A DNA stretch of 59,429 bases from a virus. The stretch covers positions 1-59,429 of the IMG/VR virus record IMGVR_UViG_3300007540_000001; one strand, 5' to 3'. Below, in pieces: positions 1 through 59,429 of this stretch. Every line of letters starts with the position of its first letter. Positions within the stretch are counted from its first letter, which is position 1. A model generated the notes under the pieces. The model searched no databases, was not told the origin of the DNA, and saw only the letters and a list, made by a program, of their open reading frames with translations. The translations under genes were made by a program, and so were the position numbers.

Positions 1-123
1 AAGTATTCTTGTCATAATATCAACATAATTATTAAACATCTCTTGTCCCTCGTCAGTAAAATTATATACATCATCTTCATCTACATAGATGCAATCTTCA
101 TAATACTTTTCACCTAATTTTTC
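1..123. repeat. Terminal direct repeat, left copy (circular overlap)
   Basis: These 123 bases are identical to the last 123 bases of the window. They lie inside a single leftward coding frame that continues in phase across the join. The simplest reading is the overlap left when an assembler walks round a circular or circularly permuted genome. A genuine packaged terminal repeat cannot be excluded, but it would be unusual inside a coding frame and far from the terminase genes. Confidence 0.9.
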
Positions 124-201
124 TTGCATCATAAAGTCTGCAAGTTCACTTGTTACTTCTAAAAAACTAGAAGCATCTATATAATATTTATCAGATCTCA
201 T
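1..201 (-). CDS. Small acidic early protein, N-terminal part (continues at the right end)
   Basis: The reading frame starts with ATG at 201, inside the end of the preceding gene, and runs off the left edge after 67 codons. Joined through the terminal repeat to 59306-59259 it gives an 82-residue acidic protein starting MRSDKYYIDAS and ending LQEGE. I do not recognise it. It is rich in Asp, Glu and aromatic residues, like the other small early proteins of this arm, several of which in other phages act on host enzymes. It belongs to the leftward early transcript. Confidence 0.75.
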   Translation of the reverse strand, partial: MRSDKYYIDASSFLEVTSELADFMMQEKLGEKYYEDCIYVDEDDVYNFTDEGQEMFNNYVDIMTRIL

Positions 202-376
202 CTTCTAACTCCTCTATCATATCAATAGCATCACGTATAGCATCATATGCTTCTATTGCTTGTGTCTCTGCTTGACTAGCATATGCAACAGCTTCACATG
301 CTTCTGTGATTGCTAACTCAGCAGAGTTCTTTGCTTGTTCTAATTTATCCAATATATCATTATACTTTTTACTCAT
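191..376 (-). CDS. Small Ala/Glu-rich helical early protein
   Basis: This 61-residue protein is acidic and rich in Ala and Glu (AITEACEAVAYASQAETQAI), so it is almost certainly one or two long helices, possibly coiled. The ATG at 376 overlaps the stop of the upstream gene as TAATG, and a GGAG lies 9 bases upstream inside the end of that gene. The stop at 191 overlaps the start of the next gene at 201. No family is recognised. It is part of the tightly packed leftward early operon. Confidence 0.75.
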   Translation of the reverse strand: MSKKYNDILDKLEQAKNSAELAITEACEAVAYASQAETQAIEAYDAIRDAIDMIEELEDEI

Positions 377-522
377 TACTCATCTCCATTATCTAATAAC
401 TTCATTGCTTTTTCTAATCTATCCGTTATTGCATCTAAACAATCCTCTATTTCAGAAATGCTTAAAGTAGTTAAAGAACAATATGCTTCTTCAATTTCAT
501 GCCATACTTCTTTTTTAATCAT
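376..522 (-). CDS. Small early protein, 48 residues
   Basis: The frame begins at 522 (MIKKEVWHEIEEAY) and ends with LLDNGDE and a TAA at 376. The start overlaps the upstream stop as ATGA, and its own stop overlaps the next start as TAATG, so it sits exactly between two genes with no unused base. The GGAG that serves this start lies inside the upstream gene. The product is acidic and probably helical, with no recognised family. It shares the C-terminal tail NGDE with its upstream neighbour because both tails are written by the same ribosome-binding cassette. Confidence 0.75.
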   Translation of the reverse strand: MIKKEVWHEIEEAYCSLTTLSISEIEDCLDAITDRLEKAMKLLDNGDE

Positions 523-725
523 CACTCATCTCCATTATGTATTTCAAAATAGTATTCTCTTATCTCTTCCTCTATATCTTCAAAGTCTATATCCATAGGA
601 TGACGTAAATTATTATATACCTCATCAATAGCTTCGTCAACAGTATCACTAAACTTTATAATTTCCGTAACATCCTCGTTATATCTTTCCATTTCAGACT
701 CTATTAAGTTTTTAAATTTGCTCAT
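522..725 (-). CDS. Small acidic early protein, 67 residues
   Basis: A TTG at 737 would give a slightly longer product, but the ATG at 725 has a GGAG six bases upstream and is the better start (MSKFKNLIESEMERY). The protein is strongly acidic, with a run of Asp and Glu towards the C-terminus (DIDFEDIEEEIREYYFE), and ends NGDE. Highly acidic small early phage proteins are often DNA mimics or inhibitors of host enzymes, but nothing here identifies a target. A 13-base palindrome lies in the gap upstream. Confidence 0.75.
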   Translation of the reverse strand: MSKFKNLIESEMERYNEDVTEIIKFSDTVDEAIDEVYNNLRHPMDIDFEDIEEEIREYYFEIHNGDE

Positions 726-748
726 ATCAATCTCCAATTATTATTATT

Positions 749-761
749 GTTAAGTCTTAAC
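749..761. promoter_or_regulatory. 13-base palindrome upstream of the 522-725 gene
   Basis: GTTAAGTCTTAAC is a perfect inverted repeat around a central base, in the short gap between two early genes. It overlaps the position where a -10 box would fall for the TTGACA at 782-777. That arrangement is typical of an operator, but the protein that might bind it is unknown. Confidence 0.35.
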
Positions 762-782
762 TTATTATTATATACTTGTCAA
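754..782 (-). promoter_or_regulatory. Possible leftward promoter (perfect -35, weak -10)
   Basis: TTGACA reads leftward at 782-777. With a 17-base spacer the -10 would be TAAGAC, a poor match. A TATAAT is present but only four bases downstream of the TTGACA, which is too close. If this is a promoter it is weak or needs an activator. It lies in the 48-base gap between the Cys-rich gene and the small acidic gene. Confidence 0.3.
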
Positions 783-785
783 TAC

Positions 786-1484
786 CTAGTGTGTAATAAA
801 TCCAATTTGTTTTTTACTTGCCCAACAAAGAGTACAATCCGAACATGAGACATTAGCTTTCACTTGTGCCAAGCATGTGATACCTTCATTAGTTATTTCT
901 CTGCTGTTGGCACTAAACTCATCATCTAATTTATTACTAAATCTTATTGCAAATCTATCTTTATGTATGTTTCTAACCGCTATGGTTTTATATCCTAAGG
1001 CTCGTATGTGTTCGTACTTGCTTGTAATATGATTGCGAGTATATCCATATATAGCTATGCTACTATATGTATGCAACATACGATTCCAAAACTCTATATA
1101 TTGTATGCTTTCAAAATCACCTAATACATGCAATCTTATAAGAATACCTTCGGGATATTTCTCTACATAATATTCAATATCACTTTCAAGTCTTAACATG
1201 AATGCTTCATTCACTTCAAATCTATGTGCGAATGGCATGTTATTACCATAGCACGTGGTATAATGTTCGCATTCATTAGTGCATGTTTCTCTTTCAATAA
1301 GTGTTAATGTAAGTATACGTTTACCTTTATGCTTACCTTTTTTAACTATCTTGCCAAGTTTAACATTAGTACTTAACTTCAATACTCTTGGTGCATAATT
1401 AGTAACATCTCTTATTGTAAACTTACTAGCACTATATAGAGTCGTAGCATTTACGATTGCTTTATGTTTCTTATCTAATTGCAT
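786..1484 (-). CDS. Cys-rich gp88-like phage protein
   Basis: This 232-residue protein is the first gene of the leftward arm. It has Cys68, Cys72 and Cys78 (CTNECEHYTTCYGNN), a conserved-looking core (LIRLHVLGDFESIQYIEFW, then IYGYTRN and RFAIRFSN), and a second cluster Cys204, Cys214, Cys217, Cys220 (CSDCTLCW). From memory this pattern matches a family of phage and prophage proteins usually called gp88-like or hypothetical. The seven cysteines suggest a bound metal or iron-sulfur cluster, but the activity is not known. Being promoter-proximal, it is probably made earliest and in large amount. A TTGACA/CATATT promoter lies about 40 bases upstream. Confidence 0.7.
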   Translation of the reverse strand: MQLDKKHKAIVNATTLYSASKFTIRDVTNYAPRVLKLSTNVKLGKIVKKGKHKGKRILTLTLIERETCTNECEHYTTCYGNNMPFAHRFEVNEAFMLRLESDIEYYVEKYPEGILIRLHVLGDFESIQYIEFWNRMLHTYSSIAIYGYTRNHITSKYEHIRALGYKTIAVRNIHKDRFAIRFSNKLDDEFSANSREITNEGITCLAQVKANVSCSDCTLCWASKKQIGFITH

Positions 1485-1525
1485 TTTATACTTTCCTTAA
1501 TAGGTTATAATTAATTTGTACTGTT

Positions 1526-1554
1526 AATATGGATTATAAATATTATATTGTCAA
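1526..1554 (-). promoter_or_regulatory. Leftward early promoter
   Basis: TTGACA at 1554-1549 is a perfect sigma70 -35. A 17-base spacer leads to CATATT at 1531-1526, matching four of six -10 positions. The predicted start near 1519 leaves about 35 untranslated bases before the ATG at 1484. It would drive the whole leftward early arm. Confidence 0.55.
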
Positions 1555-1629
1555 CAATTATTTTAATTATTTTTTATTTAATTTATTACTGTTGTATTTA
1601 TATCACACTATTAAAGTTTCTTTATCGCA

Positions 1630-1645
1630 TACTCTTTTAAGAGTA
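1630..1645. repeat. 16-base inverted repeat in the control region
   Basis: TACTCTT and AAGAGTA flank a central TT, giving perfect 7-base arms. No T-run follows, so it is more likely a protein-binding site than a terminator. A degenerate relative (TACTATTGAGAGTA) occurs about 90 bases further right. Confidence 0.5.
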
Positions 1646-1753
1646 ATGCTAACATTTTAAGGGAAGGTATTTAAACAGTCTCTAACCCTTACTCACTAAG
1701 ACTTTCAGGCTTCATACTTTCCACATACTATTGAGAGTACAATCTATCAGTAA

Positions 1754-1806
1754 TCATAGCTCAACGTCCATATATCTTACAGTCATAGCTCAACGTCCAT
1801 ATATCT
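1754..1806. repeat. 24-base tandem direct repeat, two copies at 29-base spacing
   Basis: The units at 1754-1777 and 1783-1806 are identical, beginning TCATAGCTCAACGTCC and ending ATATATCT. They lie just upstream of the rightward early promoter. Direct repeats at this kind of spacing act as operator or iteron sites in many phages. Here the role is an inference from position. Confidence 0.8.
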
Positions 1807-1844
1807 GATATTTATAAAAAAATTTTTTTATTTTTTTTTTGAGC

Positions 1845-1872
1845 TTTAAAAAATATTTTAATTTGCTATACT
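1845..1872 (+). promoter_or_regulatory. Rightward early promoter (extended -10)
   Basis: TGCTATACT at 1864-1872 combines a TG extended element with a five-of-six -10. The -35 at 1845-1850 (TTTAAA) is poor, but an A/T tract directly upstream could act as an UP element. The predicted transcript begins near 1879, at the foot of the GTAGG/CCTAC inverted repeat, and leads into the gene at 1916. Confidence 0.5.
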
Positions 1873-1878
1873 AAAATT

Positions 1879-1894
1879 GTAGGAATTTCCCTAC
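1879..1894. promoter_or_regulatory. Inverted repeat at the predicted transcript start
   Basis: GTAGG and CCTAC flank six bases and coincide with the expected first bases of the rightward early RNA. It could be an operator overlapping the start point or a stabilising 5' hairpin on the message. The sequence cannot distinguish these. Confidence 0.4.
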
Positions 1895-1915
1895 TAACTT
1901 AATGGAGCAAATAAG

Positions 1916-2362
1916 ATGCAAACAATAAAACAAAGTAAAATTGATGTACTTAACATAGTATCAGTAGCTTTAACTAGTGAAGGTACTTCTAGCCTTGTTT
2001 ATCAATCAGAAGCAAACCCTTTAAATGTATTATCTGGAAATTGTAGTCCTGACTTATTTAAAAAAGGTTATTCTAAATTTTTAGGAATGACGTTTCCATA
2101 TTATATAGATGCAAAAGGTAACAGATATTTAAATATTAAAACTGTTGCTGCTCTTTCTGGTAGACAAAGGAATAGTGTTGATATGTTTTTTAGGAAAAGG
2201 GACGCAATGCTTAGAGTAGGATATAGACCGAAACACTTCGGAGGTAGACCAATGAAATCTAAATTCGGAGTTGCTCACGTTAATGAAAACTTAATACCTT
2301 TTTTAAATGCCATGACTTACATAAGAACCAGACCAGAACTTAAAACAAAGAAAGGTAAATAA
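1916..2362 (+). CDS. Early protein with possible helix-turn-helix
   Basis: This is a 148-residue basic protein and the first gene of the rightward early unit. The ATG at 1916 has a GGAG eight bases upstream. Residues about 67-95 (LNIKTVAALSGRQRNSVDMF) have the spacing and residue pattern of a helix-turn-helix, followed by a basic stretch containing KHFGGRPMKSKFG. With a divergent repeat-rich control region directly upstream, a role as an early transcription or replication regulator is plausible. I recognise no family, so this is inference from position and local pattern. Confidence 0.65.
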   Translation: MQTIKQSKIDVLNIVSVALTSEGTSSLVYQSEANPLNVLSGNCSPDLFKKGYSKFLGMTFPYYIDAKGNRYLNIKTVAALSGRQRNSVDMFFRKRDAMLRVGYRPKHFGGRPMKSKFGVAHVNENLIPFLNAMTYIRTRPELKTKKGK

Positions 2363-2364
2363 TA

Positions 2365-2586
2365 ATGTTATTAAATAATTTAGGAAATAACAAAGCAGTC
2401 ATTACAAAAGGAAATACTAAATTATTTTTTAGCTATTCAACTTTAATAATGGCAGTCACTCCAACTGAAGTACTAGTTACAAAAGAAAAATATTCCAAGA
2501 CTACAAGTAGACACTTAAATCAATTTCTTGGAGATTTAACTATTACTAAAAAAGTAGACCAGAAGGAGCTGGACAAACTGGCTTAA
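2365..2586 (+). CDS. Small conserved-type phage protein
   Basis: This 73-residue protein starts two bases after the upstream stop, with AAAGG as ribosome binding site. The pattern LFFSYSTLIMAV, then KYSKTTSRHLNQFL, resembles a small family found in many phage early regions (a short beta-rich protein with FSY-T and T-S-K/R-H-(L/I)-N signatures). Its function is unknown to me. It closes the two-gene rightward early unit, immediately before a strong terminator. Confidence 0.65.
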   Translation: MLLNNLGNNKAVITKGNTKLFFSYSTLIMAVTPTEVLVTKEKYSKTTSRHLNQFLGDLTITKKVDQKELDKLA

Positions 2587-2613
2587 TAAAAATAATAATC
2601 CTTCAGAAAAAAG

Positions 2614-2644
2614 CCTTGCTATTAATTTAGTAAGGTTTTTTTTT
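2614..2644 (+). terminator. Rho-independent terminator of the rightward early unit
   Basis: CCTTGCTA at 2614-2621 pairs with TAGTAAGG at 2628-2635 (eight pairs, one G-U) round a six-base loop, followed by nine T. Six A precede the stem, so it could also work leftward. It separates the early unit from the packaging genes. Confidence 0.85.
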
Positions 2645-2697
2645 ATTTAAAATTTGGGGATTTTCCCTGCGGGATAAATCCAAGAAAGAAGATTTTT

Positions 2698-2759
2698 ATA
2701 GAGTTCGCTACGCTCACGCAGTTATTAAGAATTTTTTTTAATAGACTTCGCTACGCTCA
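2698..2759. repeat. 19-base direct repeat, two copies at 43-base spacing
   Basis: Units at 2698-2716 and 2741-2759 differ at one base (ATAGAG versus ATAGAC, then TTCGCTACGCTCA). The CGCTACGCTC core is strikingly GC-rich against the surrounding sequence. The position upstream of terminase suggests a packaging or regulatory recognition element. Confidence 0.7.
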
Positions 2760-2782
2760 GACATTTACTTAGGGGGGGACTC

Positions 2783-2797
2783 GGAAGGTACCCTTCC
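2783..2797. repeat. GGAAGG/CCTTCC hairpin
   Basis: Six perfect pairs close a three-base loop (TAC). It lies directly after a run of seven G. No T-run follows, so it is not a typical terminator. Confidence 0.55.
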
Positions 2798-2905
2798 TCG
2801 TCTTATATATAACCCCACCCCCACGTATAGAGCAAAATTATCAAATTGGGTTTTTCTGGGGTATCACTTGGACGGACCGATAATAATGATTATCATTTAT
2901 ATATG

Positions 2906-2926
2906 TCTTTACCGGCCTTGTAAAGA
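2906..2926. repeat. Seven-pair inverted repeat upstream of terS
   Basis: TCTTTAC and GTAAAGA flank a GC-rich seven-base loop (CGGCCTT). No T-run follows. It could be a protein-binding site or an RNA hairpin. Confidence 0.45.
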
Positions 2927-2977
2927 TAAAATAACATACATTCCGAAACTACGCAAACATTTATTTTTATAAAGTAC

Positions 2978-3006
2978 TTGCCTCTATTGTCTTTCTCTGG
3001 TATAGT
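2978..3006 (+). promoter_or_regulatory. Promoter for terminase genes, next to the start codon
   Basis: TTGCCT at 2978-2983, a 17-base spacer and TATAGT at 3001-3006, preceded by TGG, make a good extended sigma70 promoter. The -10 ends only five bases before the ATG at 3012, so the RNA should begin at or very near the start codon. No ribosome binding site precedes the ATG, which suggests a leaderless message. Confidence 0.65.
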
Positions 3007-3011
3007 GCCTT

Positions 3012-3503
3012 ATGGCTAAGGAAGCAGTAAATGATTATGGTCTTACTATTAAGCAACAGAAGTTTGCAGAATCTTATGTAGCGACCAATGATGCATCACA
3101 ATCACTTATAGATGCAGGATATGCTCCTGTAGTTCGTACCGATACTGGTGAACTAGATAAAAGTAAGACAGCCAAGAGAGCACAACAATACCTCAGCAAT
3201 CCAAAGATAAGAGCCTACATAGAAACTCTTAGAGAAGAAGTAGTAGAGAAGGTATCATGGACTGCAGAGAAAGTTATTGACAAGATGTATCAAACCTATC
3301 TTAGAGCAACTGACAATAATGACTATACAAATGCTAACAGATCAATGGAAGCTATAGCAAAGCACCTTGGTATGTTTGTAGACAAGAAAGAAATTAAACA
3401 AGAGTTTAGTGGCATGTCAGATAATAGTGATGAAGATATTCAGAAACTAGCTGATGTTATAGGATTAAAGGTTGTAAAGAGTGGAACTAGCACCAAACAC
3501 TAA
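3012..3503 (+). CDS. terS: Terminase small subunit
   Basis: This 163-residue protein matches the Terminase_2 family. The N-terminal LTIKQQKFAESYVATNDASQ and SLIDAGYAP (about residues 10-40) form the DNA-recognition helix-turn-helix, followed by the usual segment in which a chain of repeats ends in KHLGMFVDKKEI. TerS recognises phage DNA and delivers it to the large subunit for packaging. The gene overlaps terL by 23 bases. It lacks a visible Shine-Dalgarno sequence, and its promoter ends five bases before the ATG, so translation is probably leaderless. No other Met exists near the N-terminus. Confidence 0.9.
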   Translation: MAKEAVNDYGLTIKQQKFAESYVATNDASQSLIDAGYAPVVRTDTGELDKSKTAKRAQQYLSNPKIRAYIETLREEVVEKVSWTAEKVIDKMYQTYLRATDNNDYTNANRSMEAIAKHLGMFVDKKEIKQEFSGMSDNSDEDIQKLADVIGLKVVKSGTSTKH

Positions 3504-4995
3504 AGATGCTTTTCGTGAAAGTTTATATGCCAGAGCATTACAACAATCACAGAGTAGTTTCTTTTCATATGTGAAGTTTATGGCACCTACCCTTGTGGAT
3601 GACTTCAAGGTAGGTAAACATATACAAGTTATCTCAGATAAGTTACAACAGATAGTAGATTCAGATGAACCCAAGAGGCTCATGGTCTTTCTACCACCCA
3701 GATCCAGTAAGAGTTTATTATGTTCTCAGTTATTTCCTAGCTGGTACATAGGACGTAATCCTAATCATCAGATCATGTCAATCAGTCATAGTGATCAACT
3801 AGCAAGTGACTTTGGTAGAACAGTAAGAGATATACTGAAACAAGAATTATATAAAGAAATCTTTCCGGGGGTATCACTTCGACAGGATGTGCGAGCTGCA
3901 GGTAAATGGAAAACTAATCAGAATGGTACATACTTTGCCGCTGGTGTAAGATCGCAGGTTGCTGGTCGTGGTGCACACATAGCTCTGATAGATGATGCAA
4001 TGTCTGAAGAAGATGCATTCTCCGAGACAGGACGAAAGTATATAAAGGATTGGTATCCTGCTGGTCTCAGAACTCGTCTGATGCCCAATGGATCTATTGT
4101 CATTATTAATACACGATACCATGAGGACGATCTCTGTGGATGGTTACTGAATAATCAAACAGAAGAAACAACACCATGGGAAGTATTGTCTATACCAGCA
4201 TGGCTTGATGCAGAGTCTGCTAATCTTCTGGACCTTCCAATAGGAGGTTCGTATTTTCCGGAGTGGAAACCAGAGAAGATACTTAAAATGGATGAAGCAG
4301 AGATTCGTGCCAACAATGGTTCTAAGTATTGGAATGCATTATATATGCAGAACCCTACACCAGATGAAGGGGGTTCTATAAAATCTACATGGCTCAGACG
4401 TTGGACAGAAGAAGATGCACCAACCTGTGATGTTATCATACAAACTTATGACACAGCTTTCTCCACAAAATCTACTGCAGACTATAGTGTAATACAAACA
4501 TGGGGTGTATTTGAATGTGCTGTAGAAGATCATCAAGGGAGAGAGTATTGGGCTCCGAGTCTGATATTGTTAGGTAATCATAGAGAACGATTGGAGTATC
4601 CTGATCTTCGTAGAGTGGCACAAGAACTCTATGATGAATTTAAACCAGACATATGTATAATAGAAAAGAAAGCATCAGGACAGTCTCTATTACAAGATTT
4701 ACGTAGAGCTGGACTACCGGTGTTGGATTACTTACCAGATCGTGATAAAATTGCAAGAGTACATGCTGCTACTCCTATTATGGAGGCAGGAAGATTATGG
4801 ATACCAAGACACAAGGATTGGGCAGAAGATTTATTTGCTGAAGCTATACAGTTTCCCTATGGTAAACACGATGACCAAGTGGATGCAATGACTATGGCTA
4901 TACATTACTTAAAAGATTCTTGGCACCTGACACATCCAGATGATCCTGAGTATGAAGATAAACCAAGTAAAAACAAAACGTATTGGAATTTCTAA
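3481..4995 (+). CDS. terL: Terminase large subunit (ATPase and nuclease)
   Basis: This 504-residue packaging motor starts with GTG at 3481 inside terS. The ATPase domain shows Walker A PPRSSKS (72-78), Walker B IALIDD (167-172) and a C-motif VIINTRYH (207-214). The RNase H-like nuclease shows the acidic residues Asp324 (QTYDTAFS), Glu395 (CIIEKKASG) and Asp464/Asp468 (KHDDQVDAM). It cuts concatemeric DNA and pumps it into the procapsid through the portal. AAAGG about ten bases upstream can serve the GTG. The next Met would delete the region before Walker A. I cannot tell headful from site-specific packaging. Confidence 0.95.
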   Translation: MELAPNTKDAFRESLYARALQQSQSSFFSYVKFMAPTLVDDFKVGKHIQVISDKLQQIVDSDEPKRLMVFLPPRSSKSLLCSQLFPSWYIGRNPNHQIMSISHSDQLASDFGRTVRDILKQELYKEIFPGVSLRQDVRAAGKWKTNQNGTYFAAGVRSQVAGRGAHIALIDDAMSEEDAFSETGRKYIKDWYPAGLRTRLMPNGSIVIINTRYHEDDLCGWLLNNQTEETTPWEVLSIPAWLDAESANLLDLPIGGSYFPEWKPEKILKMDEAEIRANNGSKYWNALYMQNPTPDEGGSIKSTWLRRWTEEDAPTCDVIIQTYDTAFSTKSTADYSVIQTWGVFECAVEDHQGREYWAPSLILLGNHRERLEYPDLRRVAQELYDEFKPDICIIEKKASGQSLLQDLRRAGLPVLDYLPDRDKIARVHAATPIMEAGRLWIPRHKDWAEDLFAEAIQFPYGKHDDQVDAMTMAIHYLKDSWHLTHPDDPEYEDKPSKNKTYWNF

Positions 4996-5630
4996 TGGCT
5001 GGATTAAGTGACATCATAGACTTTGTAAAAGAAAAAATAGGTAGTGAAAGAATAGAATCAATAAAAGAAGCCTTACCTCAAAGATTGTTTCGAGAATCAA
5101 ATAAAGAATCATGGCAAGATAATAGACAAATTCAAGAAATATTTGATGATGATCCTATCATTAAACGAATGGTAGAAGTAGAATCTAGTAATGATCCTAA
5201 TGCAAGATCAAGACCGGGTGCAGTAGGTTTAATGCAGGTAATGGAAGCTACAGCTAAAGATCCGGGTTTTGGTGTAACTCCTATGAATCCAAATGATAGA
5301 ACTGATCCACTAAAAAATGTACAGTTTGGTGCAGAATATTTTAATGCTTTAAAAAATAAATTTAATGGAGATGATAGATTAGCTTTAATAGCCTACAATT
5401 GGGGATATGGTAATACTAGAAAATGGGCAGCAGCTGGAGCTGATCCAAACAAACTTCCATCAGAAACTCGTGGATACCTAGAAAAAATATTAGGAGGAGA
5501 GAGTACTATGGAAGAACCAGAAGGTATGGCTTCTTATGAAATAGAGGATGAAGTAATTACTGCTTCTGCAAAAGGTGGAAGAATTGAAAGAGATCCCTAT
5601 AATAACTATAATAAACAAAGGATAATATAA
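4995..5630 (+). CDS. Lytic transglycosylase (SLT, goose-lysozyme-like)
   Basis: This 211-residue protein has the SLT fold signatures: catalytic Glu63 in VEVESSNDP, then GAVGLMQVM (75-83) and AYNWGYGN (133-140). Such enzymes cleave peptidoglycan between MurNAc and GlcNAc, leaving a 1,6-anhydro end. The ATG at 4995 overlaps the terL stop as TAATG, and the upstream TTG at 4983 lacks a better signal. There is no signal peptide. Its place among head genes suggests a virion-borne enzyme that opens the wall during DNA entry. No other muralytic enzyme was recognised, so it may also serve as the endolysin. The C-terminus contains an AKGGRI motif like those in later virion genes. Confidence 0.88.
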   Translation: MAGLSDIIDFVKEKIGSERIESIKEALPQRLFRESNKESWQDNRQIQEIFDDDPIIKRMVEVESSNDPNARSRPGAVGLMQVMEATAKDPGFGVTPMNPNDRTDPLKNVQFGAEYFNALKNKFNGDDRLALIAYNWGYGNTRKWAAAGADPNKLPSETRGYLEKILGGESTMEEPEGMASYEIEDEVITASAKGGRIERDPYNNYNKQRII

Positions 5631-8074
5631 TGGCTGTAGAACGTAATCCATTTGAAGGTACTCAAGATTCTTTAAACCTAAATAAATTAGAAGTTAACCT
5701 TGATGAAGTAGTAGATGATGAAGGTGTAGAATTTGAGATAGAAGGAGAAGAAACAGAAATAAGTATGGGACCTATGGAAGGAGATCACTACAGTAATTTA
5801 GTAGATACTCTGGATGATGATAAGTTATCAGAGATAGGACTACAAGTTATAGATGGATATGAAGCAGATAAAGAATCTAGAGCAGAGTGGGAAGAAACAT
5901 TTGAAAGAGGATTTGATCTTCTTGGTTTAAAACTCCAAGAAACGAGTGATCCTTTTGAAGGAGCATGTACTGCAGTTCACCCCTTATTGATTGAGTCCGC
6001 TGTAAAGTTTCAATCAAAAGCCAGTCAAGAACTCTTTCCTTCAGGAGGTCCTGTTAAAGCAGCCATCATGGGTAATGTAACACCAGATAGAGAGATGCAA
6101 GCTCAACGTGTTAAACAGTTTATGAATTACCAGTTGACTGATCAGATGCCAGAATACTTTGATGAGTTTGAAAGAATGCTTTTTAACTTACCATTAGTAG
6201 GTTCATCCTTCAAGAAAATTTATTATGATATGACATTAGAAAGACCTGTGTCTGAGTTTATACCTATAGACCAGTTCTATGTGTCATACTATGCAACAGA
6301 TTTACGTAGAGCAGATAGGTATACACATGTCATTTATAAATCTCCTAATGATATTAAAAGAGATATAGCAAGTGGCATGTATGCTGATGTAGAGTTACCG
6401 AATGCTGGTGTACCAGAACAAAGTGGTATTGGTTCTAAGATGGATGAGATTATGGGATTAGCTCAAGGAGAAGCTAATGATCCACAGTATACATTATTAG
6501 AACAACATTGTTATCTTAATCTTGATGATGATGATGATGGTGTAGCTATTCCATATGTAGTAACAGCTGATCTAGAATCTAGAAAGATACTATCTATACG
6601 TAGAAACTATGATGAGAATGATCCTAAGTTCCAAAAGAAATTACACTTTACTCATTATAAATATGTACCGGGATTTGGTTTCTATGGTCTAGGTCTCATA
6701 CATTTCCTTGGTAACTTAACAATGACTGCAACTACAGCCATGAGATCATTGGTTGATGCTGGTCAGTTTGCTAATCTTCCGGGTGGATTTAAAGCTAGAG
6801 GTGTTAGAATGGTAGGAGATAATGCTCCTATTAGTCCGGGTGAGTTTAAAGAAGTAGAAGCTACAGGTGTAGATTTAAGTAAAGCTATTATACCATTACC
6901 ATATAAAGAACCATCACAAACTTTGATGGCTATGTTAGACTTTGTTGTAAAGACTGGTGGTAAGTTTGCAGACTCTACAGAACAAATAGTAGCAGACGCA
7001 AGTAATGTAGGACCAGTAGGAACTACTATGGCTTTGATAGAAGCAAGTAGTAAGTTCTTTACAGCTATACATAAAAGATTACATAAATCTCAGAAGGATG
7101 AGTTTCAATTACTGGCTCAGATTAATTTTGATTTCCTTCCACCAAGTTATCCTTATGAAGTAATAGGTGGAGACATGTCTGTATTTAAACAAGACTTTGA
7201 TGGTAGAATAGATGTATCACCTGTATCTGATCCTAATATACCAAGTAGTGCACACAGAGCAGCCTTGAGTCAAATGGCTTTATCTTTGGCACAACAAACT
7301 CCTCCGGGTACATTTAATACCAGAGCTTTATATCGTGAAGTTCTATTGGCAGCAAACTTTCCTAACTTAGATCAAGTAATGCCACCAGAACCTAAACCAG
7401 AACCTAGAGATCCAATGGCTGATATTATGGCAATAGCTCAAGGTAAACCTATTAAAGCGTATCCCGGTCAGAATCATAAAGCACATATTATATTTAAGAC
7501 TGCATTCTTAGAAGATCCAGCTATAGGTAAGAATCCTTTAATGAAAGCTGGTGTTCCTATATTACAAGCTAACATACGTGAACATGTACTCTTACAATAT
7601 CAAGAACAACTTGGTGGTATGGTAGAAGCAAGTGGTGTAGCAAATGATCCACAAACTATGGAAATGGTAATGGCTCAAGCTGCACAAGAAATTGCTCAAG
7701 CTAATATGAATATGCAAGCTGCTGTATCTCCAGAACAACAAATGTTATTAAATGAGAAAGCACGTATTGAACTGGATGAACAAAGAGTAGAAATAGATGC
7801 AGCAAAAGATGCAGCTAACTTAGCTATTAAAGATCGTGAAACTAATCTTAAAGAAGATGAAGTAGCAATTAAAGCATTAGATGCAGCTGGTAAACTAGAA
7901 GTTAAACAAAGTGAAACAGCTACTAAATATGCAGAGCTTGCAGCTCGTCTTGCTCTTGATGCTGAGAAGTTAGGAGATGATAGAGATGAGAAACAAGCTG
8001 CACGAGCTATAGATAATTTAATTAAAATTTCAGAAGTGGAGAATAAAGATGCCCTTAAAAACAGGGACGAGTAA
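5630..8074 (+). CDS. Portal protein (long podovirus type)
   Basis: At 814 residues this is a large portal. It begins directly on the stop of the transglycosylase (TAATG). The region [20 protein letters not shown], then [13 protein letters not shown] and a long core ending with [15 protein letters not shown], is the pattern of long podoviral portals. The C-terminal 150 residues (about 660-814) are Ala/Glu/Gln-rich and helical, with coiled-coil character, like the barrel of P22 portal. Twelve copies form the DNA gate at one head vertex and the docking site for terminase and connector proteins. The C-terminal end is overlapped by the next small gene in another frame. Confidence 0.88.
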
Positions 8075-8198
8075 AGAAGTAATTGATTATAATATTAAAG
8101 AACTTATTGACTCTGGATATAAACAAAGACAAGCTGTAGCTATAGCTATGGATAATGCAAAGAAAAAGAAAAAGAAGAAAAAGAAAGATATAATTTAA
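8049..8198 (+). CDS. Very small basic protein with Lys tail
   Basis: This is a 49-residue gene that begins within the last 26 bases of the portal gene and ends TAATG with the next gene. It starts [20 protein letters not shown], continues [15 protein letters not shown] and ends in nine Lys then DII. Tiny proteins of this pattern (MPLK-G-S, N-I-x-x-L, Q-A-V-A-I-A) are common beside portal or capsid genes in phages, with no known role. The poly-Lys tail suggests binding to DNA or to the acidic scaffold. Confidence 0.75.
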
Positions 8199-8386
8199 TG
8201 GATATGTTTGATGAGATTACAGACTCTTTTGATGTAGAAACAGAACGTCTAAAAGAAATGCTTGCATCAGGAGCAATAGAAGACTATAACCATTATAGAC
8301 AGATCGTTGGTTCCATAAGTGGAATTGAATGGTCAAAGAATAGTTTAAAAACAATAATTAAAAAAAGGATGGAATCAGATGACTAA
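8198..8386 (+). CDS. Small head-region protein
   Basis: This is a 62-residue, acidic, helical protein ([20 protein letters not shown], then DYNHYRQIVGSISGIEWSKN). The start overlaps the previous stop as TAATG, and the end overlaps the next gene by eight bases. Similar short proteins with the DY-x-x-YR-x-x-G pattern occur in the head modules of other podophages. No function is known to me. Confidence 0.7.
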   Translation: MDMFDEITDSFDVETERLKEMLASGAIEDYNHYRQIVGSISGIEWSKNSLKTIIKKRMESDD

Positions 8387-8702
8387 AATGTTTTGGATAG
8401 CAATTATAATAGTTGCTGGAATAATAATTGGTGGATCTATTTTTATGAAACCTTCTACAGAAGCTGAAGCTAATGATACAGGATATAGTACTTTACCCGG
8501 TTGGTCTGCAGGGTACAGATATTACTTTGATATGGATGAGGATGAAAAAAGCAAATTAAGATTGTTTGGAAAATATAAACAAGTAAATGGTAACACATTT
8601 AAATTAGGTTGGGACAGACAGACTGGTAAAGATATGAATCAGTTTGATACCAACATAGATGATGATGGTGTTATCTTTTTTGAACAAGAGTTTAAATTCT
8701 AG
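8379..8702 (+). CDS. Small membrane-anchored protein
   Basis: This 107-residue protein has an N-terminal hydrophobic segment at about residues 3-23 (MFWIAIIIVAGIIIGGSIFM), long enough for a membrane anchor or uncleaved signal. A soluble, aromatic- and Asp-rich domain follows (YRYYFDMDEDEKSKLRLFGK). The gene overlaps its neighbours on both sides. It could be a small virion-assembly or inner-membrane protein. I recognise no family. Confidence 0.65.
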   Translation: MTKMFWIAIIIVAGIIIGGSIFMKPSTEAEANDTGYSTLPGWSAGYRYYFDMDEDEKSKLRLFGKYKQVNGNTFKLGWDRQTGKDMNQFDTNIDDDGVIFFEQEFKF

Positions 8703-9043
8703 TGCCAGAAATATTTTATGTAGCAACACTCCTTGTGTGTTTTCATGGGGAGTGTACTCAATTTGAAAGTGCACCTTATGCAAAGAATGCAAGTGCAGAT
8801 CATTGTCAACACATGTTGGTACATACCTTTCAAACTCAAGTAGGTCCATACTATGATGCTATTATTGATTTTGAAAAAGATAATCCTGAAGATATAAAAA
8901 TTACCTATGCTGGTTGTGATACTACACAACGTAGACCAGATACGGACAATGATTGGAAAATTACTCCCAATGTAAATCCTGATTTATTAATACCTCATCA
9001 AAATGATTTACGTTGGCAACAAGAACAAGGAGAACAAATTTAA
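8702..9043 (+). CDS. Small protein with paired cysteines
   Basis: The 113-residue frame starts with GTG at 8702, overlapping the previous TAG. There is no strong ribosome binding site, so translation is probably coupled. The N-terminus is hydrophobic (IFYVATLLVCFHG), and Cys residues are spaced through the protein (CFHGEC, HC, GC), which would fit an exported, disulfide-bonded product. The family is not recognised. It ends on the start of the co-chaperonin gene. Confidence 0.6.
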   Translation: MPEIFYVATLLVCFHGECTQFESAPYAKNASADHCQHMLVHTFQTQVGPYYDAIIDFEKDNPEDIKITYAGCDTTQRRPDTDNDWKITPNVNPDLLIPHQNDLRWQQEQGEQI

Positions 9044-9459
9044 TGATGAATCCTCATTTAGGTGGTGCAAAAACTAATGATGAATGGATAAGTGAAGAAG
9101 AGATAGAAGATCCGAAAGAACTTCCTCATGTTCCCGGTTTTCATTTATTAATTAGACCAGTAAGTGCTAAGAAAAAATCTAAAGGTGGAATTATTATTCC
9201 CGATAAATTACAAGATGATCTTTCATATTTAACTACTGTAGGTAGAGTTATCAAGGTAGGAGATTTAGCATATGGAGATCAATCAAAGTTTCCTACTGGA
9301 CATTGGTGTAAAGAAGGAGACTATGTATGCTATGGTAAACTAACTGGTACTAAGTTTGTTTATCAAGGTGTGAAGATGTTATTAATATATGATGATCAAG
9401 TATTAATGACAATTAAAGATCCAGCATTATTAGATACAAGCATTAACTTAGTTGCTTAA
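9043..9459 (+). CDS. GroES-like co-chaperonin
   Basis: This 138-residue protein has the Cpn10 pattern: VPGFHLLIRPV (30-40), the mobile-loop-equivalent segment, GGIIIPD (48-54), GRVIKVGDLAY, then EGDYVCYGKLTGTKF and LLIYDDQVLMTI. GroES caps the GroEL ring, and phage versions (T4 gp31 is the known example) adapt the host chamber for large capsid proteins. No GroEL is encoded here, so it would pair with host GroEL. Its position just before scaffold and capsid genes fits. The start at 9043 has AAGGAG ten bases upstream. An N-terminal extension of about 28 residues precedes the Cpn10 domain. Confidence 0.88.
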   Translation: MMNPHLGGAKTNDEWISEEEIEDPKELPHVPGFHLLIRPVSAKKKSKGGIIIPDKLQDDLSYLTTVGRVIKVGDLAYGDQSKFPTGHWCKEGDYVCYGKLTGTKFVYQGVKMLLIYDDQVLMTIKDPALLDTSINLVA

Positions 9460-9480
9460 CTCTATATTGTATGGTATAAA
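9452..9480 (+). promoter_or_regulatory. Promoter for scaffold and capsid genes
   Basis: TTGCTT at 9452-9457, a 17-base spacer and TATAAA at 9475-9480 preceded by TGG. It overlaps the end of the co-chaperonin gene and gives RNA starting near 9487, about 38 bases before the scaffold start. Confidence 0.65.
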
Positions 9481-9524
9481 ATAACTATGCGTAATCTTAG
9501 TGTTCGCAAACTATGGAGAGTAAA

Positions 9525-10508
9525 ATGGCAGAAGAACAAGAGTGGAGTGAAATAGATACTTCTAAATCCTCCGAGAAGAAAGAAGAAGTTGCTTTTGAAG
9601 TAGAGAATGAAGAACCTATTGAGAAAGTAGAAGCAGTTGTTGAAGAAAAAGAAGAAGTAAAAGAAGAACCTGTTGTACAGAAAAAAGAAATACCAGAGTT
9701 AGAAGGTATTGAAACTGATGGTGCTTCTAAAAGAATACAACATCTGGTTAAGCAGAGAAAAGAACGTGAAGAAGCTTTAATAAAAGCTCAGGCACGTATA
9801 GAAGCTTTAGAGAAACAACAAGCAGAAATTACTAAAGGTTCTTTAAATCTTAGAGAGAATGCTAATACCAGTAGTGAGAAGTTACTTCAACAGCAACTAG
9901 AGATGGCAAAACAAAGTTATCTAGATGCCTATGATAGTGGCAATAAGGAAAAGATGTTAGCTTCTCAAGAAGCAATATCTAAAGCACAAGTAGATTTAAA
10001 TAATATAGACCAAGATAAAAGTAATCTGGAACGTGTTAAAAAAGAAATAGAAGAAGCTCCACCAGCTGAAGGGATGCAAGCTCAAGCAAATCCTCAGCCT
10101 AATCAACCACAACAAGAGTTTGATCCTGTGGCTGTAGAGTGGAGTCGTAAACCAGAGAACAATTGGTTTGGACAAGATCAAGTCATGACAGCTTCAGCAT
10201 TAGCTATAGATGCTCAACTGAAGCAAGAAGGATATGATCCTAGTTCATCAGAGTTTTATGACGAAGTTGACAATCGAATGAAAGTTAATTTCCCTCATAA
10301 ATTCGGGGAGAGCCAACCGCAGAAGGCTCCTCAACAGGTAGTAGCAGGAAGCTCACGAACTCCTCCTACTTCTAAAAGCAACAAGGTTAAGTTGACACAA
10401 GATGACGTAGCCTTAGCTAAGAAGTGGAATATACCTCTTGAGAAGTATGCAGCCGAGAAGAAGAAAGCAGAATCTTCAGGTGAATATACTAACATAGATC
10501 GTGGATAG
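9525..10508 (+). CDS. Scaffolding-like protein
   Basis: This is a 327-residue, highly charged, low-complexity protein. The first 70 residues are dominated by Glu, Lys and Val. A long coiled-coil stretch follows (about 85-175, RIQHLVKQRKEREEALIKAQ onward), then Pro/Gln-rich linkers, an ordered segment (FDPVAVEWSRKPENNWFGQD) and a short basic C-terminus. This is the usual profile and position of a podoviral scaffold, which binds capsid protein during procapsid assembly and then leaves. I chose ATG 9525 over 9513 because GGAG lies at the correct distance only for 9525. Confidence 0.75.
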   Translation: MAEEQEWSEIDTSKSSEKKEEVAFEVENEEPIEKVEAVVEEKEEVKEEPVVQKKEIPELEGIETDGASKRIQHLVKQRKEREEALIKAQARIEALEKQQAEITKGSLNLRENANTSSEKLLQQQLEMAKQSYLDAYDSGNKEKMLASQEAISKAQVDLNNIDQDKSNLERVKKEIEEAPPAEGMQAQANPQPNQPQQEFDPVAVEWSRKPENNWFGQDQVMTASALAIDAQLKQEGYDPSSSEFYDEVDNRMKVNFPHKFGESQPQKAPQQVVAGSSRTPPTSKSNKVKLTQDDVALAKKWNIPLEKYAAEKKKAESSGEYTNIDRG

Positions 10509-10521
10509 AAGGGTGCAAAAA

Positions 10522-10998
10522 ATGAAACAATCACGTAATACGGAAACAAGAGAAGAACAAACTAGAGAATATACATACGAAGAACCTAATCTGTTGGACA
10601 TACCAGATTCAGTTTATGATCGCTTTTTAAGCCAAGGCTTGGCATTACGTTGGATACGTATATCTTTAAAAGGAGATGATGACTATAAGAATGTGGGAAG
10701 AAAAACACAACAAGGTTATGAGTTTGTAGATCCAAAGGAAGTTCCAGAAATGTTACCAACGTCTATCGTGGTGGACAAAGGTCGCTATGAAAACTGCGTT
10801 GTTCGAGGGGATGTCGCCCTTGCCAAGATAGCCAAAGGACAAGCAGAAGCCAGAAATAAGTATTATCAAGAGAAATCGGATAGTATGATGGATGCTGTAA
10901 ATCAGCAATTGATGTCAAACAACGACTCTCGAATGCCTATTCAAAATAATAGCAAGAGTAAGACTACAGTAGGAAGGCAACCAAAGTTCTCGTCTTAA
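10522..10998 (+). CDS. Conserved-type head-module protein
   Basis: This 158-residue protein lies between scaffold and capsid genes. The segment ALRWIRISLKGDDDYKNVGR, followed by GYEFVDPKEVPEM, resembles a protein often found next to capsid genes in podophages whose role is unresolved. The N-terminus is polar and charged, and the C-terminal 50 residues are Asn/Gln/Ser-rich and probably disordered. Start ATG 10522 is preceded by AAGGG eight bases upstream. A GTG at 10501 is less likely. It may be a minor head or scaffold-associated protein. Confidence 0.65.
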   Translation: MKQSRNTETREEQTREYTYEEPNLLDIPDSVYDRFLSQGLALRWIRISLKGDDDYKNVGRKTQQGYEFVDPKEVPEMLPTSIVVDKGRYENCVVRGDVALAKIAKGQAEARNKYYQEKSDSMMDAVNQQLMSNNDSRMPIQNNSKSKTTVGRQPKFSS

Positions 10999-11044
10999 TA
11001 CTGTAATTTTTTTGTAACTAACTAACCACACGAGGGAGATAACG

Positions 11045-11629
11045 ATGTCAGATACTGCATCACCAAACGGACTAGTTCCGTCTCGCAGATGGGGAAGTGC
11101 ATCTAACTCTACAGGAACAAACATGTACAACATAGCTGATGGTTATGCTACAGCAATGTTTACTGGTACTCTTGTAGAAGTTTCAGCCGGCAATCTAACA
11201 ATTCTTGCCAATGGAGCTAATTCAGGTGCAGCACCTATCGGTGTATTCCAAGGCTGTCAATATACAGCACTTAATGGAACACCAACATGGTCATCATATT
11301 GGCCAGCTGCAACAAGTGTGTTATCAGGTACACAAGCTATAGGCTATGTATGTGATGATCCATTTGCTACATTCGTTGTACAGGCAGATGCGTCTGTAAC
11401 AGCTGGAGATATTATGACTCTTAATTTTGAAGCTAACATAGGCACAGGTTCTACCATTACAGGAATTAGTAACGGATCATTAGATGCTAGTTCACGTAAA
11501 ACAGGAGCAACAGCTTTGTTCCGTCCTATTGCATATGACGCTGTACCGGGCAATTCTGCCAGCTCTGCTTATCCATATTTGGAAGTAGAATTAATCCATC
11601 ATGCACTTCGTGCTGGTGCCGTAGCATAA
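11045..11629 (+). CDS. Putative capsid decoration protein
   Basis: This 194-residue protein is rich in Ala, Gly, Ser and Thr, with a beta-sandwich-like composition and no charged low-complexity regions. It has a strong ribosome binding site (GAGGGAG) and stands immediately before the major capsid gene, which has a similar leader. These features fit an abundant head protein such as a decoration protein. The start SDTASPNGLVPSRRWGS resembles proteins seen just before capsid genes in other phages. I am not certain of the function. Confidence 0.6.
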   Translation: MSDTASPNGLVPSRRWGSASNSTGTNMYNIADGYATAMFTGTLVEVSAGNLTILANGANSGAAPIGVFQGCQYTALNGTPTWSSYWPAATSVLSGTQAIGYVCDDPFATFVVQADASVTAGDIMTLNFEANIGTGSTITGISNGSLDASSRKTGATALFRPIAYDAVPGNSASSAYPYLEVELIHHALRAGAVA

Positions 11630-11647
11630 TAGAAAGGGAGAAATAAC

Positions 11648-12565
11648 ATGGCTGCTATTAATAGAGCTAGTATTGCGAAGCAACTTGTTCCCGGATTAAA
11701 TGCTATATTTGGCATGGAATACGGAGAAGTTGTGGATGAATTAACACCATTGTTTGAAATGGAAAACTCAGACAGAGCTTTTGAAGAAGAAGTACTCTTC
11801 ACAGGTTTTGGATCAGCTCCAGTTAAACAAGAAGGTGCTGCTGTTCAATATGATACTGCACAAGATTCATATACAGCAAGGTATACTGCAGAAACAATTG
11901 CATTAGCATTTAGTGTAACAGAAGAAGCTATGGAGGATAATCTTTATGATACATTCTCTAAACTTCGTGCACGTGGTCTTGCAAGAGCAATGGCAAATAC
12001 TAAACAAGTAAAAGGTGCTGACATCTTTAATCAAGGATTCAACGCATCATATGGTGGTGGAGATGGAGTTCCTTTATTCTCTGCTGCTCACCCAATCGTT
12101 GGTGGTGCTAATCAAAGTAATTTGATTGCTACTAACGGAACAACTGACTTATCTGAAGCTTCACTTGAGTCAGGTTTAGTATCTGTACAAACTGCTAAAG
12201 ATGACAGAAACATTCTGATTGGTACAAACGCATTGTCAATTCACATTGCACCACACAATCAGTTTGCAGCTGCTCGTCTATTAGACAGTCCTTACAGACC
12301 GGGTACTGCTGATAATGACATTAATGCAATTAACCATGGAGGTCTAGTACCTAATGGTTACTTCGTTAATAAACGATTCAGCGATGCAGATGCATGGTTC
12401 TTAAAAACAGATTGTCCTAACGGAACTAAAATGTTTAACAGAACACCATTGCAAACACAAATGTTACCTGACTTTGATACAGGCAACCTAAGATATAAGG
12501 CTAGAGAAAGATATTCTTTCGGTTGGTCTGATTGGAGAGGTTACTTTGGATCACAAGGTAGTTAA
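11648..12565 (+). CDS. Major capsid protein (HK97-like)
   Basis: This is a 305-residue protein with AAAGGGAG upstream and a strong terminator directly after. The N-terminal stretch MAAINRASIAKQLVPGLNAI, the TARYTAETIALAFSVTEEAM segment, the GVPLFSAAHPIVGG motif and the C-terminal YKARERYSFGWSDWRGYFGS are characteristic of small HK97-fold capsid proteins related to the Mu gpT type. It would form the icosahedral shell together with the scaffold, portal and candidate decoration protein encoded just upstream. Confidence 0.9.
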   Translation: MAAINRASIAKQLVPGLNAIFGMEYGEVVDELTPLFEMENSDRAFEEEVLFTGFGSAPVKQEGAAVQYDTAQDSYTARYTAETIALAFSVTEEAMEDNLYDTFSKLRARGLARAMANTKQVKGADIFNQGFNASYGGGDGVPLFSAAHPIVGGANQSNLIATNGTTDLSEASLESGLVSVQTAKDDRNILIGTNALSIHIAPHNQFAAARLLDSPYRPGTADNDINAINHGGLVPNGYFVNKRFSDADAWFLKTDCPNGTKMFNRTPLQTQMLPDFDTGNLRYKARERYSFGWSDWRGYFGSQGS

Positions 12566-12578
12566 CCTTTAGAACACA

Positions 12579-12624
12579 GGGGAGAGCGACTTAATAGAAT
12601 TAGGTTCGAGCTCTCCCCTTTTTT
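12579..12624 (+). terminator. Strong terminator after the capsid gene
   Basis: GGGGAGAGC at 12579-12587 pairs perfectly with GCTCTCCCC at 12610-12618 (nine pairs, 22-base loop), followed by six T. It probably lets capsid messages be far more abundant than those of downstream tail genes. Confidence 0.9.
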
Positions 12625-12677
12625 ATAAATTACTTCTGACAGCGAAAGCTGACATTAGCCACGACAGGAGAAATAAC

Positions 12678-13175
12678 ATGGCAAACACGACTTTTTCAGG
12701 ACCAATAAGAACTGGTTCGATTTCACATACTACTGGTACATCAGTAGGAACAGACGTTAAAAATCTAGGTTGGGTACAAAACTCTCAAGCTTTCTTTGTA
12801 TCAATTGGTGATACTACTGTATCTACAACTGTTGTTATTCCAGCACGTAGTATGGTTACTGCAATACATGGACACGTAACAGAAATATTTAATTCAGGAA
12901 CATCTGATGATTTTGATATAGGTACTGCAGGTGATACTGATTTATATGTTAATGGAACATCTGTAGGAGATACAATTGGATTCCATAATATAGGAGGTGC
13001 TGTAGCTAATACATCAGCATGGACTGACACAGGTGCAACTGATCAAAGAGTAATCTGTGTACATAATGCTGTTGGTACTGCAGGTAGTACTGGTAAAATG
13101 TATGTAGTAATTGATTATCTACAACATCGTAACTTTAACAATGTAGTAGATGTTGTTACTGCTCCAACAACTTAA
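12678..13175 (+). CDS. Beta-rich virion protein
   Basis: This 165-residue protein is rich in Gly, Thr, Val and Asn with almost no Lys, starting MANTTFSGPIRTGSISHTTG. A good ribosome binding site (AGGAG) precedes it. The composition and position after the capsid gene suggest a surface or decoration protein. The (S/E)GPIR-x-G start is one I associate with small structural proteins of marine phages. The exact role is unknown. Confidence 0.65.
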   Translation: MANTTFSGPIRTGSISHTTGTSVGTDVKNLGWVQNSQAFFVSIGDTTVSTTVVIPARSMVTAIHGHVTEIFNSGTSDDFDIGTAGDTDLYVNGTSVGDTIGFHNIGGAVANTSAWTDTGATDQRVICVHNAVGTAGSTGKMYVVIDYLQHRNFNNVVDVVTAPTT

Positions 13176-13206
13176 TTTTCATAAGTATTAAGTTTAGTTT
13201 ATAATA

Positions 13207-13228
13207 GGGGAGGAGTAAAATTCTCCCC
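13207..13228 (+). promoter_or_regulatory. GGGGAG/CTCCCC hairpin without T-run
   Basis: Six G-C-rich pairs round a ten-base loop lie 18 bases before the next start codon. The stem resembles the post-capsid terminator, but only a single T follows, so it may be an RNA stability or processing element rather than a terminator. Confidence 0.45.
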
Positions 13229-13246
13229 TGACAATTGGAGTAAAAG

Positions 13247-13588
13247 ATGGCAACAAATATTAAAACAGGTGTTGTAAGTTTAGATAGAGGTGTTGGTGGT
13301 ACTGGTAATTTTATAGACCTAGCCAGCGATGTTTCAATTATAGATACTCGTATCAGAGGTTTTGGTTATGCTAGTAAACAAGCTGGTATAATGAACATAG
13401 CTGATACAAGTGGTATATTAATTCAACAACCTATCTATGCAGCAGATACTGAAGATACAATTTATTTTGATCCTTTAGGAATAAGAGTTAACGGAAAAGT
13501 TTCTATGACAATGGTAAGTATAACAGGCGGAGGAGATGTAACTACTACTGTTTCTGCCAATGTGAATGCTTACATTTATTATGGATAG
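13247..13588 (+). CDS. Small beta-rich virion protein
   Basis: This is a 113-residue protein with high Gly, Ile, Thr and Val content (MATNIKTGVVSLDRGVGG, ending SANVNAYIYYG). The leader contains GGAG eight bases before the ATG. No family is recognised. Its sequence style matches the gene at 12678, so both may be surface components of the head. Confidence 0.6.
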   Translation: MATNIKTGVVSLDRGVGGTGNFIDLASDVSIIDTRIRGFGYASKQAGIMNIADTSGILIQQPIYAADTEDTIYFDPLGIRVNGKVSMTMVSITGGGDVTTTVSANVNAYIYYG

Positions 13589-13592
13589 ATAA

Positions 13593-14246
13593 ATGAATTA
13601 TACTACATTAGTAAGTTCAGTTATTGCTACCACAGAAAATGAAGCTACGGAATTTATTTCCCAACTTCCTGATATGGTAGGTAGAGCTCAAGAAAGAATA
13701 CTTGGGGATATAGATGATATTGGTTTAACCAGTTATACTAGTGTTGCTGTAAGTGCTAACAATGCTTTTATTACAGTACCAACAGGATCAGAGTTAGTTA
13801 AAGGATTAGTAGTAGACACTTCAGGTTCCAAAGGTTCTTTACTACAAAGAGAATATGATTATATAATAGACTACTGGCCCGTATCTGTTTCAACTGGTAC
13901 TCCAAGATATTATGGTTTTAAAAGTAATACACAAATTAAAATAGCTCCAACTCCATCAACAACTCTTGATGCAGAAATAGCTTATCAAACTAATCTAACT
14001 ACATTAACTTCATCAACACAATCTAATTATTTAACAGACTTCTGTCCATCATTATTGTTTGATGCTACTATGGTAGAAGCTACATACTTTATGAAAGACT
14101 ATGCAGTATTACAAGCATGGCAACAACAATATGCAACTGAAGCAGCACGTATAAGAAATAGAGCTAGACGTTCAAGAACTAATACAATGCAAGATAACTG
14201 GAGTCCAGCTGGCACTCCTGATACGATTCAAAAGGGAGGAAGCTAA
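13593..14246 (+). CDS. Head-tail connector/adaptor protein (SU10/P22 gp4-like)
   Basis: This 217-residue protein has the typical adaptor pattern: an N-terminal helix with MVGRAQERILGDIDDIG, a middle beta region with the GTPRYYGFKSNTQIKIAPTP motif (about residues 106-125), then LIYQT-like strands and a helical C-terminus with FDATMVEATYFMKDYAVLQ and many Arg. Adaptors of this type bind under the portal and begin the short tail. It starts four bases after the previous stop, and its own stop overlaps the next ATG. Confidence 0.72.
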   Translation: MNYTTLVSSVIATTENEATEFISQLPDMVGRAQERILGDIDDIGLTSYTSVAVSANNAFITVPTGSELVKGLVVDTSGSKGSLLQREYDYIIDYWPVSVSTGTPRYYGFKSNTQIKIAPTPSTTLDAEIAYQTNLTTLTSSTQSNYLTDFCPSLLFDATMVEATYFMKDYAVLQAWQQQYATEAARIRNRARRSRTNTMQDNWSPAGTPDTIQKGGS

Positions 14247-14878
14247 TGCCAATTAATAGTGCAAGTGGAAGAAATATAGGAGGAGGTAATAAAGATGTAT
14301 CTTCTCATTATAGAGGTTTTGATTCTGGTAAAGGAAATCCTTATCCAGATAAAGCACCAACTTCATTTAATAAACCACCAAAGCCACAAATGAAAAATAC
14401 TAGAACTTCTATGGATGGAGTTCAAAAAGGAAGATTAGGTGGACCAAGAAATTCTGCAAAAGATATTAGAGAAAAACCTAAAAAAAGTATTATAGATAGA
14501 TTAAAAGATTTTGCTACAAAAGGAGAGAATAAAGGAATAGGTCCTCAAGTTCCTGATCTATCTGCTGATCTAGAAAATATTTCTAATGTAGATTATTCTA
14601 AAGATAATAGAGATTCTATGTTGAAAGTAGATATACCAATTACTAAAACTGATAATATAGGTGCTCTAATGAGAAGTCCTAGAAGAAGAACACCGGGACA
14701 AGGAAGCTATCAAAGAGGTACACCAACTAAAACTAAAATGGTATTAGCTCCACATAGAAATCCAACTAATAAAAAAGTTAGAGTAGCTGATAGACCTGTT
14801 ACACGTAAGAAAAAAACAATGATTAATCCTAACAGAGGTTTTTCTGGTGGTGGATTAGTTGCATCTTTATACGATTAA
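14246..14878 (+). CDS. Basic disordered virion-region protein with C-terminal GGGLVASLYD
   Basis: This is a 210-residue, very basic protein (rich in Lys, Arg, Asn, Pro, Gly) with little predicted structure. It starts on the previous stop (TAATG). The last residues, FSGGGLVASLYD, match a motif that recurs at the ends of the next two proteins and inside an ejection protein at 33001. The context among connector genes suggests a minor virion component that may contact DNA. No known family. Confidence 0.65.
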   Translation: MPINSASGRNIGGGNKDVSSHYRGFDSGKGNPYPDKAPTSFNKPPKPQMKNTRTSMDGVQKGRLGGPRNSAKDIREKPKKSIIDRLKDFATKGENKGIGPQVPDLSADLENISNVDYSKDNRDSMLKVDIPITKTDNIGALMRSPRRRTPGQGSYQRGTPTKTKMVLAPHRNPTNKKVRVADRPVTRKKKTMINPNRGFSGGGLVASLYD

Positions 14879-14893
14879 ATTTAAGGAAAGATA

Positions 14894-15118
14894 ATGTCAC
14901 AAAAACAAAAAGGTTGGAAAGATAAAATTCTAGATAAAGCAGCTAATAAACTTAGAAAGTTAGAAAAAAAATATATAGACAAAATTCCAGAAGATGAAAA
15001 AGAATATAGTAATGATTTGTTTAAACAAAATAATAATAAAGAAGATAATAATGACTTATTTAAAAATGCAAGTGGTGGTAGAATAGTGTCATCATTTTAT
15101 AAAGGGGGAAAAATATGA
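14894..15118 (+). CDS. Small basic protein with C-terminal SSFYKGGKI
   Basis: This is a 74-residue, Lys/Asn-rich protein with AAGGAAAG upstream of the ATG. The end reads NASGGRIVSSFYKGGKI, nearly the same as the end of the next protein. The codons for KGGK also form the AAAGGGGGA ribosome binding site of the next gene, which starts ATGATG across this stop. Function unknown; probably a minor virion or DNA-binding protein. Confidence 0.65.
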   Translation: MSQKQKGWKDKILDKAANKLRKLEKKYIDKIPEDEKEYSNDLFKQNNNKEDNNDLFKNASGGRIVSSFYKGGKI

Positions 15119-15471
15119 TGGCAAATAAAATTAAAATTGAAGTTAAGAATGCAGATGGTACAGTTAATAAAAAAGAAACAGCTCGTATTAAAGAAAATAC
15201 TAGACGTATGGAAAATGAAAGAAAAACAGATATGTTTGGTAAGAGTAGAAAAAAAAGAATAACTGAAGTTCCCAGAGATGCCCTTATAAAAGGAGTAAGA
15301 AATGTAATGTCTGTAATTCCGGGACAAGTAGGTAAAAGAGGTAAAGAAGATTTAATGCTTAATCGTATGGCTAAAGAAGTAGATAAGAACTATTTAGAAG
15401 AAAAATCTAAAGGTGGTTCTTTATCAGGTTCTAAACTAGTAGCTTCATTTTATAAAGGGGGAAGAATATAA
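15115..15471 (+). CDS. Small basic protein with C-terminal ASFYKGGRI
   Basis: This 118-residue basic protein overlaps the previous stop (ATGA). The second ATG at 15118 is an equally possible start. The body is helical and Lys/Arg-rich (NADGTVNKKETARIKENTRR), and the C-terminus is SGSKLVASFYKGGRI. As in its neighbour, the final KGGR codons supply the AAAGGGGGA ribosome binding site of the following gene. No known family. Confidence 0.65.
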   Translation: MMANKIKIEVKNADGTVNKKETARIKENTRRMENERKTDMFGKSRKKRITEVPRDALIKGVRNVMSVIPGQVGKRGKEDLMLNRMAKEVDKNYLEEKSKGGSLSGSKLVASFYKGGRI

Positions 15472-15698
15472 TGTTAAAAAATAATTTTAAATCATCTAAG
15501 GAAGCAAGAACAGGTAAAGGAGAAAAACTTAAATTAGATTCTTTTACTGATTCAACAGGTAGACCAACTGGACAAGGATTTGGTGCAGCACGTAAAGGAC
15601 CTTCTGTTGTAACCTTAAACAGAGGTGGACCAGCTAAACAAAAGTATCCATTAAAGTTAAAAGGTGGTGGAATGCCAGCTCGTATGAGAAATAGATAA
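15471..15698 (+). CDS. Small basic protein, 75 residues
   Basis: This protein starts on the previous stop (TAATG) and ends in the same way with the next gene. It is rich in Lys, Gly, Arg and Pro, including RPTGQGFGAARKGPSVVTLN and a C-terminus KLKGGGMPARMRNR. It is probably disordered and nucleic-acid binding. Function unknown. Confidence 0.6.
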   Translation: MLKNNFKSSKEARTGKGEKLKLDSFTDSTGRPTGQGFGAARKGPSVVTLNRGGPAKQKYPLKLKGGGMPARMRNR

Positions 15699-15874
15699 TG
15701 GCAATTACACGAGCTAAGACGGGTAAACAAATTAAAGGTAAACTTGGATCTGGTAAAAGGTTTAAGAAGCTTGCTAAAAAAACTTCCCCTGCTTTAGCTG
15801 CTTATATAGGCAGAAAAAAGTATGGAAAGAAAAAGTTCCAACAGCTTAGTGCTAAAGGAAGAAAACGTAAATAA
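15698..15874 (+). CDS. Very basic 58-residue protein
   Basis: The frame begins on the stop of the previous gene (TAATG) and ends at 15874. The product starts MAITRAKTGKQIKGKLGSGK, contains TSPALAAYIGRKKYG and ends SAKGRKRK. Roughly a third of the residues are Lys or Arg. Small proteins of this type cluster in the structural regions of marine phages and may condense packaged DNA, but that is not shown. Confidence 0.7.
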   Translation: MAITRAKTGKQIKGKLGSGKRFKKLAKKTSPALAAYIGRKKYGKKKFQQLSAKGRKRK

Positions 15875-15901
15875 CATTAACCAATAAAAGGAGGTGGTCT
15901 G

Positions 15902-16087
15902 ATGGCTGCAGCAAAAAAAGTAGGTAAAAAGAAACAAGGTTATAAGGCTCGTAAAGATGAATCAATTGCAATGAGAGTTAAAAAGAAAAGAACTCCAAAA
16001 CAGTTAAGAGCATCTGCAAATGAATCTTATGGTAAGTTTGGTTCTAAAGCTAAGAAAAAAGGTAAAATTAATAGAAGAAAAGCTTAG
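15902..16087 (+). CDS. Very basic 61-residue protein with the strongest ribosome binding site
   Basis: AAGGAGGT at 15888-15895, six bases before the ATG, is a full-length match to the 16S anti-Shine-Dalgarno and the best in the window, which suggests high expression. The product is about 40 percent Lys and Arg (MAAAKKVGKKKQGYKARKDE, then RTPKQLRASANESYGKFG). High expression plus strong basicity suggests a DNA-packing or DNA-binding role. No family is established. Confidence 0.7.
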   Translation: MAAAKKVGKKKQGYKARKDESIAMRVKKKRTPKQLRASANESYGKFGSKAKKKGKINRRKA

Positions 16088-16096
16088 GAAAAACTA

Positions 16097-16789
16097 ATGG
16101 CTACATCTGGTACTAATGCATTTAATTTAGATTTCTATGTGGATGAAATCATTGAGGAAGCTTACGAGCTTGCTGGTGGTCAACCACAAACAGGATATGA
16201 TGGTCGTAGTGCCAGACGTAGTTTAAATCTTTTATTAACTGACTGGCAAAATCGTGGTGTTCTTTTATGGGGTACAGATTTACAAACAGTAACTCTTACT
16301 TATAATCAAGCAAAAGAAACATTGGATACATCAACAGTAGATGTACTTGATGGTTATATGCGAGCTTCTAATGAAGGTAATGATTTGCAAATGACTCGTG
16401 TATCTTATGAAGAATACGAAGGTATTGTAGATAAAACTTCAACAGGAAGACCTGTACAGTTTGCTACACTCAGAGGAGAGAATACAGTTTCAGTATACTT
16501 CTGGCCTGTGCCTGATAATACTCAGACATATACTTTTAGATATTATAGAGTAAGAAGATTATATGATATTACTAAGAGTGCTCTTCAAAATGCTGATGTA
16601 CCTTTTAGATTTTTACCTTGCCTTATTAATGGACTTGCTTATTATCTATCTATGAAAAGACCTAATACTTCAGGTGATAGAATTATGATGTTAAAAGCAA
16701 ACTATGAAGAAACATTCCAATCAGCTTTTGAAGCAGATAAACAAAGAGCAGATATGTATGTAGTTCCTAGATTAGGATATATTAATTAA
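16097..16789 (+). CDS. Tail connector/adaptor-type protein
   Basis: This 230-residue protein begins MATSGTNAFNLDFYVDEIIE, followed by the ARRSLNLLLTDWQNRGVLLW segment (about residues 39-60) and a C-terminal YYRVRRLYDI and RFLPCLINGLAYYLSMK. This pattern is familiar from a family of podoviral tail-adaptor proteins that sit between the head connector and the distal tail. The identification rests on the pattern and position. The stop overlaps the next start (TAATG). Confidence 0.65.
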   Translation: MATSGTNAFNLDFYVDEIIEEAYELAGGQPQTGYDGRSARRSLNLLLTDWQNRGVLLWGTDLQTVTLTYNQAKETLDTSTVDVLDGYMRASNEGNDLQMTRVSYEEYEGIVDKTSTGRPVQFATLRGENTVSVYFWPVPDNTQTYTFRYYRVRRLYDITKSALQNADVPFRFLPCLINGLAYYLSMKRPNTSGDRIMMLKANYEETFQSAFEADKQRADMYVVPRLGYIN

Positions 16790-17067
16790 TGGCAAGTAAT
16801 TCACGAACACCGGGAATTTGTGATCAATGTGGTTTTCAATATAAATTACATGTATTACAAAAGACTAGTTATAATACTAAGGTTTGTCCTGAATGTTGGG
16901 ATGGTATGTGGAACATTCAAAACAATCCTTTAAATTATTCTCCTACTATAACTCCTGAAGTTCCTGTACGAGATCCAAGACCTCCATCAAATGTAGATAG
17001 AAATATTTCATGGGAGGGTGCTACAATGAATTGGGAAGAGCAAACTAATGATTGGAATCTTGTCTAA
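16789..17067 (+). CDS. Zinc-ribbon protein
   Basis: This is a 92-residue protein with CDQCG at residues 11-15 and CPECW at about 33-37. The two CxxC pairs make a compact zinc ribbon. The C-terminal half is Pro/Asn-rich with two Trp-containing motifs (ISWEGATMNWEEQTNDW) and probably unstructured. Such small zinc-ribbon proteins often stand beside podophage tail genes, with no known role. They could be assembly factors or minor tail parts. Confidence 0.7.
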   Translation: MASNSRTPGICDQCGFQYKLHVLQKTSYNTKVCPECWDGMWNIQNNPLNYSPTITPEVPVRDPRPPSNVDRNISWEGATMNWEEQTNDWNLV

Positions 17068-17080
17068 GTTGTGGTATGAT
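17052..17080 (+). promoter_or_regulatory. Promoter for the fibre region
   Basis: TTGGAA at 17052-17057, a 17-base spacer and TATGAT at 17075-17080 preceded by TGG. It overlaps the end of the zinc-ribbon gene and lies just before the first fibre gene. Confidence 0.55.
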
Positions 17081-17102
17081 AAAGAAAGTTTGGAGCTAAA
17101 GA

Positions 17103-19118
17103 ATGACGACATTAACTGGTACTAAAATTGCAAATACTTATGGTGGACTACTCAAGGTTAGTTCAACAGGAGTAAGTGGCACTCTACAAAATGTTACAGA
17201 TGGTTATGGTAATAATTCTGCCATTCAACTTTCTAATTCTACATTTAATATTTCAGGTGCTTTTCAATTAGGTGGTACAGCAATTACTGCTGATGCTTCT
17301 GCAATTAATGCTATAACAGATTTAACAGGTTTCAATGGCTATGTTGCCATGGTTAGTGGTGTTGCTTATGGTAGAGAGTTAACACGTAGTGCTCCTTTAT
17401 CTATTACTAATGGTGCAGGACAAGCTGGTAATACTAATATATCTTTACAGATTAGTGGTATAACTTCTGGTACTTATGGTCCTTTACATAAATTTAATAT
17501 TAGTGAATTTGGAATAGTAGTTAGTGCAGAGACTACTTCAAGCATGACTCTAACTAATTTATCTGTAACTGATCTTTGGGTAGCTCAAACTCTTACAGGA
17601 AACAGAGCAACTTTTATTAATGAAGTATCTGCTACTGGAGGTTTTAGAGGAGCTCTTACTGGTGATGTAACTGGTAATGTAGTAGGAAATGTAACTGGTA
17701 ATGTAGTAGGAGATGTAACTGGTGATCTTACAGGAGATGTAACAGGAGATGTTACTGGTAATTTAACTGGTAATGTAACTGGTAATGTTAGTGGAGCAAC
17801 TGCAAACTTTAGTTCTAAAGTAAGTGGAACTATGGTAGTAGGAGCAAGTGCAACTTTTACTCAACAAGTAAGTGCAGGATTTTACTATGGAGATGGTAGA
17901 CATTTAGTTAATCTTCCTTCTGGTGCTGGTGGTACAATGAATGCTCTAACTGCTGGTAATGGAATTAATATAACAGTAGATGCAGGTACAACAACAACAG
18001 CAAATGTAAGTGGTACTATAAAAGTTTCAGATGCATTAACTATTACTTCATTAGAATTAACAGGTACAGGAGATGGATTACAAGTTAATCATAATGCTAG
18101 AATTAATGGTAATGTTACAGCATCTGCATACTGGGGGGATGGTTCTAATCTAACAAACTTACCAAGTGCTTCAACATCTGTTGCAGCTTTCACAGTTAAT
18201 CAACTTACTGCTGTATCTTCATCTGCATTAGCTTCAGCATCTGCAAGTAGTTTAGTAGTAAGTGGTAATGTAACAGCTACTGCATATTGGGGAGATGGTT
18301 CTAATTTAACTAACTTACCAAGTGCTCCTACATCTGTAGCAACATTTACAGTTAATCAACTTACAGCAGTATCATCTGCTATATTAGCTTCTGCTACAGC
18401 AGATAGTTTAGTAGTAAGTGGTAATGTAACTGCATCTGGATATTGGGGAAGTGGTGCTAACTTAACAGGTATTGTGTTACCTGCAAGTGGTACAGATTTA
18501 AATTTAAACAATCTTAATGTAGGAGTTAAAACTTCTACTACAGCTCTGGCAGTAAATGCTATTGCATCTATAGGTGGAGATGTTTATGTAGCGGGTGGTA
18601 GTATAGAAGTAAAAACAGATAGCGGTTCTCCAGCAAATATAGATTTATATTGTGAAGTTGGTAATGCTCATTATGCAAGATTAGAAGCTCCAGCTCATTC
18701 AGCATTTAGTGGTAATGTAGTAGCAACTATGCCTGTAAGTACTACAAAACTAGCAGGTGTTTCAACAACAGATACATTTGTAAATAAATCTTTTGGTAAT
18801 CAAACTACATTTGGAAGTGGTATAACTGTTGGAACTAATGTAACTGCTGCAGCTTATTGGGGTGATGGTTCTAACTTAACTAATTTAACACCTTTTACTT
18901 CTTCAGCTAATTTAACAGTAAATAACTTAGGAGTAGTAACTGCTGCAAGTATTACTGATTTAACAGCAGGAACAGTAGATGTAACAGGACAAGTATCTGG
19001 AGTAGGAATAACTTTAAGTGGTAATGTTACAGCTTCAGGATATTGGGGAGATGGATCAAACTTAACTGGAGTAGCTACTAATGATAGTATTATAGCTCTC
19101 GCAATAGCATTAGGATAA
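17103..19118 (+). CDS. Repeat-rich tail fibre protein
   Basis: This 671-residue protein consists almost entirely of short beta-repeats. Residues 187-230 are eleven tetrapeptides of the form G-(D/N)-(V/L)-(T/V/S). The motif YWGDGSNLTNL or close variants occurs six times (near residues 259, 342, 394, 445, 583 and 645), with two adjacent units of about 52 residues. Such repeats build trimeric fibre shafts in marine phages. It is Asn/Thr/Ala/Ser-rich and poor in charge. No S74 autoprotease or enzyme domain is seen. It is probably a structural fibre in the receptor-binding apparatus. Confidence 0.78.
   Translation: MTTLTGTKIANTYGGLLKVSSTGVSGTLQNVTDGYGNNSAIQLSNSTFNISGAFQLGGTAITADASAINAITDLTGFNGYVAMVSGVAYGRELTRSAPLSITNGAGQAGNTNISLQISGITSGTYGPLHKFNISEFGIVVSAETTSSMTLTNLSVTDLWVAQTLTGNRATFINEVSATGGFRGALTGDVTGNVVGNVTGNVVGDVTGDLTGDVTGDVTGNLTGNVTGNVSGATANFSSKVSGTMVVGASATFTQQVSAGFYYGDGRHLVNLPSGAGGTMNALTAGNGINITVDAGTTTTANVSGTIKVSDALTITSLELTGTGDGLQVNHNARINGNVTASAYWGDGSNLTNLPSASTSVAAFTVNQLTAVSSSALASASASSLVVSGNVTATAYWGDGSNLTNLPSAPTSVATFTVNQLTAVSSAILASATADSLVVSGNVTASGYWGSGANLTGIVLPASGTDLNLNNLNVGVKTSTTALAVNAIASIGGDVYVAGGSIEVKTDSGSPANIDLYCEVGNAHYARLEAPAHSAFSGNVVATMPVSTTKLAGVSTTDTFVNKSFGNQTTFGSGITVGTNVTAAAYWGDGSNLTNLTPFTSSANLTVNNLGVVTAASITDLTAGTVDVTGQVSGVGITLSGNVTASGYWGDGSNLTGVATNDSIIALAIALG
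17661..17792 (+). repeat. Eleven 12-base repeats encoding GDVT/GNVT
   Basis: The units are variants of GGTAATGTAACT in frame within the fibre gene. Codon choices vary between units, so the repeat is maintained at the protein level, not a recent DNA slippage tract. Confidence 0.85.
18108..19060 (+). repeat. Dispersed YWGDGSNLT-coding repeats
   Basis: Five copies of the GNVTA(S/T)-x-YWGDGSNLTN segment are encoded here. The first three are spaced about 156 bases apart (about 52 residues) and look like tandem duplications. The later two are more diverged. Confidence 0.75.
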
Positions 19119-19122
19119 TAAC

Positions 19123-19455
19123 ATGGCAAATACATTTTTAAGAAAAACATCACAAGGAATAGGCACAGGAGCAACAAGAGTAGGAAGTTATACTGTTGCT
19201 TCAGCTACACAAACAACTGTTATAGGATTAACTTTAGCAAATGTAACAGGAAGCACCATTTATGTTGACTGTGATCATAATGATGGAGCTACTGATACAG
19301 CTTTAGTTAAGACTGCACCTATACCATCAGGAGGTTCATTGATAGTTGTAGGAGGAGATCAAAAAGTTGTATTACAAACAGGAGATGGTATATTTGTTAA
19401 TTCAGATGTAGCTTCTTCCGTTGATGTTGTAATGTCAATATTGGAGATAACATAA
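19123..19455 (+). CDS. Small virion protein common in marine phage fibre regions
   Basis: This 110-residue protein starts MANTFLRKTSQGIGTGATRV and continues with DTALVKTAPIPSGGSLIVVG and GDQKVVLQTGDGIFVNS, ending VDVVMSILEIT. I associate this pattern with a small, well-conserved structural protein of cyanophages and other marine phages, located near fibre genes. It would fold as a small beta-sandwich. Its role in the virion is not established. The stop overlaps the next start. Confidence 0.75.
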   Translation: MANTFLRKTSQGIGTGATRVGSYTVASATQTTVIGLTLANVTGSTIYVDCDHNDGATDTALVKTAPIPSGGSLIVVGGDQKVVLQTGDGIFVNSDVASSVDVVMSILEIT

Positions 19456-20006
19456 TGTCATACCTTGGTAATGGACCAGCTGATGCAATAGCAACATCAA
19501 GTCAAATAGCTGATGGTGCTGTTACTACACCTAAGTTAGCAACAGGTGCTGTTACTAATGTAAAGGTTAGTGCAGGAACATTAATGGATGCTGCTGTAAA
19601 TGCTAATGCAAGTATTGCTCTTACTAAGATAGGAGACAATGCAACTCTTGCAAAGAATGATACTAATAATTCATGGGTTAAAGCTCAAGCAGGATATACT
19701 GTATCCTCTTCAGAAACTGGAGCTTTTACTTTTGATTATGATACATACCAAAATTTTATTGTAACTCTTGGAGGTAATATTACTTTCTCAAATCCTACCA
19801 CAGAAAATGTAGGACAATCAGGAGTAATAGTTTTAGTTCAAGATGGTACAGGTAGTAGAACTTTATCTTTAGGAACAGATTATGAAACAGTAGGTGGTGC
19901 TGGAATTACATTAAGTACAGCTGGAGGATCAGTTGATGTTCTACCATATTATGTAAAAGCTACAGGAAGCATTCAATTGGGTGCACCACAATTAGCATTT
20001 AGTTAG
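19455..20006 (+). CDS. Fibre-associated protein with TYQNF domain
   Basis: This is a 183-residue protein. The N-terminal part (MSYLGNGPADAIATSSQIAD, then GAVTTPKLATGAVTNVK) resembles phage fibre head-binding segments. Residues 95-183 are a beta domain starting DTYQNFIVTLGGNITFSNPT and ending IQLGAPQLAF. The same domain, nearly identical in places (GTGSRTLSLGTDYETVGG), recurs at the C-terminus of the protein at 23654 and in a diverged form at 20015. It probably links or caps fibres. Confidence 0.7.
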   Translation: MSYLGNGPADAIATSSQIADGAVTTPKLATGAVTNVKVSAGTLMDAAVNANASIALTKIGDNATLAKNDTNNSWVKAQAGYTVSSSETGAFTFDYDTYQNFIVTLGGNITFSNPTTENVGQSGVIVLVQDGTGSRTLSLGTDYETVGGAGITLSTAGGSVDVLPYYVKATGSIQLGAPQLAFS

Positions 20007-20014
20007 GAGAAGAA

Positions 20015-20425
20015 ATGACAACCAGAGCACGATACCTTGCAAGTTACCATGCTTCCGTAGGAGCTATAACTAATACAAGTCAAACTTTTAGCACAGCTCA
20101 AATAGGAGCAGTTACTACTTTAACTGATGGTGCAAACATTTCTACTGATCTCGCTGTAAATAATAATTTTCAAGTAACTCTTGCAGGTAATAGAACTTTA
20201 GATAATCCTACTAATCCGGGTGTTTCACAAACAGGTTCTATATTTATTGTACAAGATGGTTCAGGTAGTAGAACATTATCTTTTGGAACTAACTGGAAGT
20301 TTGCTGGTGGCACAGGTCCAACACTTAGTACAGCTGCTGCTGCAGTTGATAGATTAGATTATGTAGTAAAGACTGCTAGTGAAGTACAATCTGTAGTAAC
20401 TCTAGATATAAAAACGATTGCGTAG
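20015..20425 (+). CDS. Diverged TYQNF-domain protein
   Basis: This 136-residue protein carries a second copy of the beta domain: NNFQVTLAGNRTLDNPTNPG, then GSGSRTLSFGTNWKF, about residues 48-130. It lacks the long N-terminal section of its upstream paralogue. A GGAG precedes the ATG. It is probably another component of the first fibre module. Role unknown. Confidence 0.65.
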   Translation: MTTRARYLASYHASVGAITNTSQTFSTAQIGAVTTLTDGANISTDLAVNNNFQVTLAGNRTLDNPTNPGVSQTGSIFIVQDGSGSRTLSFGTNWKFAGGTGPTLSTAAAAVDRLDYVVKTASEVQSVVTLDIKTIA

Positions 20426-20428
20426 TCC

Positions 20429-22993
20429 ATGGGAGTGCTAGGTAACAACGCACTTGTAGGAGCATCTGCAGCTGGTGCAGCAGGTGGTGGTAATTTCTAT
20501 ACGCATCAAATTCCAAACTCAGTCAGAATGGTTGCTCCTAGTAGCACATCATCAAACAATTCTAGATTAACAAAAACATTTAGTACTGTTGATTCTAATG
20601 TACATTTTACTTTAAACTTTTGGATTAAAAGATCAGCAATAGAAGGAAAAAATCCAGTTTCAAGTGCAAGACCATTAACACTATTTACTCCTAGAAGTGG
20701 TACAAGTGGTTCTGTTTTACAAGAATTTCAATTTGGTGCTACTGGTTCTTATGGAGCAGGAGATGCTTTTGTAATTACTAATACAAATAGTGGTACATAT
20801 ATTTTATCTACTAATAATTTATTTCGTGATACTTCGGCATGGTATAATATTCATATACAAGCAGATCTTGATAATGCTTCAGCAAGTGAAAAATTAAAAA
20901 TATTTGTTAATGGAACAGAAGCTTCTTATAATGTAGATAATAGAAGTTCATATACTTCTTTAGCAGGAGTAGTAGCTGGTGCTTGGACAATAGGAGATTA
21001 TTATAATTATGGTTATCCTATTCAAAGTTACCTAGCACAATGGTGTTATATTGATGGAACTACATATGCACCTACAGATTTTGCAGAAATGTCTAATGGA
21101 GTATGGATACCTAAAGATGTTACTGGATTAACATTTGGAAGTGCAGGACATTTATTAATGTTTCAAGATAGTAGTGCTTTAGGAGATGATACAAGTGGTA
21201 ATACTAATGATTGGACTTCCTCTAATCTTGACACACACGACCAAATGTTAGATACTCCCACCTTCAACTCTAGTTCTAATGGTGGTAATTATCCTACATA
21301 CAATCCTTTATTAAAACCACCTAGTAATTTAACTCTTGCAGAAGGTAATTTAAAAGCTACATTAACTTCAAATAATACTGGAATTATGACTAATTGGCAA
21401 GTTCCTTTAACTGGTAAATGGTATTGGGAAGTTGATATGGATAATATACCTTCAGGTCAAGGAATATATATAGGAGTTATGCCAGCAAATACTGACCTTA
21501 CTATTAATCAAGAATCAAATAATTTAGGACTTGTTTATTATTCTATTAATGGAAATAGTATATTAAAAGGTACTAGGTCGTCTTATGGTGCAACTTTTAC
21601 TACAGGTGATATTATAAGTATAGCTGTTGATAGAGATGCTGATACTATACAGTTTTATAAAAATGGTTCTGCACAGGGATCAGCAATAGATGTATCTAGT
21701 CTTGATGCAGAGTTCTTTTGTTATATGGGTTGTACAGGAGGAAGTGGGCCATTTAGTGCAATTCTTAATTTTGGACAAGATGGAACTTTTGCTGGAAATG
21801 TTACAGCACAAGGTAATAGTGATGACACAGGCTATGGTAACTTTTATTATGCTCCACCTACAGGATTCTTAGCTATGTGTTCTGGTAATCAGCCACTATC
21901 TGCACAAATAGATCCAGCACAAAATTCAGATGATTATCCACAAAAATTATTTGGTGCTTATACTTATGTAGGAAATAATGATGGTGATAGAACTGTATCA
22001 ACAGATTTTCAAACAGATATGGCATGGATAAAAGTTAGAAGTATTGTAGATAATAATTATATTCAAGATTCTACCAGAGGATTTGGGTTTAGTAAATCTA
22101 TTAGTACTAACTCAACAGGACTAGAAGGAGCTAATGGTGGAGCTCCAACCACTACTAAAGTAGATTCTGTATCTTCCTCTAATATGGTAGTTACTGGAGC
22201 AGATTTTACTTATTCAAGTGCAACTTATGTTGCGTGGCTTTGGAGAGCAAATGGTGGAACAACAGTAACAAATACACAAGGTTCAGAAGACTCTACAGTA
22301 CAAACAGATCCTTCAGGACATTTTAGTATTGTAAAATGGACAGGTACAAGTGATTCATGGGGTAATGCTATTACAGTTGGGCATGGATTAAATGCTGCTC
22401 CTGATCTTATAATTGGAAAAAAGTATTTAGGAAATGCAGATGAATGGCAAATATTCTTTAGTGATTATGGAGATTATTCTATAGGTGGTTCTAATGCTGC
22501 TTCTAATTCTTTAGTTTTAAATAATGATTCTGCTCTTTATACAAATCAATCATATAAAGGTTATGGTGGTGTTATGCCTACTTCAACAGTATTTACAGTA
22601 GATGGTAATAATCTTAATGGTTCTGGTGATACAGTTTTAGCTTATTGTTTTGCAAATTGTGAAGGATATATTAAAGTAGGAACATACGAAGGAAATGCAA
22701 ATGCAGATGGTGTATTTGTTTATACTGGATTTGAACCAGCATTTTTTATGTGCAAACCTTTACCAGCAGGAAATTGGAGAATACAAGATACTAAAAGGTC
22801 TCCTTATAATGTAGCTAATAAAACTTTATTTCCTAATCATACGAATGCAGAACAAAGTTACAGTTCAGATCGTATAGATATATTATCAAATGGAGTAAAA
22901 ATGAGAGCATCAGATTCAAATTATAACCAAGCAACAACATTTGTATACTTAGCTATGGCACATAATCCTTTTAAGTACTCATTGGCTAGGTAG
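20429..22993 (+). CDS. Large receptor-binding fibre with LamG-like and SPRY-like domains (first copy)
   Basis: This is an 854-residue protein. Residues about 25-190 resemble a concanavalin/LamG jelly roll (FTLNFWIKRSA, then DTSAWYNIHIQADL, and YLAQWCYIDGTTYAPTDFAE). GVWIPKDVTGLTFG and SGNTNDWTSSNL follow. About 305-470 look like a SPRY-type sandwich (GKWYWEVDM, IYIGVMPAN, DRDADTIQFYKNG). The C-terminal half repeats the FAQCEGYIKVGTYEGN-like pattern seen in its paralogue (here CFANCEGYIKVGTYEGNANA). LamG-like domains bind glycans, so this is a likely host-recognition protein. The ATG at 20429 has little ribosome-binding signal (four bases after the previous stop), suggesting translational coupling. 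Confidence 0.72.
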   Translation: MGVLGNNALVGASAAGAAGGGNFYTHQIPNSVRMVAPSSTSSNNSRLTKTFSTVDSNVHFTLNFWIKRSAIEGKNPVSSARPLTLFTPRSGTSGSVLQEFQFGATGSYGAGDAFVITNTNSGTYILSTNNLFRDTSAWYNIHIQADLDNASASEKLKIFVNGTEASYNVDNRSSYTSLAGVVAGAWTIGDYYNYGYPIQSYLAQWCYIDGTTYAPTDFAEMSNGVWIPKDVTGLTFGSAGHLLMFQDSSALGDDTSGNTNDWTSSNLDTHDQMLDTPTFNSSSNGGNYPTYNPLLKPPSNLTLAEGNLKATLTSNNTGIMTNWQVPLTGKWYWEVDMDNIPSGQGIYIGVMPANTDLTINQESNNLGLVYYSINGNSILKGTRSSYGATFTTGDIISIAVDRDADTIQFYKNGSAQGSAIDVSSLDAEFFCYMGCTGGSGPFSAILNFGQDGTFAGNVTAQGNSDDTGYGNFYYAPPTGFLAMCSGNQPLSAQIDPAQNSDDYPQKLFGAYTYVGNNDGDRTVSTDFQTDMAWIKVRSIVDNNYIQDSTRGFGFSKSISTNSTGLEGANGGAPTTTKVDSVSSSNMVVTGADFTYSSATYVAWLWRANGGTTVTNTQGSEDSTVQTDPSGHFSIVKWTGTSDSWGNAITVGHGLNAAPDLIIGKKYLGNADEWQIFFSDYGDYSIGGSNAASNSLVLNNDSALYTNQSYKGYGGVMPTSTVFTVDGNNLNGSGDTVLAYCFANCEGYIKVGTYEGNANADGVFVYTGFEPAFFMCKPLPAGNWRIQDTKRSPYNVANKTLFPNHTNAEQSYSSDRIDILSNGVKMRASDSNYNQATTFVYLAMAHNPFKYSLAR

Positions 22994-23010
22994 AATTAAT
23001 ATGATAAAAT
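22982..23010 (+). promoter_or_regulatory. Possible promoter before the second fibre module
   Basis: TTGGCT at 22982-22987, a 17-base spacer and TAAAAT at 23005-23010. It overlaps the end of the first large fibre gene and precedes an AAAGGAG ribosome binding site. Confidence 0.45.
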
Positions 23011-23037
23011 ACAAATTATAACTAAAGGAGAAATAAA

Positions 23038-23652
23038 ATGTGGGCACTCGTAAAAGATGGAAGTGTAAGTGAGATAATTGCACATCCAAAAAGTATAGTA
23101 GATGAGAATGGGATACAACATCCTCGTTCTGTTTTTACTATATGGACTAAAGAAGAAAGGTTAGGATTAGGTATCTATGATGTTATCATGGCTCCTACAT
23201 ATAATCCTAATTATTATATATCTCATGATCCAACTTATGAAATAGATGGTGATAATGTCGTACAGTCTATTGAAAAAGCAGGTGATATTAAATTAGAAGA
23301 TGAAGATGCATTAGATGAAGAAGGTAATAATCTTTTAGATATTAGTGGTAATCAAGTAATCAATAGAGGATTAAAATATAGTACTATTCAAAAAGTTAAA
23401 TCTCAACAAGCATCTTATCTAAGTTCAACTGATTGGGCTATTATTAGAAAAAGTGATAATGGAACAGAGATACCAGCAAACATTCAAACACATAGAGATG
23501 CTATAAGAAGTAAAGCAGAAGAAATGGAAACAGCTATTAGTGAATGTTCAACTATGGATGATTTTATTGCTCTTAATACTTCTACTCATAATGAAGATGG
23601 AACAATAAAAGAAATAGCACTATTAAATGATTGGCCTCAACTAGGAGAATAA
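23038..23652 (+). CDS. Probable tail fibre assembly protein
   Basis: This 204-residue protein starts MWALVKDGSVSEIIAHPKSI and has a C-terminal segment QQASYLSSTDWAIIRKSDNG, IPANIQTHRDAIRSKAEEME (about residues 125-170). The S-TDW-x-x-x-R and HRDAIR motifs are the signature of phage tail-fibre assembly proteins and the related DUF4376 group, which help fibre trimerisation or attachment. It lies between the two large fibre modules with its own promoter candidate and an AAAGGAG site. Confidence 0.72.
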   Translation: MWALVKDGSVSEIIAHPKSIVDENGIQHPRSVFTIWTKEERLGLGIYDVIMAPTYNPNYYISHDPTYEIDGDNVVQSIEKAGDIKLEDEDALDEEGNNLLDISGNQVINRGLKYSTIQKVKSQQASYLSSTDWAIIRKSDNGTEIPANIQTHRDAIRSKAEEMETAISECSTMDDFIALNTSTHNEDGTIKEIALLNDWPQLGE

Positions 23653-23653
23653 T

Positions 23654-24412
23654 ATGGCTTATATCGGTCAAGGACTACAATATGGAAAAACTGATAAAGC
23701 TATTGTAACTGCTACTGGTGGACAAACTACTTTCTCTCCTTTAACATATACAGTTGGTTCTGTTGATGTTTTTCTTAATGGTGTATTATTAGATGCATCT
23801 GATTATACAGCTACTAATGGTACTAGTATAGTATTAGATGTAGGAGCAAGTGCAGGAGATTTACTTGAAGCCCACGCACAAAAGTATATCTCTTCTTTCA
23901 CTACAGCTTCTACACAGTTTACTATTGCTGGAGATGGTGGTGGTTCACAAGTTATTAATGATGGTGATACAATTACCTTTGAAGGTGGCACAGATATTAC
24001 AGCTGCTGTCTGTGCAACAGATACAGTTAAAGTAAGTGCAAGTCCTACTATAGCTAGAACTAATGTAGCTCAAAGTTTTACAGCAGCACAAAGAGGAGCT
24101 ACTCTTACTGATGCAACTAATACTGGTAATATAACTTTAAACTATGATACTTATCAAAACTTTGTTTTAACTCTTACAGGTAATGTAACTTTAGATAATC
24201 CAACTACAGATGTAGTGGGACAATCAGGAGTTATGGTTCTTATACAAGATGGTACAGGCTCACGTACTTTATCTTTGGGAACAGATTATGAAACAGTAGG
24301 TGGAGCAGGAATAACTTTAAGTACAGCAGGAGGATCACTTGATGTTCTTCCATACTTTATTTCAGAAGCAGGTAAAATACAATTAGGTGCTCCTCAGTTA
24401 GCATTCGCATAA
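23654..24412 (+). CDS. Fibre-associated protein with TYQNF domain (second module)
   Basis: This 252-residue protein begins with a beta-rich section (VTATGGQTTFSPLTYTVGSV, then VFLNGVLLDASDYTATNG) similar to fibre N-terminal domains. It ends with the same TYQNF beta domain as the protein at 19455 (about residues 165-252, ending IQLGAPQLAFA). It stands directly before the second large LamG-like fibre, as 19455/20015 stand before the first, so the whole module appears duplicated. Confidence 0.72.
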   Translation: MAYIGQGLQYGKTDKAIVTATGGQTTFSPLTYTVGSVDVFLNGVLLDASDYTATNGTSIVLDVGASAGDLLEAHAQKYISSFTTASTQFTIAGDGGGSQVINDGDTITFEGGTDITAAVCATDTVKVSASPTIARTNVAQSFTAAQRGATLTDATNTGNITLNYDTYQNFVLTLTGNVTLDNPTTDVVGQSGVMVLIQDGTGSRTLSLGTDYETVGGAGITLSTAGGSLDVLPYFISEAGKIQLGAPQLAFA

Positions 24413-24423
24413 AGGAATAATAA

Positions 24424-26946
24424 ATGTTTAATAATCAACTATGGCAAAAACCAGCAGGTGGTGCAGTTGACAATTTTTATGACCATCAAATTTCTAAAAG
24501 TTTTAGATTTGAATCTGGTTATTTAAAGTGGACTCCGGGTAGTGCAGGTAATAGACAAGTCTGGACTTTTAGTATGTGGGTTAAAAAAACTGAAAACACA
24601 TATCAAAATGTATTAAATGCAGGTACATCTGGTAATCAAGATAGTAGACTCAGAATGTATTGGTATCAGGATAAATTAAGTGCTTCATCAGCAAATGCTA
24701 ATTTTAATAATAGTGCAGCAGTATATCGAGATACTTCTGCATGGCAACATGTAGTATGGAAATTGACGGGAGGTACTTCTTATCAATATGTTAATGGCAC
24801 TTTAGCTTCTTCTTATGCTGTATCTGGTAATACTGCTATAAATAATAATGTAGAACATACTTTAGGTATTGATGGAAGTTATACTGCTGCTGATAAATTT
24901 ACAGGATATATGGCAGAGGTAGTTTTTATTGATGGAACTGCTCTTGATCCTACTGATTTTGCTGAAACCAAAAATGGAGTATGGATTCCTAAAGATGTTT
25001 CAGGATTAACATTTGGTTCTCAAGGTTACTATTTAGATTTTGCAAATGCGTCTGCTCCCGGTAATGATGTGAGTGGAAACAATAATGATTGGACAAATGT
25101 CTCTTTAGCAACTGACGATCAAATGGTAGACTCTCCAACCTTTGGAAGTAGTTCTACTGGTAATTGTTGTACTTTAAATACTTTAACTGAACAAAGTGGT
25201 CTTACTATTTCTGAAGGCAACTTAAAAATGAGTCGTAGTTCAGCAGGAAATGTTGCTATTCCTGCAACTATGGGTGCTTCTACAGGAAAATATTATTTTG
25301 AAGTATATTGGAATAATGACACAGGAGTAGGAAATTATGCTTGGGGTTTTGTTGAGCCAGAAAGTACAATATTTGGTAATAATACTGCTATTGCTATTCC
25401 TGACACATACAATTTAAGAAATAATTCTGGTCAAACTTATGTAAATGGTAATAGTGCTAATATGAATGGCACACAGCCTACTACAGGAACAATTATAGGT
25501 GTAGCAATAGATTTTGATAATGGTAAAATATTTTATGGTCAAGATGGAGGCTCTGGTTCCAGATCTATGAACTGGAATAATTCAGATACAGGTACAGGTG
25601 TTCCTGCTGATGGTACAAATCCTGCTCAAACATTTACTGCTGGTAGTATCACTCTTATTCCTGCTTTTAGTATATCTTCTATAGGTGATACTAATTGGAT
25701 ACTAAATTTTGGACAGTCATCAGCTTTTTCTGGAGCCCTCACCAGTCAAGGAAATACAGATGGTAATGGTCAAGGAGATTTTTATTACTCTCCACCTACA
25801 GGATTTACAGGTTGGGCAACTGGAGGATTATCAATGGATTCAAATGTAGATCCTGCCCAGACTGACGATGGTTATCCGCAAAAACAATTTAATATGTTAC
25901 AATACACAGGTAATGGTTCTCAAAGAACATTAACTACTCAATTCCAAATAGACATGGGTTGGAATAGATCAACAATACAAGCTCAAAATTGGTACACACT
26001 AGATACAAGTAGAGGATGGTTTGGAGCTAGTTCTAATAATAAATACTTATCAATGAATTTAGTTGACCAAGAAGCAACATTTCCACAATACAATTTTAAT
26101 GCTCAGAGTGGTAATGATATTACTTTAACAAGTGGCACAGCATTTAATTCTGGTAGTCATACGCAACAAATGTGGTACTGGAAAGGTAATGGAGGAACAA
26201 CTACAACTCCAAGTGGAGGAACTTTAGCAACTACTGTTCAAGCAAATACTGATGCAGGGTTTTCTATAGTTCAATATACAGGTGATGGAGGTACAAGTAA
26301 TTTTACATTAGCTCATGGTCTGGGTAAAAAACCAAATATGGTATTACTAAAAGACAGAAGTAATAATAGTAATAACCAACAATGGCATGTTTTTATGATT
26401 GATGCTGGTTCTATTCCAAATGAAAATTACTTTTATACCTCTTATGCTTCTACAGGGCAAACATCTACTAATGGAACTGTAAATAGTAGTACCACTACAG
26501 CTACTGTATTAGGAATGAGTAGAACAAGTGCTATAGGTGGTGGAATGAGTATATCTCAAAGTGGTCATAATTTTGTTATGTATGTCTTTGCAAATATAGA
26601 AGGCTATTCTAAATATGATATGTATGTTGGAAATAATTCTAATGATGGCACATTTGTTTATACTGGATTCAAACCAGCTTTTATATGTATCAAAGATTTT
26701 GATAGTGCTAATTCTTGGAGAACATATGACGCTATAAATGATCCTGTTAATCCAGCTGATCATTGGATGGTATTAGACGGGAGTCCTGTTGCTATAAATA
26801 CTTCTGATACAACTTCTGATATAGACTTTCTTAGTAATGGATTCAAAATTAGAGGTGATGCGAGTACAATCAATGGTACTGATGGTAATAAATATATGTA
26901 TATGGCGTGGGGATCTAATCCATTTAAATATGCAACAGCAAGATAA
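24424..26946 (+). CDS. Large receptor-binding fibre with LamG-like and SPRY-like domains (second copy)
   Basis: This 840-residue paralogue of the protein at 20429 has the same order of blocks: FYDHQISKSFRFES, WTFSMWVKKTENTYQNVLNA, DTSAWQHVVWKLTGG, GVWIPKDVSGLTFGSQG, NNNDWTNVSLATDDQMVDSP, GKYYFEVYWNNDTG, then FANIEGYSKYDMYVGN near the C-terminus. The framework segments are close, while the loops differ strongly. Two diverged copies suggest binding of two different surface glycans or fibre diversification. A GGAAT precedes the ATG at 24424. Confidence 0.72.
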   Translation: MFNNQLWQKPAGGAVDNFYDHQISKSFRFESGYLKWTPGSAGNRQVWTFSMWVKKTENTYQNVLNAGTSGNQDSRLRMYWYQDKLSASSANANFNNSAAVYRDTSAWQHVVWKLTGGTSYQYVNGTLASSYAVSGNTAINNNVEHTLGIDGSYTAADKFTGYMAEVVFIDGTALDPTDFAETKNGVWIPKDVSGLTFGSQGYYLDFANASAPGNDVSGNNNDWTNVSLATDDQMVDSPTFGSSSTGNCCTLNTLTEQSGLTISEGNLKMSRSSAGNVAIPATMGASTGKYYFEVYWNNDTGVGNYAWGFVEPESTIFGNNTAIAIPDTYNLRNNSGQTYVNGNSANMNGTQPTTGTIIGVAIDFDNGKIFYGQDGGSGSRSMNWNNSDTGTGVPADGTNPAQTFTAGSITLIPAFSISSIGDTNWILNFGQSSAFSGALTSQGNTDGNGQGDFYYSPPTGFTGWATGGLSMDSNVDPAQTDDGYPQKQFNMLQYTGNGSQRTLTTQFQIDMGWNRSTIQAQNWYTLDTSRGWFGASSNNKYLSMNLVDQEATFPQYNFNAQSGNDITLTSGTAFNSGSHTQQMWYWKGNGGTTTTPSGGTLATTVQANTDAGFSIVQYTGDGGTSNFTLAHGLGKKPNMVLLKDRSNNSNNQQWHVFMIDAGSIPNENYFYTSYASTGQTSTNGTVNSSTTTATVLGMSRTSAIGGGMSISQSGHNFVMYVFANIEGYSKYDMYVGNNSNDGTFVYTGFKPAFICIKDFDSANSWRTYDAINDPVNPADHWMVLDGSPVAINTSDTTSDIDFLSNGFKIRGDASTINGTDGNKYMYMAWGSNPFKYATAR

Positions 26947-26947
26947 T

Positions 26948-26976
26948 TTTGAATAACAACTAAGGTATGGTACAAT
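26948..26976 (+). promoter_or_regulatory. Weak promoter candidate overlapping a start codon
   Basis: TTTGAA at 26948-26953, a 17-base spacer and TACAAT at 26971-26976 preceded by TGG. The -10 overlaps the ATG at 26975, so if active it would serve the gene at 27196 or an internal start rather than the first ATG. Confidence 0.3.
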
Positions 26977-27196
26977 GACTGATAAGACTGCAATGGAATT
27001 AGCTCTTAAAGCTTTAAAGAAAATAGAAGAACATGAAAAAGAATGTGGTCTAAGGTGGGCAGAAGCAACAGTAGAATTACGTGGATTAAGAGAAGACACA
27101 ACTCGTAATACACAAAGATGGGAAAGACTAGCTTGGCTAGTTTGTGGTACACTTATAACAGCAATTATTGCTGCATGGATTAAAGGAAACTTCTAA
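26975..27196 (+). CDS. Small coiled-coil protein with C-terminal membrane segment (holin-like)
   Basis: This is a 73-residue protein with an N-terminal charged helix (KTAMELALKALKKIEEHEKE), a polar middle section and a C-terminal hydrophobic helix (LAWLVCGTLITAIIAAWIKG, about residues 50-70). This architecture resembles XhlA-type proteins and holin-associated proteins. It lies within the fibre region, away from the likely lysis cluster, so it may instead be a membrane-associated tail or injection factor. AAGG lies about nine bases before the ATG. Confidence 0.6.
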   Translation: MTDKTAMELALKALKKIEEHEKECGLRWAEATVELRGLREDTTRNTQRWERLAWLVCGTLITAIIAAWIKGNF

Positions 27197-27906
27197 TGTC
27201 ATCAACATATACAACACGATTAAGACTAGAAAAACAAGGAGATGGAGAGAATCCTAATACATGGGGACAGAAACTTAATCAAAGTGTAATTGATTTAGTT
27301 GACTCTGCTGTAGCAGGATATACTAATGTTGTAGTAAGTAGTGTAGATCTTACATTAACAACATCAGATGGAGGAGCTGATCAATCTCGAACTAAAACTT
27401 TAGAAGTGACAGGTACTTTAACTTCTAATGTAGCTATTATTATTCCTCAAGTTCAAAAAGATTATATGGTTTATAATAATACTAGTGGTGCATATACTGT
27501 AACAATTAAAACAGTTGCTGCTGCTGGTTCATCTATAGCACAAGGTGGTATTGGATCTGTTATTTGTGATGGTACTAATGTACATGCAGCTAATGGTACA
27601 GGTATTGGAGCTAAGAATTTATTTGCAGTAAGTGCATCTGATATAGGTGTTGATTTAATTACACAAGCAACAACAGCAACAACTAGAGCTCAAATAGGAA
27701 TGGATAGTGCATATGTTAGTACTACAGCTTTGATTGATAATGCTGTTATATCTACTAAGATTACAACCACAGGGAGTACAGCGATAGGCAATGCAATAGG
27801 TCAACGATTGGTTTCAACAGCAGGACCAACAAGTGCAACTGATCCGGGTTCTCTAGGTACATTATATACAGGAGATCTTTGGTATAAAACTACTGCGTTC
27901 TCATAA
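27196..27906 (+). CDS. Tail fibre protein with TTRLRLEKQGDGENPNTWG N-terminus
   Basis: This 236-residue protein starts MSSTYTTRLRLEKQGDGENP, then TWGQKLNQSVIDLVD. This is a recurrent N-terminal attachment module in marine phage fibres (RLRL-x-KQ-x-x-GEN-x-x-TWG). The rest is Thr/Ser/Ala-rich beta structure ending in GSLGTLYTGDLWYKTTAFS. It overlaps both neighbours by single bases and is followed by the Gly-rich adhesin, so it may form the shaft that carries that adhesin. Confidence 0.72.
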   Translation: MSSTYTTRLRLEKQGDGENPNTWGQKLNQSVIDLVDSAVAGYTNVVVSSVDLTLTTSDGGADQSRTKTLEVTGTLTSNVAIIIPQVQKDYMVYNNTSGAYTVTIKTVAAAGSSIAQGGIGSVICDGTNVHAANGTGIGAKNLFAVSASDIGVDLITQATTATTRAQIGMDSAYVSTTALIDNAVISTKITTTGSTAIGNAIGQRLVSTAGPTSATDPGSLGTLYTGDLWYKTTAFS

Positions 27907-28826
27907 TGGCATCATCATTCTACATAATAGAGGGTGGAGTTTGGAAGAAAGTTTCCGAAGCTAGTATCTATACTGGAAGTGCATGGGAATCTGTATCAAA
28001 TATTTACTATTGGAATGGTAGTGCATGGGTAAAAGGATTTACCAAAGGCTTTGAATTTAGTAAAACTTTTTCAGGAACTACAAATAATTTTGATACAGCT
28101 ACAGAAGCAACTGCTCAAGGATGGAATGGAACAGATAGTGTGATAGCTAATTTAACTTTATCAAGTGCAGCTATTATTAGAAGTAGTTCTGTAAGTACTT
28201 ATGCATTTGAAACTACTGGTTTACCTGCTAACTCTCAAGTTAATCTTACATTAGATACTGGAACTTATATTGTAGGTAAAGGTGGAAAAGGTGCTATAGG
28301 TTCTTTCTCTGTAGTTATTCCATATCCAGATCCCGGATATAGTGATGGACAACCGGGTGGACCAGCTATACAAATTATTAGTGGTGTTACTATGAATCTT
28401 ACTAACAACGGAACCATCGGAGGCGGTGGAGGCGGAGGTGGTGGAGGAAATGGTGGTGAAGCCTTTGCTCTTGCTGGAAGTTTCCAAGGAGGATCTGGTG
28501 GAGGTGGAGCTGGTTATGGAGAGGGAGGCCCTGTGAATCCCGGACAAGCTAATGCTTATGTATCTGGACCTGCAGGTAATCCCGGAACTTTAACTACTGG
28601 TGGAACAGGAGTTGGTACTATTAATACTCATAGTTCTTTTGGTGGAACTGGTGGTAATGGTGGTACTTTAGGAAGTGCTGGTATTAATGCAGTTAATGGT
28701 GGTAGTGCACCATATGGAATGTATAGTTCTGCTGGTTCTGGGGGAGCAGCAGGTGTAGCTATTAATGGATGGTCAAGAACTAATGCAATAACAGCAGGTA
28801 CAATTTTAGGAGCAAAAAATAACTAA
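27906..28826 (+). CDS. Gly-rich adhesin, T-even gp38-like
   Basis: This is a 306-residue protein. Residues 1-45 include short Trp/Tyr repeats (GGVWKKVSEASIYTGSAWES, IYYWNGSAWVKGF). From about 165 it becomes extremely Gly-rich, with LTNNGTIGGG and ten consecutive Gly (172-181), then GGSGGGGAGYGEGGP, GGTGGNGGTLG and GSGGAAG. Gly-rich motifs separated by variable loops are characteristic of the polyglycine-sandwich adhesins at the tips of some T-even-type fibres. The loops determine receptor specificity. It is a strong candidate for the host-range determinant. Confidence 0.72.
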   Translation: MASSFYIIEGGVWKKVSEASIYTGSAWESVSNIYYWNGSAWVKGFTKGFEFSKTFSGTTNNFDTATEATAQGWNGTDSVIANLTLSSAAIIRSSSVSTYAFETTGLPANSQVNLTLDTGTYIVGKGGKGAIGSFSVVIPYPDPGYSDGQPGGPAIQIISGVTMNLTNNGTIGGGGGGGGGGNGGEAFALAGSFQGGSGGGGAGYGEGGPVNPGQANAYVSGPAGNPGTLTTGGTGVGTINTHSSFGGTGGNGGTLGSAGINAVNGGSAPYGMYSSAGSGGAAGVAINGWSRTNAITAGTILGAKNN

Positions 28827-30637
28827 TGGCATATGATTCAGTCACAGCAAAGTTAGATTTTAAACCGGGATTTCATAGAGAGTCTACACGTTATGCCGAA
28901 GAAGGTTCATGGTATGATGGTAATCGTGTACGTTTCAGAGAAGGTAGACCAGAGAATATGCGTGGCTATAATAAAAGAGTAGCTACAGCTTTTGATGGTA
29001 TAGCTAGAGATTTACTTACATGGTCTGATAATGATACTACAAAACATATTATGTTTGGTACAGAACAAAAAGTATATTCATATGATGGTGATGCAAATAT
29101 TGATGTAACTCCTTTAGTAAGCACAGTTAATTTAGTATCAGTAATGGATTATGTATCTGGTGAAGTGACAATAGCAGTATCTTCTACTAATCATAATTTA
29201 AATACTGGTGATTGGATTACTTTTGTTAGTTCTACAGTTACAGCAGGAATAACTTTAAAAGATCAAGTATGTCTTGTTTCTGTAATAGGTGTTAATAATT
29301 ATGAATTTGTTAATAGTACTCAAGCAACAGGAACTTTTACTGATATTGGTAATGCAGAAGTAGGATACCTTTTACCTACTGGTAATGTGAATGCGATACA
29401 AGGACTAGGTTATGGAGCTGGTGTATATAATGCAGGAGTTTCTACCACAGGAATGAGAGCATGGAATGAAGCTGCAACTACTTCTAATATAACTTTCCCT
29501 GCAACTAATTGGTCCTTTGATACATGGGGTGAAGATGTAGTAATGGCACGTAGAGGTGGACGTATTTATTATTATGATACAGATGTATCTGTTACACCTG
29601 AAAGAGCTTACCTTGTTACTGCATCACCAAGTGTTAACAATGTAATACTAGTGTCTCCTAATGACAGACATCTTATATCTTTTGGTTCTAATGAATATGC
29701 TACTGGTACTTACAATCCTTTACTAGTTCGTTGGAGTGATCAAGAAAACTTTAACAACTGGACTCCAGCTATAACTACAACTGCTGGTGAAACTATATTA
29801 ACAGATGGTTCTCAAATTATTGGAGCTGTTCGTTCTAGAAATCTTATTGGTGTATTTACTGATAATGCTTTATATGGTATGCAGTTTGTTGGTCCACCTT
29901 TTATATTTAATTTTAGACAATTAGGTACAGCTTGTGGATTAGTATCTCAACATGCAGCTGTTAATGTTGATGGTCGTATGGTATGGATGGGTGAGAATAA
30001 CTTCTTTATCTTTGATGGTCAAATGAGAAATCTTGATTGTACAGTTAGAAGATATATCTATGATGATATTAATACTTCACAACAAAGTAAAATATTTGGT
30101 GGAATTAATTCTGAGTTTAAAGAAGTAGTATGGTTATATCCTTCTAGTAATTCAGAAGAACCTAATCGTTATGTAATGTGGAACTATGGTGATAACACAT
30201 GGGTATATGGAGAATCATTATGGACTACATATGCAGATAGAGTTGTATATGATAATACAATAACTACAAGTAATGATTCTTATCTTTATAATAATGAACC
30301 AGATGATTACTATAGTGCTGATGGACAACCTATTACTGCATACTTAGAGTCTGCTGATTTTGATATTAAAGATGGTCATGAGTTAATGTTTATTGATAGA
30401 ATGATTCCAGACTTTACTATTAATGATGGTAACATACAATTTAGTTTGTTTACTAAACAGTTTCCTGCAGGAAATCTTATAGAGAAAGGACCATTTAATA
30501 TTAATTCTGGTACACAACAAGTACATTTAAGAGCAAGAGGAAGACAAGCAAGAGTAAAAGTTTCTAGTTTTACAGACAATACCTATTGGAGATATGGTGC
30601 TGTAAGATTAGATATTAAACCAGATGGACAACAATAA
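28826..30637 (+). CDS. Tail hub/stabilisation protein (P22 gp10-like)
   Basis: This 603-residue protein starts MAYDSVTAKLDFKPGFHRES, then YDGNRVRFREGRPENMRGY. Repeated beta blades follow, with motifs such as LLTWSDNDTTKHIMFGTE, MRAWNEAATTSNITF and VVMARRGGRIYYYDTD. The F-K-P-G-x-x-R-E-x-T-RYA-x-EG-x-W-x-D-x-x-x-VRFR signature is one I associate with a conserved podoviral tail protein in the position of P22 gp10, a hub below the connector that closes the channel. Its place after the fibres and before the ejection proteins supports this. Confidence 0.7.
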   Translation: MAYDSVTAKLDFKPGFHRESTRYAEEGSWYDGNRVRFREGRPENMRGYNKRVATAFDGIARDLLTWSDNDTTKHIMFGTEQKVYSYDGDANIDVTPLVSTVNLVSVMDYVSGEVTIAVSSTNHNLNTGDWITFVSSTVTAGITLKDQVCLVSVIGVNNYEFVNSTQATGTFTDIGNAEVGYLLPTGNVNAIQGLGYGAGVYNAGVSTTGMRAWNEAATTSNITFPATNWSFDTWGEDVVMARRGGRIYYYDTDVSVTPERAYLVTASPSVNNVILVSPNDRHLISFGSNEYATGTYNPLLVRWSDQENFNNWTPAITTTAGETILTDGSQIIGAVRSRNLIGVFTDNALYGMQFVGPPFIFNFRQLGTACGLVSQHAAVNVDGRMVWMGENNFFIFDGQMRNLDCTVRRYIYDDINTSQQSKIFGGINSEFKEVVWLYPSSNSEEPNRYVMWNYGDNTWVYGESLWTTYADRVVYDNTITTSNDSYLYNNEPDDYYSADGQPITAYLESADFDIKDGHELMFIDRMIPDFTINDGNIQFSLFTKQFPAGNLIEKGPFNINSGTQQVHLRARGRQARVKVSSFTDNTYWRYGAVRLDIKPDGQQ

Positions 30638-30918
30638 TGGCTAGATACCCAGACTTACCAACAGCATATAATATTAAGAATAAAGAAATGAATGACACTT
30701 ATAATGATCTTAGATCATGGAGTGGTAATTTAGTTAATGAATTAGAAACAAGAGATGCAGAGGAAAATAATAAACCTTCTACTAATATTTATAGTGTAGT
30801 AACTATAACAAATATTGGTAGACCTCAAGCAGGAGATGTAGCTTATAGTGCTAGTACAGGTAAATTTAAAGGATATGTTAGCACAGCAGTAACACAAGCA
30901 TGGGTAGATTTTAACTAA
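30637..30918 (+). CDS. Small tail-associated protein
   Basis: This is a 93-residue protein with a helical N-terminus (MARYPDLPTAYNIKNKEMND, then LRSWSGNLVNELETRDAE) and a beta C-terminus (RPQAGDVAYSASTGKFKGYV). It starts on the stop of the hub gene. Small proteins of this pattern commonly follow the hub gene in marine podophages and may form a trimeric plug or fibre base. No function is established. Confidence 0.6.
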   Translation: MARYPDLPTAYNIKNKEMNDTYNDLRSWSGNLVNELETRDAEENNKPSTNIYSVVTITNIGRPQAGDVAYSASTGKFKGYVSTAVTQAWVDFN

Positions 30919-30921
30919 CCT

Positions 30922-30950
30922 TTGCAAACACAGGCATTACAGGATATAAT
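30922..30950 (+). promoter_or_regulatory. Promoter for the ejection-protein genes
   Basis: TTGCAA at 30922-30927, a 17-base spacer and a perfect TATAAT at 30945-30950. RNA would start near 30957, just before the GGAG that serves the GTG at 30975. Confidence 0.7.
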
Positions 30951-30974
30951 GTCTATAACTAATGGAGTAGAAAC

Positions 30975-32585
30975 GTGGCACAAAGACCTATGGTAAATCC
31001 AACAACAGCAATGCCTGATGCACCTATGTCAGGACTAGCTAACCTTATGGCAATGAAGGGCAGAGAAAATGATAGTATGCTTGTTCATCTTAGTCCTAAT
31101 GAAGTAAACAATCTTAATAAATTATCTGGTAATACCATGACTATTAATCCAGACACAGGATTACCTGAAGGAAAGTCACGTTTTCTTGAAGCAGCTTTAC
31201 CAGCTATTCTCAGTATAGGAACAGCTATTGCTACAGGTGGTTCAAGTATTCCAGTTCAAATGGCAGCAGCAGCTGCAGCAGGTTATGGTGGACAAAGATT
31301 AGTAGGTAAAGATCATGATGAAGCTTTAACAAGTGGTTTAATTAGTGGAGCTACTGCAGGATTATTAGGTGGTACAGGTTCAAAAGCTTTAGAAGGAGTA
31401 ACAAGATCAGGTATTGCTAAAGAAGCTATTCCTGCAGCATTACCAAGTAATCTTGCTACAAATGAAGGCATGAAAGCATTTATGAACAAAGGTATAAATG
31501 AAGCAGTCTTACAAACAGCTAATCAAAAAATAATAGATGAAGGAATACAAGGAAGTATTAAAGATATTGGAAAGGCTGCTTTTGCAAAACCTACCGATTT
31601 ATTTAGAACTGTAAATGAAATAGGTATATCTGAAGCATTAAAAAATCCAGCTACAGCTGTACCATTAGCAACACAATTTGCAGGACGTACAGGAATGAAT
31701 GCATTAGTAGATCAGATGAGAGCTGATGCTAATAAACCATTAGGAAATTTAAATGCACCTGTTACAGAAGCAGGAGAGTTATTCTCTACACCATTTACAC
31801 AAACTGCTCTTGGTCCATTTACTCAAGATCAAATAACTAGTAACTTTATAGGTGGTGGTACTGGTCCTTATGGTATAAATTATTTTAATCAAGGATTTGC
31901 ACAAGATGGTGGACCTGTTAGTAAAATGAATCAAGGTGGTCTTACACAGTTTCAAAGTATAATGGGTAATCCTGCTTTACAAATACAAAATCCTAATCCA
32001 CCATTAAGTATGGCAGTTGGTGGGTTATTAAGTATAGCAAATAAGCAACCAAAAAAAATGTTTATGGGTGGTCCAACTAAAGTTTTTGATCAAATGTTAA
32101 ATGATCCTAAAGTATTAGAACTTTTACAACAATCACAAACACAAGCTCCAAAACAATCATATGATGTGTTAGCTTCTCTTGGTGCTAATCCTCCACAACA
32201 AATGAATCATGGTGGTATGGCAGGAGCAGGTATGGCACAAGATTCAATCATGCCAGCCATTGCTCCGTTAATTCAAGTAGCTAATCAAGAAGCACAACAA
32301 ATGAGAACAGGTGGTATGCCACAACAAGCTTTTGAAGGAAGAGTAAAAGGACAAGGAGATGGTATGTCTGATGAAGTTCCTTTTATGATTGAAGGAGAAC
32401 AACCAGCTTTATTATCTGTAGATGAATATGTATTACCTGCTGATGTTGTAGCAATGATTGGTAATGGTTCAAGTGATGCAGGATCAGATAAGATAGACGG
32501 AGCAATAGCAAATATAAGACAAGATAAGTATGGTAGACCAGAACAACCTAGGGAGACAGAAGGGCTAGGAGGTCTCCTAGGATAA
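30975..32585 (+). CDS. Internal virion/ejection protein with GG motifs
   Basis: This 536-residue protein uses a GTG start at 30975, with GGAG seven bases upstream. Residues about 68-130 are hydrophobic Ala/Gly-rich helices (LPAILSIGTAIATGG, AAAAAAGYGGQRLVG), fit for membrane insertion. The C-terminal half has repeated Gly-pair motifs (DGGPVSKMNQGGLTQ, FMGGPTKVFDQ, MNHGGMAGAG, MRTGGMPQQAF) and ends with EGEQPALLSVDEYVLPADVV, AMIGNGSSDAGSDKIDGAI. That ending is a pattern I associate with phage internal virion proteins. It probably leaves the head with the DNA and helps form a trans-envelope channel. Confidence 0.68.
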   Translation: MAQRPMVNPTTAMPDAPMSGLANLMAMKGRENDSMLVHLSPNEVNNLNKLSGNTMTINPDTGLPEGKSRFLEAALPAILSIGTAIATGGSSIPVQMAAAAAAGYGGQRLVGKDHDEALTSGLISGATAGLLGGTGSKALEGVTRSGIAKEAIPAALPSNLATNEGMKAFMNKGINEAVLQTANQKIIDEGIQGSIKDIGKAAFAKPTDLFRTVNEIGISEALKNPATAVPLATQFAGRTGMNALVDQMRADANKPLGNLNAPVTEAGELFSTPFTQTALGPFTQDQITSNFIGGGTGPYGINYFNQGFAQDGGPVSKMNQGGLTQFQSIMGNPALQIQNPNPPLSMAVGGLLSIANKQPKKMFMGGPTKVFDQMLNDPKVLELLQQSQTQAPKQSYDVLASLGANPPQQMNHGGMAGAGMAQDSIMPAIAPLIQVANQEAQQMRTGGMPQQAFEGRVKGQGDGMSDEVPFMIEGEQPALLSVDEYVLPADVVAMIGNGSSDAGSDKIDGAIANIRQDKYGRPEQPRETEGLGGLLG

Positions 32586-32588
32586 TAA

Positions 32589-33008
32589 ATGTATGAAGTA
32601 AGTTTAGTTCCTACTAATGAGATAACAAAAGTATGGGATAGAATAGAACCATTAGTTGATAAAGTAATACCTTACACCTACGGAAGAATGTTAACTGTAG
32701 ATGTATTACATAGTTTAATTACTAATCAATATCATCTTTGGATTATATATAAAGATGATGAAGAAATAGAAGCAATAGCTATAACAGAGTTTATGAAATA
32801 TCCTAGAAAAACTGTGTTATTAATTAATTTTATTTCAGGTGATAACTTAGATAAGTGGATAAAAGAATTGGATAAGACATTAGTTAAATTTAGTAAAGAA
32901 TCTGGATGTGATTTTCTTGAAGCTTGTGGAAGAGCAGGTTGGGAAAGAAAAGTTACAAAACTAGGATGGATAAAAAAGTTTACAATAGTGGAGAAAAAAC
33001 ATGGGTAA
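32589..33008 (+). CDS. GNAT-like phage protein
   Basis: This is a 139-residue protein. The middle (LWIIYKDDEEIEAIAITEFM, about residues 45-65) and the end (KESGCDFLEACGRAGWERKV) match a protein commonly placed between ejection-protein genes in podophages. It has the length and strand order of a small acetyltransferase fold, although the acetyl-CoA loop is not obvious. It may modify virion or host proteins or be a structural relic. The end overlaps the next gene by eight bases. Confidence 0.6.
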   Translation: MYEVSLVPTNEITKVWDRIEPLVDKVIPYTYGRMLTVDVLHSLITNQYHLWIIYKDDEEIEAIAITEFMKYPRKTVLLINFISGDNLDKWIKELDKTLVKFSKESGCDFLEACGRAGWERKVTKLGWIKKFTIVEKKHG

Positions 33009-35088
33009 GGGTAGTCCACAGGGCCAACCGGCACACACAACACAACAAACAACATCAGAATATCCTACAGAGTTAAAACCATTTATCAAGGATATATTTG
33101 GTAAAGCTAAAGGTATTGAAGAACAAAGAACTTCACAAGGTTATCAACCTTATACGGCTCCACGTATTGCAGAATTTACTGAAGATCAAGTAGATGCTTT
33201 TGAAGGTATTCGTGGTGCTCAAGGTGCAAGTACTCCATACTTTAATCGACAAGAAACTTTAATTGATAGAGCTACTAGAGAAACTACTCCTGAACTTACA
33301 CAACAGTATATGAATCCATATACACAGACTGTTATTAATCAACAACTACGTGAGCTTGGTAGACAAGGTGAACAACAACGTCAAAAAATAGGTGCTGGTG
33401 CTGTAGGTGCTGGTGGTTATGGTGGTTCCAGACAAGCTATACTTGAAGCAGAACAAATGCGTAATGAAGGAATGCGTGGAGATGATATACAAGCACGAGG
33501 ATTAAATCAAGCTTTTGCTTTAGCTCAACAAGGTATACAACAGCAACGTGCTGCTGATGCTGCAGGTGCTAATATGTTTGGTCAAATGGCACAACAAGTG
33601 CCGGGACAAAGATTTAAAGAACTTGGAGCTCTGGCTGGTATTGGTGCTGCTGATCAAACACAACAACAACGTGCTCTTGATTTAGGATATGAACAATTTA
33701 CAGATGAATATAATTTTCCAATGAAAAATTTAAATGAATACTCTGCTATTCTTAGAGGATTTCCTTTGTCTCCTACTCAAAATATAAGTCGTGCTGTCTA
33801 TAGTCCTGTTGCTCCATTGTCTAGTCAGTTATTAGGTGCAGGAGTAGGTTTAGGTTCTGCTGCTATGATGGGTGGTATGTTTGGTGCAAGTGGTGGACAA
33901 GTAAAAAAATTACAACAAGGAGGGCTTGCTAGTCTTTATAATAAACCTACTAATAGAGTTCAAAGGGGTAAGACTAATTATCAAAATTTAACTAATATGG
34001 GTTTACCTTCTCCTCAATATAAAGATGAGGATGTTTTAAATATATTAAAAGAAATAATGCCTAAAGGAAGAACAGGTACATTAACTCCTGAAGAGGTAAC
34101 ACAACAACAAGAGATTATAAATGTTCATCCTGATTTTGGTTATGTCCCCGGACTTATGAGTTCAGGTTTAAGTTCTCGTAGTGCTTCTGGTAATCCTATA
34201 ATAAATAAAACTGAAGTAGAAAAGTTAATTAAAAGTAATATTAATAAAGTAGATAATCCTCCTCCACCACCTCCGATGGTTACTCCTCCTGAAGTATTAG
34301 AAAACTTTGAAGAAATAAAAAGAATAGCTGCTGGTGTTGAAGAGGATGGACAACAAGTAAATGAAGAAGAAGTTGTTGACATAAATACAACAACTACATT
34401 TGAAGTTCCTCAAGATGATCAACAAGGATTTACTTCATGGTTATCATCTTTAAAAAATCCTAATTCAGAAGCATCCGAAAAAAGAATGAGATTTGCTACA
34501 TGGGCACCTGTATTAGCAAGTGTTGAATCAATAATGGGTGCACCTTCTATTGGAGCTGCAGTAGGAAAATTATTTACTGCTTCTGCTAGAGCTGCACAAG
34601 GATATGCAAATCAATCTGGTAAAGAAATATCTATGGCAACTGCTAAACGTAAAGCAGCTTTAGAGGGTTCTAAAGTTATGTCAGAAGTATATAAAAATTT
34701 AAGTAGTCCAGCTGCATACGTAGCTAATGTAGCACATGTTAAAAGTATAATAGATGGTAATAATGGAGAGGTTCCAAGAGAATCAGATGGAGAAATTTAT
34801 AATGAATATCAAGAAGCTTTAAAACTACAAAAATTATTAGGTGATAGATTGAGTACTCCTCAACTAGAACAAGCTAAAGAGGATGCTCTAGTAGGAATGA
34901 AAGGATTACCCGGTATAGTGTTACCAAAAGATATATTTGACGATAATATACAAGCTAAAGAAATATATAATTATTGGAAAAATAATATAGCTAAGGCACC
35001 TGTTTCAAAAAACAAAGGTGGTAAAATAAGAAGCTTTGATTTTGTAGAAGAAGGTGATAAACTTATAGCAGTACCTAAAGTAACTTAG
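33001..35088 (+). CDS. Internal virion/ejection protein with YMNPYTQ motif
   Basis: This is a 695-residue protein. Residues about 95-165 contain LTQQYMNPYTQTVINQQLRE and GAGGYGGSRQAILEAEQMRN, a well-repeated pattern in podoviral internal proteins. A Gln/Ala-rich helical zone follows, then a Gly/Ala hydrophobic patch (LLGAGVGLGSAAMMGGMFGA). Directly after it is GGQVKKLQQGGLASLYNKPT, an internal copy of the GG-L-A-S-L-Y motif found at the ends of small proteins near 14878-15471. The C-terminus has NKGGKIRSFDF. It is likely injected with DNA. Confidence 0.7.
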   Translation: MGKGSPQGQPAHTTQQTTSEYPTELKPFIKDIFGKAKGIEEQRTSQGYQPYTAPRIAEFTEDQVDAFEGIRGAQGASTPYFNRQETLIDRATRETTPELTQQYMNPYTQTVINQQLRELGRQGEQQRQKIGAGAVGAGGYGGSRQAILEAEQMRNEGMRGDDIQARGLNQAFALAQQGIQQQRAADAAGANMFGQMAQQVPGQRFKELGALAGIGAADQTQQQRALDLGYEQFTDEYNFPMKNLNEYSAILRGFPLSPTQNISRAVYSPVAPLSSQLLGAGVGLGSAAMMGGMFGASGGQVKKLQQGGLASLYNKPTNRVQRGKTNYQNLTNMGLPSPQYKDEDVLNILKEIMPKGRTGTLTPEEVTQQQEIINVHPDFGYVPGLMSSGLSSRSASGNPIINKTEVEKLIKSNINKVDNPPPPPPMVTPPEVLENFEEIKRIAAGVEEDGQQVNEEEVVDINTTTTFEVPQDDQQGFTSWLSSLKNPNSEASEKRMRFATWAPVLASVESIMGAPSIGAAVGKLFTASARAAQGYANQSGKEISMATAKRKAALEGSKVMSEVYKNLSSPAAYVANVAHVKSIIDGNNGEVPRESDGEIYNEYQEALKLQKLLGDRLSTPQLEQAKEDALVGMKGLPGIVLPKDIFDDNIQAKEIYNYWKNNIAKAPVSKNKGGKIRSFDFVEEGDKLIAVPKVT

Positions 35089-35096
35089 GAAAAAAA

Positions 35097-38000
35097 ATGT
35101 CTAAGAATGTTTTACTGCCTAACTCTAGAGTAATGCAATTTCCAGATAATGCTTCTACAGCAGAAATGAATATTGCTATTAACGAACAATTTCCAGAATT
35201 GTTTGCTCCAGAACCTATGGAAGCTGAAGTAGATGTTCCCCAAATAATAGAAGAAAAAAAAGAACCTAGGAATCCTCCTCTTAGTATGGTTTTTGGTAGA
35301 GCATGGGATCAATCTAATCTTTTTTTAGGTAGAGGTATTGAAGCTTATGGAGAACTTACTAACAATCAAAAAGATATTGAAGTAGGACGTAAATGGATTG
35401 AAGCTAATAAAAAAGAATTAGATGAATGGGATAAAAAATTTAAAGAAGGTGGTTACGAAATGCTAACACCTAAAGATATTAAAGGGTTAGGTTTATTTGG
35501 TAACAATGAAGCAGGAGCTTGGGATTTTATACAACAATCTACAGCAGCCAGTCTTCCTTATCTTTTACAAATAATACCAGCTGCAGTTGTAGGAGGAAGA
35601 GCTCTTCCTCGTATAGTTCCTAAAACAGCAAAAAATTTTTTACAAAAATATATGAGTCCTAGAAATCAACAAAGACTTGTTAGTGGATCAGGGAGTATAG
35701 CTGGTGCATTTCTTCCTTCATCTGCACTTAATATAGGAATAGCACAAGATGAAATTAAAACAAGAGGTGGAGAAGATTTAGTAGCTCCGGGAACTGCATT
35801 TAAATATGGAGCTGGAATGGCTCTTTTAGATTCACTTGCTCTTGGTCCAGTAATTTTAGGTAGTCTTACAAGGTATGGAGTGAAGCCAACTTTAAAAGCA
35901 GCAACTGCAACCTTTGGAAAAAATAAAGCATTGTCTGCTACTGGAACTGCTTTTAATGCTATTAACAAAGTAATACCAAAAGGAAGATTAGGTAAAGCAG
36001 GTCTTATTGGAGTAAGTCAAGCTGGCTCTGAAGGACTTACAGAACGTCTTCAAGAAATTTTAACAATGGAAGCTGGGTATGATGCTACAGGTAAAAGAGT
36101 TAGTGTAGAAGAAAGAGCTAATAGATTACTTGAAGCTACATTTGCTGGTATGGCAGCAGGTTTTGGTTTTGGTGCACCAGTAGGTGCTCTTACTGGAGGT
36201 TCTAAAGTTCCAGCTAAGATGAGAAGAGCTACATCAGAACAATTACAACAGCAAGAAATGTTTGATCAAGAAGAAGTAGGTGGTAGAGAAAGATTTGGTC
36301 CTTCACTTTTTGAACAAGAAAATATTATTGAAGAAGAATTTATTCCAAACTATGATCCAAATCAATTAGATCTTTTTGATGCTCAACAAGAAATTAAAGA
36401 TTCCTCAATACCTTTTCAACAAGAAATAAATAATAATATAGAAAGTATTAGAGAAAGAGTATTACAATTATTTAATGCAGGAGTACCTATTGAATCACAA
36501 ATTATAAATACTCAAGATATTCAAGAAATTAATAAAACTTCTCCAGAACAAACTAAAGAAATTATAGATACTTTAGTAAGTAATAATGATTTAAAAGAAG
36601 TTCAAACTTCAGACGGAAAAGTTGTATATTCTTTAAGTGATAAGAGACAAGATATGATTAAAGGTGATAGCAAAAAAGCTGCTATTATGTTAGGTGAACC
36701 TACTAATATAAATGATAAAAAATATATTAAAGATATAAAAGAAAAGTTAACAGAAACAGATAGAACAACGCAAGATAATTTTGATTATATTACTTGGGAA
36801 GGTGACTATAAAGGAAAGAAAATTATTTTTGAAACTGATATAGAATCTAAACCCGGTCTTATTAAACCAGATGGAAAAGAAGGTCCATCAAAAGATACAC
36901 AAATTCTTCGTGTAGAAGTAGAAGATAAAGATGGAAATAGAGTTATGCTTCCATCTATAAATTACACAGGAAAGAAAACTGATCCTGTAATTAACAAAGG
37001 TATTAAACAAGTAGCTGAATATTATGAAACTGAAATACCTTCTTTAATTTCTAAACAAAAATTATTAGGTGAAGATTTTAAATTAGATCCTGTTTTAGAA
37101 AAAGAGTTAGATGCTATAGAAGAAAGCAGAGAATCTTTAATGTCTAAAGGACAAAGAGGAGCAGAACTTGTTGAACCTTTAATGAGTAAGAAAATTATTA
37201 CAGGTAGTATCTTTGATTCATCTAATGACAAAGAATTACTAGAGGCTTTTGGTGATGAAGAAGGAGTAAAAAAATTTAGATCTGAAGTAAAGTATATGCA
37301 AGATACACAAAGAACCTTTGGTAATGTAGATGCTACTGGGACTCCTAATAGAAGTAGAAATCAAAGAACAGTTAAAGATATGGAATACTTTGATCCTCAA
37401 AATCCTAAAACATTATCTGGTCATGGTGCTCGTTTAAACTTATATGAAACTTATATGAATGGTACTTACCAAACTGCAACGAAGTTTCCTGCTTTTGCTA
37501 GAATGTATAAATTATTAGAAGGTTACAATATAATTCAAAGACAGACGCAAGCTGAACTAACTGATTTCTTTAGAGCCTATGCTAACATAGCTTCTATAGA
37601 TTCACAAAGTAAAGCACGATTAGATCGTTTTATTATTGTAGCAAATATATTAGGAACAGATGGAGACTTTAAAGCAAGTGTTGATGAGACTTCAGCATCG
37701 GTAGTATATCCTTTAGATTATAAATTATCAGCAGGAGGAGAAAGATTTTTATCTGGGCAAGAAGCTGTTGATGCAAGTTTAGGAGGAGTAAATGATCCTT
37801 CTAATCCTAACTATATAACTATTGGAAAACCTCTTACTTTAAATCAGTCTGAAACAGAAGCCTTTATGATGTTAAAAAGAGGCTTTAAAGAAATGGCTGA
37901 TAAAAATATAGAAGTTACAGTAAAGTATAAAGATGGGGTAGATTCTACAACGTATGCAGATGTAGTAGAAAGATGGAAAAAGAATGGTAAAAAAGAAACA

Positions 38001-40817
38001 TTATCTTCTATGTTCTATAAAGAGGCAGATTCTTATGATACGACAGGAACTAAAGAAGGTAAAAAAACAGCTAAAGAAATGAGAGAGTTAGCTGAGTTTA
38101 TACAAAATCTTGAAGAACAATCTATAGAAAATTATTTTCCTAATGTTCGTGAAGGAGATGGAATTTTTAGAATAGTTTGGAAAGGTAAAAAAGATGGTAA
38201 AGAATTTAAAGAAGTAGTATACAGAACTGATATAGTTCAACCTCTATATTATAAAGCCAGAAGTTTTCCGGCATATACAAGAAAATGGGTATTTAAAAAT
38301 TTACCTTCATCCGTATTTGAAACTTATCCAGAAATAGCAGAAGGAAAAGAAGTAGGTTATACTTATGAGTTTCTTACAAAAGAGCAAATGCAGTTTGATC
38401 CTTATGAAGTTGCAGTAGGTACAGATCAAATTCAAGCTTTAGTAGTAGCATCTGATCAGCAGTTAAGGTTACAATCAGGATCAGAAAAAGGAGCTGAAGC
38501 TTTTCAAGAATACATAACTAAAGTTATACAAAATATAAATCTTCAACGAAAGCTTAGTGGATTAAATCAGCACTATCAAAAAAGAAAAGGTATACCGGGA
38601 TATGTTACTCCAATAAATATTAAAGCATATGTTCCTAATTCTTTTTCTATTTATTCTTCTCAAGTAGCTCGATACTTTGCTAGAGCTTCTACAGAAAAAG
38701 CTATGGATGCTGAACTTGAATTATTAAAAAGTCGTGAGCCTTCATCTACAGATGGTACAGGTGAAACTTATTCGGTAAAACCTTTTTTAGGCTCTCATAG
38801 TTTATATACCTTTGGAAAAAAAGCAAAAGATTTTACTTTACGTCCTCAATCAGCTTGGTCTATGGCAAAAAGTATTGCTTTCTATGGTTTTTTAGGAGGA
38901 AATATTTCTTCTATTATGATTAATATGATGCAAGGACATGTAACAGCTATAATGTTAGCTTCAGTTTATGGACCAATGGCTGTTCCTGAAGTAATAAAAA
39001 ATACAGCTAAAGCAGGTGTAATAGCATTTACTTTAACACTACAAAGCACAGGTGGAAGAAAAGGATTATATTTACCATCTTTAAATTCTTCTGAAACTTT
39101 AGTAAGAGAAGATGCAGAAATATTATTAGCTAAGTGGAAAAAAGTAGGATTAAAAAGAGATCAATATCAAATGTTAGCTGACTTAGCTCAAAGAGGAACT
39201 ATTGGAAAAATAAATACCGAAGCTTTATCAGGTAATTCTGATATACAAATGCAATACTTTATGGAAAAGTTTGGAGTAGGTGCAGCATCAAATCCTGTTT
39301 TCAGAACAACAGCTCAAGGTGCTGTTAAAATTACTAACTTAGTAGGTGCTGTATATGCTTATGGAGAATTAGTAAATAGAATAGCTGCTGGATTATCAGC
39401 TTATAATTTATCTAAAAAATATGGTACTTCTAAAATGAATAACTTTAATAGTGCAGAAGTTTTAGATTCTAATTTAGAAGATACAGAAGAAGGTTATACT
39501 AATGTTGCTAATGCTATTGTAAATATGACACAGTTTAGTTTAGATGCATACAATAGACCTTTACTAGCTAGACAATTAGGTGGTGTTCCAGTTCAATTCT
39601 TACCTTTTGTTAAGATGATGATTGATATTCATGGTAATGCTTTAATGGGAAGATATGGTGGAACTCCTCAATTAGGAAAGAGAGAAAGATGGACTGCTCA
39701 AGAAATAAGAGATTTAAAATTACAAGGTGTAGACACAGCTAGAAGAGGACTTAAAGCAGGAGACATAAAAGAAGTAGCTGGAACTAGTCTAGATGCAGGT
39801 ACTATTCCAAATATAAATTTACAATTATTTAAAATTCCTTTACCTAATCTTAGATCTAAAGAAACTGCTACTCTTTTAATTGGTATGACTATGGCTCAAC
39901 TATTTTTTGGAGGAGCTTATGGAATGCCTTATGCAGATGACTTAAATGAAGTTCTTAAATTCTTATCTAAAAAATTAGGAAAGAGCGAACTAGATGTAAA
40001 ATTAGAAATGATTGCATGGATGAATGAGAATGATATTAATGAAAATTTAATAACTTTATTTGAAGAAGGATATGCTAATAGATTAACTGGACTTTCTGTA
40101 AATCATAGGTTCTCTTTAAATATGATTAATAATATAATAAGAAATATGGATAATCCTGCTGCATATATTGGAGGTCCTGCTTTCTCTTTTGCAGAAGGAT
40201 ATGTAACTAGAGCACAAAGATATGCACAAAATGGAGATGTAATAAAACTTGGATTAAGTTTAGTTCCATTTGCACTTACACAAAATATAGCTAAAGGAGT
40301 AGATGCATGGGAAGATGGTGTATATACAGAAGGTAATACTTCTAAGTTACCTCCCGGTGATTTACAAACTTCTTTAATGTATACTATAGGTTTTCAAACT
40401 AAAAAGGTAACTGAGTCTACAGATCAAATGAGAAAAGGAAATTACTTTAGTAAAAAATATCAACCAGTAAGAGCTGATTTTACTAAACAATTAGCTAAAC
40501 TTTATTTTGAACAAAAGATTTTTAGACTTCAAGGAAATATAGCAAGAGCTGAACAAGCAAGAGAGAAAGTTAGAGAGCTAAGAAAAGAAATTAGAGAACA
40601 TGACAGAGCACAAGTAACTAAAGAAGGTGTTAGGGAATATGAAATGATGATTAACCCTAATGGAACTATATATAAAAATGCTCAAAATCAAGCTAACGAA
40701 TGGTTCAGAGCACAGAAAGATCAAATTTTAAATGGTGGTTCTGTAGATTATAGTAGACTTTCTATACCTAATAGAAAATTTAGAAGTAGTTTAAAACGTA
40801 GAAATATTATTGACTAA
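35097..40817 (+). CDS. Giant internal virion protein (1906 residues)
   Basis: This is the longest gene in the window. The start MSKNVLLPNSRVMQFPDNAS, TAEMNIAINEQFPELF, is a short domain often found at the head of marine phage ejection proteins. Residues about 155-380 are Gly/Ala-rich hydrophobic segments. The middle is charged and helical. The final third (about 1260-1600) includes SLDAYNRPLLARQLGGVPVQ and resembles the large polyvalent protein-associated domains of injected phage proteins. I see no polymerase, protease or transglycosylase motif. It corresponds in position to T7 gp16 and probably spans the envelope during DNA entry. It starts eight bases after the previous stop. Confidence 0.68.
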   Translation: MSKNVLLPNSRVMQFPDNASTAEMNIAINEQFPELFAPEPMEAEVDVPQIIEEKKEPRNPPLSMVFGRAWDQSNLFLGRGIEAYGELTNNQKDIEVGRKWIEANKKELDEWDKKFKEGGYEMLTPKDIKGLGLFGNNEAGAWDFIQQSTAASLPYLLQIIPAAVVGGRALPRIVPKTAKNFLQKYMSPRNQQRLVSGSGSIAGAFLPSSALNIGIAQDEIKTRGGEDLVAPGTAFKYGAGMALLDSLALGPVILGSLTRYGVKPTLKAATATFGKNKALSATGTAFNAINKVIPKGRLGKAGLIGVSQAGSEGLTERLQEILTMEAGYDATGKRVSVEERANRLLEATFAGMAAGFGFGAPVGALTGGSKVPAKMRRATSEQLQQQEMFDQEEVGGRERFGPSLFEQENIIEEEFIPNYDPNQLDLFDAQQEIKDSSIPFQQEINNNIESIRERVLQLFNAGVPIESQIINTQDIQEINKTSPEQTKEIIDTLVSNNDLKEVQTSDGKVVYSLSDKRQDMIKGDSKKAAIMLGEPTNINDKKYIKDIKEKLTETDRTTQDNFDYITWEGDYKGKKIIFETDIESKPGLIKPDGKEGPSKDTQILRVEVEDKDGNRVMLPSINYTGKKTDPVINKGIKQVAEYYETEIPSLISKQKLLGEDFKLDPVLEKELDAIEESRESLMSKGQRGAELVEPLMSKKIITGSIFDSSNDKELLEAFGDEEGVKKFRSEVKYMQDTQRTFGNVDATGTPNRSRNQRTVKDMEYFDPQNPKTLSGHGARLNLYETYMNGTYQTATKFPAFARMYKLLEGYNIIQRQTQAELTDFFRAYANIASIDSQSKARLDRFIIVANILGTDGDFKASVDETSASVVYPLDYKLSAGGERFLSGQEAVDASLGGVNDPSNPNYITIGKPLTLNQSETEAFMMLKRGFKEMADKNIEVTVKYKDGVDSTTYADVVERWKKNGKKETLSSMFYKEADSYDTTGTKEGKKTAKEMRELAEFIQNLEEQSIENYFPNVREGDGIFRIVWKGKKDGKEFKEVVYRTDIVQPLYYKARSFPAYTRKWVFKNLPSSVFETYPEIAEGKEVGYTYEFLTKEQMQFDPYEVAVGTDQIQALVVASDQQLRLQSGSEKGAEAFQEYITKVIQNINLQRKLSGLNQHYQKRKGIPGYVTPINIKAYVPNSFSIYSSQVARYFARASTEKAMDAELELLKSREPSSTDGTGETYSVKPFLGSHSLYTFGKKAKDFTLRPQSAWSMAKSIAFYGFLGGNISSIMINMMQGHVTAIMLASVYGPMAVPEVIKNTAKAGVIAFTLTLQSTGGRKGLYLPSLNSSETLVREDAEILLAKWKKVGLKRDQYQMLADLAQRGTIGKINTEALSGNSDIQMQYFMEKFGVGAASNPVFRTTAQGAVKITNLVGAVYAYGELVNRIAAGLSAYNLSKKYGTSKMNNFNSAEVLDSNLEDTEEGYTNVANAIVNMTQFSLDAYNRPLLARQLGGVPVQFLPFVKMMIDIHGNALMGRYGGTPQLGKRERWTAQEIRDLKLQGVDTARRGLKAGDIKEVAGTSLDAGTIPNINLQLFKIPLPNLRSKETATLLIGMTMAQLFFGGAYGMPYADDLNEVLKFLSKKLGKSELDVKLEMIAWMNENDINENLITLFEEGYANRLTGLSVNHRFSLNMINNIIRNMDNPAAYIGGPAFSFAEGYVTRAQRYAQNGDVIKLGLSLVPFALTQNIAKGVDAWEDGVYTEGNTSKLPPGDLQTSLMYTIGFQTKKVTESTDQMRKGNYFSKKYQPVRADFTKQLAKLYFEQKIFRLQGNIARAEQAREKVRELRKEIREHDRAQVTKEGVREYEMMINPNGTIYKNAQNQANEWFRAQKDQILNGGSVDYSRLSIPNRKFRSSLKRRNIID

Positions 40818-40827
40818 TAACTTTTCC

Positions 40828-40856
40828 TTGTGAGACTTCTACATATCTAATATAAT
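40828..40856 (+). promoter_or_regulatory. Promoter for the glycosyltransferase genes
   Basis: TTGTGA at 40828-40833, a 17-base spacer and a perfect TATAAT at 40851-40856. RNA would start near 40863, so the ATG at 40863 is at its extreme 5' end, while the ATG at 40878 has AAAGGA seven bases upstream within the message. Confidence 0.7.
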
Positions 40857-40877
40857 ACGTACATGAAAGGAAATAGC

Positions 40878-41621
40878 ATGTTACGAATCTTTATTGGATA
40901 TGATTCTCGTGAGCATGTGCCCTATGAAGTGTGTAAGCATTCCATAAGAAGGCACTCTTCTGCTCCTGTAGATATAATTAAATTAGAACATAGAGAGTTG
41001 CGAAGGCAAGGACTCTTTGATAGACCATGGCGAATAGAAGGTAATGGTCAGTACTGGGATACCACAGATGGTAAACCTTTCTCAACAGAATTTTCTCACA
41101 CTAGATTTTTAGTACCAGAAATATGTAAACGTAATGGAATGACAGAAGGATGGGCAATGTTTTGTGATTCTGATTTTCTTTTTCGTGATGATGTCTGTGA
41201 GTTATTTGATATGGTTAATAATGATTACGCAGTCATGTGTGTTAAGCATGATTATAATCCAGATGAAGGGATAAAGATGGATGGAATGGTTCAACAAAAC
41301 TACAATAAAAAATTATGGTCTTCGCTTGTTCTCTGGAATATCGGACATCCCAAAAATAATCCAATGGACAGGACTAAAGCAAATCATTCTGATGGTTCTT
41401 ACCTGCATCAGTTTGGGTGGTTGGATAATTCTGACATCGGTACTCTACCTCATAGTTGGAACTATGTACCTAACGTCAGCCCAGATACTAACGTGGTTAA
41501 AGCTGTTCATTACAGCCTTGGCGGACCTTGGTTCAGAGACTATAGAGAGACTGAGTATGCCCAAGAATGGCTCAACGAAGTAGAACATTTAAACAGTATA
41601 AGAGGAAGATTTAAGATATGA
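40878..41621 (+). CDS. Glycosyltransferase (DxD type)
   Basis: This 247-residue protein starts MLRIFIGYDSREHVPYEVCK, the usual opening of a GT-A fold nucleotide-sugar transferase. It has Asp97-Ser-Asp99 (AMFCDSDFLF) as the metal-binding DxD and a late HYSLGGPWF segment of the GT8-like type. I chose ATG 40878 because it has a ribosome binding site on the predicted RNA, whereas 40863 would be at the RNA tip. It would transfer a sugar to DNA, a virion protein or a host surface glycan. The target is unknown. It overlaps the next gene (ATGA). Confidence 0.75.
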   Translation: MLRIFIGYDSREHVPYEVCKHSIRRHSSAPVDIIKLEHRELRRQGLFDRPWRIEGNGQYWDTTDGKPFSTEFSHTRFLVPEICKRNGMTEGWAMFCDSDFLFRDDVCELFDMVNNDYAVMCVKHDYNPDEGIKMDGMVQQNYNKKLWSSLVLWNIGHPKNNPMDRTKANHSDGSYLHQFGWLDNSDIGTLPHSWNYVPNVSPDTNVVKAVHYSLGGPWFRDYRETEYAQEWLNEVEHLNSIRGRFKI

Positions 41622-43804
41622 GTTATGTAGTAGTTACATCATTTAATGAAGAAGGTTACAGCAAGTATGCACAAGAAATGCTCAAGAGTTTTAAAAAACA
41701 TTGGGATAAAAGTATAACATTAGAAGCATGGTATCATGACTTTGAGTTACCTAAGTCAGCACCTAAAGCTAAGAATATTATTTATAAAAATTTAAATAAT
41801 GTTAAAGATATGTTAGAGTATAGAAAAAAAATGAGCCACATTAGTAGTAATCATACAGGTAAACAACCTTATGATTGGAAAAGAGATTGTATTAAATGGT
41901 GTCATAAAATATATGGTCTAACTGAATCAGCTCGTGGACATTGGCATGATAAAACACATTGGATGTTTTGGTTAGATGCAGATACTATTACTCATTCAGA
42001 TGTTACTGTATCTTTTCTAGACAAATTAACTGCAGGTGATAAAGATATAATACATCTAGGTAGACATGATATAGATTATAGTGAAACTTCTTTCATAGGT
42101 ATTAATCTTTTAAGTATGATGGGTAAAGAATTTCTTGAAGACTTCAGAGGTTGTTATGATGCTGGAGAAACAATAGCATATAGAGAATGGCATGATGGTT
42201 TTATATTTGATAGGCTTCTTATTGTACATAAAGCTCATGGTTTAGTAGCAGATAATTTAACTCCTAATATAAAAGGTATAGATGCTTTTGGTCAATCTCA
42301 TTTAAGTAGTATCATGTATCATAATAAAGGAATGAAGAAAGAACTTAATGCATTAGCTCCTCGTTATAAATTTGTAGGAGATATGGTTGATCATTATAAA
42401 CCTAAAACAATTATAGAAACAGGTACTAATACAGGAGCTCGTGCTCTCATGATGATTCAACATGCATTAAAACATACAGATGCAGTACATTATACTGGGT
42501 ATGATTTGTTTGAAGATACTACTCCTGAATTAAATCTTAAAGAGTTTAATAATAAACCTATGTTTAGTTTAAAAGAGATGGAAGAAAAATTAAAAGACTT
42601 AGCTCTTACATTAAAAGATGGAGGAAAAACTCTTACATATAAATTATATAAAGGTGATGTTAAAACAACTCTTAAAGAAAAAATGAATGCTGACTTTGTT
42701 TTAATAGGTGGTGGTACATCTTATGAAACTGTACATCATACTTATGAAATGCTTAAACATAATCCTCAAGTTGTCTTTGATGATTACTTTGGTAAAGATA
42801 AAGGTGGTAAGAAACCTGATGAAGAATATTGTGGTGTTAATCAAGTAGCAGAAAAGATTACTAAACCTAATTCTGTTTTACGTAGTACTGATCCTTGTTT
42901 AGGTACAGGTCTTATTGGGTTAGTTGTAGTATGTGATAAAAAAGAAAACTTATTTCAACCTAAAGTTCCTATTGTAGTAACTCCTAAAGATAGTATGCCA
43001 AAGGAACATATAATTAATAACATAAAAGAAAACTTTAAACTTATTTCTAAATGGATGAACCATGGATGTACAGCTAATGATGGTACAATTATTTTAGTAT
43101 CTGCTGGTCCTTCATTGGATATAGATTTAATTAAGAAACAAATAAAAGAAAATCCTAAAGCTAAAGTAGTATGTGTTAAACATTCTTATCCTATACTACT
43201 AGAGAATGGTATCAAGCCTTGGGTATGTACTATACTAGATCCTAGACCTGTTACTGGTTTGTCTACTCATGGTATAGTAAGAACAGATTTATTTAAAACA
43301 GTTGATCCTTCTACATTATTTTTAGTAGCTGGTATGACAGATATATCTGTAACTAATTTACTACTAGAGAAACATGCACAGATTATAGGATGGCACGCAT
43401 ATAGTGAGGCAGTAGCACAAGGAGTTCCCGGTATGGATAAGTCTATAACATGGATTACTGGTGGTACTAATGCTGCTATGCGTAGTGTATCTATCATGCA
43501 TACTCTAGGGTTCAGAGATTTTAAACTACATGGTTTTGATTTTAGTTTAAACGAAGAGCCTAAAGAACCAGAGAAACTAGATGATGAAGGTCAGAAAGCT
43601 TTTCTTAAAGTTAATGTAGAGAAAGAACAGTTCTGGACAACAGGAGAATTACTAGCTGGTGCACAGGACTTAGAGAAATTCTTTGATACTAGACCTAAAG
43701 ATATTAGTTTAGAGCTACATGGTACAGGATTAGGTGGTACTTTATGGAAGACTAATGGTAGTAAGAAGCTATCTCCTGATTATAAACAGGTGTTATATGG
43801 CTGA
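41618..43804 (+). CDS. Three-part fusion: glycosyltransferase, methyltransferase-like, DUF115
   Basis: This is a 728-residue protein with three visible parts. Residues 1-235 look like a GT-A glycosyltransferase with Asp120-Ala-Asp122 (WMFWLDADTITHSD). Residues about 245-440 resemble a class I methyltransferase or related Rossmann domain (TIIETGTNTGARAL at 264-277, YTGYDLFED, then ADFVLIGGGTSYE). Residues about 465-690 match the DUF115/MAF type (IILVSAGPSLDIDLIKKQI at 491-509, GIKPWVCTILDPRP, TWITGGTNAAMRSVSIM, FKLHGFDFSLNE). MAF-family proteins take part in flagellin glycosylation in bacteria. The fusion suggests a self-contained glycan-building enzyme acting on virion or cell-surface targets. 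Confidence 0.72.
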   Translation: MSYVVVTSFNEEGYSKYAQEMLKSFKKHWDKSITLEAWYHDFELPKSAPKAKNIIYKNLNNVKDMLEYRKKMSHISSNHTGKQPYDWKRDCIKWCHKIYGLTESARGHWHDKTHWMFWLDADTITHSDVTVSFLDKLTAGDKDIIHLGRHDIDYSETSFIGINLLSMMGKEFLEDFRGCYDAGETIAYREWHDGFIFDRLLIVHKAHGLVADNLTPNIKGIDAFGQSHLSSIMYHNKGMKKELNALAPRYKFVGDMVDHYKPKTIIETGTNTGARALMMIQHALKHTDAVHYTGYDLFEDTTPELNLKEFNNKPMFSLKEMEEKLKDLALTLKDGGKTLTYKLYKGDVKTTLKEKMNADFVLIGGGTSYETVHHTYEMLKHNPQVVFDDYFGKDKGGKKPDEEYCGVNQVAEKITKPNSVLRSTDPCLGTGLIGLVVVCDKKENLFQPKVPIVVTPKDSMPKEHIINNIKENFKLISKWMNHGCTANDGTIILVSAGPSLDIDLIKKQIKENPKAKVVCVKHSYPILLENGIKPWVCTILDPRPVTGLSTHGIVRTDLFKTVDPSTLFLVAGMTDISVTNLLLEKHAQIIGWHAYSEAVAQGVPGMDKSITWITGGTNAAMRSVSIMHTLGFRDFKLHGFDFSLNEEPKEPEKLDDEGQKAFLKVNVEKEQFWTTGELLAGAQDLEKFFDTRPKDISLELHGTGLGGTLWKTNGSKKLSPDYKQVLYG

Positions 43805-44099
43805 TATAATTAACTTTAACTCTAGTAATATCAAGGATCACAACGATAACGGAGAACTTACTCCTGTTGGTAAGGAGAAGGCATTGGAAATGATGCAGAA
43901 ATGTGTTAAGATGTTACAAGATAAGATTGATACAGGAGATGTTGAAGGTCTTGTTCTTCTAATGTTTAGTAAGAACGAACCTGTAATGGATTACTTTGCT
44001 GGATCAATTAAGTTAACTGATTTGTCTTTCTCTTTACAGACAATGATACATAAAATCCATTCGGATTCTTTAATGACTATGGAGGAATATAATGACTGA
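43797..44099 (+). CDS. Small protein of unknown function
   Basis: This 100-residue protein starts at ATG 43797, eight bases inside the end of the fusion gene, with AGG upstream (MADIINFNSSNIKDHND). It is helical and mixed in charge (KEKALEMMQKCVKMLQDKID, LVLLMFSKNEPVMDYFAG). It ends eight bases into the holin-like gene. A function in late gene expression or lysis timing cannot be inferred from sequence. Confidence 0.65.
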   Translation: MADIINFNSSNIKDHNDNGELTPVGKEKALEMMQKCVKMLQDKIDTGDVEGLVLLMFSKNEPVMDYFAGSIKLTDLSFSLQTMIHKIHSDSLMTMEEYND

Positions 44100-44298
44100 A
44101 GAAGTAGGACTTATACAACAATTATGGGCAATGTCTCCTGAGATAATAGCTGCTGTTACATCTATAGTAACTGTTGCTAGTGTAGTAATAGCAGGAACTA
44201 AAACCCCTGATCCAAATTCAGCACTTGGTAAAGTATACAAGGTGCTTGAATGGGCTGCCTTAAATATAGGTAAAGCTAAACAAACTGGGAAGGAATAA
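44092..44298 (+). CDS. Putative holin (single membrane segment)
   Basis: This is a 68-residue protein with one hydrophobic segment at about 17-34 (EIIAAVTSIVTVASVVIAGT), then TPDPNSALGKVYKVLEWAAL and a basic C-terminus. Short single-span proteins of this pattern are common next to phage lysis genes and are usually called holins or holin-like. It precedes the PqqA-like gene by four bases and lies just before a probable spanin pair, which supports a lysis role. Confidence 0.6.
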   Translation: MTEEVGLIQQLWAMSPEIIAAVTSIVTVASVVIAGTKTPDPNSALGKVYKVLEWAALNIGKAKQTGKE

Positions 44299-44302
44299 TT
44301 CC

Positions 44303-44377
44303 ATGTGGAAGAAACCAATAATGAGAGAAATAGCAGTAGGTCTTGAGATTAATTGCTATGCATGTGCAGAAATTTAG
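44303..44377 (+). CDS. pqqA: PqqA-like peptide (pyrroloquinoline quinone precursor)
   Basis: This is a 24-codon gene with AAGGAA seven bases before the ATG. The peptide starts MWKKP and carries the PqqA core E-I-x-x-G-x-E-I-x-x-Y-x-x-A-E: Glu9-Ile, Gly13, Glu15, Tyr19, Ala22, Glu23. In characterised PqqA the Glu and Tyr of the E-x-x-x-Y motif are cross-linked by PqqE (with PqqD) and become the PQQ skeleton. Positions 15 and 19, the MWKKP opening and Gly13 coincide with the 23-residue Klebsiella peptide as I recall it, and the C-terminal half is closer to alphaproteobacterial forms. No pqqB-E genes are present, so host enzymes would be needed. It lies four bases after the holin-like gene and four before the spanin-like gene. 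It is below the size cutoff of most gene callers. Confidence 0.82.
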   Translation: MWKKPIMREIAVGLEINCYACAEI

Positions 44378-44380
44378 TAC

Positions 44381-44596
44381 ATGTTTTCTTTTGTCTCAGC
44401 TCTAGCTAATCTTATTACTAAAATCCTACCTTTCATATTAATGAGGAAAGCTGGAGCTGATGCAGCTGTCAAAAAAGGATTAAAGAAAGTTGCAAAACTT
44501 AGAACTAAAAAAGATAAACTTAAAGCAGACATTGCTCGTACTTCCATTAGTGATGTTACTGACAAGCTGCTTAACAAGTGGAAACGCAGTAAATAA
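44381..44596 (+). CDS. Possible inner-membrane spanin (Rz-like)
   Basis: This is a 71-residue protein with a hydrophobic N-terminus (FSFVSALANLITKILPFILM, about 2-21) followed by a strongly basic helix (KKGLKKVAKLRTKKDKLKAD). An N-terminal membrane anchor plus a charged helix, together with a lipoprotein gene overlapping it in the +1 frame, is the arrangement of Rz/Rz1 spanin pairs. It is shorter than typical Rz, so the larger anchored coiled-coil protein at 44805 is an alternative partner. It has no strong ribosome binding site and may be coupled to the pqqA-like gene. Confidence 0.6.
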   Translation: MFSFVSALANLITKILPFILMRKAGADAAVKKGLKKVAKLRTKKDKLKADIARTSISDVTDKLLNKWKRSK

Positions 44597-44708
44597 TTCG
44601 TGTTCTTTAATAGAACCTATTCTTATATCAGATGAGGATAGATTAACGAATGCTACTGCTCGTCAAATTTTAATTCATAACGAAGCATGGGAGCAGCTAT
44701 GTCAGTAG
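44490..44708 (+). CDS. Probable outer-membrane spanin lipoprotein (Rz1-like), overlapping frame
   Basis: This 72-residue frame starts with TTG at 44490 inside the preceding gene in the +1 frame. It has a lipoprotein signal: basic start, hydrophobic core and lipobox LLTSC with Cys27. The mature part (NSCSLIEPILISDEDRLTNA, TARQILIHNEAWEQLC) resembles short phage lipoproteins with the D-x-L-T-x-x-T-x-x-Q-I-x-x-H-N pattern. O-spanins are outer-membrane lipoproteins that join an inner-membrane partner to fuse the two membranes in the last step of lysis. The exact start codon is uncertain. Confidence 0.65.
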   Translation: MQNLELKKINLKQTLLVLPLVMLLTSCLTSGNAVNNSCSLIEPILISDEDRLTNATARQILIHNEAWEQLCQ

Positions 44709-44815
44709 AAGAATGTAAATGTGGAATGCCTAACTGCACAGGAGAGATTTGTTTATGTGGTGATCAATGTGATTGCATGGTAGATAAAGATGTGGATTAT
44801 GGCGATGAAGATTAG
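44699..44815 (+). CDS. Cys-rich metallothionein-like small protein
   Basis: This is a 38-residue gene with GGGAG five bases before the ATG, overlapping the end of the lipoprotein gene by ten bases. It has seven Cys within residues 6-26, arranged CKCGMPNC, CLCGDQCDC, including three C-x-C motifs, followed by an acidic tail ending DYGDED. This density of C-x-C is typical of metallothionein-like metal binding or of compact zinc or copper knots. No family is assigned. It directly follows the PqqA/spanin cluster. Confidence 0.68.
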   Translation: MSVEECKCGMPNCTGEICLCGDQCDCMVDKDVDYGDED

Positions 44816-45206
44816 AGAAGATACAGGAGTTGATTTAAGTATTAGAAATATTTTAAGTATTGTTATAGCTGTTGCTGTAGCAGTATGGGCATACTTCGGT
44901 GTGATAGAACGTATTAATAATATAGAAACAAATTATAAACTTGTTAACTCTGATATAGAAAAAAATACAAACTTTAGAATCCTCTGGCCTAGGGGTGAAC
45001 TGGGTTCTTTACCTGATGATGCTAAACAGTTTATGTTAATAGAACATCTTACAAGTGTTATTGCTAAACATGAGCAGTTACTAGAAGATGGTATGCACAA
45101 CAAAGTAAACTTAGAATTTTTACATGGACAAGTAGAAAAGATACAAGAGGATGTAGAAAAACTAAAAGAAAAAGTTAGAAAAAATGGTAACGGAGTAGGG
45201 CACTAA
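44805..45206 (+). CDS. Membrane-anchored coiled-coil protein
   Basis: This protein of about 133 residues starts at ATG 44805 (MKIREDTGVDLSIRNI; earlier ATGs at 44790 and 44799 are possible). It has one membrane segment (ILSIVIAVAVAVWAYFGVIE, residues about 16-35) followed by a periplasm-sized helical region with heptad character (LEFLHGQVEKIQEDVEKLKE). The opening I/REDTGV-x-x-S-x-(K/R)N is one I have seen in marine phage membrane proteins of unknown role. It could be the i-spanin or a holin-associated protein. Confidence 0.62.
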   Translation: MKIREDTGVDLSIRNILSIVIAVAVAVWAYFGVIERINNIETNYKLVNSDIEKNTNFRILWPRGELGSLPDDAKQFMLIEHLTSVIAKHEQLLEDGMHNKVNLEFLHGQVEKIQEDVEKLKEKVRKNGNGVGH

Positions 45207-45355
45207 TGGCTAAACGTGGATTGTATGCAAATATAAATGCTAGAAAAAAGAAAGGTATAAGTCGTAGTAAAAAGAAAAGTACTATTAGTGCTAAGGCATA
45301 TGCAAACATGAAGAAAGGGTTTCCTAAACGTGGCAACAAAAAGAAAAAAAAGTAA
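45206..45355 (+). CDS. Very basic 49-residue protein (RGLYANI type)
   Basis: The frame starts on the previous stop (TAATG). The product begins MAKRGLYANINARKKKGISR and ends GNKKKKK, with about 40 percent Lys and Arg. The (K/R)RGLYANI-x-A(K/R)(K/R)-x-R opening is frequent in tiny conserved phage proteins, including those of cyanophages, of unknown role. Strong positive charge suggests nucleic-acid binding. Confidence 0.72.
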   Translation: MAKRGLYANINARKKKGISRSKKKSTISAKAYANMKKGFPKRGNKKKKK

Positions 45356-45356
45356 C

Positions 45357-45623
45357 ATGAAGGGAATGACTATTGGTAGTGGAGCAAAGAGACCTACCAA
45401 GAAAGGTGCTGGTTTATCAGCCAAGGGAGTTGCTAAGTATCGTAGGCAGAATCCGGGAAGTAAATTAAAGACTGCTGTAACGGAGAAGAAACCTAAAGGT
45501 AAAAGAGCAGCAAGAAGAAAGAGTTACTGTGCTCGTTCAGCAGGACAGATGAAGAAGTTTCCAAAGGCTGCAAAGAATCCTAACTCAAGATTGAGACAGG
45601 CAAGAAAGAGATGGAGATGTTAA
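45357..45623 (+). CDS. Small basic protein (DUF6321-like)
   Basis: This is an 88-residue protein that starts one base after the previous stop (MKGMTIGSGAKRPTKKGAGL; a GTG at 45330 is also open). The features GLSAKGVAKYRRQNPGSKLK, then RAARRKSYCARSAGQMKK and a final RQARKRWRC match a family of small basic phage proteins I know as DUF6321, with Cys at the conserved positions. The role is unknown, possibly DNA- or RNA-binding. Confidence 0.7.
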   Translation: MKGMTIGSGAKRPTKKGAGLSAKGVAKYRRQNPGSKLKTAVTEKKPKGKRAARRKSYCARSAGQMKKFPKAAKNPNSRLRQARKRWRC

Positions 45624-45847
45624 TGACTAATAAAGAACTAATGATTAATGCTGCAATAAAACACTTTGAATCTGAAAGAGATTTAGCTGTGGCTAATGCA
45701 CAAATATATTTAGATAAACCTACAGGTATAGGTGAACATGGAAATGTAGTTCAAGAGTTTACTGTTCAAGTAAAGAAAGCAGCTGAAGCACAAGACGCAT
45801 TAGATATGGTGCTTGATATGTTTGCAGAGGATCACGATTATGATTAA
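45623..45847 (+). CDS. Small helical protein
   Basis: This 74-residue protein starts at ATG 45623 on the previous stop, with GGAG six bases upstream (an in-frame ATG at 45611 is less well placed). The sequence (HFESERDLAVANAQIYLDKP, VQVKKAAEAQDALDMVLDMF) suggests a helical hairpin. Similar proteins occur in marine phages. Function unknown. Confidence 0.65.
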   Translation: MTNKELMINAAIKHFESERDLAVANAQIYLDKPTGIGEHGNVVQEFTVQVKKAAEAQDALDMVLDMFAEDHDYD

Positions 45848-46184
45848 ATTTATATTACCTTTTATACTACCTGCTATAGTTATTGTTGCAGGATTAACAC
45901 ATGCACAAGATATGTCACCACAAGAGAATGAAAATGTTTTTCAAAGACAAGTAACTAAAACATTAATATGTGCCAAGCATGAATATCTTACAAATGATTT
46001 AACCAAAACTCATAACGAAGAAAGAAAATGGTTTGGAGTAGCAGGTGATAACCTAGCTGAGTTGTTTGTTAATAAAGAGAATGGCAGTTGGACAATCATT
46101 CTTACTGGAAGAGACAAGGTAGCTTGTGGTTTAGTAGGTGGAGACTATGGTTCACAGTTTATAGAAGAAGAAACGGACCTATAG
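45840..46184 (+). CDS. Exported small protein with signal peptide
   Basis: This is a 114-residue protein with a clear signal peptide: MIKFILPFILPAIVIVAGLT, then HAQD with an AxA-like cleavage site near residue 23. The mature part contains two Cys (LICAKHEY, KVACGLVGG), probably a disulfide, and WTIILTGRDKVACGL near the end. It is likely periplasmic and the last gene before the terminator between the converging arms. It could affect superinfection or lysis. No family is recognised. Confidence 0.65.
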   Translation: MIKFILPFILPAIVIVAGLTHAQDMSPQENENVFQRQVTKTLICAKHEYLTNDLTKTHNEERKWFGVAGDNLAELFVNKENGSWTIILTGRDKVACGLVGGDYGSQFIEEETDL

Positions 46185-46186
46185 TA

Positions 46187-46202
46187 GTTAAATCTATTTA
46201 AC
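46187..46202. repeat. GTTAAAT/ATTTAAC inverted repeat
   Basis: Seven perfect pairs flank a two-base centre directly after the last rightward gene. No T-run follows, so it is more likely a protein-binding palindrome than a terminator. Confidence 0.45.
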
Positions 46203-46230
46203 GGATGTATAAAAAGGATACAGAAGAAGT

Positions 46231-46280
46231 GGTATTAATAGGGTACTAAGGTATACCGAAGGGTATTAGAGGGTACTCCT
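46231..46280. repeat. Five 10-base units of GGTAYTA type
   Basis: Consecutive 10-mers at 46231, 46241, 46251, 46261 and 46271 read GGTATTAATA, GGGTACTAAG, GTATACCGAA, GGGTATTAGA and GGGTACTCCT. Four of five share (G)GGTA(T/C)T at the same phase, so the motif falls on one face of the helix. It lies in the non-coding gap between the converging arms, just before the terminator. Confidence 0.6.
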
Positions 46281-46324
46281 GCCTCATTTATGGAGCAAAA
46301 ATCTGAGGCAAGGAGCACATTTTT
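46276..46324 (+). terminator. Terminator at the end of the rightward arm
   Basis: CTCCTGCCTCA at 46276-46286 pairs with TGAGGCAAGGAG at 46304-46315 with a single bulged A and a 17-base loop, and a short T-run follows at 46320-46324. It stands where the two arms converge. Confidence 0.65.
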
Positions 46325-46325
46325 A

Positions 46326-46484
46326 TTAAAGAGCCTTTAAATCTTCCTTACACTCTTTAATTTTACTATCTATTTCTTTTTTGTATTCTTCAAGACTATC
46401 TATCTTACTTTGAATACTTTCTTTCCATCTTCTCTCAATAACTTTTTGAGGAACGACAGGTTGTTCTACATAATAATGAAACAT
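46326..46484 (-). CDS. Small coiled-coil protein, last leftward gene
   Basis: This 52-residue frame starts at ATG 46484, with GGAG eight bases upstream, and ends at 46326. It opens MFHYYVEQPVVPQKVIERRW and continues with a charged heptad-like helix (IDSLEEYKKEIDSKIKECKE). It has its own TTGACA upstream and is the last gene of the leftward arm. The short N-terminal region followed by a helix suggests an oligomeric adaptor. No family is recognised. Confidence 0.65.
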   Translation of the reverse strand: MFHYYVEQPVVPQKVIERRWKESIQSKIDSLEEYKKEIDSKIKECKEDLKAL

Positions 46485-46504
46485 TAGTTTCTCCTTCCCA
46501 CCTA

Positions 46505-46533
46505 TATATGGGTATTCATTATTGATTTGTCAA
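46505..46533 (-). promoter_or_regulatory. Leftward promoter candidate
   Basis: TTGACA at 46533-46528 (its TGA is the stop codon of the methyltransferase gene), with CATATA at 17 bases or TATATA at 19 bases. The -35 is perfect and the -10 is ambiguous. Confidence 0.4.
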
Positions 46534-47141
46534 GTGTACATATATACATAGTCTTTAATTGTTCTACCTTGAAATGTCATACCTAGTTCATCAGATAAAT
46601 AATCCATAACTAAATGAGCATCAACACTTGGTTTAATTTCTATATTGATTACTGGTTTAGTTCTTATGATAGTTTCTTTAGCACCTCTAAGAAAATTTAA
46701 TTCATATCCTTCTATGTCTACCTTGAGATAGTTTATCTTATCTATGTTATAAGAGTCAAAGGTTCTCATCTTACATTTATATTTACCTTCTGTTCTTATA
46801 CTAGCAGTACCACTATTATCTGGTTGGTCATAGTCAAGAAAGACTACATCTTCTTCATGGTCTCCAAGAGCTGTACCTATTACAGTTACCTTCTCAGGAT
46901 GCTGTATGTTTTCCATGAGACAATCAATGTGTTCTTGAATAGGTTCAAAACAAATTACTTTATTAAAAACTTTCTCCAGATCTATAGCCCATGTACCTAC
47001 ATGAGCACCAACATCTACAGCTATGTCATGTTCTTTAACAAAGCTAAGAGAATAATCTCTATGTTTCTTTTGGTACTCAGGTCCAACTGTTTTCAGGTAG
47101 TATTGAAAATGTCTATCATCTTTTGGTAATCTTAAATCCAT
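46530..47141 (-). CDS. FkbM-type SAM methyltransferase
   Basis: This is a 203-residue protein. The SAM-binding loop is DVGAHVGTW (43-51), followed by VICFEPIQEH (62-71), GTALGDHEEDVVF and KVDIEGYELNFLRGAKE (140-156), the hallmark of the Methyltransf_21/FkbM family, which methylates sugars and small molecules on hydroxyl groups. In this phage it may modify glycans made by the two glycosyltransferases, though it lies in the other arm. It starts on the stop of the DUF1289 gene (TAATG). Confidence 0.85.
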   Translation of the reverse strand: MDLRLPKDDRHFQYYLKTVGPEYQKKHRDYSLSFVKEHDIAVDVGAHVGTWAIDLEKVFNKVICFEPIQEHIDCLMENIQHPEKVTVIGTALGDHEEDVVFLDYDQPDNSGTASIRTEGKYKCKMRTFDSYNIDKINYLKVDIEGYELNFLRGAKETIIRTKPVINIEIKPSVDAHLVMDYLSDELGMTFQGRTIKDYVYMYT

Positions 47142-47410
47142 TATAGTCTTCCTAATCTATGATATAAATTTACTAACTTTTCTTGTTCCTCTTTATCAAT
47201 AGGACTAAACCCATTAAGATAATAAGTTATTACCTTTCTTATTAAACCAATATCTTCAGAGGCTATAGCAGGTTTACTTTCTTTCATTATCTTTTCTCTT
47301 TCTTCATCATTATAAAAAGCCCATTCAGATATTTGTTTACTTGTTCTAAGACAACCAATACAAATATCATTCTCTAGTGTACATACACCAACACAAGGTG
47401 AACTAATTAT
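47141..47410 (-). CDS. DUF1289 cysteine protein with non-AUG start
   Basis: This open frame of about 89 residues has the DUF1289 signature: SSPCVGVCTLENDICIGC with Cys6, Cys10, Cys17 and Cys20, then LRTSKQISEWAFYNDEERE. There is no ATG, GTG or TTG between the previous in-frame stop and the conserved SPC motif. Translation must begin at ATA (47410) or ATT (47407), which lie four and seven bases after a GGTGG inside the end of the ribonucleotide reductase gene. The ATA overlaps that gene's stop as ATATAA. DUF1289 proteins are small, probably metal- or Fe-S-binding, of unknown function. Confidence 0.72.
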   Translation of the reverse strand: MISSPCVGVCTLENDICIGCLRTSKQISEWAFYNDEEREKIMKESKPAIASEDIGLIRKVITYYLNGFSPIDKEEQEKLVNLYHRLGRL

Positions 47411-49341
47411 ATGTCCACCAATTCACATACTCCTGCAGTACATGCAAGTTCTTGTGATCCTTTTGTATTATCTTCTTTCTCAAAGTCTTGTAGTTTATTC
47501 CAATCAATATTAGTTGGCATAGCCTTTGCTAACTTCTTATAAGTCTTCTCATCTATATCTTGATAAGGTGCTTGTTGATATGTATGATCAGAGAAAGGTA
47601 AGAAAGATACACCACTTAGGTAATCAAAGTTTTCCCAACACCATGCACCAACAGGAACCCACTCTTCTTCCTTAACACTTATAGTTACAGAAGGTTTATG
47701 TTCACACCAATGTTTAGCATAGCATTTCCAGATCTCTAATTGTTCAATAGCTGTCATGTCTGTTCTGCATACTGAACCCTTTGGAGCCATCATTGGAAAA
47801 GAAAACACAGTAGTATGTTCTGGTTTCATTACATCAGGTTCACTAGGTATACCAGATGCTTTCATAAACTCAGTCAATGGATCTTTGTTATCACCTCTTA
47901 CTGTTCTAATGTAGTAAGGATTATGTCTAGCATGTATACCACTAGCACTATCTACTAACTGACTCACAGTACCTGAAGGTTTAACACAAGTGATAGCTGT
48001 TGATTGTGGTATGCCTAACTTCTTTGCCAAAGCTTTATTAGTTTCTACTGCATGTTTCTTTAATACTTCTAGTCTAGGTGCTAGTCCATCAATAGTATTT
48101 AACTCAATACAATCCATGATACCTGTAAGAGATACACCAAGTAATCTTTCTTCTTCTGTATTGTTCTGCCATCTCTTTCTAAGATAACCAAAGTTTGTAA
48201 AGGTAGATTGTATTGTACCTAGCATAGTAGCAAGTTTAACTTTCTTTGATAGTGTAGTCATAGTATCTGTAGAACGACATACAACTTCAGTTAAGTTACA
48301 GAATTGATTAGGTCTAAGTATAATTTCACTACAAGGATTAGTACCAAAATCCCAATCAGCATTGCGTCTACCATTCTCAGCAGCTTTCTTTTGAGCAGAT
48401 GCTCTGTTGAACATACCTCTCTCACCAGATTTACTTTCATATAATGATAACCATTCCTTCATAAAGATTCCGGGATCTGGTTTCTCTGTATAAGCTACTG
48501 AGTTATTAGCTAATGCTCTCTCTGGATTAGTAGTCCACCATTCACCTGTCTTAGCTGTACGTATTCTTTGATCAGATAAGTTAGATAAAGATATAAGAGC
48601 TGATCTACGTACACCACCTACAACTACAACCTCACCTGTCTTACATACAATGTCATGGCATTCCATAGAGGAAAGCTTTCTACCTCTAGCATTTTTAAAT
48701 TTAAGAATAGTAAAGTCAAATAAATCTACAAGAGGTTGAGGTCCACTAGCTCTACCACCAAATGTTTTTAATCTTGTACCTGCAGGTCTAACTTTATTTA
48801 CATCTATCTTAGGAACTCTACCTGTGTAGAGATAAGATATTAAATCTCTGAATCCTTTTGCCCAACCTTCTTTAGAATCAACAACAGATATAACATCTTC
48901 TGTATGTTCAAACTCTACATCAGGAACAGTAGGTAACTTATCTGCATACTGTCTTTCAACAGAGAAGCCTACACCTGTACCATTCATAAGTATATATAGC
49001 ACTTCATCAAATGCTCTTGGACTATCAATAGGAATATAAGAACAGTTATAACCTGCAACATTCTCTCTATCTAATGCTTTACCTGATGTCATCAAGGCTC
49101 TCATACTTGGCATAACTTGTAAGGAAAGTATACCTTCTTCTAAATCTTCCCACTCTTTCTTTTTAATTACACCATCATAATTATTATCTATGTGTTCTTT
49201 GAAGAAAGACACAAGTCTACTTACAGTTTCACTCCAACTCTCTCTTCTACCTTCATCTTCTAACCAACGTGAATACCTAGACATGTGAATGAAAGACTGG
49301 TATTCGGTGGGTAAGTAATTACTTCCCATTAATGATGCCAT
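47407..49341 (-). CDS. Class II (adenosylcobalamin-dependent) ribonucleoside triphosphate reductase
   Basis: This 644-residue monomeric-type class II enzyme is related to Lactobacillus RTPR. It has Cys100 (AGYNCSYIP), the radical Cys337 with Glu339 (NPCSEI) and Cys348 (NQFCNL), plus a C-terminal redox pair Cys634/Cys639 (ACTAGVCELVDI). The 11-residue Cys-Cys spacing and the five-residue C-terminal spacing match the RTPR layout as I recall it. It makes deoxynucleotides without oxygen dependence but needs B12, so the host must have cobalamin. No thioredoxin or glutaredoxin gene was recognised. A GAGGAG precedes the ATG. Confidence 0.92.
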   Translation of the reverse strand: MASLMGSNYLPTEYQSFIHMSRYSRWLEDEGRRESWSETVSRLVSFFKEHIDNNYDGVIKKKEWEDLEEGILSLQVMPSMRALMTSGKALDRENVAGYNCSYIPIDSPRAFDEVLYILMNGTGVGFSVERQYADKLPTVPDVEFEHTEDVISVVDSKEGWAKGFRDLISYLYTGRVPKIDVNKVRPAGTRLKTFGGRASGPQPLVDLFDFTILKFKNARGRKLSSMECHDIVCKTGEVVVVGGVRRSALISLSNLSDQRIRTAKTGEWWTTNPERALANNSVAYTEKPDPGIFMKEWLSLYESKSGERGMFNRASAQKKAAENGRRNADWDFGTNPCSEIILRPNQFCNLTEVVCRSTDTMTTLSKKVKLATMLGTIQSTFTNFGYLRKRWQNNTEEERLLGVSLTGIMDCIELNTIDGLAPRLEVLKKHAVETNKALAKKLGIPQSTAITCVKPSGTVSQLVDSASGIHARHNPYYIRTVRGDNKDPLTEFMKASGIPSEPDVMKPEHTTVFSFPMMAPKGSVCRTDMTAIEQLEIWKCYAKHWCEHKPSVTISVKEEEWVPVGAWCWENFDYLSGVSFLPFSDHTYQQAPYQDIDEKTYKKLAKAMPTNIDWNKLQDFEKEDNTKGSQELACTAGVCELVDI

Positions 49342-49352
49342 GTTTAGCTCCT

Positions 49353-49532
49353 CTATTTATATTTCATTATTAAATTGTTACGGACTTGCCATAGTTTAGT
49401 CTCTCCTATATAGAAAGGTTCAACCCATACTTTGACGTTAGGTACTTTAGATACCCAATAATTATATATCTTATCAGCTAACTCTTGTGATAATCTTTTG
49501 TCTCCTAAATAATCTTTACCTGAGTATGCCAT
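49353..49532 (-). CDS. Small protein upstream of the reductase
   Basis: This 59-residue frame starts at ATG 49532 on the previous stop (TAATG) and ends 11 bases before the reductase ATG. The product begins MAYSGKDYLGDKRLSQELAD, with KVPNVKVWVEPFYIGETKLW and VRNNLIMKYK at the end. The W-V-x-x-x-x-x-x-G-x-x-x-WQVRNNL pattern occurs in small phage proteins I have seen near metabolic genes. Function unknown. Confidence 0.7.
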   Translation of the reverse strand: MAYSGKDYLGDKRLSQELADKIYNYWVSKVPNVKVWVEPFYIGETKLWQVRNNLIMKYK

Positions 49533-49795
49533 TATTGTAATGTCCTTTTTTCTTTTATAGATATACCTTGAGAATATTCAGCTAACTCCATCAGTTTCTC
49601 AGAGAAAGCTTTGTCCATATATTCAACAGCGTCTTCATCTGTATCAGTTCTATCTCTTAAATTTTTCATATCATTTTTAAATGTATCAACTAAATCTTTT
49701 AAACTTATTAATCTTTCTTGACCATTCCAATCTAACATTAAAAGGTCTCCTGATAAATTAATAACTACATCTTCTAATTCATTTCCATTTATCAT
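49532..49795 (-). CDS. Small acidic protein
   Basis: This 87-residue protein starts at ATG 49795. A GGAG within the upstream gene is eight bases away, whereas the ATG at 49801 would be only two bases from it. It has NLSGDLLMLDWNGQERLISL, then a helical Asp/Glu-rich stretch (TFKNDMKNLRDRTDTDEDAV). No family is recognised. It is embedded between the DUF3310 gene and the gene before the reductase. Confidence 0.6.
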   Translation of the reverse strand: MINGNELEDVVINLSGDLLMLDWNGQERLISLKDLVDTFKNDMKNLRDRTDTDEDAVEYMDKAFSEKLMELAEYSQGISIKEKRTLQ

Positions 49796-50048
49796 ATACA
49801 TGCTCCAATATTAATTCACAATAATGTATAACTTTTCTTATGTCTTCTTCTTGTCCTTTAGTTTTATGTCGAGTAATATATTTTACCACATTTCCTTCTA
49901 AGAAGTCAAGTTTATTTTTAACTATATATTCTGTTGGTTGTATTACACAATCTTTGTAATGACTTCCACCCACTTGTCTAGCACTTGCTGTTTCTTTTAC
50001 TGACTCACGAACCATATCGTCATGTGTTTCAAAACTATCTTCACTCAT
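49779..50048 (-). CDS. DUF3310 protein (T7 gp1.7-related domain)
   Basis: This is an 89-residue protein starting at ATG 50048 with GGAG eight bases upstream (longer ATG options are less likely). The DUF3310 core is QVGGSHYKDCVIQPTEYIVK, NKLDFLEGNVVKYITRHKTK and DIRKVIHYCELI. In T7, gp1.7 contains this domain and phosphorylates dTMP and dGMP. Here the domain stands alone. Its place in the same operon as the reductase and polymerase fits nucleotide supply, but catalysis by the isolated domain is not established. Confidence 0.82.
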   Translation of the reverse strand: MSEDSFETHDDMVRESVKETASARQVGGSHYKDCVIQPTEYIVKNKLDFLEGNVVKYITRHKTKGQEEDIRKVIHYCELILEHVYDKWK

Positions 50049-50364
50049 TCCACTCACTCCACCTTTCATCATAAACAAAGATAGGAGTTCCTTCACCTAC
50101 CCATGCTCCTTGTACATTATAATCAAAGTATTCTAAAGCTTCTTCCTCTGTCATACCTTCTCTCATTAATATTTCTATGCATCTACTATGAGAATAAACA
50201 TAGAAGTCTGTATTAAACTGTTGTCCTCTACCTATCAAGGCATCTTCAAATCCATCTGCTTTATATCTATCTTCTTCTCTCATGCCACACCAATTACATT
50301 CTTCATTATGTCCTACTTCCATATTCGTCTCTTCTATTTTGCAATAATGTTTCCACATAATCAT
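50041..50364 (-). CDS. Unknown protein with CxxC
   Basis: This 107-residue frame starts at ATG 50364, overlapping the previous stop (ATGA); an internal ATG at 50322 is also possible. It has ECNWCGMREEDRYKADGFED early and HSRCIEILMREGMTEEEALE later, so three or four Cys and His could bind a metal. The C-terminus ends in WVGEGTPIFVYDERWSEW. Function unknown. Confidence 0.6.
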   Translation of the reverse strand: MIMWKHYCKIEETNMEVGHNEECNWCGMREEDRYKADGFEDALIGRGQQFNTDFYVYSHSRCIEILMREGMTEEEALEYFDYNVQGAWVGEGTPIFVYDERWSEWNE

Positions 50365-50705
50365 GTTATAGTCTCATGTAATATTGCATTGATTCGTTTC
50401 CTTACAAATTCTATTTCGTTTGTATTAAATAATTTTTTAGTAAACGCAGTAAGAGCATCAGGATTTATTCCTGCCATATCACATACATCATCTCTATCTG
50501 TAGCTGTTACACCATATGAAGAAGTGAGCCATGATCTTGCTCTATCTCTCATTAAAATATTGTAAGCATTTTCTCCTTCATAAGTTGGTTTAGTTGCATC
50601 TAATAATTGTTGCAGAATAACACACAACCAGAGCACACGTTCAGGACTATGAGAATCATGTACTCCTTCGTTAAGTACTTGAGCTAATGACTCTTCGTTA
50701 GACAT
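50361..50705 (-). CDS. Conserved-type phage protein of unknown function
   Basis: This is a 114-residue protein starting at ATG 50705, overlapping the end of the GIY-YIG gene. It has SPERVLWLCVILQQLLDATK, then ENAYNILMRDRARSWLTSSY and GVTATDRDDVCDMAGINPDA. This arrangement is familiar from many phage replication regions, where the protein is called hypothetical. The final part (FNTNEIEFVRKRINAILHE) is helical. The all-helical composition suggests an adaptor or DNA-associated function. Confidence 0.65.
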   Translation of the reverse strand: MSNEESLAQVLNEGVHDSHSPERVLWLCVILQQLLDATKPTYEGENAYNILMRDRARSWLTSSYGVTATDRDDVCDMAGINPDALTAFTKKLFNTNEIEFVRKRINAILHETIT

Positions 50706-51279
50706 CACTCACAGTCTCTACTCTGACTACATCTTTATGTCTTTTTCTTTTACCTTGTTTAACTTTACATAGATGACTCTTATCATAATTATTTAACTGA
50801 GCAAACAAAGAAAGGTTGTCAATTATAATATTTCTATTATCAGTATAAGTTATTTTATGTATTACTTCTTCTATTTTTTTAATAGGTTTGTATCCTTGTA
50901 CTGGTCTATAGTATTTACCCCCTACATAATTATTATAGAAAGCAGGTTCATCTGTTCCTTCAAGCACACTATCAAGTACATTATGTTTCATTTGATAAAA
51001 CAATTCATAGTATCCAAGACTTCTTTTATTTTTAAACTCATCTATTACTTCAAAGATAAAATTTTTCTTACCTATTTTTTTTATATCTTCATTAAGATAT
51101 TTAGAAGAACCAGTATAGGACTGCCACTTAGAAGGTGTTTGATCTTTACCTATATAATATTGTTTACATCCTATGTATTGTTTCTTATTTTTTTTATTAG
51201 TTATAACATAGACAAATCCAAATCTATCTAAGGTGTCAGGTTCAAAATCTTTGTTAGTTCTTAGGTCAGTCCAATGCAT
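50698..51279 (-). CDS. GIY-YIG family nuclease
   Basis: This is a 193-residue protein. GFVYVI (21-26) and YIG (35-37) form the GIY-YIG core, followed by the small catalytic domain with the EVIDEFKNKRSLGYYELFYQ helix. The C-terminal half (about 120-193) is basic and could recognise DNA. Such enzymes include phage recombination nucleases and homing endonucleases. Its gene overlaps both neighbours in the operon by a few bases, so it looks integrated into the operon rather than a recent homing insertion. Confidence 0.8.
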   Translation of the reverse strand: MHWTDLRTNKDFEPDTLDRFGFVYVITNKKNKKQYIGCKQYYIGKDQTPSKWQSYTGSSKYLNEDIKKIGKKNFIFEVIDEFKNKRSLGYYELFYQMKHNVLDSVLEGTDEPAFYNNYVGGKYYRPVQGYKPIKKIEEVIHKITYTDNRNIIIDNLSLFAQLNNYDKSHLCKVKQGKRKRHKDVVRVETVSDV

Positions 51280-52115
51280 TAGAAGTCCTCTCTTACTCGT
51301 GGCTCTTTCTTTACATAAGTATAGAACTCATTACCACTAGCATAATTAAATTTACGTAAACCAAAACCATCATTAGAATCTTTCCAACATAATGTTTTAA
51401 AGTCACAGAACTTACATCCAATAGGTAACTTCCTGTTACCATTGTTTTCTTCTACTTCTTTGTAACATCTTTCAGGTGGAGTCTTCTTCGTTAATAATGT
51501 TTTAAGTTGCTTAATTCTTTCTTCTGGTTTTACATCGGAGACATCAGTCTTTAATAGTGTCATGAAACCATTTGATTTATCTACTGCTAAAAAATATCCT
51601 TTATCTTTTCCCATAGCCTTAGCATAGCTAGAGATTTGGTAGATGTATCCAAACGGATCATCATCAACTAGTGTACCATTAAAGAACTTTCTAAATCCAT
51701 AGGGAGATGCTGACTTAACATCAACTAATTCTCCATCTATCTCTGCATCTATATGTCCTTTAACTCCACCAACTGTTACTTCTTCTTGACACTTATCTAC
51801 CTTATGTCCTGCTTCTCTCACTAGGAATAAGGTAAGCTCTTCTATTATATGACCTAATAAAAATTTAATCTTGGTAGCTGTGGGCAAAGGTTCTTTCTCA
51901 TGCCCATTGTAATCATACCATAACTGTCTATCTTTTTTACCTATACTTGATAGTCTCATCTTACCTGTGGTATCTCTTACCTCTGATAAAACTTGTATGA
52001 CTGACTCAGCTATTCCCTCTTTTAAAAGTGTGAGATTAGTTTCTGAAGGAGTCCTACCTTGATTAAATAATATATCAATGTCCTCTAACAGAGAACTAAT
52101 CTCACGTTTACTCAT
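51279..52115 (-). CDS. PD-(D/E)XK exonuclease (Cas4/RecB-like)
   Basis: This is a 278-residue protein. Residues HIDAEIDGELVDVKSAS (121-137) give Asp123, Asp132 and Lys134 of the nuclease motif. An earlier GHIIEELTLFL helix and QISSYAKAMG (160-169) fit the RecB fold. Cys217, Cys234, Cys237 and Cys243 (GCKFCDFKTLC) near the C-terminus could bind an Fe-S cluster as in Cas4 and AddB. It probably processes DNA ends in replication and recombination or degrades host DNA, in the place of T7 gp6. It starts on the stop of the ssDNA-binding gene. Confidence 0.82.
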   Translation of the reverse strand: MSKREISSLLEDIDILFNQGRTPSETNLTLLKEGIAESVIQVLSEVRDTTGKMRLSSIGKKDRQLWYDYNGHEKEPLPTATKIKFLLGHIIEELTLFLVREAGHKVDKCQEEVTVGGVKGHIDAEIDGELVDVKSASPYGFRKFFNGTLVDDDPFGYIYQISSYAKAMGKDKGYFLAVDKSNGFMTLLKTDVSDVKPEERIKQLKTLLTKKTPPERCYKEVEENNGNRKLPIGCKFCDFKTLCWKDSNDGFGLRKFNYASGNEFYTYVKKEPRVREDF

Positions 52116-52612
52116 TAGAATGGAGCAGATTCTTCTGAGCTGGTGCTGGCTATAGCACCATCAGCAACGTAGCCATCAACCTCATCAAAGTCCTCTGACT
52201 TTGCGTATGGTACGAGGTCAATAACTTGAACAGCATCAAGGTAAAACTTATTCTTACCTTCCATAGATGGTACGTTCTCAATCTCTACAGATCGAAACAT
52301 AACTCTAACGTCAGATCCATTACCTATCAATGTACCTGCGATGTCGTTCTTCTTAGCATCAACAACTCTAGGCTTAGGGAGAGGTTCGCCTTTCCTGTTG
52401 AATGCATTCTTTTTAAACGTGAAGAAATCTCCACGATCATCTTTCTTATTCTTGATAGAAGCTGAAGGGTTAAGTCCTTCTAATAATTTACGTGTCGCTT
52501 TATCAATAGTTAAATCTATAGTGTACTCTGTGTCTTCTTGTGCAGTCGTGTTATACTTTTGAGCTGGTCTATCTAGCTTTGCCCAATAAGCTTTACCTGT
52601 TACTACTGGCAT
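52115..52612 (-). CDS. Single-stranded DNA-binding protein (gp2.5-like/DUF2815)
   Basis: This 165-residue protein starts at ATG 52612 with AAAGGA seven bases upstream (a TTG at 52618 is less likely). The beta-rich body has TGKAYWAKLDRPAQKYNTTA, FTFKKNAFNRKGEPLPKPRV and GTLIGNGSDVRVMFRSVEIE. The end is acidic and terminates in ESAPF. An acidic tail ending in Phe is the interaction tail of T7 gp2.5, which recruits polymerase and helicase. The family is DUF2815-like. A strong promoter lies directly upstream. Confidence 0.82.
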   Translation of the reverse strand: MPVVTGKAYWAKLDRPAQKYNTTAQEDTEYTIDLTIDKATRKLLEGLNPSASIKNKKDDRGDFFTFKKNAFNRKGEPLPKPRVVDAKKNDIAGTLIGNGSDVRVMFRSVEIENVPSMEGKNKFYLDAVQVIDLVPYAKSEDFDEVDGYVADGAIASTSSEESAPF

Positions 52613-52653
52613 ATCCAATCCTTTCGGTGGTTAATTGTTAAAGTTAATAACAT

Positions 52654-52682
52654 CTTATACCATATTCAGTTTAAGATGTCAA
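52654..52682 (-). promoter_or_regulatory. Strong leftward promoter for the ssDNA-binding gene
   Basis: TTGACA at 52682-52677, a 17-base spacer ending in TGG and TATAAG at 52659-52654. It has a perfect -35, five of six in the -10 and an extended -10 element. It would give a strong internal transcript for 52612 onward. Confidence 0.75.
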
Positions 52683-52841
52683 GTCTTTTATTCGAATGCG
52701 AGCATCTCTTAATTGTATCTCACACTCTCTTACGTTATGGCGAAGAATATTATTCTCCTCAGTAAGCTCTTTAATCTTGTGTTGTAATTCATTCTTCTCT
52801 TTTATAAACTCTGCTACGTGTCTTGGTAATACGTACTCCAT
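52671..52841 (-). CDS. Small coiled-coil protein after DNA polymerase
   Basis: This 56-residue frame starts at ATG 52841 on the polymerase stop (TAATG). The product begins MEYVLPRHVAEFIKEKNELQ and continues as a heptad-like coiled coil (KIKELTEENNILRHNVRECE). It resembles a short leucine-zipper dimer. Its end overlaps the -35 of the next promoter. It might bind polymerase or act as a regulator; there is no direct evidence. Confidence 0.7.
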   Translation of the reverse strand: MEYVLPRHVAEFIKEKNELQHKIKELTEENNILRHNVRECEIQLRDARIRIKDLTS

Positions 52842-54475
52842 TAGTGTGTCTCCGACCAGTTGAGCCCTATCTTGTACTCTCCGTCAAGTGGGCAGTTTAA
52901 ATTGTATTCATGTCCTGCCCTTATTATAGCACTAACTCCTAGCTTACCAACTAAATTTCCATCAGCTTCTTCACATTCTACTTGCCATTCATCATGTACA
53001 TTAGCAACAATCTTTACATCATCTGTTAAACTATTAGCAAATAATACTAATGCTTTCTTCATGACCACAGCAGCAGCACCTTGAAGCTTGGTATTCAATG
53101 CTGAATGTGGTGAACGTACCCATATCTTTCTGTTATCTAATCCTCTGAGCCATCCTCTACCTGCTTCATTTGTTATCATGTTTCTTAGTTTAGCAAGTGA
53201 AGGTGTTTGTTCAAGAAAATTATCTATTAATTCTTTTCCCTTCTTGGAACTACCACCTACAATAGAACCAATCTTCTTAGAACCTGCACCATACAGGAAT
53301 GCATAGATGAATGTCTTAGCTTGATCTCTGGTCTTCAGTCCTGCATTCTTTTGATTCAATGAATGTATATCACCATTCAATATCTCTTGAGTGTAGTCTG
53401 GATCTCTCATGTAATGAGCAAGCATTCTCAATTCAATACCACTTGCATCTATACCTACTAATACTCTACCTTTGGGTACAGTCCAACATGTTCTACACTC
53501 TGTACCATATGGCGAATACCCTGCAGGTATCTGAGCCATGTTAGGTTTGGCATGAGCCATACGACCTGTGATAGTTCTCAGGGTAAGTACCTGCCCATGT
53601 ACTCTGTCATCAGGAGAAGAGTCAAGAGCATCAAGCCATGAGTTTACCTGAGCAATTCTTTTTTGTAACATAAGATACTCAGCTATAACTTTTGCTTCTG
53701 GCATATTAATAGTATTCAATACAGCTTCATCAACTATTACACTACCCTTGTCTGTCTTCTTCTTAGGTTCCCACCCACGTTCCATTAATCTTTCTGCTAT
53801 CTGCTTACGTGAACCAACATTGAAGTCTTGCATTGTAACCTTCAACTTTGTTTTAAGTTGTGTCTCAATGCGTTTAGGTGGGAACACTACCCTCAGCTGT
53901 TCACGTATCTCGTTAATTCTTTTTTCTAATTTACTTACTAGGCTCATTGCATATGGTTCATTCAAATAGAATCCATCATTCTCTTGTCTGCATGTTATTC
54001 TTTTAACATCATGTTCTAACTTGATACACTCCAAAGAGAAACCTGCAAGTTCATTACGAAGATGTTTGTATAACTTAACAGTTACAGCTACATCTTGTTT
54101 ACAATAGTCCAACATCTCTTGACTATACTGCGACCAGTCATTGTAATCTCCTTTGGGAAAAGATAATCGTGCACCCCATGAACCTAATGAATGCCCACCA
54201 TCTCTGTCTGGTCTAGCTATCTGACTGAGTATCATGGTGTCCATTAGTTTCTCATGTGGTATCTTAGTTCCCCAAATCTTTTCAATCTGTGGTGCATCAA
54301 AAGAAATAATATTATGCCCTATGATTCGGTCATACTTACCAATCAGTTCATCAAGATAGAGTCCAGTACGCATGACGAATACCTCACCAGTCTCTACATC
54401 TTGAGCTACCAAACACCAGATGGTATCAGGATTTAATCCATTAGTTTCTATATCAATTACAAGTGCACTATCCAT
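52841..54475 (-). CDS. DNA polymerase A (T7 gp5-like)
   Basis: This is a 544-residue family A polymerase with 3'-5' exonuclease: DIETNG (8-13), SFDAPQI with Asp60, and YCKQD with Asp128. Polymerase motif A is GIDASGIEL with Asp343; the O-helix is RDQAKTFIYAFLYGAG (383-398); motif C is HDE (494-496). Tyr391 is at the position of E. coli Pol I Phe762, and Tyr there is usual in virulent phages. It is shorter than T7 gp5 because several insertions, including a clear thioredoxin-binding loop, appear reduced. The start overlaps the primase-helicase stop. Confidence 0.92.
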   Translation of the reverse strand: MDSALVIDIETNGLNPDTIWCLVAQDVETGEVFVMRTGLYLDELIGKYDRIIGHNIISFDAPQIEKIWGTKIPHEKLMDTMILSQIARPDRDGGHSLGSWGARLSFPKGDYNDWSQYSQEMLDYCKQDVAVTVKLYKHLRNELAGFSLECIKLEHDVKRITCRQENDGFYLNEPYAMSLVSKLEKRINEIREQLRVVFPPKRIETQLKTKLKVTMQDFNVGSRKQIAERLMERGWEPKKKTDKGSVIVDEAVLNTINMPEAKVIAEYLMLQKRIAQVNSWLDALDSSPDDRVHGQVLTLRTITGRMAHAKPNMAQIPAGYSPYGTECRTCWTVPKGRVLVGIDASGIELRMLAHYMRDPDYTQEILNGDIHSLNQKNAGLKTRDQAKTFIYAFLYGAGSKKIGSIVGGSSKKGKELIDNFLEQTPSLAKLRNMITNEAGRGWLRGLDNRKIWVRSPHSALNTKLQGAAAVVMKKALVLFANSLTDDVKIVANVHDEWQVECEEADGNLVGKLGVSAIIRAGHEYNLNCPLDGEYKIGLNWSETH

Positions 54476-56121
54476 TACAGCTCCTCAAAATCCTCTGCTT
54501 GTTCATCTATATCATCTGGAAAGACTTCTGTCAACCTACTTGTATCTCTGTCATAGTGTAGGTATGTACTTGGTCCAGTCAATCCTGAGAATCTATTCTT
54601 CAATACTCTTATCAAGGTAATGTTCCTCTGATAAAGATCAGGATTTTGTCCATCTCTTTCAAGTCCTAGTACCATGTTACTTAGCTGACCTATACCTGCT
54701 GTACCTCTCAGTTCAGCCAAAGAAGTTTGTCCACCTTCCTCATGTGATTTACCTGTAGGTCTCTTACTATGACTGACCATACCTAACCAAATGTTGAGTT
54801 CAATAGTTAAAGTCTTCAGCTTGGTAGCTATCTCATCCAATGCCTTACGTTCATCACCTTGTGATTGGTCACTCACCAAGATAGAGATGTGATCAAGGAA
54901 TATATATTTACAATCACAACCAAGAGCAAGATACCTGATGGCACTTACTACCTCATCAATATTGTTTGAACCAAACGATTCATAGAAGTGATACCTATCT
55001 GTGCCTAGTGTACTGTTGAAGGCATCATCAAACTCAGTTCCTTTTAACTCGGTGGTAGGTAGGTGCAAAGGTTTGTTAGCGGACAAAGACATCATACCTC
55101 TGGCGGAATCTTCCAATGGTTCCTCAAAGAATAACATACCAATGTTATCTTCACATGTATGTTGTATGTGATAAGCTAACTCACGTAATACTTGTGTCTT
55201 ACCCATGCCTGATCCTGCTGTGATAGTCCACATCTCACCTCGTCTAAGTCCATAGGTAAGATCTTGTAATGCAGTCCAAGGTAATGATAGACACTCAGGT
55301 TGTTTCTTATTCTTCAATGTATTGTATAAAGATTTACCAGATACAATTCCTGCAGGTGTATATTTCTCTGCACCAAACCATGCATTCCTGAACTCTTCAT
55401 CTCTATCTGCCATGAGATAATCACATGCATCCTTCATACCATTGCTGTGTATCATGACCTTAGCTTTGTTAGGAAATAGTTTTGCTACCTCATCACTTGC
55501 TCTCTTACCTGCCTCATCATTATCAAAACAAATAACAATCTCTTTGAATGAATCCAGATACTTGTAGTTCTGTTGACAATTCTTCTTGGCTGATTGTGCA
55601 TTGTGTACTGAGACAGCAGGATACCTTGAACCAAGCAGCTGATAACAAGCCATGGCATCTAGTTCTCCTTCAGTAATTGTTATACCTTTGGCTGACTCTT
55701 TGCCAAAGACATGCTGACCAAATAGAGTAGCTACCTTTGGTGTGCCTTCCCATGTAAATTGTTTACCTGCTCTGCGTACCTTGTTGGCAACATGGTTCTT
55801 ATCCGAATCATAGTAAGGATAGTACTGAGACACACCTTGCTCTACTGTTACATTAAACTTTTTGACTGTGGCAAAAGACAATTTCCTATCATCAATAGGT
55901 TGGTGTCCGTCACGACCTTTACCAACTGCATCTACATGAGACATAGATATATCCTCAGTAGGTTGTGGTTCTTGTATTACATTATCAAACATTCTATCTA
56001 CATCTCCCTTACTTAATGTTGTTACACATGAGAAGCAATGACCATGACCATCTTCATAAATTGTAAATGCATCTGAAGATGTGCAAACTGGGCAACTTAT
56101 ATGAGACTCTTTAGTATCCAT
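54475..56121 (-). CDS. Primase-helicase (T7 gp4-like)
   Basis: This is a 548-residue bifunctional protein. The zinc motif is Cys10/Cys13/Cys29/Cys32. The TOPRIM primase has TITEGELDAMACYQ (Glu151) and VICFDNDEAG (Asp200, Asp202). The RecA-like helicase has Walker A TAGSGMGKT (301-309) and Walker B-like YIFLDHISIL (Asp410), ending with an acidic C-terminal tail (DDIDEQAEDFEEL) like that of T7 gp4, which contacts the polymerase. It primes and unwinds at the fork. A perfect-consensus promoter lies about 60 bases upstream. Confidence 0.92.
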   Translation of the reverse strand: MDTKESHISCPVCTSSDAFTIYEDGHGHCFSCVTTLSKGDVDRMFDNVIQEPQPTEDISMSHVDAVGKGRDGHQPIDDRKLSFATVKKFNVTVEQGVSQYYPYYDSDKNHVANKVRRAGKQFTWEGTPKVATLFGQHVFGKESAKGITITEGELDAMACYQLLGSRYPAVSVHNAQSAKKNCQQNYKYLDSFKEIVICFDNDEAGKRASDEVAKLFPNKAKVMIHSNGMKDACDYLMADRDEEFRNAWFGAEKYTPAGIVSGKSLYNTLKNKKQPECLSLPWTALQDLTYGLRRGEMWTITAGSGMGKTQVLRELAYHIQHTCEDNIGMLFFEEPLEDSARGMMSLSANKPLHLPTTELKGTEFDDAFNSTLGTDRYHFYESFGSNNIDEVVSAIRYLALGCDCKYIFLDHISILVSDQSQGDERKALDEIATKLKTLTIELNIWLGMVSHSKRPTGKSHEEGGQTSLAELRGTAGIGQLSNMVLGLERDGQNPDLYQRNITLIRVLKNRFSGLTGPSTYLHYDRDTSRLTEVFPDDIDEQAEDFEEL

Positions 56122-56181
56122 TACTGCTCCTTAATAAGATTATTATTATAATTATTATCTTTCTAAGTTTCTTTTAAAGAC

Positions 56182-56209
56182 ATTATACAGACTTTAAAAA
56201 TCCTGTCAA
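56182..56209 (-). promoter_or_regulatory. Consensus leftward promoter for the replication genes
   Basis: TTGACA at 56209-56204 and TATAAT at 56187-56182 are both perfect, with a 16-base spacer. RNA would start near 56175, giving about 54 untranslated bases before the primase-helicase ATG, which has AAGGAG upstream. Confidence 0.8.
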
Positions 56210-56218
56210 GTTATTTTT

Positions 56219-56308
56219 TTACCATAAATTAAAAACATTACAAATTAATATTACTAACATCCAAAAGAAAGGATTTAAAATAGTTAAAAGAAGGATTCTA
56301 TCTATCAT
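56219..56308 (-). CDS. Possible 29-residue membrane peptide
   Basis: This short frame starts at ATG 56308, three bases after the previous stop. The peptide begins MIDRILLLTILNPFFW and is almost entirely hydrophobic to the end (MLVILICNVFNLW), enough for one membrane span. There is no clear ribosome binding site, so it would rely on coupling. It may be a real small membrane protein or chance in AT-rich DNA. Confidence 0.35.
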   Translation of the reverse strand: MIDRILLLTILNPFFWMLVILICNVFNLW

Positions 56309-56311
56309 ATA

Positions 56312-56479
56312 CTATTCTCTATAGTATTTATTATAACTATTATAAAACTCAATAGCTTCTTCATCTGATACAGGATGACCTGCCACAGATGTAGCTATGC
56401 TTCTCACTTGTACCATTAACTCTTCATCAATACTATCTTCTTTCTCAAACTCATTATCAATTATATATCTACTGACCAT
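56312..56479 (-). CDS. Small early protein, 55 residues
   Basis: The frame starts at ATG 56479 with GGAG six bases upstream (AGGAGAAGAACATGG, the same leader as at 57373) and ends at 56312. It begins MVSRYIIDNEFEKEDSIDEE, with RSIATSVAGHPVSDEEAIEF later. It is acidic, with no known family. It is the last small gene before the replication genes. Confidence 0.65.
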   Translation of the reverse strand: MVSRYIIDNEFEKEDSIDEELMVQVRSIATSVAGHPVSDEEAIEFYNSYNKYYRE

Positions 56480-56488
56480 GTTCTTCTC

Positions 56489-56674
56489 CTATCTACTGAG
56501 ATCATCTTGACTCATTGGTTTAATATGTGAATGAATATGTTCCTTCATGGCATCAGCTAAACTTATTAAGCCGACACCAATAATACCATTCTCTTCTATG
56601 ATTGCATCAACAACATCTTCTACTACTATATCATTAGCAACCAACCATTTTATTATCTTCTTATTCTTCTTCAT
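56489..56674 (-). CDS. Small early protein, 61 residues
   Basis: I chose ATG 56674 because an AGAGG lies six bases upstream; a longer version starting at 56710 has no such signal. The product is MKKNKKIIKWLVANDIVVED, DVVDAIIEENGIIGVGLISL, with a His-containing helix (MKEHIHSHIKPM). The start is inside the end of the preceding gene. No family is recognised. Confidence 0.6.
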   Translation of the reverse strand: MKKNKKIIKWLVANDIVVEDVVDAIIEENGIIGVGLISLADAMKEHIHSHIKPMSQDDLSR

Positions 56675-56939
56675 GATATGCCTCTGGATGATCTTCATAT
56701 ACATAATCACCCCACCATTGTGGACGTACTATACCTTCATCATCTATTCTCTTTTTATAGACTATACGATAATTCTCTCTTACTTTTTCAGTAAGATTTA
56801 TTAGTTCTTGTATTTCCCAATACGTAACGTACTCAATACCTGACTCAGCTAAATGCTCTGTTATACTTTTTATTTTATTTACTAAGTCCAGTAAGTTTCC
56901 AGTACGTAAAGGATCTTTACCACCATTCTCTGTGCTCAT
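56661..56939 (-). CDS. Small early protein, 92 residues
   Basis: This protein starts at ATG 56939 with AGGAG nine bases upstream, inside the preceding gene. It is helical in the first two thirds (TGNLLDLVNKIKSITEHLAE, IQELINLTEKVRENYRIVYK) and ends acidic (DHPEAYHEEE). No family is recognised. It overlaps genes on both sides. Confidence 0.65.
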   Translation of the reverse strand: MSTENGGKDPLRTGNLLDLVNKIKSITEHLAESGIEYVTYWEIQELINLTEKVRENYRIVYKKRIDDEGIVRPQWWGDYVYEDHPEAYHEEE

Positions 56940-57102
56940 CAAACATATCTCCTATTAAAAGTGAGATTAAAAACATTACTAATCCCATTGTTGCTGTTAT
57001 TATTGTTACCAAAATGGTAAACTCTGAAGGCAAAAACATACAGCCAATAAATGCGTGCATCATTAATGCCATACCACCATAGTGAAAGAAATTATATATC
57101 AT
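56917..57102 (-). CDS. Small membrane protein with two spans
   Basis: The most likely start is ATG 57102, which overlaps the stop of a very short upstream frame (ATGA). Longer starts are open up to 57237 but would overlap the preceding gene extensively. The 61-residue product has two hydrophobic segments (GGMALMMHAFIGCMFL and ILVTIITATMGLVMFLISLL) and a charged tail (DMFDEHREWW). It is an early membrane protein; exclusion or inhibition of host functions are possible roles, but neither is shown. Confidence 0.55.
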   Translation of the reverse strand: MIYNFFHYGGMALMMHAFIGCMFLPSEFTILVTIITATMGLVMFLISLLIGDMFDEHREWW

Positions 57103-57158
57103 AATTCTATATAACTTAAAGTTATTATTATATATAGTAGTCCAATAAGTTCTAACAT
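57099..57158 (-). CDS. Possible 19-residue hydrophobic peptide
   Basis: ATG 57158 overlaps the previous stop (TAATG) with GGGGAG ten bases upstream, and its TGA overlaps the start at 57102 (ATGA). The peptide MLELIGLLYIIITLSYIEL is one membrane span or a coupling leader. Its precise stop/start overlaps on both sides are like those of the real genes around it. It may serve mainly to bring ribosomes to the next gene. Confidence 0.4.
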   Translation of the reverse strand: MLELIGLLYIIITLSYIEL

Positions 57159-57373
57159 TATTCGTATAACTCCCCTTGACTATAGCTTTGATTGTCCATC
57201 TCATCTGCCTTGTCCAAGAGAAGAGCACTACAAGCAAAGTCAGTCATCTGACATGTGCTTATATCTCCATTCTCTTTTGCCATAAAGATAAACTTATCTA
57301 ATATCTTTGCCCATACCTCTGGCTCTAGGTCTGTGGCAGGGTTAAAAGAAATCTTCTTACTCCATGTTGCCAT
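57158..57373 (-). CDS. Small early protein, 71 residues
   Basis: This protein starts at ATG 57373 with GAGGAG upstream in the leader AGGAGAAGAACATGG; an upstream ATG at 57466 would run through the structured leader. It begins MATWSKKISFNPATDLEPEV and continues WAKILDKFIFMAKENGDIST, then CQMTDFACSALLLDKADEMD. It is helical with a Cys pair. No family is recognised. Confidence 0.65.
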   Translation of the reverse strand: MATWSKKISFNPATDLEPEVWAKILDKFIFMAKENGDISTCQMTDFACSALLLDKADEMDNQSYSQGELYE

Positions 57374-57553
57374 GTTCTTCTCCTCTCTGGTTGTGTGATG
57401 CCTCCGAAGTTTCATATACCCGCAAGAGCTTCGGCTAATAGGATTCCCATTATACTTACTAACCAATTTCTTTTGTTAGTACCTCAAGGTATCTGTCCCA
57501 CCTAATCGACATCACATTATAAAGTTAACATATCTAAAAATATATGTCAACAA
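57374..57553 (-). promoter_or_regulatory. Structured leader between early genes
   Basis: This 180-base gap holds no convincing gene. Read leftward it can form ACTAAC/GTTAGT (57480-57475 with 57463-57458) and CCGAAG/CTTCGG (57434-57429 with 57409-57404) hairpins before the ATG at 57373. A TTGACA (57550-57545) and a TATAAT (57521-57516) are present but 23 bases apart, too far for a standard promoter. No tRNA T-loop or known riboswitch core is seen. It may be a processed or regulated 5' leader. Confidence 0.4.
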
Positions 57554-57757
57554 TTATTTATACTTACCTTTACTATAAGGTTCATCTAGTTCTTCTAATT
57601 CAATAATTACTTCTTGGTCTTTCTCTGGATACCATGTTTCTATATGTTCTTCCTCATGATTATCCCACTTCTCTCTTGCTTCTTCTTCTGAGTCTGCATC
57701 TACTTCATACTCATAATTAATTTCAGCTTTAGTTAATATCATATATCTCTTAGACAT
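57554..57757 (-). CDS. Small acidic early protein, 67 residues
   Basis: This protein starts at ATG 57757 with GGAG seven bases upstream inside the previous gene. It begins MSKRYMILTKAEINYEYEVD, then ADSEEEAREKWDNHEEEHIE, and ends YSKGKYK. The pattern of one strand followed by a long acidic helix and further strands (EVIIELEEL) resembles a small alpha/beta fold often found in phage early genes. No function known. Confidence 0.68.
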   Translation of the reverse strand: MSKRYMILTKAEINYEYEVDADSEEEAREKWDNHEEEHIETWYPEKDQEVIIELEELDEPYSKGKYK

Positions 57758-58316
57758 TTACATTCTCCATTTCTAAATCTACCCACTCTTCTCTCATGTT
57801 GGGATAGTCATACCCTATTCTATATTTCTTATTAGCATACCAATCAGGCATAGGTCTACTCTTCTCCCACTTGGCTATATCTTTCTTATCATTTACATAA
57901 TACTTTCTGTATGCTAATACACTCTCATCAGACGCACACTTGTATTCATCTGGCATACATTGTGGGTGTGGTGTTCTTTCCATAGGTTTATATTGCAATG
58001 TACCCCAATCTGTTTCTTTAATATCCATGATAACTTGCTGACATTTATGTATCTTATTGTATCTTCTGGTATATTCAAAGCATAGCTCCATACCATGTTG
58101 CACTAGCCAACTAAAATTATCAGCACTATCTCCTGCCCATAGTGTACATGGGTGGTTCTTGTGTGCTTCTTTGTATGGTACTTTATCTCCTTGTCCATGC
58201 CTATGAAACACAGAACACAACATCTGTGCAGTTTCCAATGGCATCTTTACTATGTGCTTATCACATTGCATCTGTGCAGATATGATAGGTGATTCGTCTA
58301 GTATGAATATGTTCAT
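57750..58316 (-). CDS. Conserved phage protein, pyrimidine-dimer-glycosylase-like
   Basis: This is a 188-residue protein. It begins MNIFILDESPIISAQMQCDK, HIVKMPLETAQMLCSVFHRH, with HKNHPCTLWAGDSADNFSWL and a C-terminal PMPDWYANKKYR. This pattern (F-x-LD-x-x-P-x-x-(A/C)AQ-x-x-CDKH-x-VKM-x-x-E-x-AQ) is common in marine phages and is often annotated as related to pyrimidine dimer DNA glycosylase. The catalytic role is unproven. It overlaps the previous stop (ATGA), with AAGGAG seven bases upstream. Confidence 0.68.
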   Translation of the reverse strand: MNIFILDESPIISAQMQCDKHIVKMPLETAQMLCSVFHRHGQGDKVPYKEAHKNHPCTLWAGDSADNFSWLVQHGMELCFEYTRRYNKIHKCQQVIMDIKETDWGTLQYKPMERTPHPQCMPDEYKCASDESVLAYRKYYVNDKKDIAKWEKSRPMPDWYANKKYRIGYDYPNMREEWVDLEMENVNV

Positions 58317-58471
58317 ATGTCTACTCCTTGTACATGAATATCTAATTCATCTGCAATCCAATATCGTATTCCTGTGTAACAATCATCACACAATAATATA
58401 GGAACAAATTTATATGTCATATCTTCTTCTTCACCTTTATTAACTTTACAATGTTCACAAGTTACTATCAT
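58313..58471 (-). CDS. Small zinc-finger-like protein
   Basis: This 52-residue protein starts at ATG 58471, overlapping the previous stop (ATGA), with AAAGGAG eight bases upstream. It has CEHC near the N-terminus and CDDC in the middle, a compact four-Cys zinc site, and ends DELDIHVQGVDI. Such minimal zinc proteins often modify host transcription or bind nucleic acid; no target is known. Confidence 0.68.
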   Translation of the reverse strand: MIVTCEHCKVNKGEEEDMTYKFVPILLCDDCYTGIRYWIADELDIHVQGVDI

Positions 58472-58614
58472 TCTACTTTCTCCTTTACTACAGCAAAGTC
58501 TACTGTATATATCCATGTTGCACTATCTTCTTCTACATTTTCTATACTTCTATACTCTACTATTGGGCATGTGTCAAGCCAATCCATAAATATTTTTTGA
58601 TTATCTTTATTCAT
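58468..58614 (-). CDS. Small early protein, 48 residues
   Basis: The frame starts at ATG 58614, overlapping the previous stop (ATGA), with GGGAG ten bases upstream. It begins MNKDNQKIFMDWLDTCPIVE and ends TVDFAVVKEKVE. The KEKVE tail is encoded by the ribosome binding site of the next gene. Acidic, with no known family. Confidence 0.7.
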   Translation of the reverse strand: MNKDNQKIFMDWLDTCPIVEYRSIENVEEDSATWIYTVDFAVVKEKVE

Positions 58615-58904
58615 CTGTACAACACTCCCATTTTAACTAACACATCTAATTCTTTTTGTGTCATCTCTTCTACTCTATGTACTGCTATAGTATCATCATC
58701 ATAATCTGTGTATACATTAGTTTCTTCATTAAAATTTTCTTCAAAGTCATGGTCGCTTCTACCTTCACCATACACATCTCGTATTATATCTTTGTCTGTA
58801 ATAGACTCACCATTTTCATAGTGTGCCAAGCCATAATCTTTAAACCATGCATAGTCAAGGTATTCAACACCACCATTATCTATTGTAAATTTTACAAATA
58901 TCAT
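58611..58904 (-). CDS. Small acidic early protein, 97 residues
   Basis: This protein starts at ATG 58904, overlapping the previous stop (ATGA), with AAGGAG eight bases upstream (AAAGGAGAAAGTAGAATGATA, repeated before 58471). It begins MIFVKFTIDNGGVEYLDYAW, with a very acidic centre (GRSDHDFEENFNEETN) and a C-terminal helix (EMTQKELDVLVKMGVLYR). Possible DNA mimic. No family. Confidence 0.65.
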   Translation of the reverse strand: MIFVKFTIDNGGVEYLDYAWFKDYGLAHYENGESITDKDIIRDVYGEGRSDHDFEENFNEETNVYTDYDDDTIAVHRVEEMTQKELDVLVKMGVLYR

Positions 58905-59080
58905 TCTACTTTCTCCTTTTTAAATGCTTCACCTACACCATTCTCCCATGCTTCTGGTACTATCCAATCTACCATGTAGAAAAGTGCTTGTATTTTAGGT
59001 AGTAATTTATAATCGTAGTCTGGTTCATCAGCAAGTCTGCGTGATAGTTCACCTATAAATTCTTTAACTTCTTCTTCCAT
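58901..59080 (-). CDS. Small early protein, 59 residues
   Basis: This protein starts at ATG 59080 on the previous stop (TAATG), with GGAG eight bases upstream. It begins MEEEVKEFIGELSRRLADEP and contains LLPKIQALFYMVDWIVPEAW, ending EAFKKEKVE. It is helical and acidic. The KEKVE tail matches that of the protein at 58468 because both encode the same ribosome binding cassette. Confidence 0.7.
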   Translation of the reverse strand: MEEEVKEFIGELSRRLADEPDYDYKLLPKIQALFYMVDWIVPEAWENGVGEAFKKEKVE

Positions 59081-59256
59081 TATACACTCTCCTCTATTTC
59101 TATATCTGTAAACCAATTATCTAGGTCTTGTGCTAATTCGCTTGGCATATCATGGTCTAGTCTTACTAACTTATGACTATCATTCCATTCTACATGGATT
59201 TGATAGCTTACTATATGCCTTCGTGTCGTAGGTATTGTGTTTATATCTCTACTCAT
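59080..59256 (-). CDS. Small early protein, 58 residues
   Basis: This protein starts at ATG 59256, seven bases after the AAGGAG that ends the junction-spanning gene; the ATG at 59262 would be too close to that site. It begins MSRDINTIPTTRRHIVSYQI and continues with HKLVRLDHDMPSELAQDLDN, ending DIEIEESV. A small alpha/beta protein with no known family. Confidence 0.68.
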   Translation of the reverse strand: MSRDINTIPTTRRHIVSYQIHVEWNDSHKLVRLDHDMPSELAQDLDNWFTDIEIEESV

Positions 59257-59258
59257 TA

Positions 59259-59429
59259 TCATTCTCCTTCTTGTAGTTGATCTTCATGTACTATATTTAC
59301 TTCACCAAGTATTCTTGTCATAATATCAACATAATTATTAAACATCTCTTGTCCCTCGTCAGTAAAATTATATACATCATCTTCATCTACATAGATGCAA
59401 TCTTCATAATACTTTTCACCTAATTTTTC
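59259..59429 (-). CDS. Small acidic early protein, C-terminal part (continues at the left end)
   Basis: This is the other end of the junction-spanning 82-residue gene that starts at 201. The frame enters at 59429 in phase with codon 27 and stops at 59259. The end (VNIVHEDQLQEGE) is encoded by the AAGGAG ribosome binding site of the next gene. Confidence 0.75.
   Translation of the reverse strand, partial: EKLGEKYYEDCIYVDEDDVYNFTDEGQEMFNNYVDIMTRILGEVNIVHEDQLQEGE
59307..59429. repeat. Terminal direct repeat, right copy (circular overlap)
   Basis: Identical to bases 1-123. See the left copy for interpretation. It makes the unique genome length 59306 bases. Confidence 0.9.

Follow-up and report, generated by a model that had tools for sequence, protein, structure and literature searches.

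In phage T4, a capsid-targeting sequence (CTS) of about 10 residues forms one end of the internal proteins IPI-IPIII and Alt, which are small, basic, and variable; the targeting end is kept and the remainder diverges, and T4 relatives encode other basic proteins with CTS-like ends (PMC9026906). The cargo-loading peptide of Family 1 encapsulins is short, C-terminal, and Gly/Ser-containing, and brings different cargos to an HK97-fold shell (PMC8346489). The peptide we describe here (the tag) is similar to both: like the T4 CTS it is a short conserved end on variable basic proteins (18-22 clusters, with about 25% Lys+Arg), and like the encapsulin peptide it is a short conserved C-terminal peptide on otherwise different proteins. 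However, the T4 CTS is N-terminal and cut by the protease gp21, whereas the tag is C-terminal and of another sequence, with no recognised processing site; and packaging is proven for the T4 proteins, whereas we infer it for the tagged proteins. The Family 1 consensus, given as SDGSLGIGSLKRS (PMC8346489), does not match the tag consensus GGx[VLI]V[DAS][SA]xY[DK] by inspection; encapsulin cargos are enzymes, whereas the tagged proteins are basic and predicted to be disordered; and no encapsulin shell is present as a partner, the shell gene here (11648) being, by its match to PHROG 371, that of an ordinary phage major head protein. Differing in the end used, in sequence, or in partner, the tag belongs to neither class, and the best explanation would make it an analogue of both that is new in sequence and position.

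Two groups of phages provide the closest genomic comparison. SU10 (Kuravirus) shares its adaptor family with both borders of the gene island discussed below; the part of its description consulted covers portal, adaptor, nozzle, needle, fibres, and ejection proteins, and tagged basic proteins are not mentioned in that part. HTVC023P-type pelagiphages have a similar portal (40-44% identity) and small basic proteins near adaptor-like genes; the tag of the window was not seen in the portions of HTVC023P examined, which has another recurrent end (RGxGxAxRG) instead, and no terminal copy was found in the portions examined of the isolates HTVC027P, 023Pt_psg01, and CRP-901.

Gene order and the tagged genes of the window

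The window (the whole 59,429-bp stretch of DNA that was analysed, an IMG/VR virus record) belongs to a marine podophage related to the pelagiphages: its portal is 40-44% identical to those of HTVC023P, HTVC027P, 023Pt_psg01, and Roseobacter phages. The genes are arranged as terminase, transglycosylase, portal (5630), scaffold-like and major head protein (11648), and SU10-type adaptor (13593), followed by an island of small basic genes (14246-16087) and then by a second SU10_adaptor-family gene (16097). Both island borders are assigned to Pfam PF24175 (SU10_adaptor; 62.7 and 39.7 bits, above the curated cut-off of 27 bits); a search by sequence for solved relatives of the adaptors and of the major head protein returned none at E 0.01. 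A position next to a connector gene is not in itself enough to make the products of the island virion proteins. The features of the island are as follows:

13593..14246, + strand: SU10-type adaptor (head-tail connector) gene 1, directly preceding the tagged genes (Pfam PF24175, E 8e-17; PHROG 2941, virion structural protein; AAAAGGGAGGAAGCTAATG)
14246..14878, + strand: tagged protein 1 (210 aa, basic, predicted disordered; AlphaFold mean pLDDT 52)
14846..14875, + strand: C-terminal tag 1, GGGLVASLYD (rank 1 of 28,586 peptides with the distant-clade profile)
14894..15118, + strand: tagged protein 2 (74 aa)
15074..15100, + strand: C-terminal tag 2, GGRIVSSFY
15101..15109, + strand: AAAGGGGGA, read both as K-G-G in the KGGKI end and as Shine-Dalgarno for the gene that starts at 15115
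15115..15471, + strand: tagged protein 3 (118 aa)
15427..15453, + strand: C-terminal tag 3, GSKLVASFY
15454..15462, + strand: AAAGGGGGA, read both as K-G-G in the KGGRI end and as Shine-Dalgarno for the gene that starts at 15471
15471..15698, + strand: untagged protein of the island; its tail, MPARMRNR, is another recurrent one, and a segment (PTGQGFGAARKGPSVV) is common to other small island proteins
16097..16789, + strand: SU10-type adaptor-family gene 2, bordering the island on its downstream side in the window phage (Pfam PF24175, E 1e-9)

The three adjacent genes at 14246, 14894, and 15115 (spanning 14246-15471) have the C-termini GGGLVASLYD, GGRIVSSFYKGGKI, and GSKLVASFYKGGRI, present where the earlier note had placed them and reading as it had reported; read to the stop codon, the ends are SGGGLVASLYD, SGGRIVSSFYKGGKI, and GSKLVASFYKGGRI. 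No PHROG match was found for tagged proteins of the window or its relatives, and no Pfam match at E 0.01 or better for the three in the window. AlphaFold models of two tagged proteins are of low confidence and have unstructured tails; since only 8-15 sequences went into them, their low pLDDT is weak evidence of disorder, and the modelled tails fit, without proving, a peptide that folds on binding.

A similar motif occurs inside the DNA-ejection protein encoded at 33001, and the earlier note had counted it, together with looser GG motifs in the protein at 30975 and in the transglycosylase, as further copies of the element:

33919..33942, + strand: internal GGLASLYN of the DNA-ejection protein (PHROG 4287, DNA ejection protein; homolog alignment)

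The motif is indeed present close to the residue named there (QQGGLASLYNKP, residues ~305-316), but we judge it to be the family's own GGL[ASV]SL and not the tag: homologs from seven contigs have GGLASL, GGLSSL, GGLVSL, GGLSDL, or GGLGEM, without the Tyr, and we therefore rejected QQGGLASLY as a copy. The homologs share a Gly-rich hydrophobic segment (33870-33945 in the window) followed by GGL[ASV]SL, and a partner common to this motif and the tag is possible. The looser motifs were also rejected, since counts of GG followed by a hydrophobic residue in the 30975 protein, the 33001 protein, and the transglycosylase were not above those in shuffled sequences (P 0.12, 0.23, and 0.39, respectively).

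A conserved C-terminal peptide on exchanged bodies

The shared element is a C-terminal peptide with the consensus GG-x-[VLI]-V-[DAS]-[SA]-x-Y-[DK], the core of which is extended upstream in a distant clade to KKYGGKI-x-Y-[RK]-M. It is conserved in its amino acids, joined to bodies that are exchanged, and restricted to the island that follows the adaptor gene. We scored the core, as the regular expression G.{1,2}[LIVMF][VIA][ANDSGT][SAT].Y[DEKQN], on all 2205 predicted genes of the gathered loci. It matched within the final 24 residues in 30 genes, where shuffled tails would give 0.2 (maximum 2 in 200); this count is partly selected, since several of the 30 matches (in loci L087-L098) came from the same motif searches. 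Internal matches in 370,261 residues were restricted to two near-identical proteins, both fetched by the motif search itself. An unselected scan of 12 long contigs and the window found matches at or next to a C-terminus in the adaptor-following island only; on these 13 contigs the motif was not equally frequent in non-structural proteins, one of the two outcomes that the earlier note had named as refuting its proposal. A profile built from the distant clade only ranked the first tag of the window 1st of 28,586 window peptides, exactly C-terminal; its score by itself is not extraordinary (exceeded in 1 of 20 shuffled windows), and it is the exact position that counts. When 63 tagged proteins were aligned by their ends, V(-4) was found in 61 and the second Gly in 55, the invariance of the first Gly and the Tyr being imposed by the regular expression used.

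In close relatives the ends are kept and the remainder of the proteins has changed. For example, loci L005 and L006 have the ends GGGLVASLYESF, GSKLVASYYKGGKI, and KGGKIVSSFYKGGKI, but their genes are ordered differently and one body is unrelated (in L005, that of the gene whose tag matches the tag of tagged protein 3), L088 has EGGMIVASQYKGCS and EGGKLVASFYKGGKI, and the distant clade, about 50% identical in gene 16097, has TGGQVVDSSYD, SGQDLVNACYD, and TGGQIIAAIYD. The GG, V, S, and Y of tag 1 are invariant across 8 relatives. The body of tagged protein 1 varies in relatives from 116 to 293 aa. The window and L005 each encode three tagged proteins; L088 and L288 encode two.

We also scanned IMG/VR with a back-translated DNA pattern of the distant clade's end, the sole positional requirement of which was a stop codon, and recovered 62 tagged ORFs in 62 stretches (near-copies among them leave 35 with distinct tag DNA). 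An adaptor-family gene lies 0-757 nt upstream in all 57 tagged ORFs with upstream sequence (the other five are at a locus edge), and at a distance of 14 nt or less in 53. A permuted-codon control pattern had no match in IMG/VR, against 62 for the true pattern, which rejects chance or codon composition as the origin of the tag; and bacterial and archaeal genomes (257 Gb) contained no match to the true DNA pattern. In the distant clade, conservation extends further upstream than the pattern used for the scan: at positions -19, -18, -16, -14, and -12 the residue is the same in 34-35 of 35 cases while the codons vary. The three tag copies in the window use three different Val codons. In the tags, pS is about 0.5-0.6 and pN/pS is 0.2-0.4 (the distant-clade ratio is lowered by the search pattern, and the window-clade figure comes from 7 codons only). 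DNA-level homology was rejected as the cause of the shared tag, since synonymous sites vary; these codon comparisons show that the tag is conserved and selected at the amino-acid level.

Clustering of 69 distinct tagged proteins (BLASTP, with the last 28 residues removed) gave 18-22 body clusters, depending on the cut-off, the largest with 27 members, and the bodies range from 21 to 474 aa, including open-ended pieces. Pfam searches of 63 tagged proteins matched LysM in three (E 1.8e-14) and segments similar to dockerin/EF-hand in up to 15; in the alignment of the 63, the loop D-[AV]-N-[KNR]-D-G can be seen directly. LysM, a peptidoglycan-binding domain, is joined to the tag in L288 (3303-4786, two in tandem) and L293 (2329-3069); EF-hand/dockerin-like calcium loops (DxNxDGxIxxxDF) directly precede the tag in L144, L286, L298, L301, and others.

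Double use of the last bases and other recurrent ends

The KGGKI and KGGRI ends in the window are spelled AAAGGGGGAARAATAT, 5-10 nt ahead of the next ATG, as a Shine-Dalgarno. The bases for the adaptor end QKGGS (14226-14246) likewise double as the Shine-Dalgarno of the gene that follows. In 33 of 62 distant-clade cases, the ATG within TATGAY is the start of an ORF at least 30 aa long. Because of this double use, the last residues cannot be ascribed solely to the peptide; the KGG(K/R)I ends, taken as part of it in the earlier note, are at least partly the ribosome-binding site of the next gene.

Other ends recur in these islands. In sister lineages the same island has a second C-terminal end, GxGxAxRG[FY/G] (L135, L246, L218, and L247), sometimes on two consecutive genes; for example, SGKGAGAALRGF ends two tandem proteins on one contig. 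In HTVC023P (L083) a GxGxAxRG end lies near the C-terminus of two proteins (11656-12393 and 22481-22864). Matches to this type of end number 25, some of them non-terminal, against 6.9 expected. A third recurrent tail, MPARMRNR, KPAWMRNR, or NPSRMRNR, is found on small proteins just upstream of the second adaptor-family gene, in the window (15471-15698) and at many other loci, sometimes on two proteins per genome. The second end suggests that these operons make wider use of shared ends.

Possible roles of the tag

The tag resembles an address label that sends different proteins to one place, with the virus particle probably as the destination. Of the readings that we considered, the docking or sorting peptide proposed in the earlier note is the best supported, the element being short, C-terminal, conserved in its residues, attached to many unrelated bodies, and located beside a virion connector gene; the proposal was not borne out for the proteins at 33001 and 30975 or for the transglycosylase as carriers. 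We give about an even chance to a docking or targeting peptide with incorporation into the virion. The tag would then be a short linear peptide at the free C-terminal end of small basic proteins, largely disordered, that are products of the head-tail connector operon, and one assembly partner within the virion would bind it (our guess is the connector/portal vertex or some other component inside the prohead). Since a single partner would bind the tag, phages could swap bodies with the delivery site unchanged, and unstructured tails would be expected because the peptide would become ordered on binding; the cargo would be packaged, and perhaps ejected together with the DNA. A literature search for virion proteomics of the phage group of the window found none. 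More tentatively, and with the odds against it, the island may be a general loading system that brings the product of any post-adaptor gene with a tag into the virion, from where it would be ejected into the host. The island would then be an exchangeable cassette of injected proteins with peptidoglycan-binding, calcium-binding, DNA-binding, or anti-defence roles, and RGxGxAxRG would be a second class of address in sister lineages.

The tagged proteins could instead be one fast-evolving disordered family with the C-terminus as its slowest part and a single function (e.g., DNA condensation or adaptor completion). The 27-member cluster, the similarly basic bodies, and the fact that most occupy the same gene slot agree with this, but tagged genes occur in tandem within one genome, only some have LysM or EF-hand-like segments, and the bodies differ greatly in length, which makes a single family rather unlikely. 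Bodies are swapped between two conserved elements, the adaptor gene and the 3′ end, and some proteins have segments besides the tag in common, as would be found if the adaptor gene and the tag DNA were homology arms for body swaps and the tag a conserved recombination joint with no binding role. Permuted or synonymous DNA would serve such a joint equally well, yet the residues are kept while the tag DNA, as the pS values and the differing codons for the same residues within one genome indicate, is not conserved; we consider the joint improbable.

Still less probable is that the C-terminal residues only mirror the translation signals (Shine-Dalgarno and start) of the overlapping gene that follows. 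The KGGKI/KGGRI ends and the adaptor KGGS do have such spelling (AAAGGGGGA/AAGGGAGGA, 5-10 nt before the next ATG), and Y-D overlaps an ATG in many distant-clade genes, but the core GGxxVxSxY lies upstream of these signals. In addition, the first tagged gene of the window has no overlapping start (it ends 15 nt before the next gene), and other relatives have YESF or YKGCS after the same core. Translational coupling is thus ruled out for the core, and it holds for the last 1-5 residues.

Should the docking peptide be a loading signal, sequence alone would tell which of these abundant marine phages' many unnamed small proteins travel with the particle, and what pelagiphage-like virions inject would become directly testable. 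It would then be a C-terminal counterpart, in short-tailed phages, of the T4 capsid-targeting sequence; and even a tag that does no more than dock on the connector would represent a new conserved interaction at the portal vertex.
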